NCBI GenBank assembly: GCA_947491985.1 | Contig: CANLLR010000008.1 | Span: forward strand, 21,093 to 85,092 | Origin: Flavobacteriaceae bacterium | GTDB lineage: Bacteria; Bacteroidota; Bacteroidia; Flavobacteriales; Flavobacteriaceae | Reading direction: 5' to 3' | DNA: 64,000 nucleotides | Part shown: piece by piece, positions 1 to 64,000 of the stretch | Numbering within the stretch: the first letter of the stretch is position 1 | How the letters are laid out: each line of letters opens with the position of its first letter | Notes under the pieces: generated by a model | What the model was told of the DNA's origin: nothing | Databases searched by the model: none | The model's input: only the letters and a program-made list of their open reading frames with translations | Program-made: the position numbers and the translations under genes

Positions 1-984
1 AGTTAAATGACATCCTATTCCTAATCCAAAGCAGGTTACGGCAATGGTTTGTGTAATGTCGGGAGAGTTGTTTAGGTTATAGGTTGTAGGTTGTGGGTTG
101 TGGGTTGTCGTTTTTGAAAGTGAAATGGAATTAGTAGTAAAAATCGTTTCCACTCCGAAGTTTTTGTATATGTCCACTAAAGCTGCATCTCCTTGCAAAC
201 TATTTTCTTTATAGCTTGAAAGAGTGATTTGTGTTCCGACTTTTGAAAGTGCGACTATGGAATAATAATAGGAAGCTGACGACCAATCGGACTCGATGGT
301 TATGAGTTGTCGGTTGTTGGTTGTTGGTTGTCGATTAATAACTATTTTGTTTTCAATAAATGACGAATCGATTCCAATTTCACTGAGCAAGGCCAATGTC
401 ATTTTGATGTAGGGAATGGACGTTATTTCGCCTTCCAATGTTAATTCTAATCCGTTTTCAAGTTGGGGTGCGATTAATAAAAGTGCCGAAATGTATTGGC
501 TGCTGATATTGGCTGGAAGCGCGACTTTATGCTCTGTAAGTTTTTTTCCAATGATTTTTATGGGTGGAAATCCATCGTTTTCTAGGTACGAAATTTCGGC
601 TCCGAGTTGCCGTAATGCCTCGACTAAAATCTTAATGGGACGTTTTTTCATTCGGGACGAACCTGTTAAAATTACTTCTTGTCCTTCTTGAATAGCAAAA
701 AATGCGGTGAGAAAACGCATGGCGGTTCCGGCGTGATGTACGTCGATTAATTGTGAATTGTGAATTGTGACCCGAGTTGAAGGCGAATCGAGCGAAGCTA
801 ATTGTGAATTTAAAGCATTTATCATCACTTGAGAATCATCTGAATTGGAGATATTTTCTAAAGTGATATTGGGATACAAGGCTTGGAGCAACAACAATCG
901 ATTGGTTTCGGATTTGGAACCGGTGATTTTTAATTGTGAATTGTGAATTGTGAATTGTGAGTTATGTTGTAGAAGTAGATTCAT
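1..984 (-). CDS. aroA: 3-phosphoshikimate 1-carboxyvinyltransferase (EPSP synthase), 3' end outside the window
   Basis: Minus-strand translation starts MNLLLQHNSQFTIHNSQLKITGSKSETNRLLLLQALYP and includes DVHHAGTAMRFLTAFFA and ESDWSSASYYYSIVAL; open to the window edge (NSPDITQTIAVTCFGLGIGCHLT). Confidence 0.93.
   Translation of the reverse strand, partial: MNLLLQHNSQFTIHNSQLKITGSKSETNRLLLLQALYPNITLENISNSDDSQVMINALNSQLASLDSPSTRVTIHNSQLIDVHHAGTAMRFLTAFFAIQEGQEVILTGSSRMKKRPIKILVEALRQLGAEISYLENDGFPPIKIIGKKLTEHKVALPANISSQYISALLLIAPQLENGLELTLEGEITSIPYIKMTLALLSEIGIDSSFIENKIVINRQPTTNNRQLITIESDWSSASYYYSIVALSKVGTQITLSSYKENSLQGDAALVDIYKNFGVETIFTTNSISLSKTTTHNPQPTTYNLNNSPDITQTIAVTCFGLGIGCHLT
74..108. repeat. 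Heptameric array inside aroA: aggttat/aggttgt/aggttgt/gggttgt/gggttgt
   Basis: Five consecutive 7-bp units read directly; encodes THNPQPTTYNL in frame. Confidence 0.9.
304..331. repeat. Heptameric array inside aroA: gagttgt/cggttgt/tggttgt/tggttgt
   Basis: Four consecutive 7-bp units; encodes NRQPTTNNRQL in frame. Confidence 0.9.
746..773. repeat. Heptameric array inside aroA: attaatt/gtgaatt/gtgaatt/gtgaccc
   Basis: Consecutive 7-bp units; encodes VTIHNSQL in frame; a further single unit lies near 798-810. Confidence 0.85.
936..963. repeat. Heptameric array at the aroA N-terminus: gtgaatt x3 + gtgagtt
   Basis: Four consecutive 7-bp units; encodes HNSQFTIHNSQL. Confidence 0.92.
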
Positions 985-994
985 TTTTCTTTTT

Positions 995-1099
995 TTTGTC
1001 ATTTCGACGAAGGAGAAATCTCATCAAGTGATTAAGATTAATAGATTTGCTTCACCTGTTTGAGTAAAGGTCTAGGGTCTCCTTCGTCGAAATGACAAA
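995..1099. repeat. Inverted repeat with 22-bp perfect arms (TTTGTCATTTCGACGAAGGAGA / TCTCCTTCGTCGAAATGACAAA)
   Basis: Arms at 995-1016 and 1078-1099 are exact reverse complements. Confidence 0.95.
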
Positions 1100-1108
1100 T
1101 TTGTATTT

Positions 1109-1435
1109 TTATTTTAATTTTTCATTATTTTGATGACGATCGTGATCGCGATTGGTTTTAATATCCATTTTCTTATCAAAGGCAGCTTGCAAATCAATTC
1201 CGGTTTGGTTGGCTAGGCACAATACTACAAAAACCACGTCGGCCAATTCTTCGCCAAGATCTTTATTTTTGTCACTTTCTTTTTCCGATTGTTCGCCGTA
1301 ACGACGGGCAATAATTCGGGCTACTTCACCCACTTCTTCGGTGAGTTGCGCCATGTTGGTGAGTTCATTAAAATAGCGAACACCGTGGTTTTTAATCCAG
1401 TTGTCTACTTCGAGTTGTGAGGCTTTTAAATTCAT
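1109..1435 (-). CDS. MazG-like nucleotide pyrophosphohydrolase family protein
   Basis: 108 aa with LTEEVGEVARIIARRYGE and DLGEELADVVFVVLCLANQTGIDL. Confidence 0.85.
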   Translation of the reverse strand: MNLKASQLEVDNWIKNHGVRYFNELTNMAQLTEEVGEVARIIARRYGEQSEKESDKNKDLGEELADVVFVVLCLANQTGIDLQAAFDKKMDIKTNRDHDRHQNNEKLK

Positions 1436-1436
1436 A

Positions 1437-3500
1437 TTATATTTTTTTTAGCACTACTTTTTCCGTTTCTTTTTTCACCACTTCGGCAAAAAATGCTTTC
1501 AATTCTGTATAATAATCGGATGAAATTATGGCTGTATTAATATCTAAAGTAACCGATAATTGGATTTGTTTTTCTTTGTTATTAATCATGTATTTTAATG
1601 AACCATTAGTATCACTCATGGGTACAGAAACAGATTGTGGCAATGTTTCAACAGCATAACCATCTGGAATTGTAATGTTTACAAGGTATTTGTCTTGTGT
1701 TGGATACGAAAAATCGATAGGATATTCTCTTTTTTCTTGTTTAAATGGATTTTCGGTTAGCGCAAAAAACAACAATGGAGAGAAATACATTTTATCTCCA
1801 ATAATCTCAACACTATTCGTGTGATTAAAATTGTAGGTTTCAACTACAGGCAACGTCAACTCTGATGTATTAGTCAAAACATATTCATTTACTTCACTAC
1901 CTTTATGTCTTTTTTCGAGTCGTTCAATTTGCGATTCTGTATTTAAATTTCCGTTTTGTGAACGAAAGACAAATCCGTTATAATCAAAATATTGTTCTTT
2001 CACTTTACCTTCAATGTTACCATCACTTGAAATCGTTGCAATAAGATTTACAACATCTTTGGAAATTGCTTTTGGCATTAAATCTACTTCGGCAGAAGAA
2101 CCGTCTTTTCGTATCATTCGTCCAACCCAATTCAAATCGCGGATGGGTAAAACATTAGGCAAGGCATAATTATTTGTGGCGTCTAAAAGAATAAGTCCGC
2201 TGTCTGTTTCCACTCCACTAATTACATAATTATATGCGGTTCTATTGGGAAATAAAGCGATTCCATTTGATCGTGTACTAAGTAAAACGGGATTAGCTTG
2301 AATTCCGGCGTGACGCAACATGGCAGTAAGCATCAAGTTGATTTCGGCTACATTTCCAGTTCCTTTTTTGTAAGCATTTTTCACTCCTTCATTACAATAG
2401 TAACCCAAAAAATCATCCCATTTTACTTTTGATTTAACGAAATTAAAGAGCGTCGCGATTTTCTCTTCATTTGAAGTTAAGCCTGTTAGGATTGTTTTCA
2501 CATCCTCTTCAAAATAGCCAGTTTTGTTAAGTTCATCTCCGAAATTTTCATTTTCATAGATATTTTTTGTTACGGTAACCCAATCGGTAGATAGTGATTT
2601 AATTGGTGAATTAGGGTATTTTAAAACAGAAAGCTCATGACAAAGTGTTGCTGTATAATTACCAATATTATTCACAAAAGCTTCGTCAATTAAAGCTGGT
2701 ATATCGCTTAGCGTGTGCGCTGTAATTTGTTCGGTAAAATCGAGTGTGTTATTAACACGATTGGTTGCAGTATTGTTACCAGCCATTCCAGCATCAAAAT
2801 CTTTGACATAAGAATAGTCAATAGTTCGTTGTTTCGAATCGACTGCTTTCTTGGGAAATAAAAACCCCTTTTGGTTTAGATTATACACAAAGTATTCTGG
2901 AATGTAGGTTTTAAATTCGGAGTAATTAACTGGAATAGAAGTTTGAAAATCCCAATCAGGTATTTTAGTGATTCTATCGGTTTTAATGAGGTATTGAAAT
3001 TCAATTATAGAACCTTCTTTAACATTCGGCATTGTAATTTTTTTTCTACCCCAAAACTTATTTATTTTTTCATCAAATTCACCATTGCTTTTCAACTTGG
3101 TTTTTTCAACTTTTCCATCGACCAAATTGTAGGTAACTGCATCAGAAAAAATGACATTCTCTTTTACACCTCCACCGATATAATATTCTTCTGAATGATT
3201 TGCCCAATCATAGCCTTCCTTTTTATAAACTTTAATTTTATACATCACCTTGACAAGCATCTGAAATCCACCATCTTGTGTGTATTCATATTTCACATCA
3301 CCTTTGTTAAATAAAATCGCTGCTGCTGCGGCACTATCTTTTGGATGTACTTTTTCACTTAACTCTTCGACTGTTACTTTTCCCAACTCATATTTTTGGG
3401 ATAGCAATTGAAAGGGTAAAAAGAGTGAAAGAATCAGTATTTTCTTTACAAAAAGACATATAAAATGGGTTTTTGGTTGTTGGTTGTTGGTTGATTTCAT
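1437..3500 (-). CDS. DUF3857 / transglutaminase-like domain protein with signal peptide
   Basis: 687 aa; secretory N-terminus, GSIIEFQYLIKTD and a transglutaminase-like region (FVKSKVKWDDFLGYYCNEGVKNAYKKGTGNVAEINLMLTAMLRHAGI). Confidence 0.8.
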   Translation of the reverse strand: MKSTNNQQPKTHFICLFVKKILILSLFLPFQLLSQKYELGKVTVEELSEKVHPKDSAAAAAILFNKGDVKYEYTQDGGFQMLVKVMYKIKVYKKEGYDWANHSEEYYIGGGVKENVIFSDAVTYNLVDGKVEKTKLKSNGEFDEKINKFWGRKKITMPNVKEGSIIEFQYLIKTDRITKIPDWDFQTSIPVNYSEFKTYIPEYFVYNLNQKGFLFPKKAVDSKQRTIDYSYVKDFDAGMAGNNTATNRVNNTLDFTEQITAHTLSDIPALIDEAFVNNIGNYTATLCHELSVLKYPNSPIKSLSTDWVTVTKNIYENENFGDELNKTGYFEEDVKTILTGLTSNEEKIATLFNFVKSKVKWDDFLGYYCNEGVKNAYKKGTGNVAEINLMLTAMLRHAGIQANPVLLSTRSNGIALFPNRTAYNYVISGVETDSGLILLDATNNYALPNVLPIRDLNWVGRMIRKDGSSAEVDLMPKAISKDVVNLIATISSDGNIEGKVKEQYFDYNGFVFRSQNGNLNTESQIERLEKRHKGSEVNEYVLTNTSELTLPVVETYNFNHTNSVEIIGDKMYFSPLLFFALTENPFKQEKREYPIDFSYPTQDKYLVNITIPDGYAVETLPQSVSVPMSDTNGSLKYMINNKEKQIQLSVTLDINTAIISSDYYTELKAFFAEVVKKETEKVVLKKI
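3473..3493. repeat. Heptameric array ttggttg x3 adjoining the start codon of the DUF3857 gene
   Basis: Three exact 7-bp units, in frame as STNNQQPK. Confidence 0.85.
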
Positions 3501-3502
3501 TG

Positions 3503-5413
3503 CTAGAGTTTTTTGATCAGTACTATTTTGGCATTATCTGCCTTTGCTATTTGCTCACAAAATTTTCGATAATTTTCATACTCCGATTTATCATATACGC
3601 CTTCATTTAACAAAAAGGATCTTTTATAGCGCAATTTGTTTTCGCTCACTACAACAAGTTCTGTTTTGTATTCTCCAAATTTGTCTTTAATTGTATAATT
3701 ATTTGGTTTAGCGTCTATGGTAAAATTTTCGGGTAATGTAATTTCAATTTCATCAGTATCTAAAAAGCCACGTTCAATTTCTAACGGATTACTTCTTATG
3801 CGATAACGTTGCGGAATAGTTATACTTTGGTTAAAAGCGTTCGACGCAAACATCATACTATTGCCATTTACAACTCCGTAACCCATTGCTTTAAGCTCAG
3901 CATTTTCGGTAAAGGCTATTTTTTCTTTATCGTTATTAAATGTAATTTTATTTATTTTTAAATTATTGATGTTATCCCAATAATCTTTATAAAATGCTTC
4001 TTTATCTGAGGGTTGGTATTTTTCAATTCGTGCTTTTTGAGTATATTGTGTTCCTTCTGAAATGATAGTTACATTACCAGAAAAATCGCCTTTTTCTGAA
4101 ATCGAATAACTTCCTTTACTATTTTGTGTGTTTTCTTTGTCTATATATATTTTTGTTTGTACAATTTCGCCTCCGTCTGGCTTAATGACAAGCGCTTGTC
4201 TGTCGTCAGTAAAATAGGCTTGATACCCAAAAGGATCGTCCTGACTGGTGCATTCAAGCCAAATATAATTAGAATCATTGGGTATGGCTAAAATTACATG
4301 GTTGCTTTGAAAAGAAACAATGTCGGGAATAATTTCCATTTTGCTAGCATTTCCATAGAGTCTGCTATAATAACTGACCACACCTACTTCATTTAAAAGT
4401 GATCTTGTATAATTGGTTAATGCCTTACAATCGCCATATCCTAATTTATCTACATCTTTTGCAAGCATAGGTTTCCAGCCACCAATTCCCTCCTGAATAC
4501 TAACATATCTGGTTTTGTCTTGAACATACTTGTATATTATTTTGGCTTTTTTAATGGGATCTTTTTCCTCTCCCACTAAACTTTTAACCTTAGCTTTAGT
4601 TTCATTTGACAACTCAGTAGTTCCTGTAAGTATTTCATCATAAAACCATTTGCCTATTTCTTTCCATGAGTTTGCTGTTCCATTCACTCCTTCTAAACTA
4701 AATAAAGTCAATCCGAACATTACTTTGGGAAAAATTTTATCAAATCTAGGCGACAACGATTCATAATTCTTAGCCGTGAGATTTTTAGAAGAATAGGAGA
4801 TAGAAGAACTTGTTTCTGTCCTTTCTATCTTATAGTTATTAGAAAAATTGAGTTCTTTCGTTTTAATACCTAACTCAGGTTTAAAATTAATTGTAAATGA
4901 AGCATTTTCTACACTTACATAATACATTTCTAAAGGACTCCAAAAAGAGATAAAAGCCGTAGTTTTATTTTCTATTTCACTCTCAAAAACTACAGTAAAT
5001 GGATAATTAACGGGGGTATAATCTAAAAATAAAACTCGATTGTCAGAAAATATTGTTCCTTCATCTGTAGCGCTTTGGTCCTTAAAATCTCTTCTTTTAT
5101 AACTATTCAATTCTTTCCCAGCAGCATTATAAATAGTTGCTTCTATTTTATTGATACTACTATTGTTATCATAATTTTCAGACAAATCTAAACTTCTCAT
5201 ACCCAATTCATTCAGAACAGAAATAGCCTTAATCGTTTTTGTTGACATGCTTTTCTGGGAAGAAATAGTAATTTGTATTTTACTCAATCGCACTACAGCA
5301 TTAGCATTCAATTTTAAACTATCCGGAATTAAAGCAATGGAATAATCTGTTTTTTGAGAAAAGGCAGCAATCGAAAAAATAAATACAATGCCGTACATTA
5401 AGACCTTTTTCAT
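3503..5413 (-). CDS. DUF3857 / transglutaminase-like domain protein, paralog of the neighbouring gene
   Basis: DKTRYVSIQEGIGGWKPMLAKDVDKLGYGDCKALTNYTRSLLNEVGV; signal peptide from MKKVLMYGIVFIFSIAAFSQ. Confidence 0.82.
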   Translation of the reverse strand: MKKVLMYGIVFIFSIAAFSQKTDYSIALIPDSLKLNANAVVRLSKIQITISSQKSMSTKTIKAISVLNELGMRSLDLSENYDNNSSINKIEATIYNAAGKELNSYKRRDFKDQSATDEGTIFSDNRVLFLDYTPVNYPFTVVFESEIENKTTAFISFWSPLEMYYVSVENASFTINFKPELGIKTKELNFSNNYKIERTETSSSISYSSKNLTAKNYESLSPRFDKIFPKVMFGLTLFSLEGVNGTANSWKEIGKWFYDEILTGTTELSNETKAKVKSLVGEEKDPIKKAKIIYKYVQDKTRYVSIQEGIGGWKPMLAKDVDKLGYGDCKALTNYTRSLLNEVGVVSYYSRLYGNASKMEIIPDIVSFQSNHVILAIPNDSNYIWLECTSQDDPFGYQAYFTDDRQALVIKPDGGEIVQTKIYIDKENTQNSKGSYSISEKGDFSGNVTIISEGTQYTQKARIEKYQPSDKEAFYKDYWDNINNLKINKITFNNDKEKIAFTENAELKAMGYGVVNGNSMMFASNAFNQSITIPQRYRIRSNPLEIERGFLDTDEIEITLPENFTIDAKPNNYTIKDKFGEYKTELVVVSENKLRYKRSFLLNEGVYDKSEYENYRKFCEQIAKADNAKIVLIKKL

Positions 5414-5460
5414 AAAATCAAATTTTATCAAATATAAAAGAATTTTCTTAGTATTATAAA

Positions 5461-5913
5461 TTACTCTTTATTTTTTGTATCCATCAAAATAGTTACGGGT
5501 CCATCGTTTACAAGCGCCACTTTCATATCGGCTCCAAATTGTCCTGTAGGCACTTTTTTACCCAATTCGAGTTCCATTTGAGTAACAAATTTTTCATATA
5601 ACGGAATGGCAATTTCAGGTTTAGCTGCCTTTATATACGACGGACGATTGCCTTTCTTTGTAGCAGCATGAAGTGTGAATTGACTCACTACTATAACCTC
5701 TCCATCAGTCTCTTTTACCGACCGATTCATTACCTCATTTTCGTCAGCAAAAATACGAAGATTGACAATTTTGTTAGTCAACCACAGCATATCTTCTTGA
5801 GTATCGGCTTCTTCTATTCCTACTAAAATGAGTAATCCCGATGAAATAACGGCGACCTTCTTACCTTCGATGGTAACTGATGCTTGCGAAACTCTTTGGA
5901 TAACGGCTTTCAA
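5461..5913 (-). CDS. dtd: D-aminoacyl-tRNA deacylase
   Basis: MKAVIQRVSQASVTIEGKKVA...VVSQFTLHAATKKGNRPSYIKAA...GPVTILMDT; TTG start as listed. Confidence 0.95.
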   Translation of the reverse strand: MKAVIQRVSQASVTIEGKKVAVISSGLLILVGIEEADTQEDMLWLTNKIVNLRIFADENEVMNRSVKETDGEVIVVSQFTLHAATKKGNRPSYIKAAKPEIAIPLYEKFVTQMELELGKKVPTGQFGADMKVALVNDGPVTILMDTKNKE

Positions 5914-5918
5914 AATAA

Positions 5919-6111
5919 TGGTGAATTGTAAATGGTGAATTATTGGAGAAATTTATACTTTTTTTTGATTTTTAATGGGTCGGATGCTAATTGTTGCTGG
6001 AATTTTATTGATTTTATTTAAATTCTGATTAGAAAATTTTACAATTCTTAAAATAAAATGGTTTTGTTTTACACTTTATTCGGTCTTCATTCACAATTCT
6101 CAATTCACAAT
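5919..6111. repeat. Pair of inverted heptameric arrays in the rsgA-dtd spacer (tggtgaa/ttgtaaa/tggtgaa/ttattgg at 5919-5946; tcttcat/tcacaat/tctcaat/tcacaat at 6084-6111)
   Basis: 7-bp periodicity at both ends of the spacer, in opposite orientation. Confidence 0.75.
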
Positions 6112-7088
6112 TATTTCCTACTCTCATCACTAGCCACTCGATCATCATTATACGTATCTTGTCGGTAGTGTTCGTCGTCACCTTCTAAAATCTTTAGGTA
6201 ACTGTTGTAACGCGACCAAGCAATTTCATCTTTTTCTAAGGCATTTTTGATGGCGCAATTTGGCTCTTCTTTATGCAAGCAATTGTTGAATTTACATTGG
6301 TCTTGTAATTTAAAAAACTCTGGGAAATAACCGCTAATTTCTGAGGGTTCCATATCGACAATTCCGAAACCTTTAATTCCAGGTGTGTCAATAATTTTTG
6401 CGTCAAAACTCAAATCGTACATTTCGGCAAAAGTGGTGGTGTGTTGTCCTTGTTTACTTTGCTCCGAAATGGTTTTGGTTTTTAAATGCAACGAAGGTTC
6501 TAATGCATTGACCAAAGTCGATTTACCAACGCCTGAATGACCTGAGAACATGGATGCTTTTCCTAACATCATCGTTTTTAAAGTATCTAATCCTTTCTTT
6601 TCGGTAGATGAAATTCGCAAACACGTATACCCAATTTCTTGATACACATGTTGCAAATACAATTGCTCGTCCATCATCGCATCATCAAAGGTGTCAATTT
6701 TATTAAAAACTAAAACGGCTTCGATACCATACGCTTCGGCGGTAACCAAAAATCGATCGATAAAACTAGTGGTTGTTGGCGGATTATTGATGGTAATTAA
6801 AAGAAAAACCAAGTCAATATTAGAGGCAATAATGTGTGTTTGCTTTGACAAATTAACCGATTTACGAACGATGTAATTCTTTCTATCGTGAATTGCATTG
6901 ATAGTTCCCGTTGTGACATCGGTGGTGTCTTCCAATTCATAGCCGACCACATCGCCTACAGCAATTGGATTGGTACTTTTGATACCTTTCATTCGGAATT
7001 TTCCTTTGATACGACATTCCAAAAAAGTACCGTCTGCTGTTTTAACAGTGTACCAGCTTCCAGTAGATTTGTAGACTAATCCGATCAA
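6111..7088 (-). CDS. rsgA: Ribosome small subunit-dependent GTPase A
   Basis: SGHSGVGKSTLVNAL, DTPGIKGFGI, C-terminal zinc-binding CKFNNCLHKEEPNCAIK. Confidence 0.96.
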   Translation of the reverse strand: MIGLVYKSTGSWYTVKTADGTFLECRIKGKFRMKGIKSTNPIAVGDVVGYELEDTTDVTTGTINAIHDRKNYIVRKSVNLSKQTHIIASNIDLVFLLITINNPPTTTSFIDRFLVTAEAYGIEAVLVFNKIDTFDDAMMDEQLYLQHVYQEIGYTCLRISSTEKKGLDTLKTMMLGKASMFSGHSGVGKSTLVNALEPSLHLKTKTISEQSKQGQHTTTFAEMYDLSFDAKIIDTPGIKGFGIVDMEPSEISGYFPEFFKLQDQCKFNNCLHKEEPNCAIKNALEKDEIAWSRYNSYLKILEGDDEHYRQDTYNDDRVASDESRK

Positions 7089-7090
7089 AA

Positions 7091-7161
7091 TGAATTATGA
7101 GTTATAAATTATGAATGACAAAAGTAGCATTTTCTAATTTACGATTCACCATTACAATTGG
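7091..7161. repeat. Heptameric array pair in the DAHPS/CM-rsgA spacer
   Basis: tgaatta/tgagtta/taaatta/tgaatga at 7091-7118 and ctaattt/acgattc/accatta/caattgg at 7134-7161. Confidence 0.7.
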
Positions 7162-8237
7162 TTAATAATTTTTTCTTGGTGCGAAATACTTTCTTGGTGA
7201 ATGGCTTTAAACAATTTGAGAATAAATTCTTCGCTCAACCCTTTTTCTTCGCCATCGAGTATCATTTTACCCAAAATTTCATTCCACCTTTTGTTTTGTA
7301 AAACGGCAACATTTTTAGCTTTTTTTAGCGCTCCAATTTGTTCCGCAACTTTCATTCGGTTGCCTAAAATTTCCAACAACTTACTGTCGGCAATGTCAAT
7401 ATTGGCTCTCAATTTTATCATTTCGGTATTAAAATCATCTTCTTCCACGGTAATTTTTTTAACTTTCAAATCTTTAAAAATTTGTTTTAAAACCGTTGGT
7501 GTTACTTGTTGTGCGGCGTCACTCCAGGCATTGTCGGGGTCGGTATGTGTTTCGATTATAAGTCCGTCGTAATTCAAGTCGAGTGCTTGTTGCGACACTT
7601 CCTGAATCATACTTCGTTTACCTGTAATGTGTGATGGATCGCAAATTAAAGGCAAATCGGGAAAACGACTTTGCAATTCGATGGCGATTTGCCATTCGGG
7701 AATGTTTCGGTATTTTGTTTTTTCGTAGGTTGAAAATCCGCGATGGATTACGCCTAATTTTTTTATTCCAGCATTATACAAACGTTCAACACCACCAATC
7801 CACAGCGCCAAATCAGGATTCACCGGATTTTTCACCAATACAATTTTATCGGTTCCAGCCAAAGCATCAGCAATTTCTTGAACTGCAAACGGATTTACGG
7901 TGGTTCGGGCGCCAATCCACAACACATCAATATCGTGTTCCAAAGCTAATTTGACATGTGTTGCATTGGCGACTTCGGTAGCCATTAACAAACCTGTTTC
8001 GGCTTTTGCCTTTTGAAGCCATTTGAGCCCGATAGCACCAACACCTTCAAATCCGCCCGGACGTGTTCGAGGTTTCCAAATTCCAGCGCGGTAAATACTC
8101 ACATCCGAATTTTTCAACTCGTGTGCAATTTTCAATACTTGCTCTTCGGTTTCGGCACTACATGGTCCGGCAATGACCAATGGATGTGATAAGTGAAAAT
8201 CATTCAACCACGTTTTCATTTCTTTATTGTTTTCCAT
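7152..8237 (-). CDS. Bifunctional 3-deoxy-7-phosphoheptulonate synthase / chorismate mutase
   Basis: AGPCSAETEEQVL, RAGIWKPRTRPGGFEGVG, CDPSHITGKRS, C-terminal AroQ-like LRANIDIADSKLLEILGNRMKVAEQIGALKK; start placed at MENNKEMKTW. Confidence 0.95.
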   Translation of the reverse strand: MENNKEMKTWLNDFHLSHPLVIAGPCSAETEEQVLKIAHELKNSDVSIYRAGIWKPRTRPGGFEGVGAIGLKWLQKAKAETGLLMATEVANATHVKLALEHDIDVLWIGARTTVNPFAVQEIADALAGTDKIVLVKNPVNPDLALWIGGVERLYNAGIKKLGVIHRGFSTYEKTKYRNIPEWQIAIELQSRFPDLPLICDPSHITGKRSMIQEVSQQALDLNYDGLIIETHTDPDNAWSDAAQQVTPTVLKQIFKDLKVKKITVEEDDFNTEMIKLRANIDIADSKLLEILGNRMKVAEQIGALKKAKNVAVLQNKRWNEILGKMILDGEEKGLSEEFILKLFKAIHQESISHQEKIINQL

Positions 8238-8244
8238 AATTTTT

Positions 8245-8335
8245 AGCTGTAGGCTATAAGCTGTAAGCCTTATGCGAAAAGCAACCATTTACATTTTGAT
8301 TTGCTCACTGCCTATTGCTTATAGCTTATAGCTAT
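8245..8335. repeat. Inverted pair of heptameric arrays in the tyrA-DAHPS/CM spacer
   Basis: agctgta/ggctata/agctgta/agcctta at 8245-8272 versus ttgctca/ctgccta/ttgctta/tagctta/tagctat at 8301-8335; the two halves are largely reverse-complementary. Confidence 0.85.
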
Positions 8336-9171
8336 TTTAATATCTCTTTAATTCGATTCGTATTTTCCATTTCATTATATACTTCTTCAAAATTATCGTT
8401 TTCGAGTAAGTTTTTAAAATGAGTTAAATTCAGAATGTATTCGTTCAATGATTTGACGACTTGCTTTTTATTTTGGTTAAAAATAGGCGTCCACATAGCT
8501 GGAGAACTTTTAGCTAATCGCACCGTACTTTCAAACCCAGAACCCGCCATATCAAAAATATCTTGCTCGTATTTTTCTTTTCCGATAACGGTTTTACCGA
8601 GCATAAAGGAACTGATGTGCGACAAATGGGATACGTATGCAATGTGCTTGTCGTGGGATTTTGGGTCCATGTAACGAATTCGCAATCCTAATTTTCGAAA
8701 CAATTCCATCGCTCGTTGTTGCAACTTAAACGTTGTTTTCTCTACTTCACAAATGATATTTGTTTTTCCTTCAAACAATCCTTTAATGGCAGCATTTGGT
8801 CCCGAAAATTCGGTTCCTGCAATTGGATGCGTTGCCATAAAATTGCGTCTTTTCGGATGATTTGCTACCAATTCACAAATGGGTAATTTGGTCGAACCTA
8901 CATCAAAAACCAGCGTATTATCGCTTATCGCATCCAAAATTTGAGGTAAAAGTACTAAACCCACATCAACTGGCACAGCTACAATAATTAAATTTGCATT
9001 AATTAAATCTTCTTCAGATGCCTTTTGGTCGATAAGTTGCAAATGTAGTGCTTCTTCCAAATGTTTTTCGTTTGAGTCGCTTCCGAGAACGGTTACTTTG
9101 TCATACATCGATCTAATGTCGAGCGCCATCGAACCTCCTATCAAACCTAATCCTATAATTACTACTTTCAT
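8332..9171 (-). CDS. tyrA: Prephenate dehydrogenase
   Basis: MKVVIIGLGLIGGSMALDI, DVGSTKLPI, ATHPIAGTEFSGP. Confidence 0.9.
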   Translation of the reverse strand: MKVVIIGLGLIGGSMALDIRSMYDKVTVLGSDSNEKHLEEALHLQLIDQKASEEDLINANLIIVAVPVDVGLVLLPQILDAISDNTLVFDVGSTKLPICELVANHPKRRNFMATHPIAGTEFSGPNAAIKGLFEGKTNIICEVEKTTFKLQQRAMELFRKLGLRIRYMDPKSHDKHIAYVSHLSHISSFMLGKTVIGKEKYEQDIFDMAGSGFESTVRLAKSSPAMWTPIFNQNKKQVVKSLNEYILNLTHFKNLLENDNFEEVYNEMENTNRIKEILK

Positions 9172-9230
9172 AATTTGATGTTCTAAAATATAATTAAAAC
9201 TATAGGTTTTCAGTGCCTCTTACTTAAACT

Positions 9231-9300
9231 TTTAAAAAGGTTTTCTGCCACTGATTCACAGAATAGAAAAAAAATTAAAAATCTGTGAATCTGAGGTAAA
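9231..9300. repeat. Dispersed inverted repeat TGCCACTGATTCACAGA ... TCTGTGAATCTGAGGTA
   Basis: GATTCACAGA/TCTGTGAATC perfect arms; related sequence recurs near 51850. Confidence 0.75.
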
Positions 9301-9315
9301 ACTTCACACTATATT

Positions 9316-10467
9316 TTAATTTGTAATTCTCAAAATTGCTTCTTTTATTTTTTCTTCTTTCACACATAAAGAAAACCGAATATAGCCTTCGCCATTGCTG
9401 CCAAAAATGGTTCCCGGTGTGATGAACATATGCTTTTCATGCAAAATTTTATCTATAAAAACTTCAGCAGATTGTATTTCTTTGGGAAGTTTTGCCCATA
9501 CGAACAATCCGACCGAATTTCTATGGAACTTACATTGTAATTTTTCGGCCAATTCAAACATCAAATTGCGTCTTTTGGCATACACTTCATTTTGACTTTG
9601 AAACCAACTGGTTCCCAATTGCAATGCGGCAATAGCACCTTTTTGTATGCCATAAAACATACCACTGTCCATGTTGCTTTTTACTTTTAAAATAGCGTTG
9701 ACAAAATTCGAATTTCCGCACACCATGCCTACACGCCAACCTGCCATATTGTAGGTTTTGGAAAGCGAATTTAATTCTAGCGCTACTTCTTTTGCGCCAG
9801 CTACTTGCAAAATTGAAAGCGGATTTTGGTTTAAAACAAAGCTATACGGATTGTCATTTACAATTAAAATGTGGTGTTTTTTGCCAAAGGCAATTAGTTT
9901 TTGATACAACTCTAAAGTACCATTGGCACCTGTTGGCATGTGGGGATAACTCACCCACATAAGTTTTACTTTCGACAAATCGAGTAGCTCCAATTGATCA
10001 AAATTGGGTTGCCAATTCGTTGCTTCTTTTAAATCATAATACACCGCTTTTGCTTGAACAAGATGGGTTACTGATGCATACGTTGGATAACCCGGATTAG
10101 GAATAAGCACTTCGTCGCCTTCATTTAAAAACGCCATGGCTATGTGCATGATGCCTTCTTTGGAGCCCATTAAAGGTAAAATTTCTGAAGTAAAATCTAA
10201 TACTACACCAAAATGCTCTTGGTAAAAATTAGCCATTCCTTTACGCAAATCGGGCAAGCCTTGATAGCTTTGATATTCGTGTGCCTTTGCATCAAACATA
10301 GCGTTTTGAATCGCTTCAATAACGGTCGCATCGGGTGCTAAATCGGGACTACCTATTCCCATATTTATAATGGGTTTGCCTTCAGAAAGCAACTGATTGA
10401 CTTCGCGTAATTTTTTTGAGAAATAGTATTCCTCTACAGTGTGTAATCTATTGGCAGTTGTTATCAT
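9316..10467 (-). CDS. Pyridoxal phosphate-dependent aminotransferase (class I/II), probably aromatic/aspartate type
   Basis: LNSLSKTYNMAGWRVGMVCGN PLP-lysine motif, NPGYPTYASVT; embedded in the aromatic operon. Confidence 0.9.
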   Translation of the reverse strand: MITTANRLHTVEEYYFSKKLREVNQLLSEGKPIINMGIGSPDLAPDATVIEAIQNAMFDAKAHEYQSYQGLPDLRKGMANFYQEHFGVVLDFTSEILPLMGSKEGIMHIAMAFLNEGDEVLIPNPGYPTYASVTHLVQAKAVYYDLKEATNWQPNFDQLELLDLSKVKLMWVSYPHMPTGANGTLELYQKLIAFGKKHHILIVNDNPYSFVLNQNPLSILQVAGAKEVALELNSLSKTYNMAGWRVGMVCGNSNFVNAILKVKSNMDSGMFYGIQKGAIAALQLGTSWFQSQNEVYAKRRNLMFELAEKLQCKFHRNSVGLFVWAKLPKEIQSAEVFIDKILHEKHMFITPGTIFGSNGEGYIRFSLCVKEEKIKEAILRITN

Positions 10468-10471
10468 AACT

Positions 10472-10531
10472 ATTTGGGTATTTAGTTTTTGGGTATTTGG
10501 AACAAAATAGTTTCAAATAACCAAATGACGA
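10472..10531. repeat. Heptameric array pair in the pheA-aminotransferase spacer
   Basis: atttggg/tatttag/tttttgg/gtatttg then tttcaaa/taaccaa/atgacga; opposite orientation. Confidence 0.7.
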
Positions 10532-10532
10532 A

Positions 10533-11375
10533 TCAACGTATTAACTTATTTTCATATTCGCCCAAGACTTTAAAATGATTGGTCATAATTTGGAGAATTT
10601 GGGTTGCTTTTTCATAGTGCTTGTACTTTTTGAAAACCACATCTACAAAAAAAGAATACCAAAATGGCTTGATGATTATTGGCATCAACTGAATCTTGGT
10701 GAAGTTCAATTTGCAATTGGTCATGACATTTAAAACGGTCGCCAAACTTCCGGACGTATCATCCAATTCAAATTTTAAGGAAGTTTTGTTTATGGATTCT
10801 TTTGCTTTTGAATTGGATTTTGTGCTCAAAATAAAAAACCGCGTCATGTTGTTATTTATCGTTTGAATTTCGGGTGCGACAATGGTCAAATCATATAATT
10901 GAGCGGCTGTCTTACTGGCTATAGCCGCGATTCCTTTTAGTTTGTTTTGGTGAATGCGACGCGCAGTTTCTGCAGTATCTTTGTCTTCAACGAGTTTGAT
11001 ATGCGGATGCTTTTTTAAAAAATCCATACATTGTAATAACGCCATAGGATGCGAATGTACTTCCTGAATTTCGTTTAATTGTTGTCCGTTTAACACCATT
11101 AAATTTTGAATACTATCCAAATAATATTCGCCGATAATGTGTAAGTCATGCTTATCAATTAAAGCATAATTGGGAATGATAGCGCCTACAATCGAGTTTT
11201 CAATTGCCATAACAGCCAACTGCGAATGGTTGTTTATCAAACTAGCAACGAGTGTTTCAAACGACAAACATTCGTTTACTTGAACATTTTCTTGAAAATA
11301 TTCTAGCGCTACTTGATGATGGAAGGACCCTTTAATGCCATGTATTGCTATCTTTTTTTCCATATTGTTTTTCAA
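10533..11375 (-). CDS. pheA: Prephenate dehydratase
   Basis: IAHGIKGSFHHQVALEYF-like N-terminus (seen as IAIHGIKGSFHHQVALEYF), IENSIVGAI, C-terminal ACT-like domain (KFELDDTSGSLATVLNVMTNCKLNFTKIQLMPI). Confidence 0.92.
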   Translation of the reverse strand: MKNNMEKKIAIHGIKGSFHHQVALEYFQENVQVNECLSFETLVASLINNHSQLAVMAIENSIVGAIIPNYALIDKHDLHIIGEYYLDSIQNLMVLNGQQLNEIQEVHSHPMALLQCMDFLKKHPHIKLVEDKDTAETARRIHQNKLKGIAAIASKTAAQLYDLTIVAPEIQTINNNMTRFFILSTKSNSKAKESINKTSLKFELDDTSGSLATVLNVMTNCKLNFTKIQLMPIIIKPFWYSFFVDVVFKKYKHYEKATQILQIMTNHFKVLGEYENKLIR

Positions 11376-11449
11376 ACATTAAGAGATAAAGAAAATTAAG
11401 TTCTATATCGCTTAATGAACTTTACTATCTTGATGGTTTAATTTTAGTC

Positions 11450-11477
11450 AAAAAAAATCCCGATTTACATCGGGATT
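11450..11477 (-). terminator. Attenuator terminator hairpin of the phe/tyr operon leader
   Basis: Minus strand AATCCCGAT-GTAA-ATCGGGATT: 9-bp perfect stem, 4-nt loop, then T8. Confidence 0.9.
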
Positions 11478-11499
11478 GTCTATTTATGTTGTACTTAAT

Positions 11500-11589
11500 T
11501 TATTTCTTAATATAACACAATACCAATCCCTTTCTTTTCCAAAAAAAGAAATATGAGAAATTGTTATAATACGTTACAAATTTTGACAT
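11500..11589 (-). CDS. Aromatic-residue-rich leader peptide MSKFVTYYNNFSYFFFWKRKGLVLCYIKK
   Basis: 29 codons with F, YY, F, YFFFW; stop about 20 bp ahead of the terminator; contains antiterminator GGGATTG complementary to the terminator 5' arm. Confidence 0.85.
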   Translation of the reverse strand: MSKFVTYYNNFSYFFFWKRKGLVLCYIKK

Positions 11590-11738
11590 TGGTGGTTTTT
11601 GTGTTTTGCTAATGTAGAAAAATAATATATAGGTTTTACAAAAGTGAAGTAAAAAAGTTGCGGAAACGTTTTCGTAAATCATAAAATTTACCATTTCTCG
11701 TTATCCTTTTTAGGTTTCAAAAATCCTTTAGTATTTAT

Positions 11739-11746
11739 TACCTTTG
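11739..11746 (+). promoter_or_regulatory. Bacteroidota-type -7 promoter element TACCTTTG upstream of gldA
   Basis: Exact match to TAnnTTTG, 16 bp before the ATG at 11763. Confidence 0.6.
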
Positions 11747-11762
11747 TTTCAAATATCATATC

Positions 11763-12665
11763 ATGTCAATAGAAGTTCAAAATATATCCAAAAGTTACGG
11801 CACTCAAAAAGCATTGGACTCGGTTTCGTTTTCGGTAAAAAAGGGAGAAATTGTAGGGTTCTTGGGTCCGAATGGCGCCGGAAAATCGACTTTAATGAAA
11901 ATCCTCACGACGTATCTCAATGCGGATGAAGGTAGGGCTTTGGTGAACGGACATGATGTAAACGACAATCAAAAAGCCGTACAGCTTTCGGTTGGCTATT
12001 TGCCCGAGCACAATCCGTTGTATTTGGATTTGTATGTGAGAGAATATTTGGCTTTTAATGCTGATGTTTATAAAACAGCCAAATCACGTATTGAAGAAGT
12101 TATTCAATTGACTGGATTATCAGCAGAAAGTCATAAAAAAATTGGACAACTTTCAAAAGGATATCGCCAGCGTGTGGGTTTAGCAACAGCTTTGTTACAC
12201 AATCCAGATGTGTTGATTTTGGATGAACCGACTACAGGTTTAGATCCGAATCAATTGGTTGAAATTCGAAACGTGATCAAAAACGTTGGCAAAAACAAAA
12301 CGGTTTTCCTATCTACACACATTATGCAAGAAGTGGAAGCGATTTGCGACCGTGTGATTATTATTGACAACGGCAAAATTGTAACTGATAAAAAATTGGA
12401 CAAATTGGTTTCCGAAATCAAAGAACAAGTGATTGAGGTCGAATTTGACAAAGTGATTGACGAAACGCTTTTTTCTAAATTTCCGAATTTACTTTCGTAC
12501 AGAAATACACATGAAAATGTATGGGAACTGACTTTTGAAACGGAAAGCGATGCGCGTTCGAGTGTTTTTGATTTTGCTCAAAATAACGGATTAAAAACAC
12601 TACAATTGAGTTTGAAAAGCAAAAACTTGGAAGCGATTTTTAGAGAAAAAACCTCTAAGAATTAG
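11763..12665 (+). CDS. gldA: Gliding motility-associated ABC transporter ATP-binding subunit
   Basis: GPNGAGKSTLMKIL, LSKGYRQRVGLA, DEPTTGLDPNQLVEIR; GldA-like length and N-terminus MSIEVQNISKSYGTQKALD. Confidence 0.88.
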   Translation: MSIEVQNISKSYGTQKALDSVSFSVKKGEIVGFLGPNGAGKSTLMKILTTYLNADEGRALVNGHDVNDNQKAVQLSVGYLPEHNPLYLDLYVREYLAFNADVYKTAKSRIEEVIQLTGLSAESHKKIGQLSKGYRQRVGLATALLHNPDVLILDEPTTGLDPNQLVEIRNVIKNVGKNKTVFLSTHIMQEVEAICDRVIIIDNGKIVTDKKLDKLVSEIKEQVIEVEFDKVIDETLFSKFPNLLSYRNTHENVWELTFETESDARSSVFDFAQNNGLKTLQLSLKSKNLEAIFREKTSKN

Positions 12666-12727
12666 AAAGTGCTTAATTGACAGTATTTAGATTTAAAAAA
12701 CTTGGAATGAATAGCAAGATGTAGCTT

Positions 12728-13477
12728 CTAATTATAAATTACCTGACCTTGGTATAATTGCTCAACATTTACTACCGACGGATTATTCATCAACACAACA
12801 TTTCCGGTGCTTACCAATTTTCCTGTAATACTTTGAATCGGACGTACAATCATATCGTTAGAACCGCGATGGTAAACTTTGATGGTTTGTGCGGTAAGGT
12901 TTTGCGCATCAATTCGGCCGTCACCGGCATACAAATTGAGCAAAGCTTCACCTGTTTGACCCGAAATATAATAGCGCGACACGTTGTTATTGATAATTAC
13001 CAATTGTGCGTTGTTAATATTTATAAAAAAATCACCAGTACCTGCTCCTTCTACACCATCTCCGTCGCTATCAAGTGAAAACAACCGCAAAATAGGATAC
13101 GTTAAAACGCCATTGGAACTAATATTTCGCTCCGATTTAGAGTAAATTTCTTCAATATTCGGCGCTGTAATGTACACTTTTGTTTGTCCGAAATCGCGCA
13201 CCCAATTACATGTAGTATTGTCTTTCAATGACAAAACAGTTCCGTTTTGGGTGACATCAATGTTCTCCATTAAATTTTCTCCTGTTTGCACTTCGACTTT
13301 ATATTCTGGCCCTTGAGTTACAATCAATTCAATACCTTTGTAAACCTCTACTCTGTTAAAAGCAGTTACGGCCACTTCTTTGGTAATAATGGCTCCTGTC
13401 GATTCAACACATTCGCTTGGTTTTTCACACGAAATAATTGCTAAAAATAAACTTACTAGTAGTATGTATTTTTTCAT
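12728..13477 (-). CDS. Head GIN / DUF2807 domain lipoprotein
   Basis: Lipobox LAIISCEKP; beta-helical DUF2807-like pattern (FNRVEVYKGIELIVTQGPEYKVEVQTGENLMENI). Confidence 0.75.
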   Translation of the reverse strand: MKKYILLVSLFLAIISCEKPSECVESTGAIITKEVAVTAFNRVEVYKGIELIVTQGPEYKVEVQTGENLMENIDVTQNGTVLSLKDNTTCNWVRDFGQTKVYITAPNIEEIYSKSERNISSNGVLTYPILRLFSLDSDGDGVEGAGTGDFFININNAQLVIINNNVSRYYISGQTGEALLNLYAGDGRIDAQNLTAQTIKVYHRGSNDMIVRPIQSITGKLVSTGNVVLMNNPSVVNVEQLYQGQVIYN

Positions 13478-13488
13478 ATGCTAATTTT

Positions 13489-14577
13489 TTAAAGTCGGAC
13501 ACCTACTCCAAATTCTAAGGCTTCTGCCAAAAACAAATGGGTTTTTATAGTAAATCCTGCAAATATTTTTTTGGTCACGTAGTACTTCATTCCGACTCTA
13601 TTGTATACCGAAATATCGTTTTTATAAGGTTCATAGATGTAATATCCCATTTGAGCTTCAAGAGAAATTCGGTTTACAAACAACTCGTGGCCTACAAAAA
13701 GTCCGACTCTCTTGTAATCAGTATTCGGATTGATATTTTCTTCAGGGTAGGCATTGGCTCTGTAACGTATAAAATCCTTAAAAAACTCCGTTAAAAACAG
13801 TTCAGTTCCGAATTGAATTGCACTTTTTCGTCCCAATCGCTTGTCGGCATAAAAACTGATATGATAGAATGGATGTTGTCCGCTACCTATAACTGGACTT
13901 TCATTTATACCCGAACGGAAAGCGATGTTATAACGAATAGGTTCACGATAGCTCTTTTTGTTTTGAATAGTATCCTTAACATTTTTCACATCACCATCAA
14001 AATCATAGTTGATTCCGAGATTAAGCAAATAGGTATTAATTCCACTATTAGGCGATTTAGTACGTCCGTTAGAATAATGAGTGAAAAGCACTCCAGCTTG
14101 TATACCAAATTTATCGATGATGTTTTCCTTTTTGAATGATAATCCAATGTTGGTATTATCAACAATTGACGACCCAAAAGCTTTGTTTTTACTGTTATCA
14201 GCTTTGTCATACGGATGGGTTACATAAGCAAAACCTTGCGCCAATTTTAATTGCAAATGACGATTGAAAAAGTAAAAATTGTAATGCATTCCTACCGCAT
14301 AACTATCGCCAAGAATAGCATTATTAAAATTCTGATACAGGAAATAACCTCCATAATCAGGAAAATTGTAGGCCGTATGCCATTCTTTTTTTCCGTGTGT
14401 TTGTCTTGAAAAACTTAACATTAATGCATCGGGATGTCCAGTCAAGTGATTCAAATCGGGTGTGTGAGGCAACACATTTCCCTTTAAATAATTGATTTCA
14501 AAAGCATTGGTGTCTTTATTTTCTTGGGCGAATGAAACCAAAGAAACCATGCAAAGTAAAAAGTAAAATTTCTGCAT
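13489..14577 (-). CDS. Acyloxyacyl hydrolase / PagL-like outer membrane protein
   Basis: Signal peptide, GMHYNFYFFNRHLQLKLAQGFAYVTHPYD, FGIQAGVLFTHYSNGRTKSPNSGIN. Confidence 0.7.
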   Translation of the reverse strand: MQKFYFLLCMVSLVSFAQENKDTNAFEINYLKGNVLPHTPDLNHLTGHPDALMLSFSRQTHGKKEWHTAYNFPDYGGYFLYQNFNNAILGDSYAVGMHYNFYFFNRHLQLKLAQGFAYVTHPYDKADNSKNKAFGSSIVDNTNIGLSFKKENIIDKFGIQAGVLFTHYSNGRTKSPNSGINTYLLNLGINYDFDGDVKNVKDTIQNKKSYREPIRYNIAFRSGINESPVIGSGQHPFYHISFYADKRLGRKSAIQFGTELFLTEFFKDFIRYRANAYPEENINPNTDYKRVGLFVGHELFVNRISLEAQMGYYIYEPYKNDISVYNRVGMKYYVTKKIFAGFTIKTHLFLAEALEFGVGVRL

Positions 14578-14670
14578 TAATATGTTTTAAGTCCACAAAT
14601 ATAGCAGAATATATTTAGGATGAAAATTTTAAGGTTTTGAAGCGAAAGGTTCGGGCTTTTTTGGTTTCGT

Positions 14671-14754
14671 CTTTCCCGCTTTTCGCTACAATCTTTTCCC
14701 GTCAGTTCGAGTTCGCATGCAAAGCGAGTATCGAGAACCGTCAAAAGGATTTTC
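14671..14754 (-). repeat. Structured dispersed repeat, copy 1 (divergent)
   Basis: Minus strand AAAATCCTTTTGACGGTTCTCGATACTCGCTTTGCATGCGAACTCGAACTGACGGGAAAAGATTGTAGCG matches the core of copy 2. Confidence 0.7.
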
Positions 14755-14812
14755 TCTTCAATTCGTCCCTAAGCCTCAGGACAGATTGAACTTGTCTTTT
14801 GTAAAATCACCA

Positions 14813-15769
14813 TTAAAAAACAGCCGTTGCAATCACTTTGATGTTTTCGGCTCTTCCCATCGAATAATAATGTATCACCGGGATTCCGGCAGCTACCAAT
14901 TCTTTACTTTGCTGTATGCACCAATCGATTCCGATTTGTTTTACAACATCGTTGTCTTTGGCTTTCACGACTTCCATAATTAAATCGTCGGGCAATTCGA
15001 TTGAAAAGCGATGCGGAATCAAGTTCAGTTGCTTCTTGCTCGCAATAGGTTTTAAACCCGGAATAATCGGAATGGTAATTCCCGCTGCACGGCATTTAGC
15101 TACGAAATCAAAGAACTTTTTATTATCAAAAAACATTTGCGTAATAATATAATCGGCGCCGTTTTTGATTTTTTGTTTTAAAAAATGAATGTCGCTGTCC
15201 AAACTCGGCGCTTCCATGTGTTTTTCAGGATAACCTGCTACACCAATGCAAAAATTGGTACACGCTGAATTTTGCAAATCTTCGTCGAGATAAATTCCAT
15301 TATTCAAATTGTTAATCTGCAACACCAAATCAGTTGCAAACTCGTTACCGTCTTTTTCGGGTTTAAAATAGGTTTCATTTTTTAACGCGTCGCCACGCAA
15401 AGCCACTACATTATCGATGCCAAGAAAATCCAAATCGATTAATAGGTTTTCGGTATCTTCTTTGGTAAAGCCACCACACAAAATATGTGGAATCGCATCA
15501 ACGTCGTATTTATTCTGAATTCCAGCACAAATTCCGACTGTTCCTGGACGTTTTTTTACTACCTTTTTTTGTAACAAACCACTTGGCAATTCTTTAAATT
15601 CATATTCTTCGCGATGGTACGTCACATCAATAAATGGCGGATTGAATTCCATCAACGGATCGATACTATCAAAAATAGATTGAATGTTCTGTCCTTTTAA
15701 AGGCGGTAATATTTCGAAAGAAAACAAAGGTTGTCCGTTGGCGTTTTCGATGTGTTGGGTTACTTTCAT
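14813..15769 (-). CDS. metF: Methylenetetrahydrofolate reductase
   Basis: FSFEILPPLKGQNIQSIF, DVTYHREE, ALRGDALKNE, YIITQMFFDNKKF, PIIPGLKPI. Confidence 0.95.
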   Translation of the reverse strand: MKVTQHIENANGQPLFSFEILPPLKGQNIQSIFDSIDPLMEFNPPFIDVTYHREEYEFKELPSGLLQKKVVKKRPGTVGICAGIQNKYDVDAIPHILCGGFTKEDTENLLIDLDFLGIDNVVALRGDALKNETYFKPEKDGNEFATDLVLQINNLNNGIYLDEDLQNSACTNFCIGVAGYPEKHMEAPSLDSDIHFLKQKIKNGADYIITQMFFDNKKFFDFVAKCRAAGITIPIIPGLKPIASKKQLNLIPHRFSIELPDDLIMEVVKAKDNDVVKQIGIDWCIQQSKELVAAGIPVIHYYSMGRAENIKVIATAVF

Positions 15770-15780
15770 AATTTTTAATT

Positions 15781-15836
15781 GTCCGTTGTCTGTTGTCTGT
15801 TTTCAATACTAACTGAAAACTGAGAACTGACAACTG
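15781..15836. repeat. Eight consecutive heptamers filling the metH-metF spacer
   Basis: gtccgtt/gtctgtt/gtctgtt/ttcaata/ctaactg/aaaactg/agaactg/acaactg; 56 bp, the two halves roughly inverted. Confidence 0.85.
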
Positions 15837-15839
15837 TTT

Positions 15840-18512
15840 TTAATCTGCTATATTCGGCGAAAGCCATTTTGTTGCTTTTTCTGTTGAAATTCCTCTTCTC
15901 TTAGCGTAGTCAATTACTTGATCTTCTTTTATTTTTCCGAGTCCAAAGTACTTACTTTCTGGATTTGCAAAATAATATCCAGAGACCGATGAAGCGGGCC
16001 ACATGGCCATACTTTCGGTAAGGGTCACGCCTATTTCTTGCTCGACATTCAGTAACTTCCAAATAGTTGGTTTTTCTAAGTGGTCGGGACATGCCGGATA
16101 ACCTGGCGCGGGACGGATTCCTTTGTATTCTTCATCGATTAAATCTTGATTGGACAAACTTTCGTCGGAAGCATAACCCCAAATTTCTTTACGGACTTGC
16201 AAGTGTAAATATTCGGCGAAAGCTTCAGCCAAACGATCACCCAATGCTTTGACCAAAATCGAATTGTAATCATCGAGTTGCTTTTCAAATTCGGCTGCTT
16301 TTTCGTCTACTCCAAAACCTGTAGTCACACAAAAACAACCAATGTAATCTTGCTTTTCGGTATCTTTTGGCGCTATAAAATCGGCTAAAGCAATATTAGG
16401 CGCACCAGCAGTTTTTTGAGATTGTTGTCGTAAAGTTAGAAGCTGGACGTTGGAAGCTGAAAGTTGCACTTCAATATCGTCATCATTTACAGTGTTCGCT
16501 GGGAAAATTCCGAGGATGCCTTTGGCGGTCAACCAGTTGTAGTCGACAATTTGCTGCAACATTTGCCGTGCGTCGTTGAATAAATGCGTGGCTTGTTCGC
16601 CAACCACTTCATCGGTTAAAATTGCGGGATATTTTCCATACAATTCCCACGAACTAAAAAACGGTGTCCAATCGATAAAATCAACCAAGTCAGAAAGGGC
16701 TACATCTATAGTTTTGACACCTATGAAATTGGGTTGTAATGGCGAGAAGTTGTCCCAATCCAATTGCAATTTATTTTTACGAGCGTCTTCAATAGAGAGG
16801 TGATTTTTATCGCGACTTCGGTTCAAATAGCCTTCACGAAGTTTATCATATTCTTCACGAATGGCTTTCACGTAACCTTCTTTGGTTTCGGCTTGCAACA
16901 AATTACTGGCAACCGTTACCGCTCTTGATGCGTCGTTTACGTGAACGACGGTTTGCTTGTATTCGGGTGCGATTTTCACGGCAGTGTGTGCTCGAGAGGT
17001 GGTAGCTCCGCCAATCATAATCGGAATTTTGATATTTAATTTATCCAATTCTTTGGCCAAATACACCATTTCGTCGAGCGAAGGTGTAATCAATCCGCTC
17101 AATCCAATAATATCTACGTTGTGTTCGACGGCAGCTTGAATTATTTTTTCGGGCGGCACCATAACGCCCAAATCGATGATTTCGAAATTATTACATCCTA
17201 AAACTACAGCAACAATATTTTTTCCAATATCGTGCACATCTCCTTTTACTGTAGCCATCAACACCTTTCCTGCCGAAGATGATTTTCCGTCTTTTTGAGC
17301 TTCGATAAATGGCAAAAGATACGCAACAGCTTTCTTCATAACACGAGCCGATTTGACTACTTGTGGTAAAAACATTTTACCGCTTCCGAACAAATCGCCA
17401 ACAACATTCATTCCGGCCATTAAATTGACTTCGATCACTTCGATGGCTTTATCAGAATTGGCTCTTGCTTCTTCCACGTCAATTTCGATGAATTCGTCAA
17501 TTCCTTTTACAAGTGAATGCGTTAATCGTTCTTGCACTGGATAATTGCGCCATTCTTGAATTGCTTTTTCATTGGCTTTGAAATCACCTTTAAAAGTTTC
17601 GGCTAAATCGAGTAATCGCTCTGTGGCGTCGTCTCTTCGGTTGAGCAGAACGTCTTCGACATGTTCGAGTAATATTTTGTCAATTTCATCGTAAATTTCG
17701 AGCATTTCGGGATTTACGATTCCCATTGTCATTCCGTTTTGAATAGCGTGATACAAAAAAGCCGAATGCATTGCTTCTCGAACTCTATCATTGCCTCGAA
17801 ATGAAAAGGAAACGTTGCTCACACCACCAGAAATTCCGGCATACGGTAAATTTTCACGAATCCATTTCGTAGCTCTGAAAAAATCAAGGGCATTTAATTT
17901 GTGTTCGTTCATTCCGGTTGCTACCGGAAATATATTGGGATCGAAGATGATGTCTTGCGCAGGAAAATGAACTTCGTTGACTAAAATATCATAACTTCTT
18001 TTGCAAATTTCGATGCGTCGTTCGAAGGTATCGGCTTGACCGTTTTCATCGAAAGCCATCACAATTACTGAAGCTCCGTAGCGTTTAATTAACTTGGCGT
18101 GATGAATAAACGTGGCTTCCCCTTCTTTGAGCGAAATCGAGTTTACGACACCTTTTCCTTGAATGACTTTGAGTCCGGCTTCAATAATTTCCCATTTGGA
18201 ACTGTCAATCATTACCGGAACACGAGCAATATCAGGCTCGGCTGCCATCAGATTTAAGAATTTGGTCATGGCAAAAACGCCATCGAGCATGCCTTCATCC
18301 ATATTAACATCGATGACTTGGGCACCGCCTTCGACTTGGTCGCGAGCTACTGAAAGTGCTTCATCGTACTTTTCCTCTTTGATTAATCGAAGGAATTTTC
18401 GAGAGCCTGTTACATTGGTTCGTTCGCCAACGTTAACAAAGATGGATTCTTCATTTACAAAAAGCGGCTCTAAACCAGAAAGCTGTAAATTTATTTTGTT
18501 TGTTCTTGACAT
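15840..18512 (-). CDS. metH: Methionine synthase, pterin-/cobalamin-binding and activation domains (split MetH, C-terminal part)
   Basis: [66 protein letters not shown]; start at [10 protein letters not shown]. Confidence 0.95.
16433..16467. repeat. Heptameric array inside metH: aagttag/aagctgg/acgttgg/aagctga/aagttgc
   Basis: Five 7-bp units, in frame as [12 protein letters not shown]. Confidence 0.8.
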
Positions 18513-18580
18513 TTTATTTTTTTTCAACTTATACAACCCTTTTAGGGTTTAGAACCTTAAAAGGGTTGATTTTCTACTAT

Positions 18581-19552
18581 TTATCTCGGTTTGAATTGAG
18601 ATGCCACTTCAGCAATGGCTTGGATATGTTCGGGTGTTGTTCCGCAACAACCACCGATGATGTTGATTAAATCATCTTGTAAATATTCCTTTATTAACGC
18701 TTGCATCTCGGCTGGCGTTTGATCGTACTGACCAAATGCGTTGGGTAATCCAGCATTGGGATGTGCCGAAATATTGAGTTGGGTGTTGTGCGCCAATCGT
18801 TTTAAATACGGCTTTAGTTGGTCGGCTCCCAAAGCGCAGTTGAAGCCAATGCTCAACAAATCGATGTGTTGAATGGATATTAAAAAAGCTTCTACGGTTT
18901 GCCCAGAAAGGGTGCGACCTGATGCGTCGGTAATCGTACCAGAAACCATAATCGGAATATCGAATTGGCGTTCTTCTTTAACTTCTTCTATAGCGAAAAG
19001 TGCCGCTTTGGCGTTGAGTGTATCAAAAATAGTTTCTACCAATAAAACATCGCAACCACCGTCAATCAATGCTTCTACTTGTTGTTTGTATGCAATGCGC
19101 AAATCATCAAAGGTTACGGCACGATAACCTGGATCGTTGACATCGGGACTCATACTTGCTGTTCGGTTGGTAGGTCCGATGGAACCAGCCACAAAACGAG
19201 GTCGGTCGGTAAACTCGTCGGCCACTTCGCGGGCAATTTTTGCCGATTCGTAGTTGAGTTCGTAAACCAAATCTTCAAGATGGTAATCGGCCATTCCGAT
19301 GGTGGTTCCAGAAAAGGTATTGGTTTCTACTATGTCGGCTCCTGCTAGAAAATACAAGCGGTGGACTTGCTTCACGGCTTCGGGTTGGGTGATGGATAGC
19401 AAATCGTTGTTGCCTTTTAGCGGATGCGGAAAGTCTTTGAAACGCTTGCCACGGAAATCGTCTTCCGAGAAATTGTTGCGTTGCAGCATGGTTCCCATGG
19501 CGCCGTCGAGCACAAGAATTCTTTCTTGGATGGCTTGTTGTATTTTTGACAT
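18581..19552 (-). CDS. Homocysteine S-methyltransferase domain (split MetH, N-terminal part)
   Basis: [59 protein letters not shown]; start at [10 protein letters not shown]. Confidence 0.95.
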
Positions 19553-19562
19553 AATTGTTATT

Positions 19563-19603
19563 ACACAGAGACTCACAGAGATTTTCACGGAGGCTCACAA
19601 AGT
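19563..19603. repeat. CACAGAG quasi-repeat (CACAGAG-act-CACAGAG-atttt-CACGGAG-gct-CACAAAG)
   Basis: Four near-identical 7-mers at 10-12 bp spacing just upstream of the start codon. Confidence 0.7.
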
Positions 19604-19627
19604 TTGTTTTAAAAATGAATAGTAACT

Positions 19628-19736
19628 AGCCCTGATAGGAGTGGAAATCCTTTTTCTCGGTTTTCGATACTCGTTTTTTAAGCGAACTCGAACTGACGAG
19701 AAAAAGATTGCAACGCATAGCAGGAATAGCTTCTGA
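19628..19736 (+). repeat. Structured dispersed repeat, copy 2
   Basis: AGCCCTGATAGGAGTGGAAATCC; stem CTTTTTCTCG (19650-19659) / CGAGAAAAAG (19697-19706); AGATTGCAACGCATAGCAGGAATAGCTTCT. Confidence 0.85.
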
Positions 19737-19794
19737 AAATTCAGAAAGTTCTTAAAAAAAATATGTTATCGTGGAAAGTGAGAATATTCTCGTG

Positions 19795-19897
19795 GTTATC
19801 TTTGCTTAAATTGCTTTAAACTAGAATGTAGCACCTTCTACAGGGGTAGGGTTGCTAAGCTTTCGTCGGGTCTATTCCCTCGGGCTTTCGTGATAAC
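19795..19897 (-). ncRNA. SAM-I (S-box) riboswitch upstream of metH
   Basis: Minus strand GTTATCACGAAAGCCCGAGGGAATAGACCCGACGAAAGCTTAGCAACCCTACCCCTGTAGAAGGTGCTACATTC...AGATAAC: matches the GAGGGA..GACCC..GA.GAAAGC..AGCAACC..AAGGTGCTA core, with P1 closed by GTTATC/GATAAC. Confidence 0.93.
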
Positions 19898-19970
19898 AAT
19901 CAATAAATTTATGAACACTGCAAAGTAATAACATAGAATTGTTTTTTGCAACTGTTTTGGTAAAAATAAA

Positions 19971-19994
19971 AAAACCCACTTTTGAGTGGGTTTT
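19971..19994 (-). terminator. Intrinsic terminator AAAACCCACT-caaa-AGTGGGTTTT
   Basis: Perfect stem followed by a T run on the minus strand, after the gene at 20013. Confidence 0.85.
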
Positions 19995-20012
19995 ACATTT
20001 GTTTTGAACAGT

Positions 20013-20912
20013 TTAGTGCTTGATGAATTTAGAAGTTCCTAGACCCAATTCAGATTGAATCTTAACAAAATAAACACCAGCGCTTAATTTGGATGCATTA
20101 ATTTGTATTGTATTGGTATTGTATTGCATTTGCTGTACCGTTCTTCCGTTGATATCGATAATTTGAGCTGATTCGATAGTCGTTTGATTTATGGAAGTTA
20201 TGTTTAAAACATCGCTTACAGGATTTGGATGCATTGTGAAGTTGTTTGCAAAGAAATCAGGTGTACTTAATGTACGGTCGACCGAAAATTGATCGATGGC
20301 CACTTGATCAGAATTGGTTCCTAGCGGACCTCCATTGGGCACAAAATAGCGAAATGCTATTTTACATGAGGTTGCTACTGGCAATCCGGTTACAGTATAA
20401 CTATATAATGTCCATGCATTTGGATATACGCTAGTAGATAAAGTGGGATTGATATCAAGAGCTAATATTGTGAAATCTCCAACACTTGTTGGTCCCACTG
20501 GATTTGCAGCAGTACTACCATTAGGACTAATTCGCAACTGTAAATTATCGGCATAAACATTCGTACCACCACTAAGACCTTTTGACGAGTAAAAACTGAT
20601 TACGTCACCATCAATAAGACTAACAATTGGAGTTATCAACCAATTACTAATAGTATTATTTCCCGTTGTGCTGTTAAAATTAGCGAAAGCATAAGAAGTT
20701 GCTGCTGTACCGTTGTAAGCTCCGGTTCCGCCTCCAAAATAGGTGATTTGATTAGTGGATGCCTGCCCCCATTGATTTGCACCAGCTGGAACACTTGTAT
20801 TAACTTTTATCCAAGTTGCTGGAAAAACATCAAAATTTTCAGTTATTAAATTTTGCGCTTTACAAACACCAATTACAACTAATAATAAAACAGAAAGTAA
20901 ATTTTTTTTCAT
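20013..20912 (-). CDS. Secreted protein with choice-of-anchor J-like domain and T9SS type A sorting tail
   Basis: Signal peptide, NLITENFDVFPATWIKVN, C-terminal MHPNPVSDVLNITS...GVYFVKIQSELGLGTSKFIKH. Confidence 0.85.
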   Translation of the reverse strand: MKKNLLSVLLLVVIGVCKAQNLITENFDVFPATWIKVNTSVPAGANQWGQASTNQITYFGGGTGAYNGTAATSYAFANFNSTTGNNTISNWLITPIVSLIDGDVISFYSSKGLSGGTNVYADNLQLRISPNGSTAANPVGPTSVGDFTILALDINPTLSTSVYPNAWTLYSYTVTGLPVATSCKIAFRYFVPNGGPLGTNSDQVAIDQFSVDRTLSTPDFFANNFTMHPNPVSDVLNITSINQTTIESAQIIDINGRTVQQMQYNTNTIQINASKLSAGVYFVKIQSELGLGTSKFIKH

Positions 20913-21018
20913 AATTCAAACAGTATTTTAGTCACAAAAGTAGCAACCTTTTAGAGTAATGCAAATAAAACTGGCACAAACTTAATTTGATTTATTTTCT
21001 CTTTTTTTTTTCATAAAA

Positions 21019-21041
21019 AAACCCACTAAAAAAGTGGGTTT
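21019..21041 (-). terminator. Intrinsic terminator AAACCCACT ... AGTGGGTTT
   Basis: Perfect inverted repeat with a T run; near-duplicate of the 19971 terminator. Confidence 0.85.
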
Positions 21042-21061
21042 TAAATTGTATTTCGAAGCTA

Positions 21062-21958
21062 TTAATTCTTAATGATTTTTGAAGTTCCAACACCTAAATC
21101 CGATTGTACTTTTACAAAATATACCCCTGAATTTAAATTAGAAACATTAATTTGTACCGTATCATTACCTACAGTCGTTTGATTTACTGTTCTACCATTA
21201 ATATCTATAACTTGTACAGATTCGATAGACGCTCCATTTTTAGCAGTAATGTTTACAACATCTTTCACTGGATTTGGATGCATAGCAAAATTAGTGGTAA
21301 AGAAATCGGCTGTACTTAATGGACGATTAATTAAAAAGGTATCCACTCCGATATAATCAGAATTGGCTCCAGTTGGACCTCCGCTAGTTACAAAATAACG
21401 AAAAGCAACTTTACTAGGTGTTGCCGATGGCAATCCAGTAACAGTGTAAGTATATTGAGTCCAAGTATTAGGATATCCAGTTGTTGTTAAATTTGGATTT
21501 ACCTCAACAGCAAGAGTTGTATACCCCCCGACTCCAGTATTTCCTACCGGATTAGCTGCAGCAGCAGCACCAATTCGCATTTGTAATCTGTCTGGAAAAG
21601 TGGTTGCTCCTGGAGTTGTAGTTCTAGTGTAAAAAGAAATTATATCTCCGTTTTGCAAACTTACTACAGGTGTAAAAATCCAATTGCTAATGGTATTGTT
21701 ACCAGCAACTGAATTAAAATTAACTCCCATGTAAGAATTAGGAGCTCCCGCAAAGGAATCAAAAGGACCTGAGACTAGCGGATCTGGATCAGTTGGATTT
21801 CCTTGAAACCATAATGGGTTTGTTCCTGCTGGTGTGCTTAAATTTAACATTGTCCAAGTTGTTGGTGGAGCGACGTCAAAATTTTCAGACAGTATAACTT
21901 GTGCTTGCACAAGACCTAATGTCAAAATCATAGATAAAGTAAGTAATGTTTTTTTCAT
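21062..21958 (-). CDS. Secreted T9SS-tail protein, paralog of 20013..20912
   Basis: VILSENFDVAPPTTWTMLN; MHPNPVKDVVNITAKNG...GVYFVKVQSDLGVGTSKIIKN. Confidence 0.85.
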   Translation of the reverse strand: MKKTLLTLSMILTLGLVQAQVILSENFDVAPPTTWTMLNLSTPAGTNPLWFQGNPTDPDPLVSGPFDSFAGAPNSYMGVNFNSVAGNNTISNWIFTPVVSLQNGDIISFYTRTTTPGATTFPDRLQMRIGAAAAANPVGNTGVGGYTTLAVEVNPNLTTTGYPNTWTQYTYTVTGLPSATPSKVAFRYFVTSGGPTGANSDYIGVDTFLINRPLSTADFFTTNFAMHPNPVKDVVNITAKNGASIESVQVIDINGRTVNQTTVGNDTVQINVSNLNSGVYFVKVQSDLGVGTSKIIKN

Positions 21959-22042
21959 ATTAAATAGAATATTTTAGTTATGGATACAAAAGTAAAACCT
22001 TTTAGTGCCAAAAAAAAAATTTTTATAGTTAAAATGATTTAT

Positions 22043-22050
22043 TACATTTG
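22043..22050 (+). promoter_or_regulatory. Bacteroidota-type -7 element TACATTTG upstream of SAM-II/metK
   Basis: Exact TAnnTTTG match about 14 bp before the riboswitch. Confidence 0.65.
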
Positions 22051-22063
22051 CACACGAAAATAC

Positions 22064-22114
22064 AAGAGGAAAAATTTGAACTGATTGCAACCTCGTAAAA
22101 AAATGCTAAAGCAA
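22064..22114 (+). ncRNA. SAM-II riboswitch upstream of metK
   Basis: GAGGAAAAATTTGAACTGATTGCAACCTCGTAAAAAAATGCTAAAG: P1 GAGG/CCTC, ATTTGAAC, TTGCA, GTAAAAAAA, GCTAAAG as in the SAM-II pseudoknot consensus. Confidence 0.85.
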
Positions 22115-22186
22115 CTTTTCTTCTTTAGTTTTTTACTGCGATTTCATATTTTTTTTTGTAAATTTTAATTTAAAAAATACAACAGT

Positions 22187-23437
22187 ATGGCTTATTTATT
22201 TACGTCGGAGTCGGTGAGTGAAGGACATCCAGACAAAGTAGCAGATCAAATTTCTGATGCATTAATTGATAATTTTTTAGCATTTGATGCGGAATCAAAA
22301 GTCGCTTGCGAAACTTTAGTTACAACAGGCCAAGTAATTCTTGCAGGTGAAGTAAAATCGAACACCTATTTAGATGTTCAGCAAATTGCTAGAGATGTTA
22401 TCAAAAAAATTGGTTATACTAAGAGCGAATATATGTTCGAAGCCAATTCATGCGGAATTTTATCAGCCATTCACGAGCAATCGGCAGATATCAACCAAGG
22501 TGTTGATAGAGCGAGTAAAGAAGAGCAAGGTGCGGGTGATCAAGGAATGATGTTTGGTTATGCCACCAATGAAACGGAAAATTACATGCCATTGGCGTTG
22601 GATTTATCACATGCTTTGTTGATTGAATTAGCCAATTTAAGAAGAGAAAATAACGAAATTACGTATTTACGTCCGGATGCTAAGTCTCAAGTTACTTTAG
22701 AGTATTCTGATGATAACAAACCGCAACGTATTGACGCGATTGTAATTTCTACACAGCATGATGATTTTGCTCCTGAAGCAGAAATGTTGGCTAAAATCAA
22801 AAGTGATTTAGTTGGTATTTTGATTCCGAGAATTAAAGCAAAATATCCGCAATATGCACATTTATTCAATGACCAAATTACCTATCACATTAACCCAACG
22901 GGTAAATTTGTTATCGGTGGACCACACGGAGATACTGGTTTAACAGGAAGAAAAATCATTGTAGACACCTATGGTGGAAAAGGAGCTCACGGAGGTGGTG
23001 CGTTTTCTGGAAAAGACCCAAGTAAAGTAGACAGAAGTGCTGCATATGCTACACGTCATATTGCTAAAAACTTAGTTGCTGCTGGTTTGTGTGACGAAGT
23101 TTTAGTACAAGTTTCGTATGCAATTGGAGTGGCAAAACCAACTTCCATTAATGTAGTGACTTATGGCACCTCGAAAGTGAATTTGACCGATGGTGAAATC
23201 AGCAAAAAAGTAGAAGCTATTTTTGATATGCGTCCGTATTTTATTGAGCAACGTTTGAAATTGAGAAATCCAATTTACAGTGAAACGGCTGCTTATGGTC
23301 ATATGGGAAGAACGCCACAAACCGTAACTAAAACATTTTCTGCTCCAGGTGGTAATCATAAAACAGTAACTGTTGAGTTGTTTACTTGGGAGAAATTGGA
23401 TTTTGTGGATCAAGTGAAAGCTGCTTTTGGAATATAA
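22187..23437 (+). CDS. metK: S-adenosylmethionine synthetase
   Basis: [65 protein letters not shown]. Confidence 0.98.
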
Positions 23438-23461
23438 AATTTCTAAAACCTAATTAATAAA

Positions 23462-23487
23462 AAGCCTGTTCATTAATGAACAGGCTT
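23462..23487 (+). terminator. metK terminator AAGCCTGTTCATTAATGAACAGGCTTTT
   Basis: Long perfect inverted repeat followed by TTTT. Confidence 0.9.
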
Positions 23488-23503
23488 TTGTATTTATTCT
23501 TTT

Positions 23504-23657
23504 CTTTTGTCTTGAAACAAAAGAAACAAAAATTCAAGGCTATGCATCTTCGGCGGTCAAATTTATTCTTGTTTCCGAAATGAAAAGAACTCGCTACGCT
23601 CAAACAGCTTTTCATTTTTACGGACACTTCGAATATTTGACACTCGCCTGCAGATGC
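23504..23657. repeat. Long imperfect intergenic hairpin element
   Basis: Small hairpin CTTTTGT/ACAAAAG, then 23544-23657 with arms GCATCT..GGCG.TCAAAT.ATTC.TGT.CG.AA.TGAAAAG / CTTTTCA.TT.CG.ACA..GAAT.TTTGA..CGCC..AGATGC. Confidence 0.75.
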
Positions 23658-23813
23658 GAAAGCCAAAACCAATTTTGAAGTTTATATTTTATTTTCGACT
23701 TGCTTCGCGGCGGCGAAAATCCTTCTAAGATAATTCTGTAGTGAATAGATAATAAAATGGTATGAGGAGGATTCAGTGTTTTTTACTTTTTGTGTAAAGA
23801 CAAAAGAAGAAAT

Positions 23814-23881
23814 AGCCCTGATGGAAGCGGCATCCTTTTTGGAGCAAAGCGGAAAAAAGATATAGCGTACAGCAGGTTCTT
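23814..23881 (+). repeat. Structured dispersed repeat, copy 3 (short)
   Basis: AGCCCTGATGGAAGCGGCATCCTTTTTGGAGCAAAGCGGAAAAAAGATATAGCGTACAGCAGG. Confidence 0.85.
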
Positions 23882-23883
23882 GG

Positions 23884-26601
23884 CTACAAATTATACTTCA
23901 AACTGAAAATGATATACCTCGGCTGAACCGTATATTGCGACGTTCGCGTAGAAAACTGCGAAAAACTATCATCGTTTAAGGAAGTCGTATTGAGCAAATT
24001 GGTGGCTGAGACTTTGTATTCCCACTTCGAATCTTTTGTTTTTTGATAAATCAAACTTGCCGATAAGAAATCGTATTCATTATCTGATGTTTTGTCATCG
24101 TTGTAATAATGATTGTATTCGTATTCTGCCACAAAAGAGAAACTTTTTAAGAAGTAATAATCCAATCGAGCAAAGGGTTTTTCGTTGATAAATTTGGAGT
24201 TCGGATAATCGTTTATAGTGTATTCAAAACCGACTTCTAAGTTCGGCAGATTTTTGTAATTAGTAGATGCTTTAAATGTGTAGCTCTGCAAAAAGCTTTC
24301 GTTGGTGATTAAAACTTCTTCGTTGGTAATAGGAAGCACTTGTATGTTGTTGAATTTTGACCACGTTAATCGTGTACTAAAATTAGCTTTGTAGTATTTT
24401 AAAAACGAACGGCCGTATTGGGCAATTCCGAAAATCGTTTCATCGGCAAAGGGCGAATTAAAAGGCGTTGATGTTTGATTCACTAAATCGATATCTACTT
24501 TAGATTTGATAGCATCTAGCGTTCGTGTGTAATTTACAGTAGCAAAAATGCTTTCAAAATTGAACATGTTATATTTTACGTAAGCTAATGAATGTGTTTG
24601 AGCAATGGCGTTTTCAAGTGTTCGATTACCATTGGATAAATTATTGTAATTATTAAAAACATTACCCTCAGCTAAATTTTTAATGTCGGTAAAATTATTT
24701 CTAAACGAAAAGTTATACGTTAAGGTTTCTGCTTTTTTGATTTGATATAGGACTAAAAAATCGGGCAACAATCGGTTGAAACTTTGTTTGTAACTGCTTC
24801 CCAATTGTTGGTTATTTAAGTTGTAATTGTGCAAACTCAATCCGGGTGTAATCGTGAATTTTCCGTATAATATTTTATAATGTAATCCAAGAAATATGTC
24901 GTTGAAAGTGTATTTTACGTCATTAGTATTGGATGCAAAATTCAAGTTATTGATGGTTCCGTTATCCAACGTTTGAAAGATGCTCGAATCAAAACTTTGG
25001 TACGAATACGTATTTCCCAACGTTACGTTGATGTTACTTTTTGGATTGATTACGTAATAATAATCTAGTTTCGTGTCGATTTTATTGGTTTGTACAAAAC
25101 GATTTTGAGTAATGTCGTTTCGATTTTGTAAGGTATTGTAGCCCGGAAAACTAAAAGGTCGCGATTCTAAATTAGCGTTGTAAAACGGATCTTCGTTTTG
25201 ATACAAGTGTTGCATTTCGAGCGCCAAAATATTTTTTTCATTGATTGTATTGTAAAAACTCAAATTTTGGTTAACAGAAATTGGCTCTTGTTCTTTGTAG
25301 GTGTCAATAGTTTCTGAAGTGGAAAAATTATTAAAAATGGTTTCTCTCAACAAATTATTATTTTCGTCTTGCTTTGAGTATTTGGTCAAAACATCATAAT
25401 CCATTTGAAAATTAGCATTTGGTTTGTACAACGAACTCAATTTGAATAACCCTAAATTGCTATTTTGATGCGCAATGTCGTTTCTTTTTTCGGTGGATAA
25501 AACTTCACCTGAATTTGGTCGCAAGAAATTATTGGTAGATATCGTTTCTAAATCGGTAATCGATTTTGAAAGAATAGCAAACCCAGTTAATGTCCATGAT
25601 TTTGTTGGATTGTACGAAAAGTTAGCGGCACCAAATTCGCTTTCAATTTCTTTGGCTCGATTATTACGTGTAAGTGAAATGCCCAGATCATTACTTGAGA
25701 CATTGAAGCTTGAACCACCTTTTCCCATCATATTTCTAAATCCACCTGTGAATTTAAAATAGTCGTTGATGGTAAGAGGAAGTTCGCCAATGTTATTGAA
25801 ATTGGCAATGAGGTTGATGCTGTATTTTGGACTGTAGTAAAATAACTTCGGATTGATGATGTAACGTTCATCGGAATGACCGACACCAATTCCGGCCATG
25901 GCATCACCAAACCAAAAATTCTTTTTACCCGATTTTAGTTTGATGTTCATCGCCAAATTATCCTGATTATTTTCAACGCCTTTTAGGATTGAATTTTCGT
26001 TGTAATTGCGCAGTACTTGTATTTTATCAATCGCATCTGCCGGAATATTTTTAACGCCAAGTTTGGTATCACCATCAAAAAAATCTTTGCCTTCGACCAT
26101 TAATTTGGTTACTTTTTTGCCTTCGACTTCTATTTCACCGTCGGCATTAACTTCGACTCCGGGTAGTTTTTTTAAGATGTCTTCAAGTTTTCTCTCAGTT
26201 CCTGTTTTGAACGAATCGGCGTTGTATACAATAGTATCTCCTTTTATGGAAACTGGCATTTCGCGCACAATTTCGACTTGTTCCAGCATTGTTCCTTCTT
26301 CTAAAGAAAGGACTTTGTTAATATTTTCTGTAGTCGTTTTTAGCGTAATTTCGAGGGGTTTGTATCCGATATAGCTTACTTTAATACTGTACGACGCGTT
26401 GGCTTTCAAAGCCAATTGAAATCTTCCCTTATCGTTGGTTATGCTAAAAGCATCGACCGCTTTAGTGGCTTGATTTACCGCCATAACATTGGCCATTTCG
26501 AGAGGAGCACCGTTAGTTTCGGCAACGATTCCGTCAAATTTTATTGATTGAGAAAAAGATAGGGTAGAAAAAAATAAAAAAACATATAGAAATTTATTCA
26601 T
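23884..26601 (-). CDS. Outer membrane beta-barrel protein with carboxypeptidase-like regulatory domain
   Basis: Signal peptide; KFDGIVAETNGAPLEMANVMAVNQATKAVDAFSITNDKGRFQL; plug-like KKLPGVEVNADGEIEVEGKKVTKLMVEGKDFFDGDTKLGVKNIPADAIDKIQV. Confidence 0.88.
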   Translation of the reverse strand: MNKFLYVFLFFSTLSFSQSIKFDGIVAETNGAPLEMANVMAVNQATKAVDAFSITNDKGRFQLALKANASYSIKVSYIGYKPLEITLKTTTENINKVLSLEEGTMLEQVEIVREMPVSIKGDTIVYNADSFKTGTERKLEDILKKLPGVEVNADGEIEVEGKKVTKLMVEGKDFFDGDTKLGVKNIPADAIDKIQVLRNYNENSILKGVENNQDNLAMNIKLKSGKKNFWFGDAMAGIGVGHSDERYIINPKLFYYSPKYSINLIANFNNIGELPLTINDYFKFTGGFRNMMGKGGSSFNVSSNDLGISLTRNNRAKEIESEFGAANFSYNPTKSWTLTGFAILSKSITDLETISTNNFLRPNSGEVLSTEKRNDIAHQNSNLGLFKLSSLYKPNANFQMDYDVLTKYSKQDENNNLLRETIFNNFSTSETIDTYKEQEPISVNQNLSFYNTINEKNILALEMQHLYQNEDPFYNANLESRPFSFPGYNTLQNRNDITQNRFVQTNKIDTKLDYYYVINPKSNINVTLGNTYSYQSFDSSIFQTLDNGTINNLNFASNTNDVKYTFNDIFLGLHYKILYGKFTITPGLSLHNYNLNNQQLGSSYKQSFNRLLPDFLVLYQIKKAETLTYNFSFRNNFTDIKNLAEGNVFNNYNNLSNGNRTLENAIAQTHSLAYVKYNMFNFESIFATVNYTRTLDAIKSKVDIDLVNQTSTPFNSPFADETIFGIAQYGRSFLKYYKANFSTRLTWSKFNNIQVLPITNEEVLITNESFLQSYTFKASTNYKNLPNLEVGFEYTINDYPNSKFINEKPFARLDYYFLKSFSFVAEYEYNHYYNDDKTSDNEYDFLSASLIYQKTKDSKWEYKVSATNLLNTTSLNDDSFSQFSTRTSQYTVQPRYIIFSLKYNL

Positions 26602-26619
26602 GTGATGACTTTGTAATTA

Positions 26620-27450
26620 TTAATCGCGAGTTTGAAATATGCCGTTTCCTCCTTCAAGACTCTCCATTTTGGCTTTGTGTATAGCATCAAATTCTACTTG
26701 TGAGACTTTTTTTCCTGTATTTGGAACTTTTATTGTAGTAGTTGCATTGTTGCTTACTATAACTTTTGAACATAGAATAATCATTTCATCATCTCTAACT
26801 TCTAAAATCAAGCCTGGTAAACCCCAGTAACCGACTGGACCCAAACTAACTGGAATATCTGTAGTATACCAAGCCGTTATTTTTTTAGGCTTAGGTTCAT
26901 CCATACTAAAAAGTGATGTTTTAGTTTCTTGTTTTTTTTGACAGGCTGCATACTCTTCTTTTTCGCTATCAGAAACTGGAATCACAACTTCGGCTTTAAA
27001 GCAAGTATATTCTCCTATTTTTTTTGACTCCTCAATTAATTTCCACTCAAAAGGTTGTAGTGTTTCAACAATTAAAAACTCCTTGCCTATGATATCATCT
27101 TCACTTATTTTAGTTCCTTCCTGAATATTGATATACTTCTTTCCTTGACCTGAAAACCTTATACTTACTGAAACTCCTCCTTCTTTCGCACTTGGAACTT
27201 CTAACTTTTCCTGTTCTTCATACAACGCTTCTTTCTTATTAAAACTAAGCAGGAAGATTTTTTCAGAGGCTTTTTTCAGGGCATCTTCATAAGTATTTTT
27301 TAACATTTCATCATCATCGGATTTCACGCCTACTTCCTCAACGCCCTTTTTGAATATCCGTTTTGAAAAATAAGTCGCTTTGCCATGGAAATCTTGTGCA
27401 TTACCAGCAATAAAAACCAATACTAAAGTTAAGACGAAGATTCTTTTCAT
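26620..27450 (-). CDS. GLPGLI family protein
   Basis: WYTTDIPVSLGPVGYWGLPGLILEVRDDE. Confidence 0.92.
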   Translation of the reverse strand: MKRIFVLTLVLVFIAGNAQDFHGKATYFSKRIFKKGVEEVGVKSDDDEMLKNTYEDALKKASEKIFLLSFNKKEALYEEQEKLEVPSAKEGGVSVSIRFSGQGKKYINIQEGTKISEDDIIGKEFLIVETLQPFEWKLIEESKKIGEYTCFKAEVVIPVSDSEKEEYAACQKKQETKTSLFSMDEPKPKKITAWYTTDIPVSLGPVGYWGLPGLILEVRDDEMIILCSKVIVSNNATTTIKVPNTGKKVSQVEFDAIHKAKMESLEGGNGIFQTRD

Positions 27451-27452
27451 AC

Positions 27453-28343
27453 TTATCGTCCCATACGTATTTGCATACCGCCTCTCCCTTGACCTTGATT
27501 CATTTCGCTCATCTCTTCCATTTTTTTCACGACAATGTCGTCATATTCTTTTTGCGTCACGACTTTACCGTTGGATGGTTGTTTGATTTCTGCTTTTTCC
27601 TTCGCATTCATAACCACTTTTGAACATAGAATAGTAGTTTTTCCATCGTTAACTTCTAAAATTAATCCAGGCAACCCCCAATAGCCTTCTGGACCCTGAC
27701 TTAAAGGAATTTCTGGTGTATACCAAGCGGTAACTGTAATTTCTTTTGGCAAATCGATATCATCCATAAAGTTGGTTTTTTTGGTCGGCTCTTCTTTTTT
27801 ATCTTCTTCTTTTTTATCTTCTTCTTTTTTAGGACGGTAATTTCTGAAATCGGTTTTACTTGCCGGAATTACTGCGGTTGCTTTGTAACAAGTATAACCA
27901 CCAATAACACGCGTTTCACTTTCCATATTCCATTTGTAGGTGGTTAGGGAATCTTTTACTAAAAATTCTTTTCCCATAAACTCTTTATCAACCGTGTAGA
28001 TTTTTTCTTTTGTGTTTTTATAGTAAGTGCCACCGCCTCCCATAAAAGAAGCCATCATTCGCATACCACCGCTTTGTCCTGGCTCTTCTAATTTCTCTTC
28101 TTCTTTATAAATGGATGCTGATTTATCGAAATTTAGGATGAACGTTTTCTCAAACATTTTTTTCATTCGATCTTCAATCATTTTTTGCATGTCGGGTGTG
28201 ATATCTTTGTTTCCAGACAAACGCGATTTAAAATCAGAAGTACTTGTTTTAGACTCGTATACTGCCATTCCTTGAAAATCTTTTTGGGCGTTAGCAGTAA
28301 TAAAAACAATAAAAAGGGAAAAAGTAAAAACAATATTTTTCAT
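27453..28343 (-). CDS. GLPGLI family protein
   Basis: WYTPEIPLSQGPEGYWGLPGLILEVNDGK; includes EEDKKEEDKKEEPTKK. Confidence 0.92.
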   Translation of the reverse strand: MKNIVFTFSLFIVFITANAQKDFQGMAVYESKTSTSDFKSRLSGNKDITPDMQKMIEDRMKKMFEKTFILNFDKSASIYKEEEKLEEPGQSGGMRMMASFMGGGGTYYKNTKEKIYTVDKEFMGKEFLVKDSLTTYKWNMESETRVIGGYTCYKATAVIPASKTDFRNYRPKKEEDKKEEDKKEEPTKKTNFMDDIDLPKEITVTAWYTPEIPLSQGPEGYWGLPGLILEVNDGKTTILCSKVVMNAKEKAEIKQPSNGKVVTQKEYDDIVVKKMEEMSEMNQGQGRGGMQIRMGR

Positions 28344-28455
28344 ATTAATTTAATATTTTTTTGAATAATAGAACAAATATGACGATTCCATCGGCAATAT
28401 GTTACCAAAGATTTGTTAAATATTTTTTTTTATAGCAGATGAAAGTTCAAATGGA

Positions 28456-29307
28456 TTGGTGTACTTTAGCCAAACCATGAAGTCGACTATTTACGACATA
28501 TTAAATAACCTTACATTAACACTAAAAAAAATAGTGTACTTTGTTATGTTGTTTAGTCATTCCTTTTGTCAATCACAATCTATTATTACAACAAAATTAG
28601 ACAGCATAAACTTTGAAGCTGATGATTTAGTTGGAACCGATGGTTTTGGAAATTATTTTTTTTTAAAAAACAATGTGCTTGTAAAAAGAAATGAAAACGG
28701 GATACAACAATATCAAAACATTTCGCTTGGTAAAATTAAAAAAGTAGATTTAATTAATCCGCTTAAAGTGTTAGTATTTTATGAAGAATTCAATGCAATT
28801 GTTTTGTTAGACAATCAAATGAACGAAATACAGAAAATTGAATTTTCTAAAAATGAAACGCCAATTATTGTCTCTGCAACAGGAATGTCGGGGCAAAATC
28901 AACTTTGGATTTACAATTCAATTGATCAACAAATTGGATTGTACGACATGGCTACAAATACCTACAAGAGCTTAGGTGTTCCCATAAAAGAAAACCTGTT
29001 ATTTTATCAAACTGATTTTAATTATTTTCATTGGATAGATACCAACAACCAATGGTTTTCTTGCTCAATATTTGGAAGAACTACAACTAATGGTTTACTT
29101 AAAAATCAGACTGGATTACAACTTTTAGACAACAACGCTATTGTTTATTTTAAAGCGAATGCGCTATACTGGTTGGACCGCAACACACATAAAGAATACA
29201 AAATTGAAATTGTTGAGAATTCCTTTAAAAATTTTTATTACAAAAACCAAATTTTATCTATTTTTACCACCCAAGGAATTACAAATTATAAAATCATACT
29301 ACCATAA
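28456..29307 (+). CDS. Hypothetical protein, possibly beta-propeller-like
   Basis: 283 aa ORF overlapping the deoxynucleoside kinase start; no recognised motif. Confidence 0.6.
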   Translation: MVYFSQTMKSTIYDILNNLTLTLKKIVYFVMLFSHSFCQSQSIITTKLDSINFEADDLVGTDGFGNYFFLKNNVLVKRNENGIQQYQNISLGKIKKVDLINPLKVLVFYEEFNAIVLLDNQMNEIQKIEFSKNETPIIVSATGMSGQNQLWIYNSIDQQIGLYDMATNTYKSLGVPIKENLLFYQTDFNYFHWIDTNNQWFSCSIFGRTTTNGLLKNQTGLQLLDNNAIVYFKANALYWLDRNTHKEYKIEIVENSFKNFYYKNQILSIFTTQGITNYKIILP

Positions 29308-29921
29308 TGCATATAGCAGTAGCAGGAAACATTGGCGCAGGAAAAACTACTTTAACACGATTTTTAGCAAAGCATTTTAAATGGGAACCCCATTTTGAAG
29401 ACGTAGTTGACAATCCGTATTTGGATGATTTTTACCATCAGATGGAGCGCTGGTCGTTTAACTTGCAGATTTACTTCTTAAATAGTCGTTTTCGTCAGGT
29501 GCTACAAATTCGTGAAAGTGGAAAAAAAATCATTCAGGACCGAACGATTTATGAAGATGCTCATATTTTTGCTCCCAACTTGCATGCGATGGGTTTAATG
29601 ACTAACAGGGACTTTCAAAATTACTCCTCTTTATTTGAATTGATGGAAAGTTTAGTTGCTCCGCCTGATTTGTTGATTTATTTACGAAGTTCGATTCCGA
29701 ATTTAGTTTCACAAATTCACCAACGAGGACGTGATTATGAAAACTCTATTTCTATTGATTATTTAAGTCGATTAAATGAACGTTATGAAGCATGGATTCA
29801 TACCTATGATAAAGGTAAACTTTTAATTATTGATGTTGATAATATGGATTTCGTTAATAACCCAGAAGATTTAGGAACTATCATTAATCGAATTGATGCT
29901 GAAATAAATGGTCTTTTTTAA
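29307..29921 (+). CDS. Deoxynucleoside kinase family protein
   Basis: MHIAVAGNIGAGKTTLTRFLAKHF, DRTIYEDAHIFA, IYLRSSIPNLVSQIHQRGRDYE. Confidence 0.93.
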   Translation: MHIAVAGNIGAGKTTLTRFLAKHFKWEPHFEDVVDNPYLDDFYHQMERWSFNLQIYFLNSRFRQVLQIRESGKKIIQDRTIYEDAHIFAPNLHAMGLMTNRDFQNYSSLFELMESLVAPPDLLIYLRSSIPNLVSQIHQRGRDYENSISIDYLSRLNERYEAWIHTYDKGKLLIIDVDNMDFVNNPEDLGTIINRIDAEINGLF

Positions 29922-30245
29922 CGATGATTTCATTAGTGATAGTCAAACAAATTATTTAGAATACATTATAAAACATTACTTAACCGTTAATTTTTAGCTT
30001 TCTTTAGGTAAATTAAAAAATTAACATTAATTTGGTCACGAATTAATAAAAACTATGGCAATACTTTACTCTTCAGATAAAAACATCTTCCTTTTTTAAT
30101 TTTAAAAAATGCTGTACCTCCTACAGTAGGAAGTATACTTTTTCACATATAGTAAAATTTCGCCTAGTATTATAATTGTATCGAATAGGAATTTATTCTA
30201 TCGAAAGCACATGGAAATTTAAACACATTAACTAACGTAATACCT

Positions 30246-33200
30246 ATGAAAACAAGAAGTAAGATTAAAAATTTAAGAATTGCACTATTGACTGCATTCT
30301 TGATTATGTTCTCTTTTAGCGGTTTTTCTCAAGCTTGTACAGGCAATCAGTTAACCTTGAGCATTAAAAACTTAGCCCAAACTAGCACCACACTAGAGTA
30401 CGATGTTTTTGTTAGAAATACCGGATCTACAAGCATCAAGTTATCGGCATTGGCTGGAAATGTTCGTTTTCCTACTGGTATGTTAACAACCGGAACACTA
30501 ACAGTAGTAGAACAACCTTCTGCAACTGGAAACTTTTCTGGTATCGCTAACTTAGCTCCAAATCTTACCATTGCATCACAACAAGCAAGATGGACAAACA
30601 CACCTCCAGTTGGAGAAGCTGTTGCAATACCTTTGCCTGCCAATTCAGATTTGAAATTTGCACGATTTAGAATAACAAATACAGGCACTCCATGGAGTAA
30701 CTTTCCTGCACAATTGACACTCTCTACTGGTGGAACAGGAATATCACTTAACATAGTTACCGTATATTGTAATGGAAACCCAAATTCAACTCCAATATCA
30801 CTTGCCACTTCAACAATTGCATTAGAAAATCCAAACAGCATTGTTTTAGGACCCGCAAATATTTGTTTTTCTACAGGAAGTGCTGCTACCAATCCAGAAT
30901 CTTGTACTGGACTTAACGATGGAATTGCTATTATAACAATGTCGCCTATTCCTACTGATTTATCAGCGTCTTATATTTTAGATGGAGGAGCCGCTGTTCC
31001 TGTTACTTTAACAAGTGGTGGTGCATTTACCATTACTGGTTTATCCACAAGTGCCCATACTTTAAGCATAACGGGGAGTGGTACATGTACAACTCCTGTT
31101 TCAGTTCCGTTTACGATTGGCACTACTACGGCAGTAACTCCTACATTTTCTCAAGTTACCCCGATTTGTAGTGGCGATGTTTTGGCTGCACTTCCAACAA
31201 CTTCAACCAATGGCGTGATAGGAACTTGGGCTCCAGCATTAAATAACACCACTACAACCATATATACTTTTACTCCCGATTCTGGAGAATGCGCTACAAC
31301 AGCCACAATGACTATCACAGTAAATCCAAGCATTACTCCTACTTTTACTCAAGTAGCCCCTATATGTTCAGGAATAACTTTAACTGCTTTACCAACAACA
31401 TCAAGCAACGCTATAACAGGTACTTGGTCTCCAGCATTAAACAATACTACAACAACTACATATACTTTTACACCAGATGCTGGTCAATGTGCCACAACAG
31501 CCACTATGACCATCACGGTTAATCCAAGCACCAATGTTACAACAACTATTTCCGCTTGTGGAACCTACACTTGGAGTGAAAATGGTGTAACCTATACAAC
31601 TAGTGGTGTTTATACAATTCCAGGAACATTACAAAGTGGCATTTTCAATAATGCTTCAACTTGGGCTAGTACAGCAGCAGCAAATGGAGCTGTTGTATCA
31701 ACTAATGCTTTAAGCGGATTACCACAAACTCCTCCAGCAAGCGTAACTGTTGGTAGTACCAGTGTAACTTTCAGTGCTCCAGGCGGTTTATATTCTAGCG
31801 GAACATTTGTAGGTACGAATTCGCCAAATGAACCACTAACAATGACATTCACGCCTCCAGTATATGGTGTTGCTGGAAATTATTTTGTAACCAACATAAC
31901 TGACAACGTAATTGCTGGTACGATTACCATTGCTTATTCAAACGGAACTACAGACACCCAAGCTGTAAGTGCTGTCACTGATTATTTTGGATTTTTTAAT
32001 GGTTCATCTATTAGTAGCGTGACTATTACACCAGTTGCAACTGCACCTGCTGTGAATCGTTATGTATCAATAAATAACTTAAGTGTAGCTGTCGCGCCAG
32101 CTTGTTTTACGGAAACTTTAGATTTGACTATAATTCCTCAGGTAACTCCTGCATTTACTCAAGTCTCTCCGATTTGTTTGGGTGCTACTTTGGCTGCTTT
32201 GCCAACTACATCAACTAATAGTATTATAGGTACATGGACACCAGCTATTGACAATACAGCTACAACCACTTACACATTTACTCCAACTGTTGGACAATGT
32301 GCTACAACAGCAACAATGACCATAACGGTAAATCAACCAACAGTGCCAACATTTACACAAGTTGCACCAATTTGTTCAGGTGCTACTTTGGCAGCTTTAC
32401 CAACTACATCAAACAACGCTATAACAGGTGCTTGGAGTCCAGTAATAAGCAATACAGCTACAGCTACGTATACATTCACACCTGATGCTGGCCAATGTGC
32501 AACAACATCTACAATGACTATAGTTGTAAATCCGCTTCCAATAGTAACTTTTTCGGCTAACCCATTCCCTGTTTGTGCAGGAACGAGTTCTGTACTATCC
32601 GCGAATGTAAACAATGCTACTCCAACTATCAGTACAAGTTCACAAACATTCAGCATGAATGCTGGTCTTATTGGCACTCCTATTACAACCCCATTAACAG
32701 GTTCATTAATCAACACCATAACCAATGGGTGTGATCCTTTTACTCCAGGTTCATTAAATGGAAAAATTGCATTAATACAACGTGGCACTTGTGCTTTTAG
32801 CGTTAAAGTTCAAAATGCTCAAGATGCTGGTGCAGTAGCTGTTGTTATTTACAACAATGTTGCTGGTGTTATAATCCCAGGAGGAACCGCTCCAACTGTA
32901 ACTATACCAGTTTACGGAATAACTCTTGCAGACGGACAAGCACTTATCGCTGGAATGACAGCTAATGAAGTTAATGTAACACTCAATCCTGCTCCACCAG
33001 TTACTTACTTATGGGGTAATGGCGATACTACTCAAACTACAAATACAGGTGTTTTGAATGCGAACACCGATTTTACTGTAACAGTTACTAGTACATTAAC
33101 AGGATGTTCTTCTACTACAACAGTAACAGTACCTGTAACTCCTTTAACTGTTCCGACTTTTAATACAGTGGCTGCTATTTGTGCAGGAGAAACATTAGCA

Positions 33201-34679
33201 GCTTTACCAACAACTTCTACCAATAGTATTCTAGGAACTTGGGCACCTGCTTTAAACAATACAACAACGACAACGTATACCTTCACACCGACTCCTGTTA
33301 CGGGTCAATGTTTGGGAACTGCTACTTTGACAATTACTGTAAATCCGCTTACAACAAACGGTAGTGTAACAACAACTGCATGTGGAAGTTATACTTGGCC
33401 TGCTAATGGCGTTACATATACTACTAATCAAACTGGTATTACGTTTGTAACAGGATGTAATACGGCTACATTGAACTTAACTATTCAAGCAATTGATTAT
33501 GCTAATCTTCAATTCCCTGATACACAAACCTTATGTGAAGGACAAACATTGACTGCTTATGGACGTGTTTATGAAGCAGGAATCACGGATGTTAGCCAAA
33601 CATTACAAGGAGCTGGAATCGATGTTGAATTTGGATTAAGTACTGCAGGTGGTTCTGCTGATCCATCAACATGGACAAATTGGTCAACAGCCACTTACAA
33701 TGCTGCATCACTTTGTTACCCTTGTAATGATGACGAATACCAATTTACAACTAGCAATACATTAACTGCTGGAACTTATTACTACACATTTAGATACAAA
33801 CTTAGTTCTTGTACAACATGGCAATATGGTGGATATCCTAACGGCTTTTGGAACGGAACTACTCAAAATAGTGGTGTCCTTACAATAAATCCTGCAACAA
33901 CTAATGGTAGTGTTACTACAACCGCATGTGATACATATACTTGGCCAGCTAATGGCGTTACGTATACTAGTAGTCAAACCAATCTTACTCATGTAGTTGG
34001 TTGTAATACTGCAACTTTAAATTTAACCATTACTCCAAGTACTACAAACGGAAGCGTTACTACTACTGCATGTAATTCTTACACTTGGCCAGCTAACGGG
34101 GTTACTTATACAACAAGTCAAACCAATCTTACTAATGTAGTTGGTTGTAATACTGCAACTTTAAATTTAACCATTACCACAGCTGCAACTCCAACAGGAA
34201 GTGCTACACAATCTTTTTCAGTTGCTGCTTTAAATGATGCAACTATCGCTAATTTGGTTGTAAATCCAACTGCTGTTACATGGTATGGTTCATTGGCTGA
34301 TGCGCAATCAGGAACCAATCCTTTACCAACAACTACTGTTTTAACAAACGGCGCTACTTATTGGGCAGTTAATACTGTTGCAACATGTGCAAGTACACCA
34401 TTTGGTGTGACGGTAACTGTAACATTAGGTAATGATGATTTTGATAGTTTAAATTTTGCATACTATCCAAATCCAACTTCATCTACCTTGAACATTTCGT
34501 ACTCTAAAACGATTACTGAAATTCAAGTGATAAACATGTTAGGTCAAGTGATTTTGACGAAAAAAACAAATGAGACTGACGTTCAAGTTGACTTAGCTCC
34601 ATTTGCTGAAGCTACTTATTTTGTTAAAGTAACTTCAGATGACCAATCGAAAATCGTTAAAGTGATTAAGAGAAATTAG
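30246..34679 (+). CDS. Large repetitive secreted protein with PA domain and T9SS C-terminal sorting signal
   Basis: Signal peptide; repeats PICSGATLAALPTTSNNAITGTWSPALNNTTTTTYTFTPDAGQCATTATMTITVNP and TTNGSVTTTACGSYTWPANGVTYT; PA-like GKIALIQRGTCAFSVKVQNAQDAGAVAVVIYNN; C-terminal YYPNPTSSTLNISYSKTI. Confidence 0.9.
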   Translation: MKTRSKIKNLRIALLTAFLIMFSFSGFSQACTGNQLTLSIKNLAQTSTTLEYDVFVRNTGSTSIKLSALAGNVRFPTGMLTTGTLTVVEQPSATGNFSGIANLAPNLTIASQQARWTNTPPVGEAVAIPLPANSDLKFARFRITNTGTPWSNFPAQLTLSTGGTGISLNIVTVYCNGNPNSTPISLATSTIALENPNSIVLGPANICFSTGSAATNPESCTGLNDGIAIITMSPIPTDLSASYILDGGAAVPVTLTSGGAFTITGLSTSAHTLSITGSGTCTTPVSVPFTIGTTTAVTPTFSQVTPICSGDVLAALPTTSTNGVIGTWAPALNNTTTTIYTFTPDSGECATTATMTITVNPSITPTFTQVAPICSGITLTALPTTSSNAITGTWSPALNNTTTTTYTFTPDAGQCATTATMTITVNPSTNVTTTISACGTYTWSENGVTYTTSGVYTIPGTLQSGIFNNASTWASTAAANGAVVSTNALSGLPQTPPASVTVGSTSVTFSAPGGLYSSGTFVGTNSPNEPLTMTFTPPVYGVAGNYFVTNITDNVIAGTITIAYSNGTTDTQAVSAVTDYFGFFNGSSISSVTITPVATAPAVNRYVSINNLSVAVAPACFTETLDLTIIPQVTPAFTQVSPICLGATLAALPTTSTNSIIGTWTPAIDNTATTTYTFTPTVGQCATTATMTITVNQPTVPTFTQVAPICSGATLAALPTTSNNAITGAWSPVISNTATATYTFTPDAGQCATTSTMTIVVNPLPIVTFSANPFPVCAGTSSVLSANVNNATPTISTSSQTFSMNAGLIGTPITTPLTGSLINTITNGCDPFTPGSLNGKIALIQRGTCAFSVKVQNAQDAGAVAVVIYNNVAGVIIPGGTAPTVTIPVYGITLADGQALIAGMTANEVNVTLNPAPPVTYLWGNGDTTQTTNTGVLNANTDFTVTVTSTLTGCSSTTTVTVPVTPLTVPTFNTVAAICAGETLAALPTTSTNSILGTWAPALNNTTTTTYTFTPTPVTGQCLGTATLTITVNPLTTNGSVTTTACGSYTWPANGVTYTTNQTGITFVTGCNTATLNLTIQAIDYANLQFPDTQTLCEGQTLTAYGRVYEAGITDVSQTLQGAGIDVEFGLSTAGGSADPSTWTNWSTATYNAASLCYPCNDDEYQFTTSNTLTAGTYYYTFRYKLSSCTTWQYGGYPNGFWNGTTQNSGVLTINPATTNGSVTTTACDTYTWPANGVTYTSSQTNLTHVVGCNTATLNLTITPSTTNGSVTTTACNSYTWPANGVTYTTSQTNLTNVVGCNTATLNLTITTAATPTGSATQSFSVAALNDATIANLVVNPTAVTWYGSLADAQSGTNPLPTTTVLTNGATYWAVNTVATCASTPFGVTVTVTLGNDDFDSLNFAYYPNPTSSTLNISYSKTITEIQVINMLGQVILTKKTNETDVQVDLAPFAEATYFVKVTSDDQSKIVKVIKRN

Positions 34680-34698
34680 ACTTAGAATAATTTACACA

Positions 34699-34726
34699 AA
34701 AAGGTTGTCAGAAATGGCAACCTTTT
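34699..34726. terminator. Bidirectional terminator between the T9SS giant gene and the GH2 operon
   Basis: AAAAGGTTG-tcagaaatgg-CAACCTTTT with flanking A and T runs. Confidence 0.85.
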
Positions 34727-34752
34727 TTTATTGGAATAAATTCGTAATTTGT

Positions 34753-37248
34753 TTAGTTTATTGTATCAAATAAAGATCTAATTACGATATTCTGTTCTGG
34801 TTTGGAAAGTGTAACTTGTACTTTTTGATTGGGAAGTAGATCAAAATAATTATCGCTAAAAAAAACATCTTTGCCCGATAGAAAAACGTTTTTTGCCAAA
34901 ACATCGGAAGTAAGCTCAATTGTAGTTGGATTAATTTGCGTGATTGTAATCGTTGGTTTACTCAATTTTAAATCTTTTGGCTTTACAAAATAGTAGTTAG
35001 CGTTCGTTATTTTTGTTGCCGATGTAAATGACATCACTACTATTAGTTCTTCTAACGAAGTGTTCTTTAAATCACTCTTATAAATCTCATAATATACCAA
35101 ACTAGAATTGGCTGCTACAGTGACAGACTCATTTATTTCCAAAAGTTTTTTTCCGCTAAAATCTATAATCGCTAAAACCAGCTCTCCCTTATGTTCTTTT
35201 AAATCATCGTTGATGACAAACATTTTATATGTTTCCGCTTCTTGGTGCATAGAAATTAGTACATTCTCAAAACTTTTTTTGGCTTGATAATGAAAAGCTT
35301 TCCATCGTCCAAAATAATCCACAGAACTCCAAGATGTTACTGGCCAACAATCGTTAAGTTGCCAATACAACGTCCCCATACAATTGGGTTTGGCTCTGCG
35401 ATGCGCTTCTATCGCTGTTTTCATTCCGTCTGCTTGAAGTAATTGCGAAACATACGCAACATCCTCAAACGATTTTGGAAGTTTATAATCACGCTCCATG
35501 TATGTTGTAATAGTTTGATAACCTGTAGGATGTTTTTGATGGTTTTTTACCGCTTCGGAATCCCAATTCAAATCAACTTTATTGGCAAAAGATTGAAAAG
35601 TTTCCAAGCTTGGCATTCCTTGAAAACCGTATTCACTCATAAATCGTCCTACTTTTTTTTCATAGACCTCAAAAGGTTCCATTCCCCACCAAACACCCCA
35701 ATAATGTGAATCGCCTTCTAACATACTTTCTTTTTTTCCCCAACCAATCGACGGTGAAGAAGGCCAATAGCGATTTTCATTACTTGGAAGCAAACTGTCT
35801 AAAGTTCTCGGAATTACTTCATGAAACAATTTTTTATAATCGTTCCAAATTAAAGCTTCTTGATCTGGGGTATAGTTAAATTGTTTTTGCCAGCCCCAAT
35901 TTTTCCATCCTTCATCACTTTCGTTATTGCCACACCAAAGCGCGACGCTCGGGTGGTTTTGCAATCGTGTTACATTGTCAATTACTTCGTTTTTTACTGT
36001 TTCTAAAAAAGTTGCATCACCAGGATACATCGCACAAGCAAACATAAAATCTTGCCAAACTAAAATCCCGTTGGCATCACATTCGTCATAAAAAATAGCA
36101 TCAGCATATACGCCTCCTCCCCAAACGCGCAACATATTCATATTGGCATCAACTGCATTTTTTACAATACTTTTATATGCGGCATCGGAGACTCTTGGTA
36201 AAAAACTATCGGGCGGAATGTAATTTGCTCCTTTCATAAAAACGGGCACACCATTGACTTTAAAGTAGAAACTTTTACCAATTGCATCTTTCTCTTGAAT
36301 AAATTCGATGGTACGTAAGCCAATCTTGAAATGAGTTTGTGCTAATCTTTTACTATTACACGATAATTCGACAACAAAAGAATACAAATAAGGTTCTCCT
36401 AGTCCATTAGGCCACCATCGTTTTGGTTGCTCAATTTGATAGGGTACAACAATTGTGTTTATTCCTTTTTTTAATTTAACAGTAACGCTTTTGTCGTTAA
36501 TTTTTAATTCAAAGTTTCCGTTATTGTTAGCTTCTATTGTAGCACTAAACTCCAATTGCGCCATTTTATCGATGACCGATTTTTGAAAATGTTTTACATT
36601 TAAAAGTGTTGCTTTATTCCAAAATTGCAAATGAACCTCTTTCCAAATTCCAGCCGTAACGAATCTCGGTCCCCAATCCCAGCCGAACTGATATTGTGCT
36701 TTTCGTGTGAAGACTTTTTCGTCTCCTGGTAAAATATAGGTCAATTTTTTAGCTTCTTCTTTACCTTTTTGAACGGCTGAGGCAAAAACAATTCGCAGTA
36801 CATTTTTTCCGACTTTTAACTGGTTTTTTACAGCAACTTTCCATCTTCTGAACATGTTGTCTGCTATTAAAATTTTGGTGTCGTTTAAAAAAACTTCGGC
36901 GTACGTATCCAATCCATCAAACTGTAATAAGCAATTTTCGTTGGCTAATTCTTCATTTGAAATTATAAAAGAGGTTTGATATTCCCAATCTTCATTTTCA
37001 ATCCATTGCAATTGTTTTTCATTCGCACCAAAAAAAGGATCTTGAATTACTTTATTCCAATACAAATCGGTATGCACCGTTCCTGGCACTTTTGCCGCTA
37101 ACCAATTGGTATCTGATTTCTTTTTGAAAGTCCATTTTTCTGAACTTAAATTACGTGTTGTATTTTGAGCGAAACTACTTACAGTACCAAGTAATAGTAT
37201 ACAATAAATTAGTTTTAAAGAAGAACCATATAAGGCATTTACAGACAT
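34753..37248 (-). CDS. Glycoside hydrolase family 2 protein, beta-mannosidase type
   Basis: LSSEKWTFKKKSDTNWLAAKVPGTVHTDLYWNKVIQDPFFG..., NMLRVWGGGVYADAIFYDECDANGILVWQDFMFACAMYP, CGNNESDEGW. Confidence 0.92.
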   Translation of the reverse strand: MSVNALYGSSLKLIYCILLLGTVSSFAQNTTRNLSSEKWTFKKKSDTNWLAAKVPGTVHTDLYWNKVIQDPFFGANEKQLQWIENEDWEYQTSFIISNEELANENCLLQFDGLDTYAEVFLNDTKILIADNMFRRWKVAVKNQLKVGKNVLRIVFASAVQKGKEEAKKLTYILPGDEKVFTRKAQYQFGWDWGPRFVTAGIWKEVHLQFWNKATLLNVKHFQKSVIDKMAQLEFSATIEANNNGNFELKINDKSVTVKLKKGINTIVVPYQIEQPKRWWPNGLGEPYLYSFVVELSCNSKRLAQTHFKIGLRTIEFIQEKDAIGKSFYFKVNGVPVFMKGANYIPPDSFLPRVSDAAYKSIVKNAVDANMNMLRVWGGGVYADAIFYDECDANGILVWQDFMFACAMYPGDATFLETVKNEVIDNVTRLQNHPSVALWCGNNESDEGWKNWGWQKQFNYTPDQEALIWNDYKKLFHEVIPRTLDSLLPSNENRYWPSSPSIGWGKKESMLEGDSHYWGVWWGMEPFEVYEKKVGRFMSEYGFQGMPSLETFQSFANKVDLNWDSEAVKNHQKHPTGYQTITTYMERDYKLPKSFEDVAYVSQLLQADGMKTAIEAHRRAKPNCMGTLYWQLNDCWPVTSWSSVDYFGRWKAFHYQAKKSFENVLISMHQEAETYKMFVINDDLKEHKGELVLAIIDFSGKKLLEINESVTVAANSSLVYYEIYKSDLKNTSLEELIVVMSFTSATKITNANYYFVKPKDLKLSKPTITITQINPTTIELTSDVLAKNVFLSGKDVFFSDNYFDLLPNQKVQVTLSKPEQNIVIRSLFDTIN

Positions 37249-37932
37249 TTAGTATCGTTTTAGATTGGATAGTAATGCGATTATTTCTATGGGATTTGCC
37301 ATTTGATTTCCATCTGTTATTGCAGAAGAGTGAAAATAGTTGGCTTTTGTTTTTTGTTGGATACTTTTACAATTTGACGAACGCAGTCCGCCACCGGGCA
37401 TTATGACAATTCGATTATTGGCCATTTTTACCAAAGCGGCTAAGCTATCAACGCCTGTTTCAACATAGGGCATTTGACCTGAGGTTAGAATCGTTTGAAA
37501 GCCACATTTGATAGTATCTTCTAAGGATTGGAAAGCTTCTGAGACTTCATCAAACGCACGATGAAAGGTACACGGAAATGGTTTTGCCAAAGCGATCAGT
37601 TCAGAATTTTGCTCTTTATTAATTGTATTGTCCTCTTTTAAAATTCCGAAAACAAAACCATCAACTTTTTCCTTTTTAAGTTCATTAATGGAGGTTTTCA
37701 TTTGTTGAAACTCTTCCTTCGAATACACAAAATTGCCACCTCTTGGTCGAATCATCACAAATAAATCGATAGTTAGGGATGCTCTAGCTTTTCGTGTCAT
37801 TGCAACAGAAGGTGTTGTTCCTCCGACATCAAATCCGTCACAAAGTTCAACTCTATCTGCACCATTTTGTTGGGCGATTAACGCTGAATTTAAATTGAAA
37901 CAGGCGATTTCGAGTTTAGTTGCTAAAACCAT
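37249..37932 (-). CDS. cutC: CutC family protein
   Basis: LEIACFNLNSALIAQQNGADRVELC, MIRPRGGNFVYS, FHRAFDEV, LTSGQ, IMPGGGLRSSN. Confidence 0.93.
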   Translation of the reverse strand: MVLATKLEIACFNLNSALIAQQNGADRVELCDGFDVGGTTPSVAMTRKARASLTIDLFVMIRPRGGNFVYSKEEFQQMKTSINELKKEKVDGFVFGILKEDNTINKEQNSELIALAKPFPCTFHRAFDEVSEAFQSLEDTIKCGFQTILTSGQMPYVETGVDSLAALVKMANNRIVIMPGGGLRSSNCKSIQQKTKANYFHSSAITDGNQMANPIEIIALLSNLKRY

Positions 37933-37958
37933 ATAAAAAAATATAAGGCTATGTAAGT

Positions 37959-38951
37959 TTACTTTAAAAAATAGTCGGCATCAATTAATTTATTGCCTGA
38001 GTTATCGTTAACAGCATAATTAAATCCGCCTTGAATGCAATACGAACCATATACACCTTGCTTATTCAAAGCTATAAATCCGACTTGAATGTCTTTGAGA
38101 TTTTTATTGCGACTTTTGGTCAATTTCACAATCCGACTAACGGCTTCTTCACACGCTTTTTGAGGCGATTTGCCTTGACGCATCAGTTCGACTACCAAAT
38201 GACAACCTGCAATCCGTATAACTTCTTCTCCATGACCTGTAGCTGTTGCTGCGCCAATCTCATTGTCTACATACAAACCCGCTCCAATAATAGGAGAATC
38301 GCCCACTCGTCCGTGCATTTTGAATGCCATTCCACTTGTGGTGCAGGCTCCTGATAAATTCCCATTACTATCCAAAGCAATCATTCCGATGGTATCGTGA
38401 TTTTCAATATTGGCAATGGGTTTATACTGACTGGTTTTGAGCCAATCCTTCCATTCTTTTTCGGATGCTTCTACTAATAAATTTTCTTTTTTAAATCCTT
38501 GTGATAAAGCAAATTGCAATGCACCATCACCAACTAACATGACGTGCGGTGTTTTTTCCATTACGGCTCTTGCCACAGAAATGGGATGTTTGATGTGTTC
38601 TAAACAAGCCACTGATCCAATATTAGCAAACTCATCCATGATGCACGCGTCGAGTGTTACTCGTCCGTCTCTATCAGGTCTTCCGCCAAAGCCAACACTT
38701 CTCTCGTTGGAATCACCTTCGGGAATTTTCACTCCAGCTTCAACAGCATCCAAAGCGCGTCCATTATTCTTTAAAATTTCCCATGCAGCACCATTGGCTT
38801 GTACGCCAAAGTTCCATGTAGAGATAACAATAGGTTTATTGACTTTACCCTTTGGAATATATTGTACCTCATCTTTACGGGCGAAAGAAGGAAGTGCTAA
38901 AGCAATCGAGCCTGCTGCAGCCGTTTTAATAAAATTTCTACGATCTGTCAT
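37959..38951 (-). CDS. N(4)-(beta-N-acetylglucosaminyl)-L-asparaginase / isoaspartyl peptidase family
   Basis: Twin-arginine-like leader DRRNFIKTAAAGSIALALPS; HDTIGMIALDSNGNLSGACTTSGMAFKMHGRVGDSPIIGAGLYVDNEIGAATATGHGEEVIR. Confidence 0.93.
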   Translation of the reverse strand: MTDRRNFIKTAAAGSIALALPSFARKDEVQYIPKGKVNKPIVISTWNFGVQANGAAWEILKNNGRALDAVEAGVKIPEGDSNERSVGFGGRPDRDGRVTLDACIMDEFANIGSVACLEHIKHPISVARAVMEKTPHVMLVGDGALQFALSQGFKKENLLVEASEKEWKDWLKTSQYKPIANIENHDTIGMIALDSNGNLSGACTTSGMAFKMHGRVGDSPIIGAGLYVDNEIGAATATGHGEEVIRIAGCHLVVELMRQGKSPQKACEEAVSRIVKLTKSRNKNLKDIQVGFIALNKQGVYGSYCIQGGFNYAVNDNSGNKLIDADYFLK

Positions 38952-41219
38952 TTATTCTACCATTATTTCATCTGCAAACAACCACGCTGGTGAGCCTTCA
39001 CCTGGAGATCCAACTGGAATTTTGTCTATTTTTTTGGCGATGACTTTTATAAATTTGGCGTTTTCTTTGGGAAAAGGCATGACAACACTACCTTTTTGAT
39101 TTGAAATTTCCTTATCAGAAACCAATTTTACACTTTTAAATTTAACACCATCATTAGATAGGAAAACTTCAATACTTTTGGGGTAGTGAATCCAACTTCC
39201 AGTGCTTTGAAGTACATCAACGGTAACTTTAGAAACAGTTGTGACAACCCCTAAATCGATTGTAGCATTCAAATCATTTCCTAAAAAACCCAGCCAATCG
39301 CGACTGAATTTTTGCATGCTGCCACGCATACCGTCTACTAAAGTAAATTTACCCCCAATAGCATAACTCTGATGTGGCGCTGTAACAAGCGTTATTGCTT
39401 TTCCAGTTGATTGTGTGATCAGAACAGGTTGTTCGATAACAACACCTTTTTGTTTTGTTCCTTCAAAATAAGCCGCTTTTAAGGTGCTACTTTCTGTTAT
39501 AATGAAAGGGCCGTCATATTCTTTTGATTGCAACGAGGGAGCATCTCCATTGGTTGTATAGTACACCCCTTTGTTTCCGTAAGCCGATTTTAAAGTAAAT
39601 TCGACTCCTTTTCCTGTTTTAGCAGGAGCTACATTGGACGTAATTTGAAAAATTGATTTACTGTAATTAACGCTCATTCGGTCTAACACGTCAAAATGTT
39701 TGATTAATCGAGTTTGAAAATTGGCATAGTCGCTAGGCTTAGACGTTCCCCATACCACTTCGGACAAAGCAGCCATACGGGGCATCGCCATGTATTCTAC
39801 TTCTTGTGGTGTGTTGATGTATTCGGTCCAAACATTTCCTTGAGCACCTAAAATATGCTTTCCTTCTTCTGCAGTTAATTCGGCGGGAATAGGATTAAAA
39901 GAATATACTTTTTCTACTGTAGCGTAACCACCAAAAGCGAGCGGTTCGTGTTTTGGATCACCTTGATAATGATCAAAATAACAATGCGAACCAGGACTCA
40001 TTATTACATCATGATTTTCTTTGGCTGCTACAATTCCCCCTTCAGTTCCACGCCAACTCATTACGGTTGCGTTTGGACCCAAACCACCTTCTAAGATTTC
40101 GTCCCAACCAATTAACTTTTTACCATAGGCGTTTAAAAACTGCCCCATACGGGTAATAAAATAACTTTGCAATTGCATTTCATCGGTTAGTCCTTCTCTT
40201 TGCATCAATGCTTGACAGTTGGAGCAGGATTTCCATCGCACTTTACTGCATTCATCGCCGCCGATATGAATATACTCTGATGGGAATAATACCATTACTT
40301 CATCCAATATCTCTTGTAGAAACTGAAACGTTTCTTCTTTCGGACAAAATACATCGTCATAATTTCCCCATTTCGTACCTACATCAAACGGCCCACCTGT
40401 GCAGGAATATTGTGGGTAAGCAGCCAAAGCAGCCATAGCGTGACCTGGCATCTCGATTTCAGGAATAATGGTCACGTGCCGTTGTTGCGCATAAGCAACC
40501 ACGTCTTTTATTTCCTCTTGAGTGTAAAAACCGCGGTAGGTTTTGTCGTCAAAACGTTGTTCGCTATAATGTCCAATCATCGATTTAAACCGAATGGAAC
40601 CCAATTGCGTCAATCTTGGATATTGCAAAATTTCGATACGCCATCCTTGATCGTCTGTTAAGTGCCAATGAAATGTATTCATTTTATACATGGCGAGATA
40701 ATCGATATATTTTTTTATAAAATCGACAGCGAAGAAATGGCGACTCACATCGAGATGCATACCGCGCCACTTAAATTTGGGTTCATCTTTTATGGTAAGA
40801 CAAGGCGCTTCGGCTTCTTTAAATTTGTTAGCAGGAAGCAATTGTATCAGAGTTTGAAAAGCGTAAAAAACACCTTTGTTCCCTATTGATTTAATAATTA
40901 TTTGCGTTGGAGTGATGGTTAATTCGTATTTTTCTGAAGTGGTGTCAGCAGGGTTCTCGACACTAATAGAAATACTATTGTCGTTACTTTTAGATTTTGT
41001 TTCAACGTTTAACTCATACCCATACTTGTTTAAAAGAAACGAATTAAACAAAGCGATTTCATTGTTGTTTTTATCCTTTGAAAGAAAAAAAGTAGCCTTA
41101 TTTATGGTAAAGTTTCCTGAACCTAATTGCATTTCTTTTGGATGTGGAATGAGTGGCAGTGTTGTTTGAGAGTATCCAAGAGTTGTGAATAGCAATAAGA
41201 AGAAAAATATCTTTTTCAT
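38952..41219 (-). CDS. Beta-N-acetylhexosaminidase, GH20
   Basis: RGMHLDVSRHFFAVDFIKKYIDYLAMYKMNTFHWHLTDDQGWRIEI, HIGGDECSKVRW, WTEYINTPQEVEYMAMPRMAALSEVVW. Confidence 0.95.
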   Translation of the reverse strand: MKKIFFFLLLFTTLGYSQTTLPLIPHPKEMQLGSGNFTINKATFFLSKDKNNNEIALFNSFLLNKYGYELNVETKSKSNDNSISISVENPADTTSEKYELTITPTQIIIKSIGNKGVFYAFQTLIQLLPANKFKEAEAPCLTIKDEPKFKWRGMHLDVSRHFFAVDFIKKYIDYLAMYKMNTFHWHLTDDQGWRIEILQYPRLTQLGSIRFKSMIGHYSEQRFDDKTYRGFYTQEEIKDVVAYAQQRHVTIIPEIEMPGHAMAALAAYPQYSCTGGPFDVGTKWGNYDDVFCPKEETFQFLQEILDEVMVLFPSEYIHIGGDECSKVRWKSCSNCQALMQREGLTDEMQLQSYFITRMGQFLNAYGKKLIGWDEILEGGLGPNATVMSWRGTEGGIVAAKENHDVIMSPGSHCYFDHYQGDPKHEPLAFGGYATVEKVYSFNPIPAELTAEEGKHILGAQGNVWTEYINTPQEVEYMAMPRMAALSEVVWGTSKPSDYANFQTRLIKHFDVLDRMSVNYSKSIFQITSNVAPAKTGKGVEFTLKSAYGNKGVYYTTNGDAPSLQSKEYDGPFIITESSTLKAAYFEGTKQKGVVIEQPVLITQSTGKAITLVTAPHQSYAIGGKFTLVDGMRGSMQKFSRDWLGFLGNDLNATIDLGVVTTVSKVTVDVLQSTGSWIHYPKSIEVFLSNDGVKFKSVKLVSDKEISNQKGSVVMPFPKENAKFIKVIAKKIDKIPVGSPGEGSPAWLFADEIMVE

Positions 41220-41273
41220 ATATGTAATTATTTTTTATAAAAATAAGAAAAAAAAAGAATGTTACGTATAAAA

Positions 41274-41302
41274 AAAAGCCCTCCAAATGGAAGGCTTTTT
41301 TT
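41274..41302 (-). terminator. hppA terminator
   Basis: Minus strand AAAAAAAGCCTTCCATTTGGAGGGCTTTTTTT. Confidence 0.85.
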
Positions 41303-41319
41303 AAATATATATTTATAAA

Positions 41320-43857
41320 TTACAAAGCGTCTACTTTTGCTTTTACTTCAGCTTCTGTACCTTCAATAGTTTGGGTAGTAGATTGTCCGTTTAAGGTAGT
41401 AGTAACCGTAGCTTTTACATTTCCGTCTGCTCCTTTTTCCATCATTACTTTTGTCTTTACTTCTTTCTTTTCAACTTTACCATTGAATTTACCATCGGCA
41501 TCATACATTGACAAACAATGTGCTTTTTCTTCAGCGGTACATCCTTTTTCATCACACATGGCAGCACATTCCTCTTTGGTCATGGTTGCCATTTTTGACA
41601 TGTCACATTTCATATCTACTGAACATGATTTCATATCTGAAGATGCACAACATGCTTCTTTTTTAGATGCAGTACCTTCTGAGTGACCATTTCCTAAAAT
41701 TGGAGCAATTACCAATCCTATCAAACACGTCAATTTGATTAATATGTTCATTGATGGACCTGAAGTATCTTTAAATGGATCTCCAACAGTATCTCCAGTT
41801 ACGGCTGCTTTGTGAGCATCAGAACCTTTGTACGTCATTTCACCATTTATCATAACTCCAGCTTCAAATGATTTCTTAGCGTTATCCCAAGCTCCACCAG
41901 CGTTGTTTTGGAACACTGCCCAAAGAACTCCTGAAACAGTAACTCCAGCCATATAACCACCTAACATTTCAGCAATCAATTGGTTGTTATCTCCGTAAAC
42001 TAGTTTACCTAAAAGAACAATTGCAATAGGGAAACCAATAGTTAAAATACCTGGTAACATCATTTCACGCAAAGCAGCTTTGGTAGAAATCTCCACACAT
42101 TTACCATATTCTGGTTTACCAGTTCCTTCCATAATTCCTGGAATTTCTTTGAACTGACGACGTACTTCATATACCATATCCATAGCGGCTTTACCAACCG
42201 AGTTCATCGCTAATGCTGAGAAAACTACTGGAATCATTCCACCAACGAATAACATAGCCAAGACTGGCGCTTTGAAGATATTAATACCATCAATTCCGGT
42301 AAACGTTACATACGCAGCAAACAAAGCTAACGAAGTTAATGCAGCTGAAGCGATTGCAAAACCTTTTCCTGTGGCAGCAGTAGTGTTACCCACTGAATCT
42401 AAAATATCGGTACGCGTTCGCACTTCTTTTGGTAATTCACTCATTTCAGCAATTCCACCAGCGTTGTCAGAGATTGGTCCGAAAGCATCAATAGCTAATT
42501 GCATTGCTGTGGTTGCCATCATAGCAGAAGCCGCTAATGCTACCCCGTAAAATCCTGCTAAAGCGTAAGTTGACCATATTGCTGCAGCAAATAAAATTAC
42601 TGTTGGAAATGTAGAAATCATTCCAGTCGCTAAACCAGCGATAACGTTGGTTCCTGCTCCAGTTGATGATTTTTGTACAATTGCCAAAACTGGTTTTGTA
42701 CCTAATCCTGTATAATATTCAGTTACAGATGAAATAGCTCCACCAACAAATAATCCGATTAAAGAAGCATAGAATACTCTCATTGAAGAAATTTCTTGTA
42801 ATCCTTCTCCGAAGAATGACATTTTCATAGTTTCTGGCAACATCAAATCAATTAAGAAATAACAAGCAACTGCTGTTAAAACTATAGAAACCCAGTTTCC
42901 AATATTTAATGCTTTTTGCACTTGTGCTTCTTTAGCATCATCACTCGAAATTTTAACCAACATTGTTCCGATGATAGAGAATAAGATTCCGAAACCTGCA
43001 ATTGACATTGGCAGTAAAATTGGACCAATTCCGCCGAAAGCATCTTGAATGCTTCCACCCATATCTTTAATTACGTAGTTTCCTAAAACCATTGCAGCCA
43101 AAACGGTTGCAACATACGAACCGAATAAATCGGCACCCATTCCTGCAACGTCTCCAACGTTATCTCCAACGTTATCCGCAATTGTAGCTGGATTACGTGG
43201 ATCATCTTCAGGAATACCTGCTTCAACTTTACCTACTAAGTCAGCACCAACATCGGCAGCTTTCGTATAAATTCCGCCACCTACTCTAGCGAACAAAGCG
43301 ATAGATTCAGCTCCAAGAGAGAATCCCGCTAAAGTTTCAAGAACGATAGTCATGTCTTCAGTTGAAGTCCAAACTCCTTTCATGAAAAACTGAAACAATA
43401 TAATGAAGAAACCTGTCAAACCTAATACGGCCAAACCGGCTACTCCTAATCCCATCACGGTTCCACCACCAAAAGAAACTTTTAAGGCTTGTGGTAAACT
43501 AGTACGCGCTGCTTGTGTAGTACGAACGTTTGTTTTTGTTGCGATTTTCATACCCATGTTTCCAGCTAATGCTGAAAAGAAAGCACCAAAAATAAAGGCC
43601 ACAACTATTAATATATGTGTGGTTGGAACTACAAAAGAAATTCCAGCTAAGACGATACTTGCCAAAACAACAAATATAGCTAGCAAACGGTATTCTGCTT
43701 TTAAGAAAGCCAAGGCACCTTCGTAGATGTAATCTGAAATTTCTTTCATTTTCCCATCACCAGCATCTTGTTTTAAAACCCAAGATCTTTTGATTGCCAT
43801 AAAAGCCAATCCTATTAATGCCATAACTATTGGCACATAAATCATCATTGATTCCAT
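41320..43857 (-). CDS. hppA: Membrane-bound ion-translocating pyrophosphatase with Cys/Met-rich C-terminal extension
   Basis: KAADVGADLVGKVEAGIPEDDPRNPATIADNVGDNVGDVAGMGADLFGSY, GPISDNAGGIAEM, GNTTAATGKG, GDTVGDPFKDTSGPSMNILIKL; tail CCASSDMKSCSVDMKCDMSKMATMTKEECAAMCDEKGC... Confidence 0.96.
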   Translation of the reverse strand: MESMMIYVPIVMALIGLAFMAIKRSWVLKQDAGDGKMKEISDYIYEGALAFLKAEYRLLAIFVVLASIVLAGISFVVPTTHILIVVAFIFGAFFSALAGNMGMKIATKTNVRTTQAARTSLPQALKVSFGGGTVMGLGVAGLAVLGLTGFFIILFQFFMKGVWTSTEDMTIVLETLAGFSLGAESIALFARVGGGIYTKAADVGADLVGKVEAGIPEDDPRNPATIADNVGDNVGDVAGMGADLFGSYVATVLAAMVLGNYVIKDMGGSIQDAFGGIGPILLPMSIAGFGILFSIIGTMLVKISSDDAKEAQVQKALNIGNWVSIVLTAVACYFLIDLMLPETMKMSFFGEGLQEISSMRVFYASLIGLFVGGAISSVTEYYTGLGTKPVLAIVQKSSTGAGTNVIAGLATGMISTFPTVILFAAAIWSTYALAGFYGVALAASAMMATTAMQLAIDAFGPISDNAGGIAEMSELPKEVRTRTDILDSVGNTTAATGKGFAIASAALTSLALFAAYVTFTGIDGINIFKAPVLAMLFVGGMIPVVFSALAMNSVGKAAMDMVYEVRRQFKEIPGIMEGTGKPEYGKCVEISTKAALREMMLPGILTIGFPIAIVLLGKLVYGDNNQLIAEMLGGYMAGVTVSGVLWAVFQNNAGGAWDNAKKSFEAGVMINGEMTYKGSDAHKAAVTGDTVGDPFKDTSGPSMNILIKLTCLIGLVIAPILGNGHSEGTASKKEACCASSDMKSCSVDMKCDMSKMATMTKEECAAMCDEKGCTAEEKAHCLSMYDADGKFNGKVEKKEVKTKVMMEKGADGNVKATVTTTLNGQSTTQTIEGTEAEVKAKVDAL

Positions 43858-44015
43858 AAATATAAAATGTTTGTTATAAATTTTATCGCGTGCAAAAATA
43901 ACAAAATTTTAAGAACTAAAACAACTTGTTCGATTTTATAAAAATAAATATGTTAAATTTGTATAGTTACCTAACCATTAGATTGCTGTTATTAAATATT
44001 AAAACCAAAAATTCT

Positions 44016-44465
44016 ATGAAAAAACTTCAGTTATTTTCGGCCAATCCTATTAACAAAGACTTAGGATTGTTGCTCATTCGATTAATTATCGGCTTATTAA
44101 TGGCTTTTATTGGCTATCAAAAATTAATTCATTTTAACGAAATGGCTGTGGATGAATTTTGGGCAAAGAATGTAAGTTTCATAGGCATGAAAGGCACAGT
44201 TCCTTTGGCATTGACTGTTTTTGCCGAGTTTTTTTGTAGTGTTTTTATAATTCTTGGACTATTTTCACGCTTTAGTTTGTTTGTGTTAGCGTTTTGTATG
44301 GCGTATATTTTCTTGGTTATTTTTCCAGGTTCGATATTGGAGAATGGCGAACACGGGTATAAATTCAACGATGCTTTTGTGTATTTTACTATTTATGTTG
44401 GCTTGCTTTTTACTGGAGTTGGGAAATACAGTCTTGACCAAAAATTATTTACAAAAAAAGGTTAA
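44016..44465 (+). CDS. DoxX family membrane protein
   Basis: LGLLLIRLIIGLLMAFIGYQKLIHFNEM, FFCSVFIILGLFSRFSLFVLAFCMAY. Confidence 0.8.
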   Translation: MKKLQLFSANPINKDLGLLLIRLIIGLLMAFIGYQKLIHFNEMAVDEFWAKNVSFIGMKGTVPLALTVFAEFFCSVFIILGLFSRFSLFVLAFCMAYIFLVIFPGSILENGEHGYKFNDAFVYFTIYVGLLFTGVGKYSLDQKLFTKKG

Positions 44466-44522
44466 TTTATTTTTAGTGGATTCCCACATGCGTTGGAAAG
44501 ACGCAGTAGAAAATTATAATTG

Positions 44523-45116
44523 CTACATTTTATTTCGTTTCTTAAGATAATAATGCCACAAAATATAAGAAGCCATAGTTCTATAAGGCTTCCAATTTTC
44601 GGAAAGTACGAGCATTTGTTCAGGTGAATGGTGTTCGTACAATTCGATAATAGTGTTTTTAATAGCAATATCTCCTAATGGAATAATGTCTTCACTTTGC
44701 AAACAAAACATCAAATACACTTCGATTGACCAATTGCCAACTCCTTTAACAGTGATGAGTTCGGCACGAATTTGCGCTTCCGATTTGGAGTAAAACGAAG
44801 CGAAATCGATTTCCTTAGATATTACTTTGGACGCTAAATCTTTTAAATAAATCGTTTTTTGGCGTGAAACACCGCAACTTCTGAGTTCTTCGTCTGTGCC
44901 GTTTAAAATAATTTCGGGAGTGATGGAGACAAACCATTTCGCTATTTTATCATAACAGGCTTTTGCCGATGCTATAGAAACTTGTTGCTCCAAAATAATA
45001 TGACACATCGAAGCAAAACCTTCGTCTCGTTTTTGAATGATGGGAGAACCAAAATTTTCAATAATGAATTTTAGTTTTTCATCTTTTCCAGATAAATAAT
45101 CGATAGTTTGTTGCAT
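44523..45116 (-). CDS. DNA-3-methyladenine glycosylase 2 family protein (HhH-GPD)
   Basis: FASMCHIILEQQVSIASAKACYDKI, LITVKGVGNWSIEVYLMFCLQSEDIIPLGDIAIK. Confidence 0.9.
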   Translation of the reverse strand: MQQTIDYLSGKDEKLKFIIENFGSPIIQKRDEGFASMCHIILEQQVSIASAKACYDKIAKWFVSITPEIILNGTDEELRSCGVSRQKTIYLKDLASKVISKEIDFASFYSKSEAQIRAELITVKGVGNWSIEVYLMFCLQSEDIIPLGDIAIKNTIIELYEHHSPEQMLVLSENWKPYRTMASYILWHYYLKKRNKM

Positions 45117-45127
45117 ACTTTAAAGTT

Positions 45128-45237
45128 TAGCCCAGATAGAAGTGAAAATCCTTTTTATCATTTTCTGCTTACTCGATTTTAAGCGAACCTGATCTGACGA
45201 TAAAAAGATTGCAACGGATAGCTGGAAGTGGCTTCTA
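45128..45237 (+). repeat. Structured dispersed repeat, copy 4
   Basis: AGCCCAGATAGAAGTGAAAATCC; stem CTTTTTATC (45151-45159) / GATAAAAAG (45199-45207); ATTGCAACGGATAGCTGGAAGTGGCTTCTA. Confidence 0.87.
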
Positions 45238-47727
45238 AAAATGAAATCCAAACGAGCCTTTTATCGTGAAATTATTCGTGTCGGGTACGTCGCGGTAATT
45301 GCCTCTCCAACTGCATTCAAGTCGGAATACTTTGAAAATATTACCAATTCCGGCGCTATATTCCCAATACGGTTTTTCGGGAGAAATGTAGGTCAAGCCC
45401 GATGCGTTGATGGCGCGACTTTTGTCGGAAACGGTTCCGTACACGGCTTTCAAACCTATCACTTCACGCCAATTGAGTTTGCGCATTAGCGGAATTCGTG
45501 CAAAAAGGCGTCCGTTAAAATCGTGATTCCACTGAAAAGTTGCGTATTCATCGGCTACAAATTCGTAGAAATTTAAATTATTAAACGTGTTTTCGATACT
45601 AAAATAGGTTTGGTTACCCGGAATAATACTCATTAACCCTAGTGGAATTTGACCAAAGGTTTTTCCGAGTTCCATGATGACATTGGTTCTTCCTAAAGGT
45701 CCGATGATGATGGGTTGTTTGTAGTATAGCTGGATTTTTTGATAATCGAAATCGCTATCAAAAACCCCTTTAACACCTTGACTATAATTGATAAAAAAGT
45801 GACTGTATGGATTGTCAACATTGAGGCGTTCTACACCATAACCCACGACTTTTTTATTGGGTGTAAATTGGATTTGAACATTAAATTCAGACTGTTTTAC
45901 TTCGGATTTTGTAGCAGTTTGCGTTTCATCGGTGTAATAATCGAGTGAAAAAGTAGCCGAAGCCGATTCAAGTGTTCGGTACGAAAAGCCTGTTTGAATG
46001 GTTAGGTTTCGTACAGGTTCTATTTCGACAGCAAGCGTAGACAAATTGATGTTGGTTAGTTTTCCGTTATTACCACTTGCAAACAAACTTGAAGAGGCAA
46101 AACTTCGTCCTAAAACATCATTGGTTGTGGTTAAACTAGCACCAATTTGTTCGATATCGCGGCGGTTTCCACCTGAAATAATGATTCTGTTTTTCTTATC
46201 AAACATCCATTTTCCGGATAAACCGTATTTGAATTTGTTGTCCTCAAAACCATAGGCCGTGTAGGCTTGAATACGCCACGGATCATTGGAACCAAAATAA
46301 GTTCTACCGCCAACACGTAAACGTATTCCTTCCACTTCGTTATAACCAAATGTAGAAAATATAGGTCCGTAATCAAGTTTAAGAGACGGAAATTCGACAT
46401 AACCGCTTCCTAAAATCGAAACAACATTGTAAATCTGCTTGAATTTTTTTACCGTTTTTAAAGTGTCAATTAATTTATAAATTCCTTGTTCGTCTTTGTT
46501 GAGCTTTTCGAACCGGTTTTCAGTCCAATACGCATCGTCTTTATTGTAAGCGGTCAAATCGACAAAATTGACTTCTTGTTTGTAAAACTTTTCGGTTTTT
46601 TCTTCGTTGAATTTGTGATTGCGATATAAAGAAGTTCGTTTGCCATAAACTCCTTTTGACGTTTCTTTCTTATTCAAAGCAAAATCAGACATCAAATAAT
46701 CGCGCGTTAAAAGAAACACCGAATCGTTGACTACTTCAAATTCTTGTTCTAAATAAATGTCTTTTACCCAGTTAATATTGGCGCTTTTGGTGACAGCCAT
46801 ATTAATATTTTTTATGGCAAAAGTGGTATCGTTTACCCAAAAATCACCTTTAAACGTCAATTCGTTTTTTCGTCTAGGATAAAAAATGATGTTGTAGCAC
46901 CATTTGTTATCGATGAAGGAACTGTCAGACAAAACGTAGTTGTACACGTCGATTCCGGAACGTGAAAGCGGACTCGTGAAACTCTTATCAAAAAAGTTTA
47001 AGTAATTATCATACACATCATAATCATTGTACAAGTCTTTGATAAAGGTATTTACGCCATCACCATTACTCAAACCCGAGTTTTTATTGGCTTTGAGAAT
47101 TTCTTTAGTTTTAGCCATTTTATTATCGCCGTACACATCTGAAATCGCTTCGTTGATAAATATCGGTAAATACGTTTTACCTGTAACTTTTGAAGTATCG
47201 ATTTTGTCAAAAACAAATTCCATTCCTTTAAAAATCTTACGTTTCATAAACGCACTATCAATGGTATTGAGGTCGAATTCTACTTTTTCGTACTTTTCGT
47301 AGTGGTACTGATTGAACATTTTGAGTCCGTTTTTGCGTTTTCGCTCCCAAATTTTTCTCAAAATATCCAAAGCTGGATTGTTCTTTTTAGATGTTTTCCC
47401 AGCAAATATTTTTACTTCGTCTAATACTTCTTCAGACGTCAATACGATTTTCATTTCGTAATTCACTTGCTTGGCGAGCTCAATTTCTCGGGTAACATAG
47501 CCTGCAAAAGCGATAAATATGCTTGAGTGATTTTTGGGTGATTCTAGATAAAATCGTCCGTCTTCGTTACAAACTGTTCCTTCATTTGTGCCTTTGAAAA
47601 CAATGTTAGCAAACGAAATGGGTTGGTTTTTTTTATCCAAAACCACACCACTAATTTTAGTCTGAGCCAACGAAGTAGTAGTAAAAATTACCAATAAAAG
47701 GAAACAAATAAAAGGTATTCTTTTCAT
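45235..47727 (-). CDS. DUF5686 / carboxypeptidase-like regulatory domain outer membrane protein
   Basis: ISGVVLDKKNQPISFANIVFKGTNEGTVCNEDGRFYLESP; large barrel; start placed at MKRIPFICFLLLV. Confidence 0.85.
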   Translation of the reverse strand: MKRIPFICFLLLVIFTTTSLAQTKISGVVLDKKNQPISFANIVFKGTNEGTVCNEDGRFYLESPKNHSSIFIAFAGYVTREIELAKQVNYEMKIVLTSEEVLDEVKIFAGKTSKKNNPALDILRKIWERKRKNGLKMFNQYHYEKYEKVEFDLNTIDSAFMKRKIFKGMEFVFDKIDTSKVTGKTYLPIFINEAISDVYGDNKMAKTKEILKANKNSGLSNGDGVNTFIKDLYNDYDVYDNYLNFFDKSFTSPLSRSGIDVYNYVLSDSSFIDNKWCYNIIFYPRRKNELTFKGDFWVNDTTFAIKNINMAVTKSANINWVKDIYLEQEFEVVNDSVFLLTRDYLMSDFALNKKETSKGVYGKRTSLYRNHKFNEEKTEKFYKQEVNFVDLTAYNKDDAYWTENRFEKLNKDEQGIYKLIDTLKTVKKFKQIYNVVSILGSGYVEFPSLKLDYGPIFSTFGYNEVEGIRLRVGGRTYFGSNDPWRIQAYTAYGFEDNKFKYGLSGKWMFDKKNRIIISGGNRRDIEQIGASLTTTNDVLGRSFASSSLFASGNNGKLTNINLSTLAVEIEPVRNLTIQTGFSYRTLESASATFSLDYYTDETQTATKSEVKQSEFNVQIQFTPNKKVVGYGVERLNVDNPYSHFFINYSQGVKGVFDSDFDYQKIQLYYKQPIIIGPLGRTNVIMELGKTFGQIPLGLMSIIPGNQTYFSIENTFNNLNFYEFVADEYATFQWNHDFNGRLFARIPLMRKLNWREVIGLKAVYGTVSDKSRAINASGLTYISPEKPYWEYSAGIGNIFKVFRLECSWRGNYRDVPDTNNFTIKGSFGFHF

Positions 47728-47830
47728 ATGTTGATGCTTATTTTTTTTATCTGTCATGTGTAATTCGCATAACGCATTGGTAATTGCGAGCCTTTTAAAG
47801 TCATGCTCATTTCATATGTATTTTATAAAA

Positions 47831-47862
47831 AAACTTCATCAATTGGGAGTTTGATGAAGTTT
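47831..47862 (-). terminator. Terminator AAACTTCATCAA...TTGATGAAGTTT
   Basis: Perfect 12-bp stem between the 45235 and 47965 genes; A-run on the plus strand. Confidence 0.75.
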
Positions 47863-47964
47863 CAAAGATAGTTTTTTGTTCGTCAATTGTAACTAGTCGA
47901 AAGTTAAAAGTCTGACAAAATTTGTATTTTATTTTCTTTTTGACTTTGGACTTGAGCCATTTAC

Positions 47965-48942
47965 TTATTTATATAGTACTTTTTTTACTGCTTTAACAAC
48001 ATCGGCAGCATTTGGTAACCACTCTTTCAATAAGGTTGGTGAATACGGAGCTGGAGTATCGGCTGTGGTGATCCGTTGTACTGGAGCATCTAAATAATCG
48101 AACGCTTTGTCTTGTACCAAATAGGCAATTTCAGAAGCAACACTAGCAAAAGGCCATGCTTCTTCTAGCACTACCAAACGATTGGTTTTTTTTACTGAAG
48201 TAATAATCGTGTCGTAATCCATTGGACGAACGGTTCGCAAATCGATGATTTCACACGAAATGTTTTCTTTCGCTAACGCGTCAGCGGCAACAAATGCTTC
48301 TTTGATAATTTTTCCGAAAGAGACAATGGTTACATCACTACCTTCTCTTTTAATATCGGCTACTCCTAACGGAATGATGTATTCGCCATCTGGCACTTCA
48401 CCTTTATCACCATACATTTGCTCACTTTCCATAAAAATAACGGGGTCGTTATCACGAATGGCTGCTTTTAGCAATCCTTTCGCATCGTAAACAGTAGATG
48501 GAACTACTACTTTTAAACCTGGTGTGTTGGCAAACCAATTTTCAAAAGCTTGCGAGTGTGTTGCTCCTAATTGACCAGCTGATGCAGTTGGTCCACGAAA
48601 AACCATCGGCATAGGAAATTGTCCCGCCGACATTTGGCGCATTTTTGCTGCATTGTTTATAATTTGATCGATTCCAACCAATGAAAAGTTAAACGTCATG
48701 TATTCTACAATTGGGCGACAGCCATTCATCGCTGAACCCACTGCGATTCCAGCAAAACCCAATTCGGCAATTGGTGTATCGATAACACGTTTCGGACCGA
48801 ATTCATCAAGCATTCCTTTTGATGCTTTGTAAGCACCATTGTATTCTGCTACTTCTTCACCCATTAAATATACGGCTTCGTCGCGACGCATTTCTTCACT
48901 CATCGCTTCACAAATCGCTTCTCTAAATTGTATCGTTCTCAT
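47965..48942 (-). CDS. pdhB: Pyruvate dehydrogenase complex E1 component subunit beta
   Basis: MRTIQFREAICEAMSEEMRRDEAVYLMGEEVAEYNGAYKASKGMLDEFGPKRVIDTPIAELGFAGIAVG. Confidence 0.96.
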   Translation of the reverse strand: MRTIQFREAICEAMSEEMRRDEAVYLMGEEVAEYNGAYKASKGMLDEFGPKRVIDTPIAELGFAGIAVGSAMNGCRPIVEYMTFNFSLVGIDQIINNAAKMRQMSAGQFPMPMVFRGPTASAGQLGATHSQAFENWFANTPGLKVVVPSTVYDAKGLLKAAIRDNDPVIFMESEQMYGDKGEVPDGEYIIPLGVADIKREGSDVTIVSFGKIIKEAFVAADALAKENISCEIIDLRTVRPMDYDTIITSVKKTNRLVVLEEAWPFASVASEIAYLVQDKAFDYLDAPVQRITTADTPAPYSPTLLKEWLPNAADVVKAVKKVLYK

Positions 48943-49202
48943 ATATAAATTACTTTATGTCAATTTTGGATAGCAAAAGTAAAAATTTAAAACGATAAAA
49001 AAACATAATAACTCTAAATAATGACTTGGGTTTTCCTACTTTTAGAATGAAACAAAAGTTAAAACTTGAGTCAGTAGAATTCGCTATGGCTACGAAATCG
49101 ATATAATTGGGAACTTTTGTAAAAAAATACTATGCGTGCATACAATTATAAGAAATATATTTTATACTTTTACAAACAGAAAAATTTTTTAAAAAAGATA
49201 CA

Positions 49203-49949
49203 ATGAAAATATTAGTTTGCATCAGCCACGTGCCTGATACTACTTCAAAAATCAACTTTATCAATGGCGATGCTGAATTTGACTCCAACGGTGTTCAGTA
49301 TGTTATTAATCCGAATGATGAATTTGGTTTAACGCGCGCTATTTGGTTTCAAGAACAACAAAGTGCCAACGTAACGGTTGTCAATGTTGGTGGTCCAGAT
49401 ACCGAACCTACTTTAAGAAAAGCGTTAGCTATTGGTGCGAACGAAGCAATTCGTGTAAATGCACCAGCGACTGACGGATTTTTTGTTGCTAAACAATTGG
49501 CCGAAGTAGTAAAAAACGGCGGTTATGATTTGGTTATTTGTGGAAAAGAATCGTTGGATTACAATGGCGGAATGGTTCCGGGAATGTTAGCCGGTTTGTT
49601 AAATTACAATTTTGTAAACTCGTGTACTGAACTAACTACAGAAGGAACTTCAGCAAAAGTTTCTCGTGAAATTGATGGTGGAAAAGAGATTATTTCGGCT
49701 TCATTACCTTTAGTAATCGGTGGTCAAAAAGGTTTGGTAGAAGAAAAAGATTTACGCATACCCAACATGCGAGGTATCATGACAGCCAGAACCAAAGTGT
49801 TAACCGTAGTGGAACCAATTGCTGCTTCAGTAGAAACAAAAGCGGTAAAATTTGAAAAACCAGCTCCTAAATCGGCAGTGAAATTGTTTGCTGCAGATGA
49901 TATCGACGGATTGATAAACGCATTACACAACGAAGCAAAAGTCATTTAA
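49203..49949 (+). CDS. etfB: Electron transfer flavoprotein subunit beta
   Basis: MKILVCISHVPDTTSKINF, AIRVNAPATDGFFVAKQLAEVVKNGGYDLVICGKESLDYNGGMVPGMLA. Confidence 0.95.
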   Translation: MKILVCISHVPDTTSKINFINGDAEFDSNGVQYVINPNDEFGLTRAIWFQEQQSANVTVVNVGGPDTEPTLRKALAIGANEAIRVNAPATDGFFVAKQLAEVVKNGGYDLVICGKESLDYNGGMVPGMLAGLLNYNFVNSCTELTTEGTSAKVSREIDGGKEIISASLPLVIGGQKGLVEEKDLRIPNMRGIMTARTKVLTVVEPIAASVETKAVKFEKPAPKSAVKLFAADDIDGLINALHNEAKVI

Positions 49950-49966
49950 ATTTACACAGAATTGCG

Positions 49967-50029
49967 TTAGGGATTAAGGCAAGCGCCTTGCGCAGCCGAA
50001 AGCCCGACCCGCCGCGGCGGGAAACGCCC
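49967..50029. repeat. GC-rich palindromic element between etfB and etfA
   Basis: GCGTTAGGGATT-AAGGCaagcGCCTT-GCGCAGCCGAAAGCCCGA-CCCGCCgcGGCGGG-AAACGCCC; two perfect hairpins in an AT-rich genome. Confidence 0.8.
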
Positions 50030-50030
50030 A

Positions 50031-50058
50031 AAACTCATAATTCATAACTCATAACTAA
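50031..50058. repeat. Heptameric array immediately upstream of etfA
   Basis: aaactca/taattca/taactca/taactaa, 6 bp before the ATG at 50065. Confidence 0.85.
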
Positions 50059-50064
50059 ATTATC

Positions 50065-51033
50065 ATGTCATTATTAATATACGCAGAATCAGCCGACGGA
50101 AAATTCAAGAAAGTAGCTTTTGAATTGGCTTCGTATGCCAAAAAAGTTGCCGATGCTTTAGGAACAACTGTTACCGCAGTTACCGTAAATACAGATAACA
50201 CTGCCGAATTAGGCAATTATGGTGTTACTAAAGTTTTAAAAGTAGCAAATGATAAATTGGCCAACTTTAATGCAAAAGCATATGCTGATGTGATCAAACA
50301 AGCGGCTCAAAAAGAAGCAAGCAAAGTAATCGTATTGTCGTCCACTACCGACAGTTTGTACCTTGCGCCTTTTGTAGCCGTCGGATTGGAAGCTGGATTT
50401 GCTTCTAACGTGGTAGGATTACCCATTTCAACTTCCCCTTTTCAAGTAAAAAGAACCGCTTTTTCAAACAAAGCCTTTAACATTACTGAAATTTCAACAG
50501 TTATAAAAGTGTTGGCTATCGGGAAAAACTCATTTGGATTAGTTGAAAGTTCAACTTCATTAACTGAAGAAACTTTTGCTCCCACTTTAAACGAGGCTGA
50601 TTTTTCAGTAAAAGTAGAATCGGTAGAAAAAGCATCCGGAAAAGTAACGATTGCTGATGCCGATGTGGTGGTTTCTGGTGGACGTGGATTAAAAGGTCCA
50701 GAAAACTGGGGGATGTTAGAAGATTTAGCCACAGTTCTTGGAGCAGCAACTGCGTGTTCAAAGCCAGTTTCTGATTTAGGATGGCGCCCTCACAGTGAGC
50801 ACGTTGGGCAAACTGGAAAACCTGTAGCAACTAATTTGTATGTTGCTGTCGGAATTTCGGGTGCTATTCAACACATTGCAGGAATCAATTCTTCTAAAGT
50901 CAAAGTGGTCATTAATAGCGATGCGGAAGCACCATTTTTTAAAGTAGCCGATTACGGAATCGTAGGAGATGCCTTTGATATTGTGCCGCGATTGACTGAA
51001 AAATTAAAGGAATTTAAAGCGCAAAACAGCTAA
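50065..51033 (+). CDS. etfA: Electron transfer flavoprotein subunit alpha
   Basis: VSGGRGLKGPENWGMLEDLA, WRPHSEHVGQTGKPVATNLYVAVGISGAIQHIAGI. Confidence 0.96.
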   Translation: MSLLIYAESADGKFKKVAFELASYAKKVADALGTTVTAVTVNTDNTAELGNYGVTKVLKVANDKLANFNAKAYADVIKQAAQKEASKVIVLSSTTDSLYLAPFVAVGLEAGFASNVVGLPISTSPFQVKRTAFSNKAFNITEISTVIKVLAIGKNSFGLVESSTSLTEETFAPTLNEADFSVKVESVEKASGKVTIADADVVVSGGRGLKGPENWGMLEDLATVLGAATACSKPVSDLGWRPHSEHVGQTGKPVATNLYVAVGISGAIQHIAGINSSKVKVVINSDAEAPFFKVADYGIVGDAFDIVPRLTEKLKEFKAQNS

Positions 51034-51058
51034 ATTCTGTTTTTACATTATAAATTAT

Positions 51059-51091
51059 AAAGCCATCTAAATTTTTTAGGTGGTTTTTTTT
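51059..51091 (+). terminator. etfA terminator
   Basis: AAGCCATCTAAA-tttt-TTTAGGTGGTTTTTTTT (G-U-containing stem plus T run). Confidence 0.75.
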
Positions 51092-51123
51092 ATTAAGATT
51101 TTTTGAAGTAAAAGTTTTTTGTT

Positions 51124-51172
51124 ACTTTGCACTCTGCACTTTGCAATCTAAAATCTGCAATCTAAAATTCAA
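51124..51172. repeat. Seven consecutive heptamers forming the leader of the bifunctional nuclease gene
   Basis: actttgc/actctgc/actttgc/aatctaa/aatctgc/aatctaa/aattcaa then c-ATG at 51174. Confidence 0.9.
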
Positions 51173-51173
51173 C

Positions 51174-51803
51174 ATGAGTTTAGTAAAACTAACAATAAAA
51201 GGCATTTCATACAGCCAAACCCAAAATGGGGCGTATGCGCTTATATTAAACGAAGTAGATGGCGAGCGAAAATTACCGATTGTAATCGGAGCTTTCGAAG
51301 CCCAATCGATTGCCATTGCTTTAGAAAAAGAAATTAAACCGCCTCGTCCGTTGACGCATGATTTATTCAAAAGTTTTGCCGACCGATTTGAAATTGTTGT
51401 AAAGCAAGTTATCATTCACAAACTAGTTGATGGCGTTTTTTATTCGAGTATCATTTGTGAAAGAGACAAGATAGAAGAAATTATCGACGCACGAACTTCT
51501 GATGCTATTGCGTTGGCCTTGCGTTTTCAAGCACCGATATTTACCTATAAAAATATATTAGACAAAGCAGGTATTTACCTCAATCCGAATACGCCAGAAA
51601 TTGAAGGACAAAATAACGACGATGACGATATACTTTCGGCACCCGAAACCTTCGGACTCGATGAAGAAGGCAATGAAGGAAAAGACAGCTATTCAAAATT
51701 GAGTTTGGTAGAATTACACGAACTTTTGGAAGGTGCGGTTCAAGATGAAGATTACGAAAAAGCAGCACGCATTAGAGATGAAATTTCGAAAAGAGAATCG
51801 TAG
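51174..51803 (+). CDS. Bifunctional nuclease (DUF151) family protein with UvrB/UvrC-like motif
   Basis: LPIVIGAFEAQSIAIALEKEIKPPRPLTHDLF, DARTSDAIALALRF; C-terminal LLEGAVQDEDYEKAARIRDEISKRE. Confidence 0.92.
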   Translation: MSLVKLTIKGISYSQTQNGAYALILNEVDGERKLPIVIGAFEAQSIAIALEKEIKPPRPLTHDLFKSFADRFEIVVKQVIIHKLVDGVFYSSIICERDKIEEIIDARTSDAIALALRFQAPIFTYKNILDKAGIYLNPNTPEIEGQNNDDDDILSAPETFGLDEEGNEGKDSYSKLSLVELHELLEGAVQDEDYEKAARIRDEISKRES

Positions 51804-51851
51804 CTATTTCTGATTGTAGCTATTAAATAGTACAAAAAAGTCTCTGAAATT

Positions 51852-51906
51852 TGCCACTGATTCACAGATTTTAATTTTTTTTATCCATGAATATGTGGCA
51901 AAAAAA
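51852..51906. repeat. Dispersed inverted repeat TTTGCCACTGATTCACAGAT ... ATCCATGAATATGTGGCAAA
   Basis: Imperfect inverted arms; shares GCCACTGATTCACAGA with the 9231-9300 element. Confidence 0.75.
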
Positions 51907-51967
51907 TAAAGTTAAGCGGAAGGCCTGCAGAGGCACTAGTTTTAAATTATATTCAAACTATTAAATT

Positions 51968-53254
51968 ATGAAAACAAAACAAACAGTATCGCTTTTCCTT
52001 TTTTTGTTTTCACTACTTGGTTTTTCACAAGAGTACTATTTGCATTGTGGAAAAATTTTAGATGTTAAATCAGGTAAAGATTTAGTCAACAAAACTATCG
52101 TTGTTTCTAAAACAAAAATCATCCGAATTGACGACGGATTTACCACGAAAGCAAATTCAAAAGACGTCGAAATTGATCTTAAAAACAAGTACGTACTTCC
52201 TGGACTTATCGACTTGCATGTGCATGTAGAAACCGTAAAAAGCAATCGCGCCTATATATCAAAATACATTGATAACGAAGCCGATGTTGCATTGGAATCG
52301 ATTCCGTATTTAAAAATAACTTTACTTGCTGGATTTACCACAGTTCGAGATTTGGGCGGAACTGGCGTTAACATTGCTTTACGAAATGCAATCAACAAAG
52401 GATTCATTGACGGTCCACGTATTTTTACCGCTGGAAAATCGATTGCTACAACAGGCGGACATGCAGATCCTACTAATGGAAGCAATCGAAAATTGGTTGG
52501 TGATCCGGGTCCGAAAGAAGGCGTAATCAATTCACCCGAAGAAGGTGTAAAAGCGGTACGTGATCGCTATAAAGAAGGCGCTGATGTCATCAAAATTACC
52601 TCAACAGGTGGCGTTTTAAGCGTGGCTAAAAGTGGTAAAAATCCGCAAATGACCATCGAAGAAATCAAAGCCATAACCTCCACAGCGAAAGACTACAACA
52701 TGTTAACCGCCGCTCACGCTCATGGAGATGAAGGCATGCAGCGCGCTATTTTAGGTGGCATCAAAACCATAGAACACGGTACGTTTATGAGTGACGAAAC
52801 CATGGAAATGATGAAAAAATACGATAGCTATTTAGTTCCAACCATCATTGCCGGAAAAGAAGTAGCTCATAATGCTGAAATTGAAGGTTTTTATCCAGAT
52901 ATTGTGGTTCCAAAAGCCCGTGAAGTGGGTCCGAAAATTCAATCGACTTTTGCCAAAGCGTATAAAAAAGGAGTAAAAATTGCGTTCGGAACTGACGCTG
53001 GTGTTTTTCCTCACGGACAAAATGCTAAAGAATTTGGATATATGACCGAAGTAGGCATGCCGGCCATTGAAGCCATCCAATCGGCAACGACCACCAATGC
53101 AATGCTTTTAGGAATGGAAAACGAAATTGGACAAATCAAACCTAATTTCATTGCTGATATTATTGCGGTAGATGAAAGTCCGCTAAGCAATATTAAAACT
53201 CTAGAAAAAACCGTTTTTGTGATGAAAGACGGAAAAATTTATAAAAACGAATAG
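51968..53254 (+). CDS. Secreted amidohydrolase family protein
   Basis: Signal peptide; VLPGLIDLHVHVE, TTVRDLGGTG, HAHGDEGMQRAILGGIKTIEHGT, FGTDAGVFPHG. Confidence 0.93.
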   Translation: MKTKQTVSLFLFLFSLLGFSQEYYLHCGKILDVKSGKDLVNKTIVVSKTKIIRIDDGFTTKANSKDVEIDLKNKYVLPGLIDLHVHVETVKSNRAYISKYIDNEADVALESIPYLKITLLAGFTTVRDLGGTGVNIALRNAINKGFIDGPRIFTAGKSIATTGGHADPTNGSNRKLVGDPGPKEGVINSPEEGVKAVRDRYKEGADVIKITSTGGVLSVAKSGKNPQMTIEEIKAITSTAKDYNMLTAAHAHGDEGMQRAILGGIKTIEHGTFMSDETMEMMKKYDSYLVPTIIAGKEVAHNAEIEGFYPDIVVPKAREVGPKIQSTFAKAYKKGVKIAFGTDAGVFPHGQNAKEFGYMTEVGMPAIEAIQSATTTNAMLLGMENEIGQIKPNFIADIIAVDESPLSNIKTLEKTVFVMKDGKIYKNE

Positions 53255-53263
53255 CTTGTTACA

Positions 53264-54088
53264 ATGAAACAATACCACGATTTAGTAAAGCACGTTTTAG
53301 ATAACGGTACACAAAAAGGTGACCGAACTGGTACCGGAACCAAAAGTGTTTTTGGCTACCAAATGCGTTTTGATTTGAATGACGGTTTTCCGATGGTTAC
53401 TACCAAAAAACTACATCTTAAATCGATTGTTTATGAATTGCTGTGGTTTTTAAAAGGCGACACCAATATCGCTTATTTAAAAGAAAATGGCGTGAGAATA
53501 TGGGACGAATGGGCGGATGAAAACGGCGATTTGGGTCCGGTATATGGTCACCAATGGCGCAACTGGAACAGCGAAGAAATCGATCAAATCACTGAATTAA
53601 TCGACACCTTGAAAAAAAATCCAAACAGCCGACGCATGTTAGTTTCGGCATGGAATCCTTCGGTTTTACCCGACACTTCAAAGTCGTTTGCTAAAAATGT
53701 AGCCAACGGAAAAGCAGCTTTGCCTCCGTGTCATGCTTTTTTTCAATTTTATGTTGCCGACGGAAAATTATCATGTCAATTGTACCAACGAAGTGCCGAT
53801 ATTTTTTTAGGTGTTCCTTTTAATATTGCTTCGTATGCTTTGTTCACTATTATGATTGCTCAAGTTTGCGATTTACAAGTAGGCGAATTCATTCACACTT
53901 TTGGCGATGCACACATTTATAACAATCATTTCGAACAAGTGGAATTGCAATTATCTCGCGAACCAAAACCATTGCCAAGAATGGTATTGAATCCGAATGT
54001 GAAAAACATTTTCGATTTTACGTTTGACGATTTTACGTTAGAAGATTACGATCCGCATCCACATATTAAAGGAGCTGTGGCTATTTAA
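53264..54088 (+). CDS. thyA: Thymidylate synthase
   Basis: [66 protein letters not shown]. Confidence 0.98.
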
Positions 54089-54155
54089 TCTACTTGAAGT
54101 AAAAAAAATCCGTCCAGCCAAAGTCAAACAGATTTGTTACTAATAAGGATATAAA

Positions 54156-54452
54156 TTATACTTCCAAAACGCTATTTTCAGCATTTGCAAATTCGTTCCA
54201 ACGGTAACTGTCTGCTTCTGGGTCATTTAAAAAAGTTCCGTCAACTAGGTATTTGAATTCAAAAGAATTTTCTTTTGGCAAATCAAAAGTTGCTTTGAAT
54301 GTTCCGTTTTTTAATTTTGCTAATGCTCCTTCTGAAGGATTCCAATTATTAAAATCTCCAATTACAGCAGCAGTAGTTGCTTCTTTTGCCTCAATTGAAA
54401 AAGTAACTTTACACACTGGTTTTGTTTTTATAACTTGTTTCTTTATTGCCAT
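54156..54452 (-). CDS. Isoamylase early-set / glycogen-binding-like domain protein
   Basis: VTFSIEAKEATTAAVIGDFNNWNPSEGALAKLKNGTFKATFDLPKENSFEFKYLVDG. Confidence 0.85.
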   Translation of the reverse strand: MAIKKQVIKTKPVCKVTFSIEAKEATTAAVIGDFNNWNPSEGALAKLKNGTFKATFDLPKENSFEFKYLVDGTFLNDPEADSYRWNEFANAENSVLEV

Positions 54453-54691
54453 AACTAATTCATTTATAGATTAATGCCACAAAGTAACACAATAAAAAGT
54501 AACGATTTACATACTAGTGAAGAATTATTATTTTAATAAAAAGCGCATGCGAATTAAATGAGATTCGTATTTTTTAAGGAACTAATTTAGAAGATTAAAA
54601 TAAGAAAACGTTTTCTTGCTAAATTATTGCAAGTTTGATTTTTCACCTTTTAAAATAAAATTGTACCTTTAAAAGCTAAACTTTCAACGAT

Positions 54692-55022
54692 ATGATCACC
54701 GAACAACATGAATTATACGAATATGCTCGAGAAAGAATAGGTCAAAAAAAAACGACTCTTTTCTCATTTTATTACTTTTATCATAGGAAGTTTATTTTTG
54801 TTTGCAGCCAATATATGGATCAAAATTGGCGAACCAACACTATGGTACATTTGGGCAATAACAATTTGGCTTTTTATTTTTATTTTGCATTTTATTAAAG
54901 TAATAGTTACAGATCGTTTCATGAATAAAAACTGGGAACGCCTTCAAATAGATAAATTAATGGCAATCCAAGAGAAAAAAATAGCAGAATTAAAAAACGA
55001 TATAGAAAATAGCAACCTATGA
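54692..55022 (+). pseudogene. 2TM domain protein split by a frameshift at an A9 run
   Basis: Frame 1 YEYARERIGQKK continues in the next frame as RLFSHFITFIIGSLFLFAANIWIKIGEPTLWYIWAITIWLFIFILHFIKVIVTDRFM; one fewer A restores a single ORF. Confidence 0.75.
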
Positions 55023-55510
55023 TTATTCTTATTGCTGCCGCTTCAGAAAACAACGCCTTAGGTAAAAACAATGATTTAATTTGGCATTTACCCGATGACT
55101 TTAAACGTTTCAAAACACTAACTACTGCACATCATATTATTATGGGACGAAAAACTTTTGAGAGTTTTCCGAAACCTTTACCCAACCGAACGCACATAAT
55201 TATTACGCGACAAAAAAACTATCATCTAGAAGGCTGCCTAATTGCAGATAGTTTGGAAAAAGCACTAACAATGGCGCCGAAAAATGAAGATGTATACGTT
55301 ATTGGTGGTGGTGAAATATACAAACAAGCCATGGCAGTTGCAGATAAAATTGAACTTACCCGCGTACATCACCACTTTGATGCCGATACGTATTTTCCTG
55401 AAATTGATGAAAAAGAATGGCAATTAGTAGATGAAGAATACCATTCTAAAGACGAAAAACACGAATTTGATTTTACGTTTCAAACATTTATTAGAAACAC
55501 AACTACTTAA
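55019..55510 (+). CDS. folA: Dihydrofolate reductase
   Basis: MIILIAAASENNALGKNNDLIWHLPDDFKRFKTLTTAHHIIMGRKTFESFPKPLPNRTHIIITR. Confidence 0.97.
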   Translation: MIILIAAASENNALGKNNDLIWHLPDDFKRFKTLTTAHHIIMGRKTFESFPKPLPNRTHIIITRQKNYHLEGCLIADSLEKALTMAPKNEDVYVIGGGEIYKQAMAVADKIELTRVHHHFDADTYFPEIDEKEWQLVDEEYHSKDEKHEFDFTFQTFIRNTTT

Positions 55511-55581
55511 CTAGAAATTGTTATTCGTTTATGGATTTACAATTTTAATTATTAGTATTTTTGCACCTCAAAAAAAGCAGC

Positions 55582-56313
55582 ATGTCAAAATCGGTTATGC
55601 CTTACAAAGATTCTACTTTAGGTAAAAAAGAGCAAGTTACCCAAATGTTTGATGCCATTTCTGAAAATTATGACGGATTAAATCGTGTCATCTCGTTCGG
55701 AATTGATGTCAAATGGCGTAAAAAAGTATTGGATTTGGTAGCTCAAAAAAATCCATCTACAGTTCTTGATATTGCTACCGGAACTGGTGATTTGGCGATT
55801 TTAATGGCGCAAACTTCGGCAGATAAGATCATAGGATTGGATATTTCAGCAGGTATGCTCGAAGTTGGGCAAAAGAAAATCGAAGAAAAAAAACTATCGC
55901 ACAAAATAGAAATGGTTTTGGGCGACAGTGAAGCCATGCCTTATGCAGATGCGTATTTTGATGCCATCACCGTTTCATTCGGAATTCGGAATTTTGAGAC
56001 GCTTGAAAAAGGCTTGTCAGAAATTCTTCGCGTGCTAAAACCCAATGGCATTTTTGTTATTTTAGAAACTTCTGTTCCTGAAAAAGCTCCTTTCAAACAA
56101 GGTTATGCAGTTTACACCAAATACATTTTACCTTTGATTGGAAAATTATTTTCAAAAGACAATGTAGCCTATGGTTATCTCTCTGAATCTGCTTCAATTT
56201 TTCCTTATGGAGAAAAGTTAAACAATATTTTACGAAAAGTTGGGTTTATAGATGTGGTAGCAATGCCACAAACATTTGGCGTTGCCACAATTTATAAAGC
56301 ATCAAAAAAATAA
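55582..56313 (+). CDS. menG: Demethylmenaquinone methyltransferase (UbiE/MenG)
   Basis: VTQMFDAISENYDGLNRVISFGIDVKWRKKVLD, LDIATGTGDLAI, FGIRNFETLEKGLSEILRVLKPNG; TATTTTTG -7 element at 55556-55563. Confidence 0.96.
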   Translation: MSKSVMPYKDSTLGKKEQVTQMFDAISENYDGLNRVISFGIDVKWRKKVLDLVAQKNPSTVLDIATGTGDLAILMAQTSADKIIGLDISAGMLEVGQKKIEEKKLSHKIEMVLGDSEAMPYADAYFDAITVSFGIRNFETLEKGLSEILRVLKPNGIFVILETSVPEKAPFKQGYAVYTKYILPLIGKLFSKDNVAYGYLSESASIFPYGEKLNNILRKVGFIDVVAMPQTFGVATIYKASKK

Positions 56314-56326
56314 TATGTCTCAGTAA

Positions 56327-57037
56327 ATGATTATGAGAAAGACTTTTTTTATTTTACTACTTCTTTACACTTTTTCCCTTCATGCACAAACCAAAGGGAT
56401 GTTTAGTAAGTATCCCATAATAAATTTAGAAAATTTTGACAAGCAACGCGTGCATTGGGGTTACTTTTTAGGATTTAATGTTTTCGATTTCAAAATTGAT
56501 TATGAAGAAAATCCAGCTACCGACATCGCAGTTAAAAGTGTTACTGGTTTTAATGTGGGTTTAGTTGGAAATTTACGTTTACACGAATACATCGATTTGC
56601 GTTTTGAACCCGGATTATATTATACGCAACGAAATTTAACTTACACCGGTTTTACCCGACAAATTGACGCTGAAAGAGAAGTGAAATCAACTTACATTCA
56701 CTTTCCTTTATTAGTGAAATTTTCTTCTTTACGTTTTGGAAATGTTCGCCCTTATTTAGTTGGTGGTGGTTCTATGACACTTAATTTGTCTAGTAATTCC
56801 AAGTCACAAGATGATAATTTGGAACAACGTTTTAGAGTTAAACCGTGGACTCAAAACTACGAATTGGGATTTGGTGTTGATTTTTACTTAGAATATTTTA
56901 AATTTTCTCCTTCAATACGAGGAGTATTCAGTTTGAATGATGAGTTAATTCGAGATAACGATCCCAACAGTCCGTGGACAGGAAATATCAATTCGATGAA
57001 ATCGCGAGCTGTTTTTGTCAACTTTACATTTCATTAA
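56327..57037 (+). CDS. porT: Type IX secretion / gliding protein PorT (SprT) family
   Basis: Outer-membrane barrel following menG; VHWGYFLGFNVFDFKIDYEE, GLVGNLRLHEYIDLRFEPGLYYTQRNLTY. Confidence 0.82.
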   Translation: MIMRKTFFILLLLYTFSLHAQTKGMFSKYPIINLENFDKQRVHWGYFLGFNVFDFKIDYEENPATDIAVKSVTGFNVGLVGNLRLHEYIDLRFEPGLYYTQRNLTYTGFTRQIDAEREVKSTYIHFPLLVKFSSLRFGNVRPYLVGGGSMTLNLSSNSKSQDDNLEQRFRVKPWTQNYELGFGVDFYLEYFKFSPSIRGVFSLNDELIRDNDPNSPWTGNINSMKSRAVFVNFTFH

Positions 57038-57042
57038 AAAAA

Positions 57043-57771
57043 CTATTGTCCTCTTTTAAACTCACTTAAAAAAATAGCAGTTGCAGTTGCGACATTTAAA
57101 CTTTCTGTTTTTTGCAAAGTGCCAAAACGAGGAATCGCCAATCGATTCGTAACATGATGCGCTACTTCTTCTGAAATACCATTCGCTTCATTGCCAAAGA
57201 CCAAAATTCCCTCTAAAGGCAGTTGTTCTTTATACACATTTTTTCCATCCATAAAAGTCCCGTATACAGGCAATTTTGTTTGTTGTAAATATTGAGGCAA
57301 ATCCACATAAGTGATACTAACACGTGCAATCGAACCCATTGTAGCTTGAATCACTTTCGGATTGTACACATCGACAGTTTCGTTGGAACAAACCAATTGA
57401 TGAACACCAAACCAATCACATAATCGAATAATTGCCCCCAAATTACCAGGATCACGAATCGCATCTAAAGCTACAATTAGTGAATTTGACGCAAGTTGTT
57501 GCTCTGTTGGGATTTGAAACAACGCCAAACAATTATTGGCTGAAGCTAAACTGGTAATTTTTTTTAAATCGGCTTCAGAAACAAGTGTCTTTTTTGAGAT
57601 TTCAACGGCTTCAAATAATTCTGTTGTACAGTATAAATGTTCTAGCACAAAATTTGATAGTAAGAATTCTTGAATTACTTTTACACCTTCGGCGACAAAC
57701 AATTGATGGGTTTGTCTGTATTTCTTTTGCTGTAAACTTGTAATTAATTTTATTTGATTTTTACTAACCAT
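57043..57771 (-). CDS. TrmH/SpoU family RNA 2'-O-methyltransferase
   Basis: LVALDAIRDPGNLGAIIRLCDWFG, LVFGNEANGISEEV, IPRFGTLQKTESLNVATATAIFLSEF. Confidence 0.94.
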   Translation of the reverse strand: MVSKNQIKLITSLQQKKYRQTHQLFVAEGVKVIQEFLLSNFVLEHLYCTTELFEAVEISKKTLVSEADLKKITSLASANNCLALFQIPTEQQLASNSLIVALDAIRDPGNLGAIIRLCDWFGVHQLVCSNETVDVYNPKVIQATMGSIARVSITYVDLPQYLQQTKLPVYGTFMDGKNVYKEQLPLEGILVFGNEANGISEEVAHHVTNRLAIPRFGTLQKTESLNVATATAIFLSEFKRGQ

Positions 57772-57794
57772 AAAAAATGTATTTTTGAACTAAA

Positions 57795-60353
57795 TTGACA
57801 CTTTTGAAAAAGCACCTCACAAAAATAGCACTATTTGTTTTAATTGGAAGCATCTTGATGTCATGTAATATGACTAAAAGGGTTCCGGCTAACAAAAGGT
57901 TACTATTGAAAAACGAAATTGTGGTTGACGATAAAATAGCAACCGACGGCGACGCTTTTAATCAATTGTATCAAAAACCCAATAGCTCTATTTTAGGGTA
58001 TCGATTGCGATTAAATTTGTACAATTTAGCCAAGCAAAATACCGATTCGATGTATAAATTAAAATACCTCAACAACCCAAAAAAATACAACCGTCGCGCC
58101 AAATTACTGTCGAAGAAACAAGTCAATCGTCTAGGCCATTCTTTTTGGTATGAAGGCATTCATAATTTTTTAAAAGAAACCGGCGAAGCTCCCGTAATAC
58201 TCGATTCAAACAGCACTAAGAAATCACTCAAAAGATTGCGAGCTTATTATTATCATCAAGGTTTTTTTGATGTAAAAACCAGTGCCAATTCTGATACATC
58301 GCAAGCCAAAAAAGCGTTCTTAAAATACAAAGTGGAAAAAGGTGCTGGATATCGTATTGACACTATATCAACCGCAATTCTTACACCAGCTTTAGATTCA
58401 TTATACAACTCCAAAAAAGCCGCTTCATTTATCGTTTCCGGAAAACAATATGCTAAAGTAGACGTCGATAACGAGCGCAGTCGAATTTCAAAAGACTTCA
58501 GAAATAGCGGCGTGTTTTTCTTTCAACAAAATTATATCGAATACGATTTGGATACCATAAACACTGGCAAAAAAGTAAACATCAAAGTAAAAATTAACGA
58601 TCAAATTGTTCGAACTACCGACTCTACGAATACGCAACCTTTTAAAATATTCAAAGTCAATCGGGTGAATATTTTTACCGATTCGAATGTAAAAAGCAAC
58701 TCTCCCATCAAAGACAGTATTCAATACAAAGGGTTTAATTTATACAGTGAAAACAAATTAAAATACCGACCAAAATCGGTAGTAAATGCTATTTTCATTT
58801 CGCCTGGAAGCATCTATTCAGACGAAAGAACCGTTTTGACTACGAAATACTTGAGTAATCTGAGGGTTTTTAATTACCCTTCCATTCAATATAAGATTGA
58901 TCCAAAAGACGAAAATGGGTTAATAGCCAACATTTATTTGTTGCCAAGGAAAAAATTTACCTTCAATCCCGCAGTCGATTTTACGCGTTCGAACATTCAA
59001 GATTTTGGTATTTCAGGAAGTGCCTCTTTGGGAATCCGAAATGTTTTTAACGGTGCCGAAACTTTTGAAATCGGATTTAGAGGAAATACCGGTTCATCAA
59101 GGCACTTGGCCAATCCCGACAACACTTTTTTCAACATTTTTGAAGTTGGTGTCGATGCCAAATTGAATTTTCCTCGAGTGCTTTTTCCAATTAATGTAGA
59201 CCGAATTATACGTAAATCGATGATTCCGTTCACTACTTTTAGTGTAGGTTTTGCCAAACAAACCAATATCGGTCTCGACAAACAAAATTTCACAACTGCC
59301 TTTACTTATAACTGGACACCTAGAAGAAATACTTCAGCCCGTTTTGATTTGTTCAACATTCAATTTGTGAGAAACGTAAATATTAGTAATTACTTTAATA
59401 TTTACCAATCCTCCTACGAGACCTTGTCGCAAGTTGCAAACAATCCAATTTATAATGTAGATTCAGAATATTTTGGCTCCAACGGTTTGACAATTGAAAA
59501 CGGTACAAACTATTTTCTGAACGCTGTTTTAGGACCAAATCCTTCCATTTTTCCATCCGACACCGATTTAAAAACCATCCGAAGTATTAATGAACGAAAA
59601 AAACGTTTAACCGAAAACAACCTAATTTTTGCTTCAAGTTTTAGTTTTTCGAAGACCACAAAAAAAGAACTTACCGATGAGAAATTTTATGCCTTTAAAA
59701 CCAAAATTGAATCAGCAGGAAACTTCCTTTCTTTGTTAGCAAGAGCTTCAAAACAATTAGAAAATCAAGGCGGTGCCAATACGTTTTTTGAAGTAGAATA
59801 TTCACAATACATCAAAGGTGAAATCGAATACATCAAACATTGGGATTTAAAGCGGAAGAAAGTAATTGCCGTTCGAACTTTTGCTGGTTTGGCCATTCCA
59901 TACGGAAATTCGGAAAGTGTACCATTTTCTCGAAGTTATTTTGGCGGCGGAACCAACGACAATCGTGCTTGGCAGCCTTATAGTTTAGGACCAGGAAGCA
60001 GTGGTGGTTTGAATGATTTTAATGAAGCTAATATGAAATTGACGTTGAATGCAGAATTTCGATTTAATATTTCTGGACCGTGGAATGGGGTTTTATTTGC
60101 CGATGTTGGAAACATTTGGAACGTACTCGATAATGTAGAAGATGAAAAATACCAATTTAAAGGACTCAATTCATTGAAGAATGTGGCATTAGGAACTGGA
60201 TTCGGAATTCGCTATGACTTTGGTATATTTGTTCTTCGTGGCGAGTTGGGTTTAAAAACATTTAATCCAGCCAAAGAAGAAGGAGAGAAATGGTTTAAAG
60301 AAATTAATTTATCACAATCAGTTATAAATATCGGAATAAATTATCCATTCTAA
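57795..60353 (+). CDS. BamA/TamA family outer membrane protein (TamL-like lipoprotein)
   Basis: Lipobox GSILMSCNMTKRVPANKRLLLKNEI; C-terminal Omp85 barrel (SYFGGGTNDNRAW, GLGTGFGIRYDFGIFVLRGELGL-like). Confidence 0.88.
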   Translation: MTLLKKHLTKIALFVLIGSILMSCNMTKRVPANKRLLLKNEIVVDDKIATDGDAFNQLYQKPNSSILGYRLRLNLYNLAKQNTDSMYKLKYLNNPKKYNRRAKLLSKKQVNRLGHSFWYEGIHNFLKETGEAPVILDSNSTKKSLKRLRAYYYHQGFFDVKTSANSDTSQAKKAFLKYKVEKGAGYRIDTISTAILTPALDSLYNSKKAASFIVSGKQYAKVDVDNERSRISKDFRNSGVFFFQQNYIEYDLDTINTGKKVNIKVKINDQIVRTTDSTNTQPFKIFKVNRVNIFTDSNVKSNSPIKDSIQYKGFNLYSENKLKYRPKSVVNAIFISPGSIYSDERTVLTTKYLSNLRVFNYPSIQYKIDPKDENGLIANIYLLPRKKFTFNPAVDFTRSNIQDFGISGSASLGIRNVFNGAETFEIGFRGNTGSSRHLANPDNTFFNIFEVGVDAKLNFPRVLFPINVDRIIRKSMIPFTTFSVGFAKQTNIGLDKQNFTTAFTYNWTPRRNTSARFDLFNIQFVRNVNISNYFNIYQSSYETLSQVANNPIYNVDSEYFGSNGLTIENGTNYFLNAVLGPNPSIFPSDTDLKTIRSINERKKRLTENNLIFASSFSFSKTTKKELTDEKFYAFKTKIESAGNFLSLLARASKQLENQGGANTFFEVEYSQYIKGEIEYIKHWDLKRKKVIAVRTFAGLAIPYGNSESVPFSRSYFGGGTNDNRAWQPYSLGPGSSGGLNDFNEANMKLTLNAEFRFNISGPWNGVLFADVGNIWNVLDNVEDEKYQFKGLNSLKNVALGTGFGIRYDFGIFVLRGELGLKTFNPAKEEGEKWFKEINLSQSVINIGINYPF

Positions 60354-60413
60354 TTTTAGAAATTATTATTTTTGTCTTCCGAAATATCGGAATTAACTAA
60401 TTCACATCAACAA

Positions 60414-61481
60414 ATGTCACACAACATAAAAACCGGAGTTGCTACTGGAGATGAAGTACAAGCTATTTTTAGCTATGCTAAAGAAAAAGGATTCGCTCTA
60501 CCCGCAGTTAATGTAATTGGTTCGAGTACCATAAATTGCGTAATCGAAACCGCAGCGAAATTAAACGCACCCGTTATTATTCAGTTTTCAAACGGTGGCG
60601 CACAATTTAATGCGGGCAAAGGTTTGTCTAATGAAAATGAAAAATCAGCCATTGCTGGAGGAATAGCAGGAGCCAAACACATACATACTTTGGCAGAAGC
60701 TTACGGAGCAACTGTTATTCTTCATACCGATCATTGCGCTAAAAAATTATTACCTTGGATTGACGGTTTGTTGACTGCTTCTGAAAAGCATTTTGCCGAA
60801 ACAGGTAAACCGTTGTATTCATCACACATGATTGATTTATCGGAAGAACCAATTCATGAAAATATTGAAATCTGTAAGACCTATTTGGCGCGAATGAGCA
60901 AAATGGGAATGACATTAGAAATCGAATTGGGCATCACAGGTGGTGAAGAAGATGGTGTGGACAATTCGGATGTGGACAGTTCAAAATTATATACGCAACC
61001 TGATGAAGTGGCTTATGCATACGAAGAATTGATGAAAATTTCTCCTCGTTTCACTATTGCAGCTGCTTTTGGAAACGTTCATGGTGTTTACAAACCTGGA
61101 AACGTAAAATTAACGCCTAAAATCTTGAAAAATTCACAAGATTATGTGCAGAACAAATTTGGAACGGGTGCTAATCCAGTTGATTTTGTTTTTCATGGAG
61201 GTTCGGGATCTACTTTGGAAGAAATACGCGAAGCCATTTCGTATGGTGTAATCAAAATGAATATTGACACCGATTTGCAATTTGCATTTACCGAAGGAAT
61301 TCGCGATTACATGACCTCAAAAATCGATTATTTGAGAACTCAAATTGGAAGCCCAGACGGTGCCGATTCGCCAAATAAAAAACATTACGATCCAAGAAAA
61401 TGGGTCCGTGAAGGTGAAATGACGTTTAACAAACGATTAGAACAGGCGTTTGCTGATTTAAACAATGTAAATACTCTTTAA
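60414..61481 (+). CDS. fbaA: Fructose-bisphosphate aldolase, class II
   Basis: ALPAVNVIGSSTINCVIETAAKLNAPVIIQFSNGGA, ILHTDHCAKKLLPWIDGLL, FHGGSGSTLEEIREAISYGVIKMNIDTD. Confidence 0.97.
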   Translation: MSHNIKTGVATGDEVQAIFSYAKEKGFALPAVNVIGSSTINCVIETAAKLNAPVIIQFSNGGAQFNAGKGLSNENEKSAIAGGIAGAKHIHTLAEAYGATVILHTDHCAKKLLPWIDGLLTASEKHFAETGKPLYSSHMIDLSEEPIHENIEICKTYLARMSKMGMTLEIELGITGGEEDGVDNSDVDSSKLYTQPDEVAYAYEELMKISPRFTIAAAFGNVHGVYKPGNVKLTPKILKNSQDYVQNKFGTGANPVDFVFHGGSGSTLEEIREAISYGVIKMNIDTDLQFAFTEGIRDYMTSKIDYLRTQIGSPDGADSPNKKHYDPRKWVREGEMTFNKRLEQAFADLNNVNTL

Positions 61482-61482
61482 A

Positions 61483-61552
61483 ATTATTTTAAATTCTAAA
61501 TTTTGAATTTTAAATTAACACTGAATGACAGTCATTCAAAATTCATAATAAC
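61483..61552. repeat. Heptameric array spanning the fbaA-accD spacer, second half inverted
   Basis: attattt/taaattc/taaattt/tgaattt/taaatta/acactga/atgacag/tcattca/aaattca/taataac; includes GAATGAC-a-GTCATTC. Confidence 0.75.
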
Positions 61553-61559
61553 AAAAACT

Positions 61560-62414
61560 ATGGCTTGGTTTAAAAGAACAGAAAAAGGAATTACGACTGC
61601 AACGGAAGATAAAAAGGATGTACCCAAAGGACTTTGGTACAAATCACCAACGGGTAAAATTATCGATCAAGACGAGTTAGCTCGCAATTTATGGGTGAGT
61701 CCTGAAGATGATTTTCATGTTCGCATTGGAAGTGCTGAATACTTTGAGATTTTGTTTGACAACAATGAATTCAAAGAATTGGATGCTAAAATGACGTCAA
61801 AAGATCCTTTGCATTTTGTGGATACCAAAAAATATTCTGATCGTTTAAAAGACGTGATGGACAAAACTAAATTGAAAGACGCCGTTCGAACTGCAGTTGG
61901 TAAATCAAAAGGGAAAGATTTGGTGGTTTGTTGTATGGATTTTGTTTTCATAGGTGGTTCAATGGGAGCAGTTGTGGGAGAAAAAATAGCAAGAGGAATT
62001 GATCATTCGATAAAAAACAACATTCCGTTTGTGATGATATCCAAATCGGGTGGCGCTCGTATGATGGAAGCAGCTTATTCGTTAATGCAATTGGCCAAAA
62101 CCTCTGCAAAATTAGCGCAGTTGGCTGAGGCTCAAATTCCGTATATCTCGTTATGCACCGATCCAACCACAGGAGGAACTACTGCGTCTTACGCTATGTT
62201 AGGCGATATCAATATTGGCGAACCAGGCGCTTTGATTGGATTTGCCGGACCAAGAGTGGTAAAAGATACGACAGGTAAAGATTTACCAGAAGGATTTCAA
62301 ACGTCAGAGTTTTTATTAGAGCACGGATTTTTGGATTTCATCGCACACCGAAAAGAATTAAAAAACAAAATTAATTTGTATTTGGATTTGATTTTGAATG
62401 AAGAAATACGATAA
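61560..62414 (+). CDS. accD: Acetyl-CoA carboxylase carboxyltransferase subunit beta
   Basis: [97 protein letters not shown]. Confidence 0.97.
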
Positions 62415-62460
62415 ATTTTAACCGCAAAGTACACAATGATTTTTTGCTAAAAACGCAAAG

Positions 62461-62492
62461 AAAAACCTCAAACAAAAAGTTGGGGTTTTTTT
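62461..62492 (+). terminator. accD terminator AAAAACCTCAAA...GTTGGGGTTTTTTT
   Basis: Inverted repeat with T run after the accD stop. Confidence 0.75.
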
Positions 62493-62558
62493 ATTCATTG
62501 AAGGTTAAAAAAGTTCCGTGCTTTGCTTAATACATTGCGCCTTTGCTATTAAATGCTT

Positions 62559-63809
62559 TTAAAAACCACTTCGAATTGCTTCTACCGGATCTAATTTAGA
62601 TGCAGAAATGGCAGGTAAAATTCCAGCAATTAAACCAATAATGGCAGCTAATGAAGTTCCTAAAAGAATATTTCCAAAGCTGAGTACAAAGTCAAAATCG
62701 AGTGCTTTGGTTAAAATAATCGTGATCAGCCAAACCAAAAGCAAACCGATTGCGCCGCCAATTAAACAAAGTATGATGGCTTCAAAAAGGAATTGAAACA
62801 GTATGAATTTATTTTTGGCTCCTAACGATTTTTGAATTCCAATTAAATTTGTTCGTTCTTTCACTGAAACAAACATAATATTGGCTATTCCGAAACCGCC
62901 AACCAATAACGAAAATCCAGCGATTATCCATCCCACAAAATTCATCGTGCCAATAATTCCGTCTAACAATTCTGTAAACCCTGAAAGTACGCTGATAAAA
63001 AAGCTATTAATATCGCCCGTTTTCATACCGCGTTTGTTGCGAAGTTTTTGTGTGATATCCGCTTGAAATTCGTCCATGTCTATGTCTTTTTTGGGCGAAA
63101 TGATGATCATGTGGCGAATATTTTCATTGCTGTCACCAAAGCGCCTTCTTATATAGTTGACTGGAATGTAAACCGATGTATCGTTACTTTGTCCGAACAT
63201 CCCTTCGCCTTGTTTTTTCAAAACACCAATCACTTGAAATCGCTGACCGTAAAGTCGCACTTCCTTTCCAATTGGATCCACATCTTCAAAAAGTGTTTCT
63301 GCAATTTGATCGCCAATAACAATTACTTGTGCTCCCGAATTCGATTCGGATTCATTATAAAACCGTCCATCTGAAAATTCCAGCCCTTGAATATCAACAA
63401 ATTCATGTGAAACACAAATAATGTTCACACCACTGGCTGTATTGGTATCGTATTTTATATTCTCTGGAGTAACAATGAGTTGAAAACCCAACTGTTTGGC
63501 ATTGGGTAGTGCCGTTTTTAAATATTCGTATTCTTCATACGAAATTTCGGGAAATTGTTCTCTTTTCCATCGTGGAATTTCAGAAGGACCAAAAGTAAAT
63601 TTCGCCAAATAGACCGTGTTTTTATCCAAACTACTCAAGTCTTTTTTTATTTTTCTGTCTAACGAATCTACTGCGGCTAAAACGGCTATGATAGAAAAAA
63701 TTCCAATGGTAATACCTAACAACGAAAGTAAGGTCCGCAACTTATTGTTTCGCAATGCATTCATTGCAAAACTGAAACTCTCTTTAATTAATCGCAAGTA
63801 AACTATCAT
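62559..63809 (-). CDS. MacB-like ABC transporter permease
   Basis: MIVYLRLIKESFSFAMNALRNNKLRTLLSLLGITIGIFSIIAVLAAVDSL; C-terminal AIIGLIAGILPAISASKLDPVEAIR. Confidence 0.93.
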   Translation of the reverse strand: MIVYLRLIKESFSFAMNALRNNKLRTLLSLLGITIGIFSIIAVLAAVDSLDRKIKKDLSSLDKNTVYLAKFTFGPSEIPRWKREQFPEISYEEYEYLKTALPNAKQLGFQLIVTPENIKYDTNTASGVNIICVSHEFVDIQGLEFSDGRFYNESESNSGAQVIVIGDQIAETLFEDVDPIGKEVRLYGQRFQVIGVLKKQGEGMFGQSNDTSVYIPVNYIRRRFGDSNENIRHMIIISPKKDIDMDEFQADITQKLRNKRGMKTGDINSFFISVLSGFTELLDGIIGTMNFVGWIIAGFSLLVGGFGIANIMFVSVKERTNLIGIQKSLGAKNKFILFQFLFEAIILCLIGGAIGLLLVWLITIILTKALDFDFVLSFGNILLGTSLAAIIGLIAGILPAISASKLDPVEAIRSGF

Positions 63810-63889
63810 AAGCTGAAATCTATTCCAAAGGTAAGCATTAGTAAATAATTTGGACCAAATGTTACAGAAATTCAAGACAAAAAATCGCT

Positions 63890-63966
63890 TAACCCTGATG
63901 GAGGGAATATCCTTTTTATTTTTTTTTGCAAAAAACAATAAAAAGATAGGACGAACAGCAAGAAAA
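63890..63966 (+). repeat. Structured dispersed repeat, copy 5
   Basis: AACCCTGATGGAGGGAATATCC; stem CTTTTTATT (63912-63920) / AATAAAAAG (63937-63945); ATAGGACGAACAGCA. Confidence 0.85.
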
Positions 63967-64000
63967 AGGAAAACAAAAATGCCTGCCCAATCGTTTCAAA

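Follow-up and report, generated by a model that had tools for sequence, protein, structure and literature searches.

Heptanucleotide repeats are a known kind of bacterial simple sequence repeat (SSR). Arrays of the unit TAACTGA have been described from Beggiatoaceae, cyanobacteria, and some Bacteroidetes (PMC4679880). Like the arrays that we report here, these SSRs are short head-to-tail runs of seven-base units, and the units vary. They are mainly intergenic, however, and repeat units within genes favor multiples of three (PMC4679880), whereas the present arrays occupy a single housekeeping gene, aroA, at four fixed sites across the genus Flavobacterium and in many different units.

The closest counterpart comes from Nostoc, where the P6b stem-loop of the trnL intron is a structurally free loop of a conserved gene built from seven-base repeats, and one heptamer motif class (Class I or Class II) has repeatedly taken the place of the other (PMC4476775). 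P6b is RNA, however, constrained by base pairing and with only two motif classes, while the aroA sites are protein hairpins with no pairing role, 63 units, and a reading frame constraint. In Xanthomonas and Nostoc, quadruplex-forming heptamers (PMC4692102) likewise form genus-wide arrays, some of them intragenic. These are of one G-rich unit type that is under-represented in coding DNA; in contrast, the coding strand of the aroA arrays is rich in A, C, and T, and most units lack a G tract.

Rickettsia palindromic elements (RPEs) are in-frame repeat DNA tolerated at surface sites of many proteins; they are longer palindromes and add length to the protein. The heptamer arrays are not elements of this type, as they are not palindromes and mostly replace the loop in which they lie, with loops 1, 3, and 4 keeping their length. 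Only the REP-type pieces that occupy the same loops come near, and these behave like RPEs. We found no report of the AroA heptamer pattern in Flavobacterium in the open literature; subscription journals lay outside our coverage, and this absence is not proof. Within a known kind of repeat, the genus-wide overwriting of aroA hairpins is a new variant.

Results

One aroA gene carries four heptamer arrays. The window, the whole 64,000-nucleotide stretch analyzed here, covers positions 21093-85092 of contig C8 in a draft genome of the genus Flavobacterium (assembly of 2.65 Mb in 82 contigs). Its first minus-strand gene is aroA (1-984), encoding 3-phosphoshikimate 1-carboxyvinyltransferase (EPSP synthase). 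The window holds the N-terminal 328 of about 430 amino acids; the gene runs past the window edge and is complete outside it (about 430 aa, full gene in locus L023). This piece, cut by the window edge, matches the aroA equivalog model TIGR01356 at E = 1.7e-59 (201.7 bits), and the AroA of the F. aquatile relative scores 301.9 bits, above the cut-off of 287.25. The aroA alignment shows that the motifs GSKS, HAGTAMR, SSQY, SSASY, PD, KETDR, and DHRMAM are retained. Model match and catalytic motifs together identify the protein as an EPSP synthase; its best PDB sequence match is 5xwb, and the top Foldseek matches (nearest solved structures) are all EPSP synthases. Translation more likely starts at the ATG at 984 (MNLLLQ...), as in relatives, than at 1002, because the ORF start at 1002 falls inside a perfect 22-nt inverted repeat. 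The repeat (arms at 995-1016 on the plus strand and 1078-1099 on the minus strand, with 61 nt between them) lies between aroA and a MazG-like gene.

The four arrays are all read from the minus strand. TRF calls their cores at 73-108, 306-331, 749-770, and 932-960, in frame and far beyond chance, where the original prediction had placed four period-7 arrays. With imperfect edges included, array 1 (926-966, unit AATTCAC) forms hairpin 1 (HNSQFTIHNSQL) directly before the GSKSETNR helix (H30-42 of the structure model). Array 2 (746-772, AATTCAC) forms loop 2 (VTIHNSQL), with strand E83-87, directly before the HAGTAMR helix (H91-104). Array 3 (305-336, CAACCAA/CAACCGA) forms hairpin 3 (NRQPTTNNRQL), flanked by strands E219-222 and E233-235 and followed by the ESDWSSASY helix (H240-252). 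Array 4 (71-113, CAACCCA/CAACCTA) forms hairpin 4 (THNPQPTTYNL), flanked by strands E292-297 and E306-308 and followed by the PDITQTIA helix (H314-327). One open frame spans all four, reading ...TTTHNPQPTTYNLN..., NRQPTTNNRQLIT, RVTIHNSQLID, and HNSQFTIHNSQLK. The open EPSP synthase frame and the peptides had been predicted correctly, with motifs kept and the TIGR01356 match in agreement.

A REP-like piece is nested within array 2. It is about 30 bp long (771-801, minus strand; coding strand GCTTCGCTCGATTCGCCTTCAACTCGGGTC) and encodes ASLDSPSTRV, with a AATTCACAATT remnant on its far side (about 801-812). We recognized it against L024, whose plain-array loop reads NSQFTIHNSQL. Loop 3 of L297 contains a similar piece of 28-30 bp in the opposite orientation, also nested inside an AATTCAC array. 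No good second copy of the 30-bp loop 2 piece was found in the 464 kb of this genome that were read. The same genome gives two Y1_Tnp matches, both weak but above the Pfam threshold, and so has a putative Y1 transposase gene of the kind found in REP/RAYT systems.

Period-7 arrays exceed chance in the window. Exact period-7 arrays (at least 10 matching positions) number 8, against 0.2 in shuffled sequence; they are heptanucleotide SSRs in the usual sense, with head-to-tail 7-bp units longer than chance. Other periods from 2 to 11 give at most one array each, while period 14 gives 5 and period 15 gives 3. A transglutaminase-like gene of 687 aa (MKSTNNQQPKTH...) has a CAACCAA array (3466-3496) at its start codon. 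Long tandem repeats with units of 198 bp and 144 bp, at 32152-32522 and 33912-34177, are probably repeats of a large surface protein. The first bases of contig C8 (L062:17-104) are inside an AATTCAC-type array; given this contig start, such arrays probably break assembly.

The same four AroA loops carry arrays across the genus. We obtained aroA from 90 of 101 genomes drawn from Flavobacterium, and found 87 period-7 arrays in 42 of these genes; periods 4-6 and 8-13 give 0-2. Enlarging the set with other genera of the family and 80 named loci gave 180 non-redundant genes from Flavobacterium and relatives. These contain 181 period-7 arrays, 180 of which lie inside the same four hairpin/loop segments (48/47/44/41). 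Among other genera of the family, arrays occur in 5 of 29 aroA genes (seven arrays in total). Across the four loops there are 63 distinct heptamers, of which AATTCAC is the most frequent, followed by CAACC-types, ATCTGCA, AACTTCC, AACTCGC, AAAAGGG, and others. It had been proposed that tolerated loops were targeted repeatedly, and this holds: the four loops are shared across the genus, with different units in different species. Three public MAG records (L253, L287, and L315), whose titles name Bifidobacterium breve, Chitinophaga pinensis, and Limnohabitans, also carry Flavobacterium-type aroA and are probably mislabeled bins.

Arrays replace loop sequence at three of the four sites. Median lengths with and without arrays are 18 and 16 aa for loop 1, 20 and 19 aa for loop 3, and 24 and 23 aa for loop 4 (mostly 16-18, 19-20, and 22-24 aa, respectively). 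The constant length of these loops shows that the ancestral loop was overwritten. Loop 2, with medians of 12 and 6 aa, was both overwritten and enlarged. The original prediction described the arrays as inserted and proposed an alignment with the EPSP synthases of relatives; that alignment supports enlargement at loop 2 (from 6 to about 12 aa) and reveals no net insertion at loops 1, 3, and 4. In the present genome, loop 2 reaches an exceptional 21 aa because the 30-bp REP-like piece sits within its array. REP-type peptides recur in the same loops of other genes: HAELVSAS (L027, L254, L262, L271, and L272), YPELVEG (L267), and VTLSAVE (L028, L043, and L301).

The four loops occupy equivalent places in the enzyme. 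EPSP synthase is built of repeated structural units (strand-loop-strand-helix). An AlphaFold2 model of a 334-aa piece has a mean pLDDT of 75, with loops 1 and 2 partly below 50. It places all four loops directly before the GSKSETNR, HAGTAMR, SSASYY, and PDITQT helices, and loops 3 and 4 between two strands. Mapping onto the structure, which had been suggested as a check for loops, thus puts the arrays at hairpin or loop segments ahead of conserved helices, at low confidence for loops 1 and 2. Judged from the model, the array-bearing loops are equivalent positions in four of AroA's repeated units. The tip of the third unit is 16 aa in 179 of 180 genes and has no arrays; that of the sixth varies in length, sometimes with REP-type SPPLEGCP insertions.

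Array orientation follows the coding strand. No unit was found on both strands among the 180 aroA genes. The reverse strand of AATTCAC contains a stop, and that of the CAACC-types is hydrophobic. The common orientation of all four arrays, correctly noted from the window alone, is thus expected from coding.

Arrays turn over between species while the enzyme is conserved. On a tree built from aroA with the loops masked, presence or absence changed at least 25, 21, 29, and 28 times in the respective loops (103 in sum) and unit identity 43, 43, 37, and 36 times (up to 159 in total), counts that are inflated by the detection threshold and by one-base unit variants scored as changes. Close pairs show the same turnover. 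L272 and L282 (95.0% masked identity) differ over the whole of loop 2 (AACCCGC versus AACCGAC), and loop 2 is 12 aa in L032 and 6 aa in L037 (95.2% identity). Loop 3 reads AACACCC in L031 and AATTCAC in L036 (88.5% identity), and L258 and L277 (90.1% identity) differ in loops 3 and 4. Between L029 and L030, every unit of loop 2 has changed together (AACTCCC versus AACTTCC), and so units turn over in concert. The AroA body outside the loops is under purifying selection: dN/dS is about 0.08-0.22 in close pairs, and the catalytic motifs are invariant. These values rule out a decaying pseudogene, which had been named as a possible refutation. With one genome read per species, we found no aroA frame-shifted at its arrays and no intermediate or recent event within a species.

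Heptamers are common between genes and at background level within genes other than aroA. Non-coding DNA yields 101 period-7 arrays in the other-genus sample, against at most 17 for any other period, and 18 against at most 4 in the rich clade. No other microsatellite comes close to this abundance in the non-coding DNA of the genus. Some intergenic arrays form inverted pairs that would fold into long hairpins, such as L085:7912-7984/8147-8219 (73 nt, 90% complementary) and L076:9894-9930/9969-10005 (37 nt, 84%); several large Flavobacterium genomes have one such pair directly upstream of aroA. In 512 other ORFs (781 kb), we found nine period-7 arrays, level with other periods. We rejected the idea that other genes are equally rich, as about 1.45 Mb of coding DNA puts period 7 at background outside aroA. 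Of 74 AATTCACx3 arrays in the 101 genomes, 12 are in aroA, where about 0.03 would be expected. Six genomes have no such array outside aroA. aroA is a gene-specific hot spot for period-7 arrays. A pattern search revealed a second tier of genes, named by sequence recognition and usually with one site each. In-frame arrays recur at one site across species in yggS-like genes (L194, L203, and L204), leuS (L226 and L237), and hemW (L244 and L245); single cases were seen in E2 linkers, mnmE, and murG.

CAACC-type units in aroA go along with similar repeats elsewhere in the genome. Genomes with CAACC-type units in aroA have 18.3 same-kind matches elsewhere, against 1.5 in other genomes (P = 3e-6, phylogeny ignored), a difference that points to a same-genome supply. 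The association between aroA and the rest of the genome is weak for AATTCAC (P = 0.02).

Discussion

Flavobacterium repeat DNA probably replaces structurally free hairpin tips of AroA, again and again, with selection keeping only patches that preserve the frame, encode hydrophilic residues, and roughly match the old length. The data show recurrent overwriting of these tips at the DNA level, under selection on frame, orientation, and length. The four tips, each ahead of a conserved active-site helix, would be nearly free in sequence and would take up the short repeat DNA of the genome, mostly seven-base arrays and sometimes REP-type pieces. Other repeats of the genome may supply the incoming patch, copied in through template switching or short illegitimate recombination, after which slippage would homogenize the units; alternatively, a small seed may grow by slippage and then be trimmed. 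We take short-patch double illegitimate recombination (SPDIR) to be a candidate mechanism for patch replacement. Selection would then retain versions that are also stop-free. The six genomes whose only AATTCACx3 arrays are those of aroA offer no visible same-genome donor for this unit and count against this explanation. Array density is higher in the aroA loops than in non-coding DNA, and therefore freedom from constraint alone is insufficient. Seven bases do not make a whole number of codons, and loss of a single unit therefore shifts the frame. Such a loss would be lethal within the gene and free between genes, and a fitting array would thus tend to stay locked in place. Our guess is that such frame locking helps to explain the persistence of arrays in aroA.

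Slippage in place is a possible but less probable origin. A seven-base seed would grow with compensating deletions, and nothing would be copied from elsewhere. Heptanucleotides are reported to be the commonest simple repeats of 5-11 nt in most genomes, with slippage as the proposed cause (Mrazek 2007, as cited in PMC4679880). A published suggestion for the length of seven is that it corresponds to the length of DNA that the polymerase handles (Mrazek et al., as cited in PMC4679880). The concerted change between L029 and L030 fits slippage, as do genomes without any other array of the aroA unit. However, every one-unit step would shift the frame of an enzyme under purifying selection, REP-type pieces are beyond the reach of slippage and occupy the same loops, and genomes with CAACC-type units in aroA are also rich in such units outside the gene.

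A bolder form of the replacement explanation is that an active short-patch process in Flavobacterium copies repeat DNA to new places without net change in length, with the aroA hairpins as its natural recorder. We hold this only tentatively. If true, it would be a bacterial route by which non-coding repeats are turned, again and again, into the protein sequence of an essential enzyme.

Selection on the peptide itself appears unlikely. Hairpins rich in N, Q, T, and S would be favored, rather than repeats in the DNA merely tolerated. The single orientation of the arrays is consistent with this; where both strands are open (79 arrays), the more hydrophilic reading is the one used in 68. However, the 63 units encode quite different peptides, from KREKGKG to NSQFTIH, and most relatives in the family are free of arrays yet have loops of the same length.

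We also consider it improbable that four ready-made arrays were truly inserted into conserved AroA loops in this lineage, perhaps as one event that spread within the gene. Beyond the larger loop 2 of carriers, unit sharing within genes is above chance: 16 of 141 loop pairs share a unit, against a shuffled mean of 4.4 and maximum of 12, and here loops 1 and 2 share AATTCAC while loops 3 and 4 share CAACC-type units. Insertion is nevertheless largely refuted by the unchanged lengths of loops 1, 3, and 4. The spread of one event, raised in the original prediction, conflicts with the many independent changes on the loop-masked tree and with sister species that have their own units at the same four sites.

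It is highly improbable that aroA is a phase-variation (contingency) locus, with AroA switched on and off through changes in unit number: seven-base units do shift the frame by design, but the arrays are short (about 3-5 units), all stay in frame even where a gene has four of them, and AroA is a housekeeping enzyme under strong purifying selection with no frame-shifted copies among the inspected genomes. An assembly artefact of a metagenome bin, which an 82-contig draft might invite, is refuted by the presence of the pattern in five cultured Flavobacterium carriers (F. aquatile LMG 4008, F. filum DSM 17961, F. gelidilacus DSM 15343, F. cucumis DSM 18830, and F. orientale).

The aroA arrays break the rule of thumb that the units of in-gene simple repeats divide by three. 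They also carry a warning for annotation, as Flavobacterium loop peptides such as NSQFTIHNSQ, QPTTDNRQ, and HAELVSAS are repeat DNA and not domains. The replacements show which loops of the enzyme tolerate arbitrary sequence, and the copying mechanism becomes testable by strain comparison. Dozens of independent replacements at four fixed sites of a single enzyme make Flavobacterium a clean natural experiment in the conversion of repeat DNA to protein.

Follow-up and report, generated by a model that had tools for sequence, protein, structure and literature searches.

A predicted ribosome-mediated transcription attenuator of the phe/tyr operon in a Flavobacteriaceae bacterium and its relatives in Bacteroidia

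The pheA (pheL) attenuator of E. coli consists of a Phe-rich leader peptide, alternative hairpins and an intrinsic terminator that lies before pheA. In Bacteroid-trp RNA, a Trp leader precedes trp genes. The former is named in PMC1183508, and the latter (RF01692) was reported as a cis-regulatory RNA of Bacteroidetes (Weinberg 2010; PMC2864571). Furthermore, the main text of a 2021 transcriptome study of F. psychrophilum (PMC9723704) notes that pheA is preceded by a conserved 5' element that is structured and has no Rfam hits, and it reports clues to attenuation by leader peptides upstream of amino-acid operons. The element before pheA is very probably the one analyzed here, and the leader is present in F. 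psychrophilum. A sequence-only reading of the present locus had known of no characterized attenuator in Flavobacteria, a statement that is tempered by that structured element and those clues. For pheA, the main text of PMC9723704 describes neither a peptide nor helices, and neither their spacing nor their distribution; these are given here. What is new is the anatomy, a third helix, a spacing rule, stop codon classes, the distribution and a codon switch.

We analyzed a window of 64,000 nucleotides and found that direct reading with recomputed coordinates agreed base for base with the sequence-only reading for the aromatic leader ORF, the GGGATTG/CAATCCC pair and the terminator, all of which lie on the minus strand. 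The leader ORF, MSKFVTYYNNFSYFFFWKRKGLVLCYIKK (11500–11589), has 29 codons, ten of them aromatic. GGGATTG (region 2, 11524–11530) sits inside codons 20–22, as claimed, running from the third base of codon 20 through the end of codon 22. The intrinsic terminator identified by pattern scan and folding between the leader ORF and the first gene is AATCCCGAT-GTAA-ATCGGGATT (11456–11477; 9 bp with a loop of 4), followed by a U-tract at 11450–11455 that becomes the reported run of eight T when the last two stem bases are counted. Domain searches agree with the proposed gene order on the same strand: pheA, a prephenate dehydratase and the first gene predicted to be controlled (10533–11363; PF00800, E = 8e-54), a class I/II aminotransferase (9316–10467; PF00155), the prephenate dehydrogenase tyrA (8332–9171; NF006307, above cut-off) and a bifunctional DAHP synthase/chorismate mutase (7152–8237; PF00793 and PF01817). 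The upstream neighbor of the leader, a gldA-like ABC ATPase gene (11763–12665), is divergent, and the terminator therefore ends no annotated gene.

The locus resembles the pheL attenuator of E. coli and the enterobacteria in its Phe-rich leader, its alternative hairpins and the intrinsic terminator before pheA. On the other hand, the window leader mixes Tyr with Phe codons, matching an operon that includes tyrA, and it has no Shine–Dalgarno sequence. The Rfam Phe_leader model (RF01859) scored 16.9 bits against a gathering threshold of 55. Bacteroid-trp is a precedent within the phylum but differs in its operon and amino acids, and no match to RF01692 was found in the window or in the genome from which the window comes. 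Sub-threshold Rfam matches to MicC and Trp_leader (22.2 bits versus 41) were put down to chance or to resemblance between terminators. As possible sites of sister attenuators, hisG and full trpE were not found in the window's own genome (94% complete assembly); thus, the operon serves Phe and Tyr. This genome is likely that of a His and Trp auxotroph that has retained Phe/Tyr synthesis.

About 20 nt on the 5' side of the leader ORF lies TACATTAG (11609–11616, minus strand), which may serve as the −7 box of a sigma-A promoter of the Bacteroidota type; PMC9723704 gives the consensus of this box as TAnnTTTG. Of 120 relatives, 70 have a TAnnTT(T/A)G motif no more than 55 nt from the leader ATG on its 5' side, compared with 5% of shuffles. 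An E. coli-type promoter scan of the window is uninformative for Bacteroidota. The sequence on the 5' side of the leader ATG is A-rich and G-poor, and a Shine–Dalgarno-like motif occurs in only 1 of 120 Flavobacterium leaders, as expected for Bacteroidota (PMC9723704; PMC3155529).

How well is the leader conserved? Among 200 Flavobacterium genomes, 145 carried pheA, and the upstream DNA could be read for 129 of these. The full leader region and terminator were found in 120 of the 129; three more leaders were cut by contig ends with the terminator present, and the remaining six regions, which belong to a distant pheA type (43% identity), showed no terminator. All 120 full leaders contain, in the same place, an aromatic ORF of 14–35 codons (118 with ATG, 2 with GTG) with an average of 5.4 Phe, 2.8 Tyr and 0.4 Trp, so that a putatively translated ORF rich in codons for F and Y (and W) stands before pheA and tyrA. 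By comparison, only 1 of 2000 dinucleotide shuffles of the window leader had an ORF in place with at least 10 aromatic residues, and at least 7 such residues were present in 119 of 120 real leaders versus 30 of 2200 shuffles (of 44 representative leaders). The conservation of the aromatic run and of the alternative helices in relatives, on which the sequence-only reading had staked its case, is strong.

Could the ORF encode a small functional or merely incidental peptide, followed by an ordinary terminator that ends a short transcript or insulates pheA? Its retention in 120 of 120 leaders and the promoter-like box on its 5' side would fit such an arrangement, which we nevertheless regard as highly improbable. 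In the aligned core, codons 12–15 encode F or Y almost without exception, while codon 16 encodes F in 73 leaders and W in 37; the F/Y and F/W exchanges stay in frame and retain an aromatic residue. However, the residues after the core are not conserved, and their frame differs among clades (...KRKGLVLCYIKK in the window and ...SRSEDCAMVI or ...RK-stop elsewhere), whereas the GGGATTG-type bases are retained in nearly every Flavobacterium leader despite the frame switch. Judged by these exchanges, the core of the peptide is under coding selection and the remainder is not. In-frame exchange in the core, together with a frame switch beyond it that leaves the RNA intact, is what would be expected if the codons sense and the RNA switches.

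The RNA can be drawn as three mutually exclusive helices, 1:2, 2:3 and 3:4, as in the E. coli trp attenuator. Covariation shows that region 3 (CAATCCC, 11472–11478) is common to the antiterminator 2:3 and the terminator 3:4, which exclude each other. The alternative between these two had been correctly described at the outset, but the 1:2 protector had been missed. In this helix, region 1, CAATTTCT (11556–11563), pairs with AGGGATTG, as indicated by folding and conserved pairing, and folding adds an outer stem between 11570–11578 and 11511–11519; the protector overlaps the control codons. The energies of the three helices in the window are balanced (protector −14.4, antiterminator −14.1 and terminator −12.3 kcal/mol).

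Helix statistics were obtained from 44 representative Flavobacterium leaders (alignment A1) with slid and shuffled controls. Keeping in mind that kinship of the sequences inflates all shuffle and arm-swap statistics, the terminator was paired in 100% of cells, with 13 double-changed cells compared with 2.4 in shuffles, and the antiterminator was paired in 95.7%, with 9 double-changed cells compared with 2.3 in shuffles and slid controls of at most 60%. The protector was paired in 79.5% of cells (slid controls at most 67%), with a covariation of 0.258 compared with 0.216 in shuffles; at 20% unpaired cells, it is weaker in this respect than 2:3 and 3:4, and while its covariation score and double-changed cells exceeded those of the shuffles, its double-change pair count did not. 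Region 3 column 141, which is C or U, covaries with column 65 in region 2 and column 162 in region 4. In the ten leaders with U at this position, the partner is A in eight for region 2 (G-U in the other two) and A in nine for region 4, which ties helices 2:3 and 3:4 to one nucleotide, even though the changes in this column may represent few evolutionary events. RNAalifold on a plain MAFFT alignment detected the terminator only; it missed the protector because the outer stem shifts register between clades, and hence we used arm-swap tests and anti-diagonal counts. When the protector's own arms were compared with those of other leaders, z was −7 for the 44 Flavobacterium leaders, −15 for 82 leaders and −10 for 40 other genera, subject to the same inflation by kinship. 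The corresponding tests of 2:3 and 3:4 are biased because their arms were chosen by complementarity; these tests were discounted, and column covariation alone counts for both helices. Covariation among regions 1, 2 and 3 also speaks against the small-peptide explanation.

An E. coli ribosome covers about 15 nt on either side of its P site. With this footprint assumed, the placement of the control codons would free region 2 and block region 1. When F14, F15 or F16 of the aromatic core (Y13 F14 F15 F16 W17, 11539–11553, the main predicted stall sites from codon alignment and spacing) is in the A site, the computed ribosome edge falls at leader nt 52–58, just short of GGGATTG at nt 60–66, and the same ribosome covers region 1 (nt 27–34) mostly or wholly. 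Stalls at Y7, Y8, F11 and Y13 would likewise leave GGGATTG free and disrupt region 1. The idea that a stall in the aromatic run leaves GGGATTG free thus fits this geometry for all of these codons but not for W17, where the first bases of the motif would already be covered. Which codon is effective had been left open; the geometry points to F14, F15 or F16, along with Y7, Y8, F11 and Y13. Furthermore, in 85% of 82 leaders the last aromatic codon begins 10–14 nt ahead of region 2, a distance that fits the predicted leading edge of a stalled ribosome; the figure for shuffled peptides is 19%, while the position of the stop codon varies widely (sd 7–10 nt).

Could a ribosome at the stop codon mask region 2, as first proposed? 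In the window's species, it should not. Counted from the start of region 2, the stop codon is 28 nt further on, and a ribosome there should cover approximately leader nt 70–100, clear of GGGATTG at nt 60–66. Consequently, re-pairing of 1:2 must provide the protection. In most other Flavobacterium, masking fits the stop positions. Grouped by stop-to-terminator distance, the 120 Flavobacterium leaders fall into three classes, with the stop just before or at region 2 (class 1, ~32 leaders), ~12–23 nt past its start (class 2, ~65) or ~26–29 nt past it (class 3, the window's type, ~23). With a ribosome at the stop, region 2 should be hidden in class 1, at least partly hidden in class 2 and exposed in class 3. 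In part of the genus, the stop lies just before or at region 2 as in the E. coli trp attenuator, whereas in the window's clade it is too far downstream for a terminating ribosome to cover region 2. According to the Elf and Ehrenberg model (PMC1183508), ribosome release at the stop sets basal readthrough, and the stop classes should accordingly differ in basal readthrough, which is a prediction of this analysis.

Taken together, we assign a probability of about 93% to control of the phe/tyr operon by ribosome-mediated transcription attenuation. This reading rests on the conserved ORF, its aromatic codons, the three exclusive helices, the spacing and the Trp codon switch described below; from these, we infer ribosome stalling, termination, antitermination and the regulation itself. 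When charged tRNA-Phe or tRNA-Tyr is low, the ribosome trailing RNA polymerase would stall on the F/Y run and cover region 1, breaking the 1:2 helix and leaving region 2 free. Region 2 would then pair with region 3 before region 4 has been transcribed, blocking the terminator and allowing transcription of pheA, the aminotransferase, tyrA and the DAHPS gene. With an ample supply of the amino acids, on the other hand, the ribosome would continue, and region 2 would re-pair with region 1 or, where the stop is near, be covered by the ribosome; with region 2 sequestered, 3:4 would form and transcription would end. The classical phe/trp logic is thus upheld by conservation as far as attenuation goes but, in the window's species, not in its stop-masking step. 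The element follows the workings of a classical attenuator and is one by every sequence feature tested.

The same layout, with a different sequence, was present in 28 of 28 other Flavobacteriaceae genera examined, one example being the leader MITTTYFWNTYYFFYFFKRRMGLL with an AGTCCCG terminator arm. Peptide sequences diverge across genera while the aromatic content is kept, again unlike what a functional small peptide would suggest. The layout was found in 78 of 80 named loci, including those of Tenacibaculum, Capnocytophaga, Aquimarina and F. psychrophilum (L275, with the same leader), and extends to other families of the order and class (e.g., L166, L184, L185, L187 and L188) and to L186, which is placed outside the class. 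Same-phylum genomes whose pheA is ~30% identical did not show the layout. On this distribution, the textbook ribosome-stalling attenuator exists here in a genuine and old version that is specific to the phylum. At locus L178 (G522:C25), the 500 bases upstream of pheA apparently hold three tandem attenuator-like units, with peptides MKHITENKAFSFEAFFFNRKTQA, MNNLVSTFRFFGFFFFRKEGAMS and MNQNTQQNFSFFGFFFFKWKSEAVD and a terminator after each; the corresponding 500 bases at L189 (G576:C30) hold two, MAYRSAYYFYFFCFFSSCRG and MGYTYYYFFSLMDHRRLWVV, both of which have a terminator of their own.

What becomes of the leader when the pathway is reduced? In twenty Flavobacterium genomes that lack pheA, tyrA is also absent and DAHPS is kept; a full-length trpE-type gene occurs in four of them. 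One of the four (G022) is cut off upstream of DAHPS. In two of the three readable ones, DAHPS is immediately preceded by an attenuator of the same layout that contains Trp codons, namely in G011 (L223), with leader MKSISQNTWNTTLWFAWKSEQGLLCVN (shortened form MKSISQNTWNTTLWFAWK...), and G039 (L222), with leader MVATWWNTFPQG; the third, G060, has kept trpE and shows no leader at DAHPS. Among the weak matches of covariance model R1, the two strongest lay in pheA-less genomes and were real; the others that were inspected were ordinary terminators beside other genes. No intact aromatic leader was found before DAHPS in the genomes lacking pheA, tyrA and trpE: G001 has a decayed leader, MFSITLYSNSFHFLRKK..., further upstream, and G035 and G040 have the terminator only. 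The numbers are small, but they point the way expected of a sensor with codons matched to the end product, and an element that tracks pathway content is hard to reconcile with a small peptide. We lean towards an ancestral Bacteroidia aromatic-operon attenuator whose control codons were re-specified, being Phe and Tyr with pheA/tyrA and Trp before DAHPS after their loss, and which was discarded with trpE.

A riboswitch or RNA-binding regulator that senses aromatic amino acids, with the ORF secondary, would share the layout of a terminator with an alternative pairing, and PMC9723704 counts the pheA element as one of the structured 5' elements that lack Rfam hits. Such a sensor is nevertheless very unlikely, as no Rfam model scored above threshold, what is conserved is codon content and the complementarity of the helices in place of an aptamer core, and the codons go from F/Y to W with the pathway.

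Ribosome-mediated attenuation requires transcription and translation to be in step. Our literature search on transcription–translation coupling in Bacteroidetes found nothing direct. Conservation of the predicted attenuator across Bacteroidia, whose ribosomes generally do not use Shine–Dalgarno sequences, makes coupling testable at this leader with an F. johnsoniae reporter. The Phe/Tyr leader, Trp leader and lost leader form a natural series that tracks gene loss, and the RNA family is absent from Rfam.

Other regulatory RNAs lie in the same window. SAM-I (19793–19899, minus strand) and SAM-II (22060–22119, plus strand) riboswitches are less than 2.3 kb apart, so that one genome has both classes; metH and MTHFR-like genes are close by. 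Four matches to Flavo-1 RNA (RF01705) are found in the 64 kb, all on the plus strand (19624–19731, 23810–23883, 45125–45232 and 63887–63969).
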